Assembly (NCBI GenBank): GCA_003242645.1
Contig: QGVC01000011.1
Coordinates: 1 to 26,006 of the forward strand
Source: Pseudomonadota bacterium
Lineage (GTDB): Bacteria > Pseudomonadota > Alphaproteobacteria > Rhizobiales > Hyphomicrobiaceae
Length of the DNA: 26,006 nucleotides
Direction: 5' to 3'
The notes under the pieces were generated by a model, which worked only from the letters and a program-made list of their open reading frames with translations, searched no databases and was not told the DNA's origin. Below, piece by piece: positions 1 to 26,006 of this stretch. A program made the translations under genes and the position numbers. Positions within the stretch are counted from its first letter, which is position 1, and the number at the start of each line of letters is the position of its first letter.

Positions 1-50
1 CCCCAAGTATTACAAAGTAGTTTGTCTGCGGCCGCGTTATTGTTTTATAA

Positions 51-257
51 AGGGACGGGGGCGGCCCCGCCCCCCCCGTTCACCCGGGCGCTTGGCAGAA
101 CTGGCGCGCGAACATCAAGTTTCCGATGCCCGGCTATTATGAGATCTGGGCGCGCGCCACTGACAGCGAAGGCGTTGCCCAACCGTTCGCCGTGGCTTGG
201 AACCCGAGGGGTTATGGTACCAACGTGATGCACCGGATCGCGGTGCGTGTGAGCTGA
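51..257 (+). CDS. C-terminal fragment of a sulfite oxidase/dehydrogenase molybdenum subunit (SorA/SoxC type)
   Basis: The frame ending at the TGA of 255-257 reads WQNW, then PGYYEIWARATDSEG, QPFAVAWNPRGYG and NVMHRIAVRVS. This is the end of the Mo-cofactor oxidoreductase dimerisation domain of periplasmic sulfite-oxidising enzymes. Recognisable homology begins near 81. Upstream the frame runs through a C-rich tract (70-77) and hits stops at 48-50 and 18-20, so only the last ~58 residues are present. The catalytic Moco domain is missing, because of a window or contig edge, an assembly error in the C-run, or a real truncation. A c-type cytochrome follows 59 bp downstream, as in sorA-sorB pairs. 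SorA and SoxC cannot be told apart from this fragment. Confidence 0.7.
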   Translation, partial: RDGGGPAPPVHPGAWQNWRANIKFPMPGYYEIWARATDSEGVAQPFAVAWNPRGYGTNVMHRIAVRVS

Positions 258-267
258 GCTGTCTCGG

Positions 268-287
268 GGCGGGCACTCCAGCCCGCC
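268..287 (+). other. 7-bp stem-loop between the sulfite oxidase fragment and the cytochrome gene
   Basis: GGCGGGC (268-274) and GCCCGCC (281-287) pair around a 6-nt loop. No T-run follows, so this is more likely an intercistronic mRNA-stability or attenuation element than an intrinsic terminator. Confidence 0.4.
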
Positions 288-316
288 TCTCCTTAAGGAA
301 ATCTCCGGAAAAACTA

Positions 317-631
317 ATGACTAAGACTGCTCGTGCCGCACTGGCGCTGGTCAGTGCACTGCTGTTGGTCACCACTGTCGAGGCCGGCGAATTCGGCGTC
401 CTCGTCGAGGGCAAAGGCGCCGAAGAAACGTATTACGCTTGCTCAGCCTGCCATTCGGAGAAGTTGATCGCGCAACAGGGTCTGACGCGCGAACGCTGGA
501 ATGAGCTCATCGACTGGATGATCGAGGAGCAGGGCATGCCGGAGCTCGACGAAAACGAGCGAAACCTGATCCTCGATTACCTCGCCCAAAACTACGGCCC
601 CGGCAGGCCAAACTATCCCTTCAAGAAGTAA
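317..631 (+). CDS. small periplasmic c-type cytochrome, likely sulfite dehydrogenase electron acceptor (SorB-like)
   Basis: 104 residues. An N-terminal export signal (basic MTKTAR, hydrophobic core, cleavage near VEAG) is followed by one haem c motif, CSACH, at about residues 42-46. A helical C-terminal region includes LTRERWNELIDWMIEEQGM, whose Met is a candidate distal haem ligand. One haem and the position directly after a sulfite oxidase C-terminus suggest it accepts electrons from sulfite oxidation in the periplasm. I chose the ATG at 317 because the signal peptide starts there and AAGGAA lies upstream; the open frame extends further 5' without looking like protein. Its stop is only 6 bp from the end of the convergent anti-sigma gene, with no terminator between them. 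The SorB assignment rests mainly on context. Confidence 0.75.
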   Translation: MTKTARAALALVSALLLVTTVEAGEFGVLVEGKGAEETYYACSACHSEKLIAQQGLTRERWNELIDWMIEEQGMPELDENERNLILDYLAQNYGPGRPNYPFKK

Positions 632-637
632 GATCCC

Positions 638-1411
638 TTACGCGCAGGGCTGCGCCTGCTCCGTCGCCGAACGAACCGCCACGCGCAACGGCGCTCCCCC
701 GCTACGCCGCAGGCTTTCCGCCCGAGCATAGGCGGCAATGGCCTCGAAGCGGGCCCTGTCCATGCCTGTCGCGACCAGAAGGTACTGTTTGGACCCAACG
801 GACCATTGCGCCTCAAGCGTTCCGCCAACTGGGCTTCTGGGAAGGCTCTCGCCTCCCTCTGTCACTGCGATGGTAAGACTGCAGCCGTTGCGCCCGCGGT
901 AGTGCATGGCGACCAGGCTCGCTTCGCCCACTTTTTCGCTCCGCACATCGACCAAGGTGAGCCGGGCAACGGAGAGATCGAGAGCGGATAGGTCTCCCAT
1001 TCCTCCGGTGGAGATCTCAGCAACCGGCGTAATCGGAGAAATCACGTAGGCATTGGCGGAAAGCTCCGTATGAAGCCTTGTCGCTACGTCACGCCAATCG
1101 CCCGCGCTGGATTGCTGTGAGAGATGGAGGACGCCCAAAGTAATTGCAGCGACCAAGGCAGCGGCAGCCGCAGGAAGCCTTATCGCGCGAATGAGCTGAT
1201 CTACGCGGCACCGCGGCACCTGGATGCGGTGCGCTACTGCCGGCCTGAGGCGCGCAAGATTGGACTTGAGTCTTTTGATCTCCGAAAGCGAATTCGCCAG
1301 AACGGCATCACGTGCAAGCCGTTGCTCGACCGCCACACGATCCTCCGGCGGCAGCTCGTTGTCGGCGTAAGCGTTGATCAGCTCCCAGTCGCTAGAATTC
1401 GGGGTGGACAT
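638..1411 (-). CDS. membrane-anchored anti-sigma factor
   Basis: 257 residues, directly downstream of an ECF sigma gene on the same strand. The N-terminal segment WELINAYADNELPPEDRVAVEQ is typical of anti-sigma domains that bind sigma in the cytoplasm. One transmembrane helix lies at about residues 79-97, and the C-terminal ~155 residues would be periplasmic. The zinc-binding HxxxCxxC motif of ZAS-type anti-sigmas is absent, so sensing would not use that zinc site. A TTG lies one codon upstream (1412-1414), but the ATG at 1409-1411 is the better start. The pair is convergent with the sulfite oxidase/cytochrome genes. In Sinorhizobium meliloti the sulfite dehydrogenase sorT lies by the sigma factor RpoE4 and its anti-sigma, which suggests the same regulatory link here. 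That is inference. Confidence 0.8.
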   Translation of the reverse strand: MSTPNSSDWELINAYADNELPPEDRVAVEQRLARDAVLANSLSEIKRLKSNLARLRPAVAHRIQVPRCRVDQLIRAIRLPAAAAALVAAITLGVLHLSQQSSAGDWRDVATRLHTELSANAYVISPITPVAEISTGGMGDLSALDLSVARLTLVDVRSEKVGEASLVAMHYRGRNGCSLTIAVTEGGESLPRSPVGGTLEAQWSVGSKQYLLVATGMDRARFEAIAAYARAESLRRSGGAPLRVAVRSATEQAQPCA

Positions 1412-1416
1412 CAAGT

Positions 1417-1926
1417 TTACGCCTTCATCCTTTTGCGGAACGGGCGAACGTTCGAGTCTTCTATCAGCTCTAGCATGGAACGCCTTGCACGGCTTATGCG
1501 GCTCATCACCGTACCTACTGGGACTCCAATGATTTCGCTCGCTTCTGAGTAGGTGAATCCAAGGATGTCGATGAGGCAGATAATCTCGCGATCCCGCGGA
1601 GCGAGCCTTTCATAGGCTTGGCGCACGAGCAGCATCTCCACCGGATCACCATCGTCTCGCTCATCTGCCAGCTGCGCCTCGGATTGCAAATAGCTTGCGC
1701 GGACCCTCTGCCGGCGCTGCAGGTCGAGAAACAAATTCTTCAAGATGCGAAAGGCCCAGGGCCGCAAACGCTTAGGCTCCGGCGGAAGTCTGGTCTGTAG
1801 AACTCGCAACAGCGCCTCGTGCACAAGGTCCTCCGCTGTTGCCGTGTCGAGCGTCAGGCTTTGCGCATAGGCCAGCAGCTCTGGATGCAGAGCTGTCACT
1901 GCGCGTCTGCTCGACCACCACCTCAC
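1417..1926 (-). CDS. ECF-family RNA polymerase sigma factor
   Basis: 169 residues from a GTG at 1924-1926 that follows a GAAGGGC ribosome-binding site. The open frame runs further upstream to 2043, but that part does not resemble a sigma factor. Region 2 spans about residues 13-75 (LLAYAQSLTL, AEDLVHEALLRVLQ, RPWAFRILKNLFLDLQRR). Region 4 spans about 103-152 (LAPRDREIICLIDILGFTYSEAS, then VPVGTVMSRISRARRSM). There is no region 3, as expected for ECF sigmas. The stop is a few bases before the start of the anti-sigma gene, the usual sigma/anti-sigma operon. It probably directs RNA polymerase to a small envelope or sulfur-compound regulon; the targets cannot be read from this sequence. An alternative GTG lies at 1897-1899. 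Confidence 0.85.
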   Translation of the reverse strand: MRWWSSRRAVTALHPELLAYAQSLTLDTATAEDLVHEALLRVLQTRLPPEPKRLRPWAFRILKNLFLDLQRRQRVRASYLQSEAQLADERDDGDPVEMLLVRQAYERLAPRDREIICLIDILGFTYSEASEIIGVPVGTVMSRISRARRSMLELIEDSNVRPFRKRMKA

Positions 1927-2073
1927 GCTACTTGCCCTTCGGCCCCCGACAGACTGAATCCAGTTAGGCCAATGTGCCGGCCCCGTTGCGACTCGGCAAG
2001 GTCTCTCCCGAGACATTGACCGGCTCTGCTTCGTGCGCCACATGCCTTGGCGGGGTGCCCCGGGGTAGTATCG

Positions 2074-2490
2074 ATGGCGAACAGCAGTCCTTGGCGCGAC
2101 GCGCGCTCACCCAGCCTGGAAGACCTGGAAGTCTTGGCTGCAGAGGCTTGGGAGAGACTGCCTCAACACTTCCGCGACATGTGTCGAGGCCTCGTCATTC
2201 GCGTGGAGGACTTCGCTTCCGAAGAGGTGCTGAAGGAGCTTGGTATCGAAAGCCCATTCGATCTCATGGGCCTTTACCAGGGAGTAAGCCTCACCAGGAA
2301 AAGCTTCAGCGATCCGTCAGCTGAGCCCGATATGATCTTCCTCTACCGCCGAGCTATTCTCGATTACTGGGCCGAGAAAGATGAAACCCTTGGGGACATC
2401 GTCACTCACGTACTCGTGCACGAGATCGGCCATCATTTCGGCTTCTCGGACGAGGATATGGAGCGAATCGAGGAGGAAGCGAAATCTTGA
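2074..2490 (+). CDS. zincin-like metallopeptidase family protein (COG3824/DUF1025-like)
   Basis: 138 residues, cytoplasmic (no signal peptide or membrane helix). The diagnostic segment is near the C-terminus: HVLVHEIGHHFGFSDEDME, with HEIGH at 116-120 giving two zinc-ligand His and the catalytic Glu, and acidic residues at 127-129 that could supply the third ligand. The region ahead (SPFDLMGLYQGV, then IFLYRRAILDYWA) fits the small minimal-gluzincin family seen in many alphaproteobacteria, whose substrate is unknown. I chose the ATG at 2074; a TTG at 2047 in frame would add nine residues. The gene is divergent from the ECF sigma gene. Whether it belongs to that regulon is not shown. Confidence 0.8.
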   Translation: MANSSPWRDARSPSLEDLEVLAAEAWERLPQHFRDMCRGLVIRVEDFASEEVLKELGIESPFDLMGLYQGVSLTRKSFSDPSAEPDMIFLYRRAILDYWAEKDETLGDIVTHVLVHEIGHHFGFSDEDMERIEEEAKS

Positions 2491-2602
2491 TCACAGGCAG
2501 ATGCTTCACATTCCCATTGCATGCCGACCTGTAGCGGAAGATCTTACCTCTGATTAACTGAAGCCATCCCTAGAGGGCACAACCGAGCATCTGGGTGGGG
2601 GG

Positions 2603-3133
2603 ATGATGGCCAGGTTCTCGAAAATCATCGCACGGTCTTTAGGTCTTCTGCTCGTAGTAGCTGTGGGCATCTCTTGGCCCACCCGTGGCTTCTCGGAGCC
2701 GCCAACTCCAGAGCAGTACGTCGCCCACGTGGGAGGTGGCGCGAAGATCGTCCCTCCCGGCCAGCTTGTGCTTGATAATAAGCGCGTCTATTGCGGACAG
2801 CGCCCCACGGTTCTCGATCCCAACCTCGACGACTATGGCGCTGCTTATCCCGGATTCCTAATCCTCAATCCCCGCCTCTTGGCGCGCGTCTCGACACCCG
2901 TGAAGCTCTGGATTCACGCGCATGAGTGCGGCCACCAGTTCCGCGGACCAGACGAGGAGACCGCTGACTGCTTCGCCGTTCAACGCGGTCGCCGCGAGGG
3001 TTGGCTGACGCCCCAAGGCCTAGAGGAAGTCTGCCAGTTCATTACCCCCGCCCGGAGCACGAGCATGCACCTCTCCGGCTCACACCGCTGTCAGGCCATG
3101 CGCCAATGCTACGCGGACCCACGGGTCCGCTGA
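2603..3133 (+). CDS. exported protein with HECGH putative zinc site, function unknown
   Basis: 176 residues. A signal peptide is clear: basic start, hydrophobic stretch at about 10-24, cleavage near GFSEP. The key segment is HAHECGHQFRGPDEETADC, with HECGH at 107-111 and DEETADC (117-123) about six residues later, spaced like the third-ligand region of gluzincins. Six cysteines occur in the exported part (64, 109, 123, 144, 163, 169), which suggests disulfides in the periplasm. The start is ATG 2603 or ATG 2606, next to a GGGTGGGGGG tract. I do not recognise a named family. A secreted peptidase is plausible, but Cys inside HExxH and the small size leave a non-enzymatic metal-binding role open. 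It is the second HExxH gene in tandem, and unrelated in sequence to its neighbour. Confidence 0.65.
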   Translation: MMARFSKIIARSLGLLLVVAVGISWPTRGFSEPPTPEQYVAHVGGGAKIVPPGQLVLDNKRVYCGQRPTVLDPNLDDYGAAYPGFLILNPRLLARVSTPVKLWIHAHECGHQFRGPDEETADCFAVQRGRREGWLTPQGLEEVCQFITPARSTSMHLSGSHRCQAMRQCYADPRVR

Positions 3134-3138
3134 GTCCC

Positions 3139-3167
3139 TTGACGCGATAGCACCTTCTCGCCTTTAT
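3139..3167 (+). promoter_or_regulatory. probable sigma-70 promoter of leuD
   Basis: TTGACG (3139-3144), a 17-bp spacer and CTTTAT (3162-3167) match the rhizobial housekeeping pattern. A start near 3174 would give a leader of about 55 nt. Confidence 0.5.
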
Positions 3168-3183
3168 GACAGGTAACTATTGG

Positions 3184-3207
3184 GCCGCCCCGCAGTCACT
3201 GGGCGGC
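3184..3207 (+). promoter_or_regulatory. stem-loop in the leuD leader
   Basis: GCCGCCC (3184-3190) pairs with GGGCGGC (3201-3207) around a 10-nt loop. It lies between the predicted promoter and the GAGGA ribosome-binding site (3219-3223). The adjacent GGGCC (3182-3186) could instead pair with GGCCC near 3215. There is no T-run or visible leader peptide, so its role is open. Confidence 0.35.
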
Positions 3208-3229
3208 TGAACCGGGCCCGAGGACAACA

Positions 3230-3835
3230 ATGCAGAAGTTCACGACGTTGACCGGCGTGGCTGCCCCACTGCCGTTGATCAATATCGACACCGATATGAT
3301 CATCCCCAAGCAGTTCCTGAAGACGATCAAAAGGACCGGCTTGGGGAAGGCGCTCTTCTACGATCTGCGGTACGACGAGAACGGCAACGAGAACCCGGAT
3401 TTCGTCCTCAACAAGCCGGCGTACCGGAATGCCGAAATCCTAGTCGCGGGCGATAATTTCGGGTGTGGCTCCAGCCGTGAGCATGCTCCTTGGGCGCTGC
3501 TCGACTTCGGCATCCGCTGCATCATCTCGACCAGTTTCGCGGACATCTTCTACAACAACTGCTTCAAGAACGGCATTTTGCCGATCAAGGTGAAGCCCGA
3601 GGAGCTCCAAGTGCTGATGGACGATGCCAGCCGCGGCGCCAACGCCAAGCTCACCATAGACCTTGAGAAGCAGGAAATCCGCAGGCCAGACGGCGGAGTG
3701 ATCACTTTTGACATCGACCCCTTCCGCAAACATTGCCTGCTCAACGGCCTCGACGACATCGGGTTGACGCTGCAAAAGGAAGCGGCCATCCGCGCCTACG
3801 AGGAGAAGATGGCTGCACTGCGCCCCTGGGCATGA
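3230..3835 (+). CDS. leuD: 3-isopropylmalate dehydratase small subunit
   Basis: 201 residues, the usual length of LeuD. It forms the swivelling small subunit that, with LeuC (4Fe-4S), isomerises 2-isopropylmalate to 3-isopropylmalate in leucine biosynthesis. Signature segments are [23 protein letters not shown] near the N-terminus and [19 protein letters not shown] at about 72-90, the conserved GSSREHA substrate loop. [17 protein letters not shown] follows. The ATG at 3230 has a GAGGA ribosome-binding site and its own promoter. LeuC and LeuB are not encoded in the window. In many relatives leuD, leuB and asd are close and co-oriented, whereas here the next gene is asd on the opposite strand. 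Intact and ordinary as a protein. Confidence 0.97.
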
Positions 3836-3857
3836 GTTTGGGAGCGACCGAAACGCA

Positions 3858-3884
3858 AAAGGGCAGGCCAAGCGCCTGCCCTTT
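3858..3884. terminator. bidirectional intrinsic terminator between leuD and asd
   Basis: AAAGGGCAGGC (3858-3868) and GCCTGCCCTTT (3874-3884) form an 11-bp stem with a 5-nt loop. GTTCTT follows on the plus strand and TTTT-rich sequence on the minus strand. It lies between the ends of two convergent genes, so it probably serves both. Confidence 0.8.
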
Positions 3885-3911
3885 GTTCTTGGCTCGTCGC
3901 CGTGAAGCTCT

Positions 3912-4940
3912 TTAGGCCGCTCTTGTCAGAAGGTTACGGTTGATCAGCGTCTCAGCAATCTGAACCGTGTTGAGTGCAGCACCCTTGAGCAAGTTGTCGG
4001 CGACGATCCACATCGCGAGCCCATTTTCGACGGTGGGGTCCTCGCGGATGCGGCTGACGAATGTCGCGAACTCGCCAGCGGCCTCGACCGGCGTCACGTA
4101 GCCACCTGGCTCGCGCTTGTCGACGACCAACACACCGGGCGCCTCCCGGAGAATGTTCCGCGCCTCCTCGGCCGTTATCGGCTTCTCGAACTCGATGTGC
4201 ACCGCTTCCGAGTGGCCGACGAAGACCGGCACACGTACGCACGTGGCCGTCACCTTGATCTTCGGATCAAGGATCTTCTTGGTCTCGGCCACCATCTTCC
4301 ATTCCTCTTTCGTGTAGCCGTCCTCCATGAAGACGTCGATGTGGGGAATGACGTTGAACGCGATCTCCTTCGGGAACTTCTTCGGCTCGACCTCTTGGCC
4401 AGGAACGTACTTGCCCTTGGTCTGGTACCAAAGCTCGTCCATAGCCTCCTTGCCGGCGCCAGAAACGGATTGATAGGTGGCAACGACCACCCGCTTGATC
4501 GTCGCGTAATCATGCAGAGGCTTCAGCACGACGACCATCTGCGCCGTCGAGCAATTCGGATTGGCGATGATGTTCTTCTTCCTGAAGCCTCTTACGGCAT
4601 CGGCGTTCACTTCCGGCACGATCAACGGCACATCCAGGTCGTAACGCCATGCCGACGAGTTATCGATGACCGTGCAGCCGGTGGCGGCAATGCGGGGTGC
4701 CCATTCCCTGGAAACGGCAGCCCCCGCCGACATAAGGCAGAAGTCGGCCTTTCTGAAGTCGAATTGCTCGATGTCTAAGCATTTGAGCGTTTTGTCGCCG
4801 TAGCTGACCTCGGTGCCAATGGAGCGACGCGAGGCGATTGGGTAAACCTCGTCCGCAGGAAAGCGGCGCTCCGCCAGGACATTCAGCATCTCGCGGCCTA
4901 CGTTGCCCGTAGCGCCAACAACAGCGACCTTGTAGCCCAT
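3912..4940 (-). CDS. asd: aspartate-semialdehyde dehydrogenase
   Basis: 342 residues. It reduces aspartyl phosphate with NADPH to aspartate semialdehyde, the branch point to lysine/diaminopimelate, threonine and methionine. The N-terminus MGYKVAVVGATGNVGREML is the NADP-binding Rossmann loop. NPNCSTAQ places the catalytic cysteine at residue 130. SVSGAGKEAMDELW (158-171) and RVPVFVGHSEAVHIEF follow, the latter carrying the active-site His. The open frame continues 46 codons upstream, but that stretch is not conserved and overlaps leader hairpins, so the ATG at 4938-4940 is chosen, with a GAGAGAAAG-like ribosome-binding site. It is downstream of the DUF1178 gene on the same strand but separated by 188 bp with promoter- and terminator-like elements. 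Confidence 0.96.
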   Translation of the reverse strand: MGYKVAVVGATGNVGREMLNVLAERRFPADEVYPIASRRSIGTEVSYGDKTLKCLDIEQFDFRKADFCLMSAGAAVSREWAPRIAATGCTVIDNSSAWRYDLDVPLIVPEVNADAVRGFRKKNIIANPNCSTAQMVVVLKPLHDYATIKRVVVATYQSVSGAGKEAMDELWYQTKGKYVPGQEVEPKKFPKEIAFNVIPHIDVFMEDGYTKEEWKMVAETKKILDPKIKVTATCVRVPVFVGHSEAVHIEFEKPITAEEARNILREAPGVLVVDKREPGGYVTPVEAAGEFATFVSRIREDPTVENGLAMWIVADNLLKGAALNTVQIAETLINRNLLTRAA

Positions 4941-4958
4941 GACTGATCTTTCTCTCGC

Positions 4959-4986
4959 AAAAATCGGGGCCCCGGGTACTGGCCCC
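4959..4986 (-). promoter_or_regulatory. terminator-like hairpin in the asd 5' leader (possible attenuator)
   Basis: Read on the minus strand, GGGGCC (4986-4981) pairs with GGCCCC (4971-4966), then GA and TTTTT (4963-4959). The T-run ends about 18 nt before the asd ATG, leaving room only for the ribosome-binding site. An intrinsic terminator here would stop transcription entering asd, so it could be an attenuator or a processing site. It could instead end read-through from the upstream gene cluster. Confidence 0.4.
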
Positions 4987-4992
4987 GCGCAC

Positions 4993-5020
4993 GGATTAGA
5001 CGATCCTAGCCAGGAATCAA
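4993..5020 (-). promoter_or_regulatory. possible asd promoter
   Basis: Minus strand TTGATT (5020-5015), a 16-bp spacer and TAATCC (4998-4993). A start near 4987 would place the GC-rich hairpin at the very 5' end of the asd mRNA. Confidence 0.35.
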
Positions 5021-5032
5021 TAGATTCGACGC

Positions 5033-5063
5033 AAAAAGACGCGCGTCCCATCTCCGAGACGCG
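5033..5063 (-). terminator. possible terminator of the comF-to-DUF1178 transcript
   Basis: Minus strand CGCGTC (5063-5058) pairs with GACGCG (5047-5042), followed after 4 nt by TTTTT (5037-5033). The hairpin lies 66 bp past the DUF1178 stop. A closer 7-bp hairpin (CTTTGCC/GGCAAAG, about 5104-5125) lacks a T-run. Confidence 0.4.
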
Positions 5064-5128
5064 GCCACGCCGACTCATGAAGTCATTTGACGGTAAACAT
5101 CACCTTTGCCGGTCCCAGGCAAAGCCCA

Positions 5129-5575
5129 TCAGTTATGGTCCTCCGGGAGCCGCGGCAAAGGATAGAACTCGATCCCTTCCTCGTGCAGTTCCCGAGCCTC
5201 TTCGAGGGTCGCTTCTCCGTAAATCCCCCGCTTCTCGACCTCGTCGTAGTGCATCTTGCGGGCTTCCTCCGCGAACCTTGGCCCGACGTACTCCGCATTC
5301 TTCTCGACCTCGGCACGGAGTCTCCGAAGCAAGGCCAGCAGCTCACGGCGCTTTTGCGCCTCGGCGGTTGCTTCAGGATTGGCGATCGCCATCTCCTTCG
5401 ATTTGGACCGGCTCGGCTGAATGTTCGGCGCCATCAAGGCCTTGGCGATCCTCGTCGAGTTGCATTGCGGGCAGGAGACGAGGTTGAGCTTCACCTGCTT
5501 GTCGAAGTCAGCACTGTTGCTGAACCAAGCTTCGAACGTATGGTTGTTATGGCATTGCAAGCTGTAGCGGATCAT
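5129..5575 (-). CDS. DUF1178 family protein
   Basis: 148 residues. The N-terminus MIRYSLQCHNNHTFEAWF and the following CPQC (about residues 35-38) suggest a small zinc-ribbon-like fold typical of DUF1178. The middle is a charged helical stretch rich in Glu and Arg, and the C-terminal GIYGEATLEEARELHEEGIEFYPLPRLP is the strongly conserved family ending. The function of the family is unknown. The ATG at 5573-5575 matches the family N-terminus; an upstream TTG (5582-5584) would overlap the nitrilase stop. It lies 5 bp after the carbon-nitrogen hydrolase gene and probably shares its transcript, a pairing I know from other alphaproteobacteria. Confidence 0.85.
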   Translation of the reverse strand: MIRYSLQCHNNHTFEAWFSNSADFDKQVKLNLVSCPQCNSTRIAKALMAPNIQPSRSKSKEMAIANPEATAEAQKRRELLALLRRLRAEVEKNAEYVGPRFAEEARKMHYDEVEKRGIYGEATLEEARELHEEGIEFYPLPRLPEDHN

Positions 5576-5580
5576 AGCCT

Positions 5581-6456
5581 TCAACTCGCATGTAAATCAG
5601 ACGAGCTGTGGACCACCTCGAACGCCCGATCGTGCTGCAGCGAAGGTATACGCCGGCGCGCTTCCTCGACTGCCTTCATATCAATATCCGCCACTATGAC
5701 GGACGGCCCCTCGCCATCGGCTTCCGCAAGGATTTCGCCCCACGGCGATAGGATGAGACTGTGCCCATATGTGGTCCGCCCGTTCTCATGGTTGCCGACC
5801 TGGGCCGCAGCGAGAATGAAGCATTGGGACTCGATCGCGCGCGCCCTGAGCAAGACGTGCCAGTGCGCCTGCCCCGTTGGCACGGTAAATGCGGACGGCA
5901 CTGCTATGAGCTGAGCACCCGCCTTGGCCAAGGCCCGATAGAGTGCCGGAAATCGCAAGTCGTAGCAGATCGTCAGCCCCAATGTTCCCCATGGTAGGTC
6001 TACCAGAACCGCCTTGCTGCCGGGCTCGAAGTTGCGGCTTTCGCGGTAGCTCTCGCCACCCGGCAACTCGACGTCAAACATATGGATTTTATCGTAGCGC
6101 GCCGCAATTCGGCCCTCTGGCGTGAAGAGATAGGAGCGATTGGCAATTTTGTCAGGCTTCACCAGGACGCCCATGGAGCCCAGGTGTAGCCAGATGCCGA
6201 GCTCGCGCGCCAGGGCCTGACAGTGGGCGATGGCTGGATTGCCTTCCTCCGGCCGCGTTTCGACGAACAACCGCGCCCGATCTCGCTCCATGAGCACGGA
6301 GACTTCCGGGGTCTGGACGTATTGGGCTCCTGCAGCCGCGGCCTCACGCACCAGCCGGCTCAGCTCGGTGAGATTGCGAGCCACATCGCGGCCAGTGCAC
6401 ATCTGCACCAAGCCAGCTCTGAACGTGCTGCTGGCTCCGGCAGCGGCCATCCTCAT
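5581..6456 (-). CDS. carbon-nitrogen hydrolase (Nit1/Nit2-like, probable deaminated glutathione amidase)
   Basis: 291 residues, nitrilase-superfamily length. The Glu-Lys-Cys triad is visible: E51 in QTPEVS, K123 in YDKIHMFDVELPGG and C164 in LTICYDLRFP. The segments ESRNFEPGSKAV and RARAIESQCFILAAAQVG are also typical. Closest in style to Nit1/Nit2 enzymes, which hydrolyse deaminated glutathione or omega-amides of 2-oxo acids. The adjacent glutaredoxin gene fits a glutathione-related repair role, but the exact substrate is inferred. The start codon overlaps the grxC stop by ATGA (6453-6456), so translation is probably coupled. Confidence 0.9.
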   Translation of the reverse strand: MRMAAAGASSTFRAGLVQMCTGRDVARNLTELSRLVREAAAAGAQYVQTPEVSVLMERDRARLFVETRPEEGNPAIAHCQALARELGIWLHLGSMGVLVKPDKIANRSYLFTPEGRIAARYDKIHMFDVELPGGESYRESRNFEPGSKAVLVDLPWGTLGLTICYDLRFPALYRALAKAGAQLIAVPSAFTVPTGQAHWHVLLRARAIESQCFILAAAQVGNHENGRTTYGHSLILSPWGEILAEADGEGPSVIVADIDMKAVEEARRRIPSLQHDRAFEVVHSSSDLHAS

Positions 6457-6728
6457 CCTCCGGCGTCGAGCACGCTCGACAATAGCTTGTCGAGCTCGCC
6501 CTTGCGATCGAGCTCATAGAGATCGTCGCACCCGCCGACGTGATGCTCCCCGATCCAGATCTGAGGAACGGTGCTGCGACCGCCGGCCTTCTTTGCCATT
6601 TCGGCCCTCACGTCCGGTTTGCCGGTGACGTCGATCTCCTCGTAGGTGACGCCCTTGCGCTCAAGCAGTTGCTTCGCCATCTGGCAATAAGGGCAGAAGA
6701 TCGTTGTGTAAATCGTAATTCTTGACAT
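6453..6728 (-). CDS. grxC: glutaredoxin 3
   Basis: 91 residues, standard for GrxC. The dithiol active site CPYC is at 12-15, TVPQIWI carries the cis-proline, and GGCDDLYELDRKG is the glutathione-binding C-terminal motif. It reduces protein and mixed disulfides with glutathione in the cytoplasm. The open frame runs 62 codons further upstream without glutaredoxin similarity; the ATG at 6726-6728 gives the standard N-terminus MSRITIYTTIFCPYC. It lies 95 bp downstream of comF and overlaps the nitrilase start by 4 bp. Confidence 0.95.
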   Translation of the reverse strand: MSRITIYTTIFCPYCQMAKQLLERKGVTYEEIDVTGKPDVRAEMAKKAGGRSTVPQIWIGEHHVGGCDDLYELDRKGELDKLLSSVLDAGG

Positions 6729-6823
6729 TCCTGCAAACTCTGTCCCCTCGTTGGGAACGGTATGGAGAAGCCGGCGCCGGTGGAAGGCGCTCCGGCGAGG
6801 AACGATTGCCGCAGGTGCCCGCG

Positions 6824-7591
6824 TCAAGGATTGATCAAGCTGTCCGAGGTCACGAGGGCGAGCGCAAGAACATCCACTCGAGCCGCTCCCGCGCGTTTTA
6901 GAGTGCGAGCGCAAGCTTCGGCAGTGGCCCCCGTGGTGATGACATCGTCCACCAGCACGATCGCCTTGCTTTGGATGGCGGCTGCTCGCTCCGGATCGAC
7001 GGCAAAGGCCCCCTGAACATTGCGTTTGCGCTGATCACGTGTCAGCCCCACTTGGCTTTCGGTCCTCCGCATCCGCTTCAGAATAAGCGGATCCCAAGCC
7101 ACGCCGGTCAGCCGGTGCAGCTCGTGTGCCAGGATCGCCGCTTGATTGAATCGCCGTTTGAGCAGCCGCCAGCGATCGAGCGGCACCGGCACGATAAGGT
7201 CCGCGTCGCGCAATAGCTCAGCGCCAGCTTGGGCAAGCCAGCGGCCGAGAAGGCGCCGGGCGATGTGGCTGTCACCATACTTGAGCCTGTGGATGAGATC
7301 CCTTAGCACGCCGTCATAATGGGCAGCGGCTCTGGCACGATCGTACTCTGGCGGGTTTGCCTCCGCCTGCGCGGAAATGGCTGGCCCGCCAATGTCGAAT
7401 GGCAGCGGAATGCCTAACCTGTCACACACCGGCGGGCGGATGAACTTGACGCTCCGCCAGCAAGGGCCGCAAAGAGCATCGTGCACTGCCAGCATCTTTC
7501 GGCAGTTGAGGCAGGTGGGCGGCACAATGATATCGGCGATGCCTTGTGCTGCTTGCGCAAGGTGCTGACGAGCGCGTAGCAAGAAGCTCAT
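6824..7591 (-). CDS. ComF family phosphoribosyltransferase-like protein
   Basis: 255 residues. The N-terminal zinc-ribbon shows two Cys pairs, PPTCLNC then LCGPCW, at about residues 25-49. The middle has YDGVLRDLIHRLKYGD, then LIVPVPLDRWRLLKRRFNQA. The PRPP-binding loop IVLVDDVITTGATAEA is near residue 215. This is the ComF/GntX architecture, linked to DNA uptake in naturally competent bacteria but widespread and of unclear function elsewhere. The ATG at 7589-7591 follows GGGGAATTCC, while the longer open frame (to 7678) would overlap the divergent promoter region. It is first in the minus-strand cluster comF-grxC-nitrilase-DUF1178. Confidence 0.9.
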   Translation of the reverse strand: MSFLLRARQHLAQAAQGIADIIVPPTCLNCRKMLAVHDALCGPCWRSVKFIRPPVCDRLGIPLPFDIGGPAISAQAEANPPEYDRARAAAHYDGVLRDLIHRLKYGDSHIARRLLGRWLAQAGAELLRDADLIVPVPLDRWRLLKRRFNQAAILAHELHRLTGVAWDPLILKRMRRTESQVGLTRDQRKRNVQGAFAVDPERAAAIQSKAIVLVDDVITTGATAEACARTLKRAGAARVDVLALALVTSDSLINP

Positions 7592-7690
7592 GGAATTCCC
7601 CGGCGAGGGCCCGCATTCTAAACCAGCCCGGCCATTAGGGAGAGTATGTCGCGGTAGCCGGTACTCAGGCCCGGCCATGCGTTAATCAAT

Positions 7691-8623
7691 ATGACGAGCC
7701 ATACGCATCTTTTCGACCTTCGAGCGCTGGCGCAGCGCCGCGATCGCGCAGCGCCTGGCATGGCCGCGCACGATTTTCTCCTGCAGCGGGTGGCTGAGGA
7801 TTTATTGGTCCGCCTCGGTGCGGTGAACCGGCGGTTTTCCACCGTAGTCGATCTCGGCGCCCATCACGGCGTCCTCGCGCGGGGTGTCCGCCAGCTGCCA
7901 GGGGTGTCCCTGGTGATCAGCGCGGACTGCTCATGGCGGATGCTCAGCCTCTGTCCGCCGCCTCGCGTGCTGGTCGACTTGGAGGCTTTGCCGTTTGCGG
8001 ACGCATCCCTCGATCTCGTGGTGTCGGGGCTGACCTTGCACTTGGTGAACGATCTACCTGGGACGCTCGTCCAGATTCGCCGTGCGCTGAAGCCCGATGG
8101 CCTCCTGTTGGCAGCAGTGTTAGGCGGCCAAACGCTTTCGGAGTTGCGGGAAGCGTTCCTGCTTGCCGAATCGGAGCTCGAAGGCGGGGCGAGCCCGCGC
8201 GTTGCGCCGTTTGCCGATGTCCGAGACTACGGCGGACTACTCCAGCGAGCTGGGTTCGCCCTTCCCGTTACCGACACGGATGTCGTGACGGTGACCTATT
8301 CCTCCCCACTGGCGCTGATGCAGGACCTGCGCGGCATGGGGGCAACGAACGTCCTGACCGCCCGCCGTCGAGTGCCGCTGCGCCGAAGCACGCTGATGAG
8401 GGCTTGCGAAATTTACGTGGAGCGCCATGGCCGTCCTGACGGGCGCATCCCCGCGACGTTCGAGATCATCACCTTGACAGGGTGGGCGCCGCACGAGAGC
8501 CAACAGAAACCGTTGCCCCCCGGCTCCGCTCGAGCCCGTCTCGCTGATGCCTTGGGAACGCGGGAGATCCCAGCTGGCGAGAAGGCGCCCGGCCTCTCCC
8601 GAAGCGCGCCAAAGGGCAAATGA
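7691..8623 (+). CDS. SAM-dependent methyltransferase-fold protein (NDUFAF5/BioC-like)
   Basis: 310 residues. It begins THLFDLRALAQRRDRAAPG, the alphaproteobacterial version of the NDUFAF5 N-terminus. SAM motif I is VVDLGAHHG at 52-60, a variant of the usual GxGxG loop. LDLVVSGLTLHLVNDLPGTL and RRALKPDGLLLAAVLGG supply later class I motifs. The C-terminal half (LRGMGATNVLTARRR, then FEIITLTGWAPHESQQKP) is characteristic of this subfamily. Human NDUFAF5 is a complex I assembly factor reported to hydroxylate an arginine of NDUFS7, so a bacterial complex I role is plausible but unproven here. Divergent from comF with a 99-bp gap. Its stop codon sits within the T-run of an opposite-strand terminator. 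Confidence 0.85.
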   Translation: MTSHTHLFDLRALAQRRDRAAPGMAAHDFLLQRVAEDLLVRLGAVNRRFSTVVDLGAHHGVLARGVRQLPGVSLVISADCSWRMLSLCPPPRVLVDLEALPFADASLDLVVSGLTLHLVNDLPGTLVQIRRALKPDGLLLAAVLGGQTLSELREAFLLAESELEGGASPRVAPFADVRDYGGLLQRAGFALPVTDTDVVTVTYSSPLALMQDLRGMGATNVLTARRRVPLRRSTLMRACEIYVERHGRPDGRIPATFEIITLTGWAPHESQQKPLPPGSARARLADALGTREIPAGEKAPGLSRSAPKGK

Positions 8624-8733
8624 AAAGCGCCCAACTCCGGGGGGAGGAGTTGGGCGCGAGGAGCGCTATCAGCGCCTGGCGCCGGGAGGGACTCCGACGC
8701 CGCAGGCAGCGTCTTCGGCTAGACGGGGGGCAC
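8619..8733 (-). ncRNA. candidate small RNA with C/U-rich anti-Shine-Dalgarno segments (alpha-r14/suhB-like architecture)
   Basis: This gap lacks a plausible ORF but has every part of an sRNA gene on the minus strand. A perfect TTGACA (8762-8757) lies upstream. The 3' end is a 12-bp hairpin followed by TTTTCATTT. Three C/U-rich segments are exposed or loop-proximal: CCCCCC (8730-8725), CCCTCCC (8690-8684) and CTCCTCCCCCC (8649-8639), all complementary to Shine-Dalgarno GGAGG. Internal hairpins include a 7-bp stem at 8696-8713 (loop CCTG) and, as an alternative, CGTCT/AGACG (8710-8725). Alphaproteobacterial trans-acting sRNAs such as the alpha-r14/suhB family carry repeated CCUCC-type loops that block ribosome binding. 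Membership in a named family is inferred from architecture. The 5' end is approximate (8727-8733), and processing from the lolA 3' region is an alternative. Confidence 0.5.
8623..8657 (-). terminator. intrinsic terminator of the minus-strand small RNA
   Basis: Minus strand GCGCCCAACTCC (8657-8646) pairs with GGAGTTGGGCGC (8638-8627) around a 7-nt TCCCCCC loop. TTTT (8626-8623) follows immediately. The plus-strand side has no T-run, which fixes the direction. Confidence 0.75.
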
Positions 8734-8762
8734 TACCGATACAGGGTGACGCCGCCTGTCAA
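8734..8762 (-). promoter_or_regulatory. probable promoter of the small RNA
   Basis: Consensus -35 TTGACA at 8762-8757. The -10 is unclear: TCGGTA at 17-bp spacing (8739-8734) or TATCGG at 15-bp spacing (8741-8736). No plausible ORF is served by it. Confidence 0.4.
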
Positions 8763-8890
8763 CCCTTAGTTAAGCCTACCTAGCACGATTTCAATAGAGG
8801 GAGTCTTGTCCGTTCACGAAAACGTGACCGGAAGTCGTCCCATTTCGAACAACTTTCGTTTGCCCGCGGCGAACAATCCACAGGCTGTAG

Positions 8891-9622
8891 TCACCGCTGA
8901 AGCTTCTTCAGAGTGAGATTCTCCCGTTTGAACAAATTGGGGTCGATCTCCGCGGTCGCGTCCACCTGCGAGAGCTGAACACGCGTTTCCAACCCTTGCG
9001 CATCGACGGTCACCCACTCCTTGAGCATCAGCTCTGGATCCTTGGTCAGGAAGAGTGTGATCCGGCCGGACACGTCCGGGTCTTTGTCCTGCAGTGTGAT
9101 GATGATCAGATCCTCAACTTCCTGCACATCGAAGATGCGCGCATCACGCAGCAAATCGACGTCTTTGCGCAGAAGGAGTCGGAAGGGCGTATTGTCGAGC
9201 TCGTACACGTCCTCAGTGTTGAGGTCGTGATCCTGAATGGCGAGCCACCTCCCATCGGAGATGATGACCTTCAGGCTGGGGGAGCCGTAATCGAAGCGAA
9301 ACCGGCCCGGCTTCTTGACGTAGAACTTACCCCGCATCTGCTTCTTGTCGGGGTCGGTCTGCAGGAAGCGGCCCTGCAGGTTATCTAGCTCGTTGAAATA
9401 AGCGTTGACCTTCGCAATTGTGGCCAGCTGCTCTTCCGTGAACTCCGCTTCTGCGGAGTCCGCTGGGGTTACCGTTCCGGTCCACTCCGGACTAGCGGCC
9501 TCAGTGCTCTCCTCAGCCGGCTGGGCTGGAGCCTCTTGTTGCGCCAGAGCCGAGCCAACCGTTCCAAACAATGCGAGCAGGCAAGCGGCAACCGCCGCCG
9601 CTACCGCCACAATCGCGCGCAT
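8891..9622 (-). CDS. lolA: LolA-family outer-membrane lipoprotein carrier protein
   Basis: 243 residues. A signal peptide (hydrophobic core of Ala, Val and Leu, cleavage near SALAQ) is followed by a low-complexity Ala/Glu/Pro linker (about 27-65). The LolA domain begins near LATIAKVNAYFNELDNLQGRF. Typical strands are FYVKKPGRFRFDYGSPS, VIISDGRWLAIQDHDLN and the ending ATAEIDPNLFKREN. LolA shuttles lipoproteins across the periplasm from LolCDE to the outer membrane. I chose the ATG at 9620-9622 because GGAAGGGGG lies just upstream. It is 138 bp downstream of ftsK on the same strand; a weak promoter (TTGTGC, 16 bp, TAGATT at 9715-9688) could serve it. The distinct N-terminal linker makes it longer than enterobacterial LolA. 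Confidence 0.9.
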   Translation of the reverse strand: MRAIVAVAAAVAACLLALFGTVGSALAQQEAPAQPAEESTEAASPEWTGTVTPADSAEAEFTEEQLATIAKVNAYFNELDNLQGRFLQTDPDKKQMRGKFYVKKPGRFRFDYGSPSLKVIISDGRWLAIQDHDLNTEDVYELDNTPFRLLLRKDVDLLRDARIFDVQEVEDLIIITLQDKDPDVSGRITLFLTKDPELMLKEWVTVDAQGLETRVQLSQVDATAEIDPNLFKRENLTLKKLQR

Positions 9623-9760
9623 TCCGCCCCCTTCCTTGATCAAGGCTCGTGGTGATCGTTGTCGCAACAATGAGACCAGATGTGGGCAATCTATCTGCCC
9701 GAATCAGTTGCACAAGCTCCTCCCAACTACCGGACTGTGGACGGAGCAAATTTGTTCATC

Positions 9761-12268
9761 TCAGGGCGCGGTCGAGGTTGCCGAAAGCCCGCTCACCAGG
9801 ATCTCGCGCTTGCCAACGGCATTCGCCGGACTGACGATACCCTCCCGCTCCATACGTTCCATGAGATCGGCAGCGCGGTTGTAGCCGATTGAAAGCCGGC
9901 GCTGCAGGTAGCTCGTCGACGCCTTGCGATCGCGCAGAACGATGGCGACAGCCTTCTCGTAGAGATCGCCCTCGCTGCTCTTCCCGTTGCCTGCCGCCCC
10001 GAAGTCCTCGGGTTCCTGAGGACCATCGGTGATGCCTTCGACGTATTCCGGCTCGCCCTGCTCTCTCAAGAACTGCGCGATGCTCTCGACCTCCTCGTCG
10101 GAAACGAAGGGGCCGTGAACACGGATGATCTGGCCCGACCCCGGCGAGAACAGCATATCGCCTTGCCCGAGCAGCTGCTCCGCGCCCTGCTCGTTCAAGA
10201 TCGTGCGGCTATCGACTTTCGAGGCCACCTTAAAGCTGATGCGCGTCGGGAAATTGGCCTTGATGGTTCCGGTGATGATGTCGACTGATGGCCGCTGCGT
10301 CGCCATGATGAGGTGAATCCCTGCCGCGCGCGCCATCTGCGCCAGCCGCTGCACCGCAGCCTCGATCTCCTTCCCGGCGACGATCATCAAATCGGCAAAC
10401 TCGTCGACGACGACGACGATGTAGGGCATCGGCTCGAGATCGAGCTCCTCGGTTTCAAAAACTGCCTCGCCGGTGCGCCGATCGAATCCGGTCTGCACGG
10501 TGCGCCGCATCCGGTCGCCGCGGATCTTCGCGTTCCGCACTCGATTGTTGAATACGTCGATATTCCGCACACCGAGCGCCGCCATGCGCTTGTAGCGCTC
10601 CTCCATTTCGCGCACGACCCAGTTGAGCGCAGCGACTGCCTTGTGCGGATCGGTGACGACCGGCGTCAGCAGATGCGGGATGCCGTTGTAGACCGACAGC
10701 TCCAGCATCTTCGGGTCGATCATCAGCAACCGGCAATCCTCGGGCGTCAGCTTGTAGAGCAACGACAGCACCATCGAGTTGATGCCGACCGATTTGCCGG
10801 AGCCCGTCGTGCCAGCAATCAGGAGGTGCGGCATACGGGCCAAGTCAACGACGACTGGGTCACCGTTGATGGCCTTGCCGAGGGCGAGCGGGAGCCGCGC
10901 GTCGGTGGAGCGGAAGGCTTCCGTCTCGAACAGCTCCCGAAGCAGCACGATTTCGCGCCGCGTGTTAGGCAGCTCAATTCCGATCACATTACGGCCCGGG
11001 ACCACGGCGACCCGCACTGCCGTGGCACTCATCGACCGGGCAATGTCCTCGGCCAAGCTGATGATCCGCGAGGATTTGATGCCGCGCGCTGGTTCCAGCT
11101 CGAAAAGCGTAACTACCGGGCCAGGCTTGATGTCTTTGATCTCGCCCTTGATGCCGAAGTCCGCCAGGACATCTTCGAGCAACCGCGCCGTGCCTCGCAG
11201 AACGGTCTGGGTAAACTCAGGACCCGGCTTACCTCCCGCCGGCTTCTTCAACAGATTGACGCCCGGCTTGCGAAAGGCAGAAGAGTCGCCCCGGTGGAGC
11301 GGAAACCGGAGCAGACCGGAGCTCGCGGGTCGCGCTGGTCGCGGAGCCGCTTGCGCATTGGCTGGAGCAAATCGCTGCGCAATGCGGCGGCTTTCCTCAT
11401 CTTCGAATTCCGGATCGAGCGCCGGACCGTCAGTCAGACTGTTGGCCTCCTGTTCCGAAGGAGCGCGCCCCAAGTCGGCTTGTCCAACGGAACGCCTTGG
11501 CATCAGGTCTGGCTCCGGTGCCCAGTCACGCGGGCCAAGAGGTAGGACCGGCTCAATTGGCTCCCGCTCCCGCGTCACGCGCTGCCGGCGTCCACGGAAG
11601 ATGGCTGGAAACTGAAGGCTTGGACGGAACCTGACGGGGGGCGTTGTCACCCGCCGCGCGGCAGCTTCCGGCTGCCAAAACTCGGATGCCCAACGTCCGC
11701 TCAGCCCCAGAGAGCAGGTGAACGCCGCGAGCCCGCCGGAAAACATTAGGAGCCCCGCCACCGCTCCCGAGCGGACGGGCACCGCCGTCGCGACCAATCC
11801 AGCTGACAGGTTGTAGAGTAAATCGCCGATGATGCCACCAAACCCGTTATGCAGCGGCCAGTTTGCGGCAGTAGGAAGCGCGGAGCAGCCAGCGGCCAAC
11901 CCAAGGATTGACAGGGCAAACAGGACAATCCGCGACCGGAGGAATGGCAGGCGGCCACTCGAAAGCAGCTCAAAGCCCCATACCGCCGGCGCCAGCGCCA
12001 GAAACGCCGATGCCAGGCCCAGCAACTGCAGCATCAGATCAGAGATGATGGCACCACCAGTCCCAAGAAGATTTCGCGTGGGACCGATGGCAACCGTATG
12101 CGTCAAGCTTGGATCACTGACCGACCAGGAGACCAAGCTGAGCCAAGCGGCGACACCGAGGAGAAGGAGCGCGACACCGACACAGCGGGAAACCCAGCTC
12201 GAAAGCCTGTCCTCCACCGAAGTGGGGAGTAACCGCTGCTGATCGAACTCGTAACCCCGCTGCAACAT
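9761..12268 (-). CDS. ftsK: DNA translocase FtsK
   Basis: About 835 residues. Four transmembrane helices anchor the N-terminus at the division septum (near 31-50, 80-104, 113-131 and 163-190). A Pro/Arg-rich linker follows, shorter than in E. coli. The motor domain has Walker A GTTGSGKS (about 486-493) and Walker B VVVVDEFADLM (about 616-627). The C-terminal winged-helix gamma domain (DLYEKAVAIVLRDRK to VGKREILV) reads polar KOPS-type sequences. It pumps chromosome DNA toward the dif site during division. The ATG at 12266-12268 is preceded by an in-frame GTG (12269-12271), either of which could start it. It sits between an aminotransferase gene and lolA, all minus strand. Confidence 0.96.
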   Translation of the reverse strand: MLQRGYEFDQQRLLPTSVEDRLSSWVSRCVGVALLLLGVAAWLSLVSWSVSDPSLTHTVAIGPTRNLLGTGGAIISDLMLQLLGLASAFLALAPAVWGFELLSSGRLPFLRSRIVLFALSILGLAAGCSALPTAANWPLHNGFGGIIGDLLYNLSAGLVATAVPVRSGAVAGLLMFSGGLAAFTCSLGLSGRWASEFWQPEAAARRVTTPPVRFRPSLQFPAIFRGRRQRVTREREPIEPVLPLGPRDWAPEPDLMPRRSVGQADLGRAPSEQEANSLTDGPALDPEFEDEESRRIAQRFAPANAQAAPRPARPASSGLLRFPLHRGDSSAFRKPGVNLLKKPAGGKPGPEFTQTVLRGTARLLEDVLADFGIKGEIKDIKPGPVVTLFELEPARGIKSSRIISLAEDIARSMSATAVRVAVVPGRNVIGIELPNTRREIVLLRELFETEAFRSTDARLPLALGKAINGDPVVVDLARMPHLLIAGTTGSGKSVGINSMVLSLLYKLTPEDCRLLMIDPKMLELSVYNGIPHLLTPVVTDPHKAVAALNWVVREMEERYKRMAALGVRNIDVFNNRVRNAKIRGDRMRRTVQTGFDRRTGEAVFETEELDLEPMPYIVVVVDEFADLMIVAGKEIEAAVQRLAQMARAAGIHLIMATQRPSVDIITGTIKANFPTRISFKVASKVDSRTILNEQGAEQLLGQGDMLFSPGSGQIIRVHGPFVSDEEVESIAQFLREQGEPEYVEGITDGPQEPEDFGAAGNGKSSEGDLYEKAVAIVLRDRKASTSYLQRRLSIGYNRAADLMERMEREGIVSPANAVGKREILVSGLSATSTAP

Positions 12269-12302
12269 CACGCCACTTGGATCTACGACACAAGCCGAGA
12301 AA

Positions 12303-13520
12303 TTAGGACAGCACCGATACGATGCGTTCGAGCGCTTCCCTGATCGTGGCCGGGTCGTTCACCAACGCGACGCGGATGCGATCGTCCCCTGGATTCACAC
12401 CATCGGGACCCGGTTGCGCGAGGAAAGCACCAGGCACAACTTTGACACCCGCGCGTTGCCAAAGAGTTACCGTAGTTTCAACGCCTCCCCCAAATTGGCT
12501 CACATCAAGCCATAGGAAGAAGCCGCCCTCTGGCCTCCGGTAACCAAAGCGACCCGCCAGGATCTCATCGCAAATGTCGAACTTGTTTCGATAGGACTGG
12601 CGGATTGTGGCAACATGCTGCTCCTCGGACCAGACGGCCGCCGAGGCATGCTGCACGACACCCGGCATTTGCGGCGCGACAAGGTTTCGAACCTCGGCAA
12701 AGCTTTCGAGAAATTCGCCATCGCCAGCAGCGAAGCCGGAGCGCAATCCGGGCAAATTGGACCGCTTTGACAAGGAGTTGAATACAACGAGATTGCGAAA
12801 GCCTTCCGGCGTCTTGGCCGCAACTTCGAGGCCGCCGGTCGGCGGCTCACCTGTGTAGATCTCCGAGTAGCACTCGTCGAAGAACAGCATGAAGTCGTAG
12901 CGGCGAGCCAACTCCAGCGCTTTCAGTGTGTATGAGGTGCTCGCGACTGCACCCTGCGGATTGGCCGGGGAGCAGAGGTAAAAGGCGACCGTCCGCTCCA
13001 GGATGTCCGTTTCGCGTTCCAGCGCGCCGAGATCTGGCAAGTGTCCAGTCGCCTCGGTCGCATTGAGGAAATACGGATCACAATTGGTTGCATATGCCGC
13101 GCCGAGATAGGTGTGATAGAAGGGGTTCGGAAGAAGGACCACGGGTCGGCCCTGAACCCTCTTGCGGCCAACAGCTGGCAACATCGCGTAGAACAGGCCC
13201 TCGCGTGAGCCGTTGATCGGAATGATTTCGCGAGCGGGATCGATCCGGCCAGCAAGGTCGTAGCGGCGCTCTATCCAACCGGCAATGGCTTTGCGCAGCT
13301 CATCCGAGCCGCGGATCTTCGGATAGGTGCCCAAGAGCTCCTTCGCCTCGGCCATTCGGTCGATGACGAAATCGGGCATCCTTTCCTTCGGATCGCCGAC
13401 GGTTAGCTCAATGACCTTCTCGTGCCCTGGAGGGATACCTTCGAGCAGTCGAGCAAGCCGCGTGAACGGCGACAGAATTGCGCCCTGCGCCAGGGCCTCA
13501 AAGCCGGTATGTGTACTCAT
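12303..13520 (-). CDS. class I/II PLP-dependent aminotransferase (possibly succinyldiaminopimelate transaminase, DapC-like)
   Basis: 405 residues, a complete fold-type I aminotransferase. Motifs include VGDPKERMPDFV near the N-terminus, YPKIRGSDELRKAIAGW, YLCSPANPQGAV (181-192) and FFDECYSEIY (213-222). The Schiff-base lysine is K252 in SLSKRSNLPGLRSGF, and a C-terminal Arg (RIRVAL) would bind the substrate carboxylate. Homologues beside ftsK in Rhizobiales are often annotated as DapC, which makes N-succinyl-diaminopimelate in the lysine/peptidoglycan pathway. Substrate specificity cannot be read from sequence, so I leave the symbol blank. The ATG at 13518-13520 follows a GAGGACGAG stretch. 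ftsK begins 34 bp downstream. Confidence 0.9.
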   Translation of the reverse strand: MSTHTGFEALAQGAILSPFTRLARLLEGIPPGHEKVIELTVGDPKERMPDFVIDRMAEAKELLGTYPKIRGSDELRKAIAGWIERRYDLAGRIDPAREIIPINGSREGLFYAMLPAVGRKRVQGRPVVLLPNPFYHTYLGAAYATNCDPYFLNATEATGHLPDLGALERETDILERTVAFYLCSPANPQGAVASTSYTLKALELARRYDFMLFFDECYSEIYTGEPPTGGLEVAAKTPEGFRNLVVFNSLSKRSNLPGLRSGFAAGDGEFLESFAEVRNLVAPQMPGVVQHASAAVWSEEQHVATIRQSYRNKFDICDEILAGRFGYRRPEGGFFLWLDVSQFGGGVETTVTLWQRAGVKVVPGAFLAQPGPDGVNPGDDRIRVALVNDPATIREALERIVSVLS

Positions 13521-13591
13521 AAGGACTCGTCCTCGCTAGAGTGTGGGCGAGGTCTACCGAACGTTCGCAATCGGCGCCAGTCCCAGCCGCT

Positions 13592-14452
13592 TCATCTGAC
13601 CCGCCGTGGGTTAAGGTAGTATTCCGCTTCGTAGCGCTCGAGCTTTGGCTCTACCCGGCCTGCACGCACGTCAGCGGCCAATCGCGCAATATGCCGGCGG
13701 CATGCTTTGTTGAATCCGATTGTTGCGGTGAAAAGCTTCATGACGGTCATCAGCTTGTCGTCGGCATGTTCGGCGCGGACCTTGCAGGTCCAGTAACCGA
13801 AAGAAAACAGACGACCATCGATGTGACCAACCTTGCGGTCGCGCTCGTCGAAGAGCGTGTAATCGCCGCCGACGCTGATCAGGTCGTGGCGCAGTCGATA
13901 GAATACCGGCTTGCCGTCCCTGAATATGAAGAATGAGAAATTTTCCGGCAAAATCGGCCACTTGTTCGCCGAGCGCTCCACATAAACGATGGACTTGTCC
14001 TCGTGCGTGTTGACGGCATAGGCCAAGACCGGGATGCCGCGCGCCCCGAGCGTAAGCTGCAGGCTCCGGCCGATCATCAGGTCCATGGTAGCGCGCCAGT
14101 TGAGCGTGTCCGAGAACAGCCTGACGATCAGCCGCTTTTCCATGCCGGACCGCTGCTTCCAGAGATCTTCGCGATAGCCGATGAGACCCGTGCGGCGGCC
14201 GTTCTCTTCGACCTCCGCGAAGATGTCCATGTCCGTTGAGAACTGGCGGGATTTGGCGCGGTTGCGCGAATGGCGATAGATACCGAATTCGACCGAGTTG
14301 AGGTCGGTGATCCAGACATCGACTGTAAACCGCTTCCACGGGTCAGATTTGGAGGCGGGGGCTGCCAGACCTGACGACCTTTCCGCTAGTGGAGCATCCG
14401 GCCCCGCTGCATCCACCCGCTCGAAGACCTTAGCCGCTGAGCTCTGTGCCAT
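13592..14452 (-). CDS. conserved-looking protein of unknown function; weak LURP-one/Tubby-like resemblance in the C-terminal half
   Basis: 286 residues, no signal peptide or membrane helix. The first ~35 residues look disordered (Ala, Ser and Pro). After that the protein is beta-rich: RFTVDVWITDLNSVEFGIYRH, LFSDTLNWRATMDLM, then FSFFIFRDGKPVFYRLRHD and YTLFDERDRKVGHIDGRLF. The alternating pattern of short strands with D-x-x-G turns recalls LURP-one-related/scramblase-like beta barrels, but this is an impression from reading, not a match. It ends in a basic helical tail (HIARLAADVRAGRVEPKLERYEAEYYL). It lies between yggS and the aminotransferase on the same strand, with a terminator-like hairpin upstream. 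Function unknown. Confidence 0.75.
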   Translation of the reverse strand: MAQSSAAKVFERVDAAGPDAPLAERSSGLAAPASKSDPWKRFTVDVWITDLNSVEFGIYRHSRNRAKSRQFSTDMDIFAEVEENGRRTGLIGYREDLWKQRSGMEKRLIVRLFSDTLNWRATMDLMIGRSLQLTLGARGIPVLAYAVNTHEDKSIVYVERSANKWPILPENFSFFIFRDGKPVFYRLRHDLISVGGDYTLFDERDRKVGHIDGRLFSFGYWTCKVRAEHADDKLMTVMKLFTATIGFNKACRRHIARLAADVRAGRVEPKLERYEAEYYLNPRRVR

Positions 14453-14547
14453 GCTTCTTCCCCGCCTCGCAGCAGATGCGAATCAGTTTCTTGCGACCTT
14501 AGCACCGCAAGGCGGGATGATCCGGGTGATCACAGAATTGGATCTGG

Positions 14548-14573
14548 AAAACTTCAGTTCGGGAGGCGCTGAA
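14548..14573 (-). terminator. weak terminator-like hairpin after yggS
   Basis: Minus strand TTCAG (14573-14569) pairs with CTGAA (14557-14553), followed by GTTTT (14552-14548). The stem is only 5 bp; the position 18 bp past the yggS stop is what supports it. Confidence 0.35.
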
Positions 14574-14590
14574 TTGGCTTCCGTCACGCC

Positions 14591-15253
14591 TTACCGCTCC
14601 CCGAAAATAGCGCTCCCAATTCGCACGTAGTTCGCCCCAAAGGCAATGGCCGTTTCGAAGTCGGCGCTCATGCCCATGCTGAGCTCCTTAAGGCCAAGCT
14701 CTTTGGCGCGTTTCGCCAGGAACGCGAAATGCACAGCAGGCTCCTCATCAACGGGCGGAATGCACATCAGGCCGGCGATGTCGATGCGCAACTCATCTTG
14801 GCAATACCGGAGCAGGCTTTCCAGCTCGCCGGGCATCACACCCGCCTTCTGGGGCTCCTCGCCCGTATTCACTTGTATGAAGAGCTTGAGCTTCCGGCCC
14901 TGCTTGGCCATTTCGTCGGCGACCACCCGCGCGATCTTCGGGCGATCGATCGAATGAATGGCATCAAAGAGCTGCACGGCCTCTTTGGCTTTATTCGACT
15001 GCAGCGCGCCCACGAGGTGAAGCTCGAGATCGGGGAACTGCGCCTTGAGCGGCGGCCACTTGGCCTTGGCCTCCTGGACCCTGTTTTCCCCGAACAGCCG
15101 CTGCCCTGCCTCGATCACCGGCAAGATCTGAGGCGCATCGAAGGTCTTGGAGACGGCGATCAGATGAACGGATTCAGGGTCTCGGCCTGCCTGACGTGCA
15201 GCCTCCGCAATGCGTCTTCGAATGTCTGAGAGCCGTTCGACAGCCGCAGTCAT
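14591..15253 (-). CDS. YggS/PROSC family PLP-binding protein
   Basis: 220 residues, typical length. The PLP lysine is K36 in HLIAVSKTFDA. The family signatures FGENRVQEAKAKW, ELHLVGALQSNKAKEAV, LFIQVNTGEEPQKAGV and the ending LSMGMSADFETAIAFGANYVRIGSAIFG are all present. The protein buffers free pyridoxal phosphate and affects amino-acid and keto-acid balance; it has no established catalytic activity. I chose the ATG at 15251-15253 because the 22 extra codons upstream carry no family similarity. Divergent from leuS across a 225-bp gap. Confidence 0.93.
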   Translation of the reverse strand: MTAAVERLSDIRRRIAEAARQAGRDPESVHLIAVSKTFDAPQILPVIEAGQRLFGENRVQEAKAKWPPLKAQFPDLELHLVGALQSNKAKEAVQLFDAIHSIDRPKIARVVADEMAKQGRKLKLFIQVNTGEEPQKAGVMPGELESLLRYCQDELRIDIAGLMCIPPVDEEPAVHFAFLAKRAKELGLKELSMGMSADFETAIAFGANYVRIGSAIFGER

Positions 15254-15414
15254 CGAGTTCACCCGTCCAATCCTCAAGATCGCCAGCGCAGACGGCCGGT
15301 ATGCAATGGATTTCGCCACACGTCGATAGATAGGGACGATCTGCCGATTGCATCGGGCTGAGCGACGCCCTATTCCCTCGGTAAAATCGGGCGGACCGGC
15401 GGTTCAGCTCCGGC

Positions 15415-15443
15415 TTGACCGTCCTTTACCTTTCAGGCTGTAT
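15415..15443 (+). promoter_or_regulatory. probable leuS promoter
   Basis: TTGACC (15415-15420), 17 bp and CTGTAT (15438-15443) match the rhizobial housekeeping consensus. The expected start near 15450 gives a leader of about 30 nt, too short for a riboswitch or T-box. Confidence 0.55.
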
Positions 15444-15478
15444 CGCCCGCGATCGTCACTCGAAAGCACAGTAGCCCC

Positions 15479-18073
15479 ATGGCCATCGAACGCTACAACG
15501 CGCCTGCCCGAGAGAAGCACTGGCAGCAAGTTTGGGAAAGCCGCGACGTCTTCAAGGTTTCGAACGAGGACAAGCGGCCGAAGTGCTATGTGCTCGAGAT
15601 GTTCCCCTATCCCTCTGGCCGCATCCACATGGGCCATGTGCGCAACTACACGATGGGGGATGTCTTCGCCCGCTACAAGCGCGCCAAAGGCTTCAACGTC
15701 CTGCATCCGATGGGGTGGGACGCCTTCGGCATGCCGGCCGAGAACGCGGCTATGGAGCGCAAGGTCCACCCTGCGAAGTGGACCTACGACAACATCGCCA
15801 CCATGCGCTCCCAGCTCAAGTCGATGGGCCTGTCGATCGACTGGTCGCGAGAATTCGCAACTTGCGATGTCGATTATTACCACCAGCAGCAGAAGCTGTT
15901 TCTCGACTTCTATAAGAAGGGGCTCGCTTACCGAGGCGTCGGCAAGGTCAACTGGGACCCCGTCGACCAGACGGTTCTCGCCAACGAACAGGTGATCGAT
16001 GGCCGGGGTTGGCGCTCCGGGGCGCTCGTCGAGACCCGGGAGATGCCGGTCTGGTATTTCAAGATCACCGCCTACGCCGACGAGCTGCTGGAGGCCTTGA
16101 ACGAGCTGACGCGCTGGCCCGAGAAGGTCCGCGTCATGCAGGCCAACTGGATCGGCCGCTCCGAAGGCTTGCTGATGAAGTATGCCTTGGCGGGCGACAA
16201 GCTTCCGGCCGGCTGGAAAGAACTCGAGGTCTTCACCACCCGGGCCGACACGATCTTCGGTGGCAGCTTCTGCGCTTTGTCTCCTGATCACCCGCTGACC
16301 AAGGAGCTCGCCAAGTCGAATCCTGACCTGGCGGCCTTCGTGGAGGAGTGCCGCCGTGTCGGTACGTCCGAGGAGGAAATTATTCGGGTCGATAAGAAGG
16401 GATTCGACACGGGGCTCACTGCAACGCATCCGTTGATCCCCGATCGCCGCTTGCCCGTGTACGTCGCCAACTTCGTGCTGATGGGCTACGGAACGGGCGC
16501 AATCTTCGGTTGCCCCGCCCATGATCAGCGCGACTTCGAATTCGCCACCAAGTATGGATTGCCAATCGTCCCGGTAGTGATCCCTGAGGGGCAGGACCCA
16601 GCCACCTTTGATCTCGGGGGCGAGGCCTACGACGGCCCAGGCCGCCTCGCCAACTCGGAGTTCCTGAACGGACTGACGATCGACGAAGCCAAGGCCGAGG
16701 TTGCCCGCCGGATAGAAGCCATCGGCAAAGGCGAGCGGCGCATTATGTACCGGCTGCGTGACTGGGGCATCTCGCGCCAGCGCTACTGGGGTTGTCCGAT
16801 CCCGATCATTCACTGTGACTCCTGTGGGATCGTGCCGGTGCCGGAAGACCAGCTTCCGGTGCGCCTGCCAGAGGACGTGACTTTCGATGTTCCTGGCAAT
16901 CCGCTGGAGCGGCACCCGACGTGGAAGCATGTCGATTGCCCGTCTTGCGGCAAGCCGGCGCGGCGCGAGACGGACACGATGGACACGTTCGTCGACAGCT
17001 CCTGGTACTACGCGCGGTTCTGCGCACCCCACGCCGATGTGCCGGTAGACCTGGAAGCGGCCAAGTACTGGCTGCCCGTCGATCAGTACATCGGTGGTAT
17101 CGAGCACGCGATTCTGCACCTGCTCTACTCGCGCTTCTTCGCCCGCGCGATGGTGGAGACCGGCCACCTGCACGTGAAGGAGCCGTTTGCGGGCCTGTTC
17201 ACGCAGGGGATGGTCACCCACGAAACCTACTCGAAGAACGGCAAATGGCTGCTGCCGAGCGAGGTGCGAATCGAGGGCGAAGGCGACCAGCGGCGCGCCT
17301 ACGAGATCGCTACCGGCGAGCCGGTCGAGATCGGCCCCATCGAGAAGATGTCGAAGTCAAAGAAGAACCTGGTCGACCCCGATGACATCATCTCGACCTA
17401 TGGGGCGGATTGCGCCCGTTGGTTCATGCTTTCCGACAGCCCGCCCGAGCGCGACGTCATTTGGACCGAAGCTGGAATTGCAGGTGCAAGTCGATTCATG
17501 CAGCGCGTTTGGCGGCTGGTGAACGAGGCCCTGGCTGTGGCCGCCCCGAAAGGTGCCCCAAAGCCTGCCGAGTTCGGCCCCGACGCGGACGCCCTCCGCC
17601 GGGCGACACATCGAGCCCTCTATCGTGTGGGCCAGAACATCGAGAATCTGCGGTTCAATCTTGCCGTTGCACAGATCTACGAGCTCACAAACACACTTCA
17701 GTCCGTACTCGGAAAGCAAAGTCCGGGCCTAGACTGGGCTATTCGCGAGTGCCTTGAGATTCTCGTGCAAATGTTCGGCCCGATGATGCCGCATTTGGCT
17801 GAAGAATGCTGGGAGCGGCTTGGTTACAACACCTTGCTTGCAGATCAACCTTGGCCTGTCGTGGAGGAGGCCCTTCTCGTTGACGATACGATCACCATTG
17901 CCGTACAGGTGAATGGTAAGCGCAGGGACGAGCTGACGATCGCCAGAAACGCGACCACCGCTGAAATCGAGGCAGCAGCCTTGAAACTGGAGCCGGTTAT
18001 CCGAGCTCTGGGCGGGCGGCCGGTGAAGAAGGTGATCGTCGTGCCGCAGAGGATCGTGAATGTGGTTGCCTAG
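15479..18073 (+). CDS. leuS: leucyl-tRNA synthetase
   Basis: 864 residues, normal for bacterial LeuRS. It charges tRNA-Leu in the cytoplasm. The HIGH-type motif is [11 protein letters not shown] (44-54, HMGH at 50-53). The CP1 editing domain shows [13 protein letters not shown], the TGLTATHPL strand and [28 protein letters not shown] and the zinc-like CDSCG/CPSCG knuckles precede the catalytic-loop motif KMSKS at 623-627. The anticodon-binding domain and C-terminal domain ([18 protein letters not shown] ending) are complete. The ATG at 15479 has no strong Shine-Dalgarno. It is first in an operon with lptE, whose start overlaps the leuS end by 14 nt, and holA. Confidence 0.98.
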
Positions 18074-18626
18074 GGGGCAAGGCTCCTCAGCTTCGAAATC
18101 ATGGACTTGGGGCGGTACGGCGCGCTGGATGGCGGTCGTGATGCTTCTTGCGCCGACGCTGGCTGCCTGCGAGGGTAGTACCGGCTTCCGCCCCATGTAC
18201 GGCGCTGCCACTCTCGCCGATACCGAAGCGAAGCTTGCCTCTGTCTCGTTCGGACCGATTCCCGGCCGCGTTGGCCAGAAGATCCGCAATGAGCTGATCT
18301 TCCATTCGACAGGCGGCGGCTCGCCTCTGCCTCCGAAGTACCATGTCGACATCGCTATCCGCCAGCAAATCGTTTCGACGCTGGTGCGCAAGGATGGTGA
18401 GTCGCAGAGCCAAGTTTATAATCTCGAAGCCAAGTTTCAGCTGATTCGCATTGCCGACAACGCTGTGCTGTTGGAAGGCACTAGCTACGGCCGGGCCAGC
18501 TTCGAGCGGTACGACTCGATTTACTCGAACGTGAAGGCCCGCGAGGATGCCGAGAATCGTGCGGCACGCGCGGTGGCGCAGGACATCAAGACTCGGCTCG
18601 CCGCCTTCCTCTCTGGAACAGCTTAA
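18060..18626 (+). CDS. lptE: LPS-assembly lipoprotein LptE
   Basis: 188 residues. A hydrophobic segment ends in the lipobox LAAC with lipidated Cys at 37, so the mature protein should sit on the inner face of the outer membrane. The body begins [10 protein letters not shown], the familiar LptE/RlpB opening, followed by the beta-alpha sandwich. LptE plugs the LptD barrel that inserts LPS. The start overlaps leuS by 14 nt with an AGAGGA ribosome-binding site 7 nt away, indicating translational coupling. The leader before the lipobox is long for a lipoprotein; M24 (18129) is a possible later start. leuS-lptE-holA is the common alphaproteobacterial order. Confidence 0.88.
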
Positions 18627-18677
18627 GGGCGGGCTGGTCATGACCCTGGCGGTCGTAGCCGCCAACGACGAGATCGT

Positions 18678-19727
18678 ATGACGGCCATCAAAGCTCAGCA
18701 GGCCGAACAATTTCTGAAGACACTCGACCTACGGTACCGTGCCATCCTGCTGTACGGCACTGACGCAGGTGTCATTGCGGAAAGGGCTCGGACAGCAGCC
18801 AAGAAACTTGCTGAATCCAGCGACCCGCCGGGCGAAATCCTTCGCATCGAGGACGCAGACCTCGAACTCGAACCGGACCGCCTTCTTGTCGAATCACAGA
18901 CGATTCCCATGTTCGGCGGTCCGAAAGTCATTCATACCCGCGCCAGTCGCAGGGTGAATGCGCAGGTGCTCCAGCCATTATTGCAGAATGGTGCCCTCGC
19001 GGGAGCCTTGGTGGTCGAAGCAGGCAATCTCCGTCCCGACGACTCTCTTAGAGTGCTTTTCGAGAAATCCCCCAACGCGGCGGCGGTTGCCTGTTATGCC
19101 GATGAGACCCGCACTCTGGATTCGATCATCAGCGAAACCCTAGAGCAGGCCGGCGTCACCATCACGCGGGAAGCGCGGGAGGCTCTTATCGCGCGTCTAG
19201 GCGCCGATCGCGCCCTTACCCGCGGTGAGCTCGAGAAGCTCGTGTTGTATACGCGCAGCAAACGCCAGATCACCATTGATGATGTCGATGCCATCGTTGG
19301 CGACGCTTCCGAGCTGGCAATCGAAACTGTGGTCCTGGCCGCTGCGTCCGGAGACGCACGCCGCGCCGTTCAGGAGTTCGACCGGGTTGTTGCATCCGGC
19401 GAGAGCCCGCAGGCGGTCATCTCGGCGGTACAACGGCATATGCAACGCCTTCATCGGCTGCGAGCGAGCCTTGAACGCGGTCAGTCCATGGATGCCGCTT
19501 TACGGCAGCTCCGGCCACCGATCCATTTCAAGACCCGCCCCCATCTCGAGGCCCAATGCCGGATTTGGACCATCGAGAAGCTGAACACCTCATTTTCGCA
19601 CATTGCAGATGCTGCCAAGGAAGCGCGCCTCAACTCGGCCGTGGAAGCTTCCATTGCCGAACGGCTCCTCCTGGATATCGCCCACACGGCGAAGAGCGAC
19701 GCATCCGCCCGCAGTACACAAGCGTAA
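18678..19727 (+). CDS. holA: DNA polymerase III delta subunit
   Basis: 349 residues, expected length. Delta is the clamp-loader subunit that opens the beta sliding clamp. The N-terminal AAA+-like domain begins RYRAILLYGTDAGVIAERA, with LLVESQTIPMFGGPKVIHTRA typical of HolA. The middle helical domain has GADRALTRGELEKLVLYTRSKRQITIDDVDAIVGDASE, and the C-terminal collar domain contains HMQRLHRLRASLERGQSMDAALRQLRPPIHFK. The Walker A site is degenerate, as normal for delta. It is third in the leuS operon; a 6-bp stem-loop (18647-18664) sits just before the start. In many Rhizobiales holA faces parB directly, but here about 3.7 kb intervenes. Confidence 0.93.
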   Translation: MTAIKAQQAEQFLKTLDLRYRAILLYGTDAGVIAERARTAAKKLAESSDPPGEILRIEDADLELEPDRLLVESQTIPMFGGPKVIHTRASRRVNAQVLQPLLQNGALAGALVVEAGNLRPDDSLRVLFEKSPNAAAVACYADETRTLDSIISETLEQAGVTITREAREALIARLGADRALTRGELEKLVLYTRSKRQITIDDVDAIVGDASELAIETVVLAAASGDARRAVQEFDRVVASGESPQAVISAVQRHMQRLHRLRASLERGQSMDAALRQLRPPIHFKTRPHLEAQCRIWTIEKLNTSFSHIADAAKEARLNSAVEASIAERLLLDIAHTAKSDASARSTQA

Positions 19728-19729
19728 GG

Positions 19730-19757
19730 TTGCAGCGCGGCCGCTCCTGCATATAGT
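19730..19757 (+). promoter_or_regulatory. probable promoter of the adenosine kinase gene
   Basis: TTGCAG (19730-19735), a 16-bp spacer and TATAGT (19752-19757), just after the holA stop. A start near 19764 gives a leader of about 20 nt containing GGGGGAG. Confidence 0.5.
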
Positions 19758-19783
19758 GCGCCCGATGATCTGCGGGGGAGCAC

Positions 19784-20782
19784 ATGAGCAATTGCCAGTT
19801 TGACGTCGTCGGAATCGGCAACGCGATCGTCGACATCATTGGCCAATGCGATGACGATTTCCTGGCCCGTCATAACGCCCCGAAAGGGCACATGCGGCTC
19901 ATAGATTTCGACACCGCGACTCGCCTCTACGCCGATATGGGCCCCGCCATAGAGATCTCCGGTGGCTCAGTCGCCAACACGATGGTCGGCATTGCCTCGC
20001 TGGGCGGTCGCGCTGCATTCATCGGCAAGGTCGCCCAAGACGAATTCGGCCGTATCTTCGCACACGATATTCGATCGGCTGGCGTCCATTTCGAGACAGC
20101 GCCGTCCTCCTCCGGCCTGCCAACAGCCCGATCGCTCATTCTCGTCACTCCCGACGGGGAGCGGACGATGAACACCTATCTCGGCGTCAGCCCTTACCTT
20201 AATCGAGGAGAGGTTGACCCTGAGGTGATCCGCGCCGCCGGCATCGTTTTCCTGGAAGGCTATCTTTTCGACCGCCCTGAAGCGAAGGACGCATTTCGTC
20301 AGGCGGCCGAGATTGCTGCAGCTGCCGGACGAAAAGTAGCCCTCAGCCTTTCAGACAAGTTTTGCGTCGACCGCCACCGCGAGGAGTTTCTCGCTCTCGT
20401 CCGAAACAACATCGACATTCTGATTGCCAACGAAAGCGAGATCACGGCGCTTTATCAGGTTGAGATGTTCGATGATGCGGTCCCGCTTGCCCAGGCTGAT
20501 ACGCAATTGGCTGTGCTTACCCGCAGCGCTAAGGGATCCGTGATTTGCGCGCACGGTCAGGAGCCGATCCAAATTCAGGCTCAACGCGTTGACAACGTCG
20601 TTGACGTCACTGGCGCGGGCGACCTCTACGCTGCGGGCTTCCTCCACGGCCTCGCTGCAGGCCTGAGCCTGGAAGTCGCGGGACGCCTAGGAAGCCTGGC
20701 CGCCGCGGAGGTCATCAGCCATTTTGGGGCACGACCCCAGCAAAGCCTGGCGGCCTTGGCCAAGGCGCATAACCTCATCTGA
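19784..20782 (+). CDS. adenosine kinase-type PfkB sugar kinase
   Basis: 332 residues. The N-terminus FDVVGIGNAIVDII and the glycine-rich ISGGSVANTMVGIASLGGRAAFIGKVAQDEFG are the PfkB ribokinase signature 1. The second signature, DVTGAGDLYAAGFLHGL, places the catalytic base at D280. The overall pattern (SDKFCVDRHREEF, NIDILIANESEITALY) is that of alphaproteobacterial adenosine kinases, which make AMP from adenosine, for instance adenosine released by the methyl cycle. Inosine/guanosine or another PfkB substrate cannot be excluded. The ATG at 19784 has a GGGGGAGCAC ribosome-binding site. It follows holA by 56 bp and has its own promoter. Confidence 0.88.
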   Translation: MSNCQFDVVGIGNAIVDIIGQCDDDFLARHNAPKGHMRLIDFDTATRLYADMGPAIEISGGSVANTMVGIASLGGRAAFIGKVAQDEFGRIFAHDIRSAGVHFETAPSSSGLPTARSLILVTPDGERTMNTYLGVSPYLNRGEVDPEVIRAAGIVFLEGYLFDRPEAKDAFRQAAEIAAAAGRKVALSLSDKFCVDRHREEFLALVRNNIDILIANESEITALYQVEMFDDAVPLAQADTQLAVLTRSAKGSVICAHGQEPIQIQAQRVDNVVDVTGAGDLYAAGFLHGLAAGLSLEVAGRLGSLAAAEVISHFGARPQQSLAALAKAHNLI

Positions 20783-20957
20783 TTTCCGGCAAACCATACG
20801 TACGCGCTTGGTGCCATCCTCAGTTGGCGCTCGATTTTCACACGCTCTGTTAACGAAATAATCCAACCGCTTGTCTGCTGCAGGCAAATTCCGACGCGAG
20901 AAGCGCCAACCCGCCAGGAACCCATCCCGATTGGCGACGTTCAGATGCTCAGCAAAC

Positions 20958-20972
20958 CGACCCGTTGGGTCG
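20958..20972 (+). promoter_or_regulatory. stem-loop next to the ribosome-binding site of the Arg/Tyr-rich protein
   Basis: CGACCC (20958-20963) pairs with GGGTCG (20967-20972) around GTT, ending 1 nt before the AGGAGAGGAG ribosome-binding region (20974-20983). It could influence translation; no regulator is apparent. Confidence 0.35.
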
Positions 20973-20990
20973 CAGGAGAGGAGTATCGCG

Positions 20991-21878
20991 ATGACAAGTC
21001 GCCGATTGTTGCTGCTCGCCGGATGCTCGCTAGCGCTGGGTACCTGGATAGGAGCAGCTCAGGCCAAGCCGGCAGCTTTTGCTGCTACTGCATTAACTCC
21101 GGAAGCAAAGTCACCCGTCGAAGCAGTTCATTATCGCCGTGGCTTCCGAGCTTACAGGGCGACAGGTTTCCGCTTCTATGGTCCGCGCAGGTTCTACAGG
21201 GGTGCCGCATTCTACGGACCGCGCTTTTACAGACGCGCCTATTGGGGACCGCGGTGGTACGGCGCAAGATACTGGGCCCCACGCCGCTACTACTACAGGG
21301 CTCGTTACTGGCGGCCGCGGGTAGCCTACTGGGGTCCAACCTTTTACTGGCGTCCCCGTGCCTACTACTGGCGGCCGCGATACTACCGTCCCATCAGATA
21401 CTATCGTCCCTGGTACTATCGGCCCGCTTATCGCTACTATTACTACAGGCCGGCCTACACCTACACTCCGTGGGTAGCTTATTGGGGCTATCGGACCATC
21501 GGGCCACGGTATTGGGGCCCGCGGTATTACCGCACCTATAGGTACTACGCTCCGCGCAGGTTCTATCGCCGGTACTACGCACCGCGTAGGTATTACGCCC
21601 CACGGAGGTTCTACAGGAGATATTACGCTCCACGGCGTTACTATGCCCCACGCCGCTCTTATCGCCGGTATTACGCTCCGCGCCGCTTCTACGCCCCGCG
21701 CAGGTCTTACCGGAGGTACTACGCCCCACGACGCTTCTATGCCCCGCGGCGCTTCCAAGGACCTCGGCGCACCTTCGCTCCACGCAGGTTCTATCAGCCA
21801 CGCCAAGTCCGCCGCTTCTATCAGGCCCCACGGCGTAGTTTCGGTATGAGGGCAGCACCTCGCCGCATTCGCCGCTAA
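20991..21878 (+). CDS. exported Arg/Tyr-rich tandem-repeat protein, function unknown
   Basis: 295 residues. The N-terminus MTSRRLLLLAGC, hydrophobic core and GAAQA cleavage point to Sec export around residue 25. LAGC at 9-12 resembles a lipobox, but it is probably too close to the start for a lipoprotein. From residue 48 onward the protein is almost entirely Arg, Tyr, Phe, Trp, Pro, Ala and Gly (by hand count 76 Arg and 58 Tyr in all, no Asp, two Glu). W-G-P-R and Y-W-R-P-R motifs dominate 60-180. Four 16-residue repeats of the form RRYYAPRRYYAPRRFY occupy 193-256. The predicted charge is extremely positive. I chose the ATG at 20991 because the signal peptide begins there behind AGGAGAGGAG. 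A strong terminator follows. I know no functional family; surface, matrix or LPS/nucleic-acid binding are guesses. Confidence 0.8.
   Translation: MTSRRLLLLAGCSLALGTWIGAAQAKPAAFAATALTPEAKSPVEAVHYRRGFRAYRATGFRFYGPRRFYRGAAFYGPRFYRRAYWGPRWYGARYWAPRRYYYRARYWRPRVAYWGPTFYWRPRAYYWRPRYYRPIRYYRPWYYRPAYRYYYYRPAYTYTPWVAYWGYRTIGPRYWGPRYYRTYRYYAPRRFYRRYYAPRRYYAPRRFYRRYYAPRRYYAPRRSYRRYYAPRRFYAPRRSYRRYYAPRRFYAPRRFQGPRRTFAPRRFYQPRQVRRFYQAPRRSFGMRAAPRRIRR
21567..21758 (+). repeat. four tandem 48-bp coding repeats (16-residue units)
   Basis: Residues 193-256 read as four consecutive units of RRYYAPRR[YF]YAPRR[FS][YQ]. The amino-acid repeat is nearly exact, while the DNA copies use different Arg codons (CGC, CGG, CGT, CGA, AGG, AGA) and both Tyr codons, so the DNA identity is lower than the protein identity. 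Confidence 0.85.
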
Positions 21879-21906
21879 CCAAGCGAACTTGACGAGTTGT
21901 ATGTAT

Positions 21907-21940
21907 GTCGCCGCCTCTCATCCGGGGCGGCGACCCTTTT
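21907..21940 (+). terminator. intrinsic terminator of the Arg/Tyr-rich protein gene
   Basis: GTCGCCGCC (21907-21915) pairs with GGCGGCGAC (21926-21934) around 10 nt, followed by CC and TTTT (21937-21940). It sits 28 bp past the stop and before the convergent coaA end. Confidence 0.8.
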
Positions 21941-21951
21941 CGGATGTTGTC

Positions 21952-22932
21952 TTAAATCTTCCTTAACGCCACACTCTCGACCTTGTGATCCGGGCCTTTC
22001 CGGAGAATGAGACTTGCCCGTTGCCGCGTCGGCAGGATGTTTTCTTCGAGATTCTTCAGGTTGATTGTCCGCCAGATCTCGATAGCTCGCGCCTGGGCTG
22101 CTTCCGGAGAGAGGTGGGCATACCGGTGAAAGTACGCTGCGGGGTCCCGGAATGCTGTAGTCCGCAGCTTCATGAATCTCGCCACGTACCACTCCTCGAT
22201 CACCTTCGCATCGGCATCGATGTAGATCGAGAAGTCGAAGAAGTCGGATACGAACGGAATGGCCTTGCCATCCCGCGGCAACCGCGCCGGCTGCAGAACA
22301 TTGAGCCCCTCGACGATCAGGATGTCGGGCCGCTCCACGACGATCTTCTGTCCAGGAAGGATGTCGTAGTGGAAGTGGGAGTACACGGGTGCCTCGACCC
22401 GGTCCCGTCCCGACTTCACATCCGCCAAGAAGTTGAGCAGCTTGGCCGTGTCGAAGCTCTCGGGAAAGCCCTTTCGATTCATAAGGCCCCGGGCCTCGAG
22501 CTCCTTGTTCGGCAGCAAGAATCCGTCCGTCGTAATGAGATCGACGCGCGGATGGTCCGGCCACCGAGCAAGTAAAGCCTGCAGGACTCGAGACGTCGTG
22601 CTTTTCCCAACCGCGACCGAACCGGCAATGCCTAGAATGAAAGGTACCTTGACATCCTTGTGCCCGAGAAACCGCGCCGTTACAGCGTGCAACTCTTGCG
22701 CGGCGGCGACATACAGATTGAGGAGCCGAGATAACGGCAGATAGATCTGCTCCACCTCCTCCATGGAGAGCTCTTGCATAAGGCCGGAGAGCTGCTCCAG
22801 GTCGCGCTCCACCAGCGTCATAGGCGTATCGGCACGCAGCCGCGCCCACTCCTCGCGGGTGAAGACGTGATACGGAGAAAACTGGATGGTGGACTTGCCT
22901 GCCATGTCCAACCGAGGAGCCGGTAATGTCAT
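21952..22932 (-). CDS. coaA: type I pantothenate kinase
   Basis: 326 residues. It phosphorylates pantothenate, the first and usually CoA-inhibited step of CoA synthesis. The P-loop is [12 protein letters not shown] at 101-112. [30 protein letters not shown] and [11 protein letters not shown] are all typical of the bacterial CoaA family, and the C-terminus [20 protein letters not shown] is conserved. The start overlaps the hisE stop by ATGA (22929-22932), indicating coupling. hisE-coaA is a familiar pair in Rhizobiales at the end of the his cluster, but hisBHAF are not next to it here. Confidence 0.96.
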
Positions 22933-23264
22933 GACGCGCTGCCAGTGCCAGCGCGAGCCGCCTTCTCCGCGAGCCCGGAAGTTCCCATCCGCCGTTCCAG
23001 CTCCGAAAGGACCTTCTCCCAGCTCACTTCCCGAGCTTCGAGCAGAACGAGCAGATGATAGAGAAGGTCTGCTGCTTCGCTGACCAGCGCACTCTCGTCT
23101 TGGCTGATCCCGGCTATGACTGTTTCCAGCGCCTCTTCACCGAGCTTGCGGGCGCATCCCGCGGGACCTCCATCGAGCAGCTGACGCGTGTAGGAGCGTT
23201 CCGCGTCCTCTCCTCGCCGCTCCCGGATGGTTGCAGCCAACCGCTCTAGAGTATCCTTGCTCAT
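22929..23264 (-). CDS. hisE: phosphoribosyl-ATP pyrophosphatase
   Basis: 111 residues, usual for a stand-alone HisE. It removes pyrophosphate from phosphoribosyl-ATP in histidine biosynthesis. The family core is [15 protein letters not shown] ([14 protein letters not shown]), then [17 protein letters not shown], which carries the Mg-binding acidic residues of the MazG-like helical fold. [17 protein letters not shown] precedes it. I chose the ATG at 23262-23264; seven extra codons upstream overlap a GC hairpin. No HisI is fused to it. It is co-directional with parB upstream (137-bp gap) and overlaps coaA by 4 bp. Confidence 0.95.
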
Positions 23265-23274
23265 AATAAGAACT

Positions 23275-23299
23275 CCGCCCGGCACGCTCTGCCGGGCGG
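23275..23299 (-). terminator. GC-rich hairpin between parB and hisE
   Basis: CCGCCCGGC (23275-23283) and GCCGGGCGG (23291-23299) form a 9-bp stem with a 7-nt loop. On the minus strand it is followed by only a loose T-rich GTTCTTATT, so termination of the parAB transcript is possible but not certain. It overlaps the expected start of the hisE transcript. Confidence 0.4.
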
Positions 23300-23300
23300 G

Positions 23301-23329
23301 ACAACACCAACTGGATCAAACCACGTCAA
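23301..23329 (-). promoter_or_regulatory. possible hisE-coaA promoter
   Basis: Minus strand TTGACG (23329-23324), 17 bp, TGTTGT (23306-23301). Good -35 and spacing, mediocre -10. Confidence 0.4.
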
Positions 23330-23401
23330 GCGGTGAGTTGCTGCGGCAGTACTGCTATTCGCCTTTTGCAACCGCCTCCAAAACTCGGATGTGAGTACAG
23401 C

Positions 23402-24274
23402 CTATATCGTGTGCGACCCAATCAAGCGCATCCGGATATAATCCAGCTGATCGTAATTGCCATACTTGATTACCAGAGTGCCGCTTTCGCCGGATCCGCG
23501 CCTGATCTCGACTTTCAGCCCCAGGAGGTCGGATAGCTCCTTCTCGAACGCCAGCGTGTCGGGCGTTTTTTCCCGCTTACGGCTGGTCTGCCCGCTCGAC
23601 CCCGATTGCACTAGCGCCTCGACCTCGCGAACATTCATGTCGCGCTCGATGATCCGCTGGGCGAGAGCCTCGGCATCCTCCCGACCAACGAGCGCTCGCG
23701 CGTGCCCGGCCGTCAGCTTGCCTTCCTGAACGAGCGCCTGGACCGACTCCGGCAGCTTCAACAGCCTGAGCGTGTTGGCCAAATGGCTGCGGCTCTTTCC
23801 GATGACCTCCGCCAGTTGGTCCTGCGTGTAGCCGAAGCGTTCGATCAGCTCCCGATAACCGATGGCTTCTTCGATCGGATTGAGATCGGCCCGCTGAACG
23901 TTCTCGATGATGCCAAGCTCGAGGACTTCCTGGTCCGTAAGGTCCCGAACGATACAAGGAACGGAGTGTAGCCCGACGCGTTGCGCCGCGCGCCACCGCC
24001 TCTCGCCGGCGACAATCTCGTATCCGCCGGCATTCCGGTCCGGCCGCACAACGATTGGCTGAACGAGCCCACGCTGGCGGATCGACTCTGCCAGCTCGGC
24101 AAGATCCTCCTCGTTGAACTCCCGCCGGGGGTTGAGCGGACTGGCTCGGATCTGATCGATCGGGACCAACCTCTGCTCGCCTTCCGTCGGCAGCTTCGGT
24201 TCCGAAAGAACCGGATCACCAATGAGAGATGCGAGACCCCTGCCAAGCCGGCTCTTCTGGAGTGGAGCTCCCAT
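23402..24274 (-). CDS. parB: chromosome-partitioning protein ParB
   Basis: 290 residues. It begins SRLGRGLASLIGD, the ParA-stimulating N-terminal peptide. The CTP-binding domain shows GGYEIVAGERRWRAAQ (GERRWRA at 90-96) and ENVQRADLNPIEEA (124-137). A helix-turn-helix (about 148-172, YTQDQLAEVIGKSRSHLANTLRLL) binds parS, and the C-terminal dimerisation domain ends the protein. It loads at parS as a CTP-dependent sliding clamp and segregates the origin region with ParA. The ATG at 24272-24274 follows GGAAAGG. A parS match lies about 1.5 kb away, inside rsmG. Confidence 0.97.
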   Translation of the reverse strand: MGAPLQKSRLGRGLASLIGDPVLSEPKLPTEGEQRLVPIDQIRASPLNPRREFNEEDLAELAESIRQRGLVQPIVVRPDRNAGGYEIVAGERRWRAAQRVGLHSVPCIVRDLTDQEVLELGIIENVQRADLNPIEEAIGYRELIERFGYTQDQLAEVIGKSRSHLANTLRLLKLPESVQALVQEGKLTAGHARALVGREDAEALAQRIIERDMNVREVEALVQSGSSGQTSRKREKTPDTLAFEKELSDLLGLKVEIRRGSGESGTLVIKYGNYDQLDYIRMRLIGSHTI

Positions 24275-24317
24275 GACCTTTCCGTTCTCCTGATGTCCTT
24301 ATTTGCTGCCGGTTGCC

Positions 24318-25148
24318 TTAGGCTGCCTTGTAGCGCCGTTCCCGTTCGATGATCTCGGCAGCGAGCCGCATGTATGCCTGACTGCCGGCACTGTTCACGT
24401 CATAGAGCAGGATCGGCTTGCCGTGGGATGGCGCCTCCGCGACTCGCGTATTTCGAGGAATCACGGTGTCGTAAACCTTGGCGCCAAAGAACGCGCGAAC
24501 GTTCTGCGCAACCTCTCGCGACAGCGCTGTCCGTTGATCGTGCATGGTCAACACCACGCCCTGGATCTCCAGACCCGGATTGAGCGCCGCCTTGATCTGC
24601 TCGATGTTCTCTTTGAGCTGCGAAATGCCCTCGAGCGCAAAGAACTCGCACTGCACGGGCACCAGCACCGCGTGCGCGGCGACCATTGCGTTCAGGGTCA
24701 GCAGATTGAGCGACGGCGGGCAGTCGATGAGGATATAGGTGATGGCGTCCTCGGGATTCGCCCCCTGCTGACCGATTAGGCCGCCGATCGCATCGCGCAT
24801 CCGGAACGGCCGCGTCGGCTCGTTCATGAGCTCTTTCTCGATCCCTATCAGGTCCGAGTTCGCGGCGACGATCATCAGTCCCGGCACCTGGGTCTTGATG
24901 GCAGCATCGAGAAGACCGCACCGCTTCATCATGACGTCGTACGTCGTGAGCTTGCGCTCTTCCATGCTGATCCCGAGACCCGTCGACGCGTTACCCTGAG
25001 GATCGAGATCAACCACGAGCACTCGCTCGCCGGCTGCGGCCAGCGCCGTGCCCAGGTTGATGGCTGTGGTCGTCTTGCCGACGCCCCCTTTCTGGTTGGC
25101 GATAGCGATCACCCGCAATCCCGAGGATCTCATGGTCTTGCCATTCAA
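24318..25148 (-). CDS. parA: chromosome-partitioning ATPase ParA
   Basis: 276 residues from a TTG start. The deviant Walker A motif KGGVGKTTT is near residues 20-28, followed by LVVDLDPQGNASTGLG and YILIDCPPSLNLLTLNAM, as in the ParA/Soj family. It binds DNA nonspecifically as an ATP dimer and moves ParB-parS complexes. I favour the TTG at 25146-25148: GGAGGG (25156-25161) lies 7 nt upstream, and TTGA overlaps the rsmG stop in the same way as neighbouring ATGA overlaps. The first in-frame ATG is at 25131-25133, which lacks a ribosome-binding site at good distance. Confidence 0.96.
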   Translation of the reverse strand: MNGKTMRSSGLRVIAIANQKGGVGKTTTAINLGTALAAAGERVLVVDLDPQGNASTGLGISMEERKLTTYDVMMKRCGLLDAAIKTQVPGLMIVAANSDLIGIEKELMNEPTRPFRMRDAIGGLIGQQGANPEDAITYILIDCPPSLNLLTLNAMVAAHAVLVPVQCEFFALEGISQLKENIEQIKAALNPGLEIQGVVLTMHDQRTALSREVAQNVRAFFGAKVYDTVIPRNTRVAEAPSHGKPILLYDVNSAGSQAYMRLAAEIIERERRYKAA

Positions 25149-25819
25149 GGCTCAACCCTCCGTTTGGCTGTTACGTTGCGGACCACGACAATTCGGCCAT
25201 GTGGATCGGTCATGCTCGGTACGAGCTCGACGTCGAAACGCCAGCCGATACTTGCCTCGTCGATTTCGCCGTGGACTTCGCGCCCCTTCAGAAACACACC
25301 GACACCGCTGGGCGATAGATACGGGGCCGCCAATTCAAGCAGGCGGCTCAACGGGGCAAGAGCACGCGCCGTGACCACATCTACTTGGCCCACTTTACGC
25401 TGAGTCTCCGGGTTTTCGATCCTTGCCGTGAGGATGTCCACAGGCACCCCGGCTCGACGGGCGACCTCGCGCAGAAAAGCTGTCTTCCGCGAGTCGCTTT
25501 CGAGGAGCGTGACCTTCAATCCGTCTCGCTCGACGGACATCATGGCCAGCACTAATCCCGGGAAACCGGCCCCCGAGCCCAAATCGAGCAGCGTTTTCGC
25601 CTCCGCCGGTAGGAGCTTCGCCAGCTGAGCGCTATCGGCAAGATGGCGGTGCCAAACCTGCGAGAGTGTCCCAGGCGCTACGAGGTTGACGGCCTTCTGC
25701 CACTGTCGAAGCAGCGACTCATAAGTGCTCAGCCGATAAATGGTTTCACGTGAAACGCCGAAAGCGCGCTGGAAGCTTTCCGGGTTATCGATGCGCTCGA
25801 ATCGCCGACGTTGGTTCAT
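25145..25819 (-). CDS. rsmG: 16S rRNA (guanine527-N7)-methyltransferase
   Basis: 224 residues. The SAM-binding loop LLDLGSGAGFPGLVLA is at 77-92, and the family segment QWQKAVNLVAPGTLSQVWHRHLADSAQL precedes it. DVVTARALAPLSRLLELAAPYL and GVFLKGR complete the fold. It modifies G527 of 16S rRNA, and its loss gives low-level streptomycin resistance in several bacteria. The ATG at 25817-25819 overlaps the mnmG stop by ATGA, and its stop overlaps the parA TTG. Codons 22-26 (VSRET) contain a perfect parS core, so this coding sequence also carries a partition site. Confidence 0.97.
   Translation of the reverse strand: MNQRRRFERIDNPESFQRAFGVSRETIYRLSTYESLLRQWQKAVNLVAPGTLSQVWHRHLADSAQLAKLLPAEAKTLLDLGSGAGFPGLVLAMMSVERDGLKVTLLESDSRKTAFLREVARRAGVPVDILTARIENPETQRKVGQVDVVTARALAPLSRLLELAAPYLSPSGVGVFLKGREVHGEIDEASIGWRFDVELVPSMTDPHGRIVVVRNVTAKRRVEP
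25743..25756. other. parS centromere site inside rsmG
   Basis: GTTTCACGTGAAAC is a perfect 14-bp palindrome identical to the core of the conserved parS sequence. The outermost bases of the 16-mer (G at 25742 and G at 25757) differ from the consensus T and A. It is the only match I found in the window. Confidence 0.85.
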
Positions 25820-26006
25820 GCAATTTCGCGGCGCCGCTCCGCTGGCCGCTTGAGACGGCTGAGCAAGATCATGAGGGCGGCCGGGGTCACTCCATCTATG
25901 CGCGCGGCCTGAGCTAGGGTTGCTGGACGATGCAGGCTGAGCTTCTGCCGCACTTCGGTTGACAGCCCCGGCAGGCTCGAGAAATCGAAATCCAGCGGAA
26001 TAGCAA
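25816..26006 (-). CDS. mnmG: C-terminal part of the tRNA uridine 5-carboxymethylaminomethyl modification enzyme MnmG (GidA)
   Basis: The window ends within this gene, so only the last ~63 codons are present. The visible part reads IPLDFDFSSLPGLSTEVRQK, then LSLHRPATLAQAARIDGVTP and AALMILLSRLKRPAERR, the typical C-terminal helical domain of MnmG that contacts MnmE and tRNA. Its TGA overlaps the rsmG start by ATGA, so mnmG-rsmG-parA-parB are tightly linked. The FAD domain lies outside the window. Confidence 0.93.
   Translation of the reverse strand, partial: AIPLDFDFSSLPGLSTEVRQKLSLHRPATLAQAARIDGVTPAALMILLSRLKRPAERRREIA

Follow-up and report, generated by a model that had tools for sequence, protein, structure and literature searches.

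The 267-bp gap between the stop of a methyltransferase gene (8623) and the stop of lolA (8891) in the window (the whole stretch of 26,006 nucleotides of DNA that was analysed) contains an unannotated small-RNA gene, the reality of which is confirmed when judged by conservation and covariation; by the same measure it is a strongly conserved gene, ordinary in its kind and new in its reach. The predicted RNA (minus strand, 8618 to 8760, approximately 140 nucleotides) probably belongs, as its representative in the Hyphomicrobiaceae, to a vertically inherited family of RNAs encoded at the lolA locus of the Alphaproteobacteria, which includes RusT of Caulobacter and would act in trans through C-rich loops. 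Its prediction draws upon the z-score of its fold, covariation in 59 sequences and linkage to lolA, and its 5′ end is placed about 7 nucleotides after a ‘-10-like’ box.

The gene to which the RNA is linked, lolA (8891 to 9670, start approximate; Pfam LolA, 1.3e-30), lies upstream of it on the same strand and is followed in the numbering of the window by ftsK (9761 to 12271, minus strand; Pfam FtsK_SpoIIIE, 1.7e-73), while the convergent methyltransferase gene (7691 to 8623, plus strand) closes the gap on the other side. A LolA profile was used to fetch 80 further loci, of which the first 63 were examined for the RNA; the named relatives of the window’s LolA are mostly from the Hyphomicrobiaceae. 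(One LolA protein, P0045, which is 65% identical to that of the window, is labelled Leptospira interrogans, and probably comes from a contaminated or mislabelled record.) The RNA was found 3′ of lolA, downstream and on the same strand, in the window and in 59 of these 63 loci, 53 of them through a fixed sequence pattern and six by eye (one, L015, is cut by a contig end). The RNA is missing from four loci: L003 and L057, each at a contig end, L059 and L061. A model of the RNA does match in the genomes of L057 and L061, and gives no match in those of L003 and L059. The methyltransferase gene, a non-conserved neighbour, found no match in the 63 loci (four of which have less than 1 kb downstream of lolA), and a search for xth next to lolA gave nothing in the window or in any of the 63, while FtsK accompanies lolA in 59 of the 63; it is therefore with lolA that the RNA stays.

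Read along the minus strand, the RNA consists of an outer stem drawn around a hairpin with a loop of six C residues, a hairpin with the loop AGUCCCUC, a ‘GCGC’ hairpin and a terminator, so that the predicted fold comprises four stem-loops of which the last is the terminator. The arms of the outer stem, CAGGCGGCGTC (8748 to 8758) and GACGCTGCCTG (8703 to 8713), enclose hairpin 1 (8715 to 8739; TCGGT...GCCGA), whose loop AGUGCCCCCCGUCUA holds the run CCCCCC at 8730-8725. Hairpin 2 (8678 to 8701) pairs GGCGTCGG with CCGGCGCC and displays the run CCCUCCC at 8690-8684, and hairpin 3 (8662 to 8676; GGCGCU/AGCGCU), which is predicted from the fold, is a candidate Hfq-binding hairpin by analogy with stem-loop 3 of RusT. 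The terminator (8627 to 8657) has a 12-bp stem and the loop TCCCCCC, within a third run, CUCCUCCCCCC, at 8649-8639, and is followed by TTTTCATTTG; the T-rich tail is TTTTCATTT (8618 to 8626). The gene-free gap, the hairpins, the 12-bp stem with its T-run and the three C/U-rich runs had all been described in an initial annotation of this DNA, and each is present at its described place. In the folding model the RNA exceeds chance: 8760-8617 folds at -75.1 kcal/mol (z = -5.89, with none of 200 shuffled sequences as low), and 8731-8617 folded alone still gives z = -4.86. The number of terminator-like matches in the interval is, taken alone, not beyond chance (one found, against a shuffle mean of 0.6).

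The conservation of this structure was examined in an alignment of the window with 58 of the relatives’ loci (59 sequences, L015 being left out), for which a consensus fold of 32 base pairs in four helices was modelled: the outer stem, hairpin 1 inside it, hairpin 2 and the terminator, with the GCGC hairpin between the last two lying outside the modelled structure. Across these 59 sequences 97.3% of cells pair in the consensus fold, against 33-43% for structures slid along the alignment, and within each modelled helix 92-99% of cells are paired. Changes on both sides of a pair occur in 21 of the 32 base pairs, and cells with a double change number 249 where the shuffle mean is 69.1, with none of 500 shuffles reaching as high. 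These changes fall in all seven modelled pairs of the outer stem (each in at least one sequence), in six of eight in hairpin 2, in seven of twelve in the terminator, and in only one of five in hairpin 1, the stem of which is near-invariant; at the place of hairpin 3, a GCGC-N2-8-GCGC pair is found in all 59 aligned sequences. A class-wide alignment, which was fitted to the model, gives 95.6% paired cells and both-side changes in 30 of the 32 pairs. The proposal of the initial annotation, that an unannotated RNA with C/U-rich loops runs along the minus strand to the 12-bp hairpin, is upheld, and the conservation of runs and hairpins that it set as a test is seen: the loops are conserved in sequence, and the outer stem, the stem of hairpin 2 and that of the terminator covary, whereas the stem of hairpin 1 hardly varies.

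The letters of the loops recur: 53 of the 59 family sequences have the hairpin 1 sequence CCCCCGTC, as do all 16 sequences checked from elsewhere in the order (those of 20 order loci that are present in a further alignment, A3), and CCCTCCC of hairpin 2 in 56 of 59 and 15 of 16, respectively. Among class-level sequences, a run of six C residues is present in 21 of 21 and CCCCTCCC in 17 of 21, and the fixed hairpin 2 pattern GG-N1-6-TCCC(C)TCCC[GA] is matched in 56 of 60 family loci, 19 of 20 order loci and 11 of 25 flanked class loci. The C-rich terminator loop, described earlier as one of the C/U-rich runs, is by these sequences characteristic of the family alone: the run CCCCC stands within the final 50 nucleotides of 58 of 59 family sequences but of only 3 of 16 from other order members. 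The further label of ‘anti-Shine-Dalgarno’ tracts fits hairpin 2 best, because the first run, GCCCCCCGUC in hairpin 1, is without the core CCUCC.

The reach of the RNA was followed with two models, R1 and R2, of which R2 was built from 55 author-selected matches over the class (54 sources, with one doubtful row, L026:4481-4591). At E <= 0.001, and with the centre genome (G001, H. facile) included in each count, R1 matched 98 of 103 genomes in the family of that genome, 102 of 249 in its order and 27 of 385 in its class; the 358 class genomes that gave no R1 match were searched, like every set above 40 genomes, with strict filters under which weak true matches are lost. R2, itself trained on class-level matches, matched 45 of 318 genomes. 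Of 20 further genomes chosen through their loci, seven match the model; the 13 that do not are seven small genomes (1.0-1.6 Mb), the two genomes of L003 and L059, and four from Burkholderiales, Casimicrobiaceae, Rubrivivax and an unplaced proteobacterium. A search of plasmids gave no match.

Beyond the family the RNA often lies between lolA and xth. LolA or Exo (xth) flanks were present at 20 of 20 fetched order loci from outside the family (L106-L125, the best scorers), at 18 of 26 best-per-genome class loci (L163-L188), the other eight lacking both, and at nine of 12 loci newly found by the R2 search (L190-L201). Among 19 weak-match regions that were checked, ten have such a flank and nine do not, one of the nine (L223) being an ar14 RNA; since the weak matches are mixed in this way, and many are without a LolA or Exo flank, the counts at E <= 0.001 include chance matches. 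By eye, the matches in L186 and L187 look like the end of a coding sequence. Two weak R1 matches without lolA or xth (L224:1756-1878, 32.1 bits, and L221:1785-1888, 29.2 bits, both on the minus strand and in the genome of L024) were also noted; the L224 match forms two hairpins whose loops are rich in C, and may represent either a 3′ UTR or a further RNA of the C-rich-loop kind.

The RNA of known function that shares this address is RusT (CCNA_R0199) of Caulobacter crescentus, which the available excerpts of its description (PMC11005374) present as a 118-nucleotide, Hfq-dependent transcript of the lolA-xth interval with four stem-loops, bound by Hfq at stem-loop 3, repressed by NtrX, induced by iron starvation or zinc, and directed against mRNAs of TonB-dependent receptors, with a conserved residue (C53) in the loop of stem-loop 2 required for target repression. 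The same excerpts report homologs of RusT for the Caulobacteraceae only. Among the papers listed in the literature searches there was no second study of RusT, and searches by sequence letters and by lolA/xthA gave nothing.

Caulobacteraceae-like genomes were approached through a protein: the genome G628 carries the Hfq most like PDB chain 6gwk (89% identical), and its family was taken. R2 matched 35 of 40 genomes of that family at E <= 1; thirty loci were fetched, with LolA or Exo flanks present at 20 and absent from ten, and one of the loci (L234) duplicates L206, from which one query pair had come. Scores in the flanked loci are modest (E 4.1e-10 to 0.018), and the hairpin 2 pattern fits 14 of the 20 and misses six. 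The xth protein of L226 has, among 120 relatives listed, named ones from Caulobacter sp. and the Caulobacteraceae at 78-82% identity, and it is on the named relatives of this one protein that the placement of the family as Caulobacteraceae-like rests. The RNA of L226 folds into four stem-loops in 119 nucleotides, with its end chosen by eye.

These comparisons make it very probable that the RNA of the window and RusT are of one family, RusT being linked through its locus and through Caulobacteraceae-like genomes rather than through its own letters. Like RusT, the RNA described here lies directly downstream of lolA, is predicted to form four stem-loops with a terminator, and bears C residues in the loop of its second hairpin, the same position in order as the seed-bearing stem-loop 2 of RusT; and the lolA/xth-locus RNAs of the Caulobacteraceae-like family match R2. 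Unlike RusT, it is about 140 rather than 118 nucleotides long, a longer outer stem surrounds its hairpin 1, in which the loop is C6, xth does not adjoin it in the window or in the 63 relatives’ loci, and its upstream region carries a palindrome.

From this kinship a mode of action can be proposed by analogy. The function of the RNA is likely to be base-pairing in trans through its C-rich loops: folded into four stem-loop units (three of the stems supported by covariation, the rest predicted) and ended by an intrinsic terminator, it would present these loops, above all CCCUCCC of hairpin 2, to G-rich translation-start regions and repress translation, as described for RusT and for sX13 of Xanthomonas, which uses its C-rich loops to repress mRNAs that carry G-rich motifs close to their start (excerpts of PMC3771888). 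Hfq would probably be bound near hairpin 3, and the targets, as with RusT, would probably be envelope or transport mRNAs. The likeness to sX13, and to the 6C/B11 RNA of Actinobacteria, lies in the C-rich apical loops; both belong to unrelated lineages and have unrelated structures.

A conserved RNA of the lolA locus might instead act in a manner unlike that of RusT, its C-rich loops serving, for instance, to bind or titrate a protein. The loop of hairpin 1 gives this idea its footing, being near-invariant (53/59 and 16/16) with no simple anti-Shine-Dalgarno sequence, and not having been seen, as a C6 loop, in the Caulobacteraceae-like loci that were read by eye. RusT and sX13, however, are both described in the excerpts of their reports as acting by base-pairing (PMC11005374; PMC3771888), and a mode of action other than pairing is considered improbable.

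The region between lolA and the outer stem contains a conserved ‘promoter-like’ pair: a -35-like box, TTGAAA (8789 to 8794, minus strand), followed after 16 bp by a -10-like box, TAACTA (8767 to 8772). Of the 60 upstream regions, 55 have a TTG box and a T[AT] box separated by 15-17 bp, at a fixed distance from hairpin 1 (shuffles: mean 2.9, maximum 6), the exceptions being L011, L046, L058, L060 and L062; with a spacer of exactly 16 and a distance of 27-30 the count is 52 of 60 (shuffles: mean 0.2, maximum 2), and TTGAA begins 41 of these 52 pairs. A promoter scan of 8400-9000 returned no site. The initial annotation had looked for the promoter in TTGACA, which is indeed present at 8762-8757; it is an unlikely one, because it recurs at the same place in only one of 59 relatives (L053; two of 60 sequences with the window), overlaps the start of the 5′ arm of the outer stem, and lies some 30 nucleotides downstream of the TTGA-N16-TA pair, which is the conserved one. 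As that pair lies further upstream, the transcript probably starts near 8760, and the earlier estimate of about 110 nucleotides gives way to one of about 140. The RNA is probably transcribed from this pair downstream of lolA, which is known by its conservation.

Another reading is that the interval is a mere structured 3′ UTR of lolA, with no independent function as an RNA. Such a reading is in keeping with the position of the RNA, which follows lolA on the same strand and ends in a terminator that lolA would use, and with the retention of the lolA link where xth is not adjacent. It sits poorly with a promoter-like pair of fixed spacing in 55 of 60 regions and with near-invariant loops, and also with RusT, which at a like locus is described in the excerpts of PMC11005374 as being transcribed separately, from a regulated promoter of its own; the chance that the interval is a 3′ UTR and nothing else appears slight.

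A conserved palindrome, TCACGTTTTCGTGA (8814 to 8827, minus strand), which ends 19 bp before the -35-like box, suggests a dedicated regulator for which it would be the candidate site. Its form TCAC-N6-GTGA occurs in 33 of 60 upstream regions (shuffle mean 0.1, the shuffles being approximate) and an element TTT[CT]GTGA in 45 of 60, with GTGA ending 19 bp before TTG in 36 of 43 measurable regions. Motifs of the form CAA-N3-5-TTG, of the NtrX type, are not enriched upstream (nine of 60 regions, against 12.1 in shuffles). A DnaA-like box, TG[TG]GGA[TA]AA, was observed in 30 of 60 regions (shuffles 0.4, approximate), with a degenerate form at 8874-8882 in the window; predicted DnaA sites at rusT are mentioned in the excerpts of PMC11005374. 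As the NtrX-type motifs are not enriched and the DnaA-like boxes occur in only 30 of 60 regions, the regulation of this RNA may differ from that of RusT.

Comparison with catalogued RNAs gave no membership. An Rfam scan at family thresholds found nothing in the window and nothing in 20 loci from elsewhere in the order, and further candidates were rejected on score: 6C RNA (RF01066) reaches 20.9 bits where 47 are required, Acido-1, matched on the plus strand, 25.8 where 50 are required, and Scr3202 24.2 where 52 are required. EcpR1, a family that reaches the Hyphomicrobiaceae, has a different locus, divK-pleD/rpmG, according to the excerpts of PMC4414408. Of the two families named in the initial annotation, suhB is not among the eight matches obtained at E <= 10 on 8560-8920, and alpha-r14 (Rfam ar14, RF02344) reaches 22.9 bits (E 0.022) where its gathering threshold is 58.8.

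The RNA found here might be a distant one of the ar14/NfeR1 or cuckoo/CcsR type, with anti-Shine-Dalgarno loops: both are alphaproteobacterial, with successive hairpins whose C/U-rich loops are thought to pair with ribosome-binding sites, and the ar14 alignment, weak as it is, runs the full length. A weak R1 match of 34.5 bits in one genome (G295, L223:1816-1957, minus strand) moreover coincides with an ar14 RNA of 85.6 bits, and the two kinds of RNA therefore resemble each other in loops and layout, which may reflect common origin or convergence. Those RNAs, however, have CCUCCUCCC unpaired in all three of their hairpins (excerpts of PMC10746234), often occur in several copies per genome and lie at other loci, the cuckoo/CcsR RNAs (CIN1 locus) being associated with the gene of a small DUF1127 protein (excerpts of PMC10253847), whereas the runs of the window RNA are GCCCCCCGUC, UCCCUCCC and CUCCUCCCCCC, and its loops do not each contain CCUCCUCCC. 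Of 249 order genomes, 41 have an ar14 match above threshold, and in all 12 that also have a strong R1 match (at least 49.5 bits) the two lie at different places; none of 30 fetched ar14 loci (L133-L162, from 30 of the 41 over-threshold genomes) has LolA or Exo within 3 kb; and ar14 was found in none of 11 genomes carrying the window-type RNA, a count that leaves absence unproven, as no control genome gave a match. On this evidence a place for the RNA in the ar14 group is very unlikely.

Replacement of the RNA in function by ar14 was also tested, and found no support as an association: among the 249 order genomes, 12 have both strongly, 70 the RNA only, 29 ar14 only and 138 neither (Fisher p = 0.72, on a listing without weak ar14 matches). 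The best LolA loci were examined in 20 of the 29 genomes with ar14 only (L255-L274): all 20 have FtsK, 18 have Exo, and R2 gave no match at E <= 1 in these 20 lolA loci.

A fuller history, in which somewhat less confidence is placed than would make it an even bet, is that much of the Alphaproteobacteria inherited one ancestral RNA at the lolA locus, that it was lost in part of the order, with RusT one derived member; that outside the Caulobacteraceae the near-invariant C-rich loop of hairpin 1 serves as a second, separate seed; and that in the Hyphomicrobiaceae TCAC-N6-GTGA is the site of a regulator.

The window and the 20 related loci stay below threshold for every Rfam 15 family, and R1, with matches in 98 of 103 family genomes, provides a model for annotation, just as the palindrome provides a concrete candidate operator in the search for a regulator. 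If the RNAs of the lolA locus are indeed one family, the results obtained with RusT could be put to the test in Hyphomicrobium and elsewhere in the Alphaproteobacteria, and a single small RNA could be traced at the same address through much of a bacterial class.
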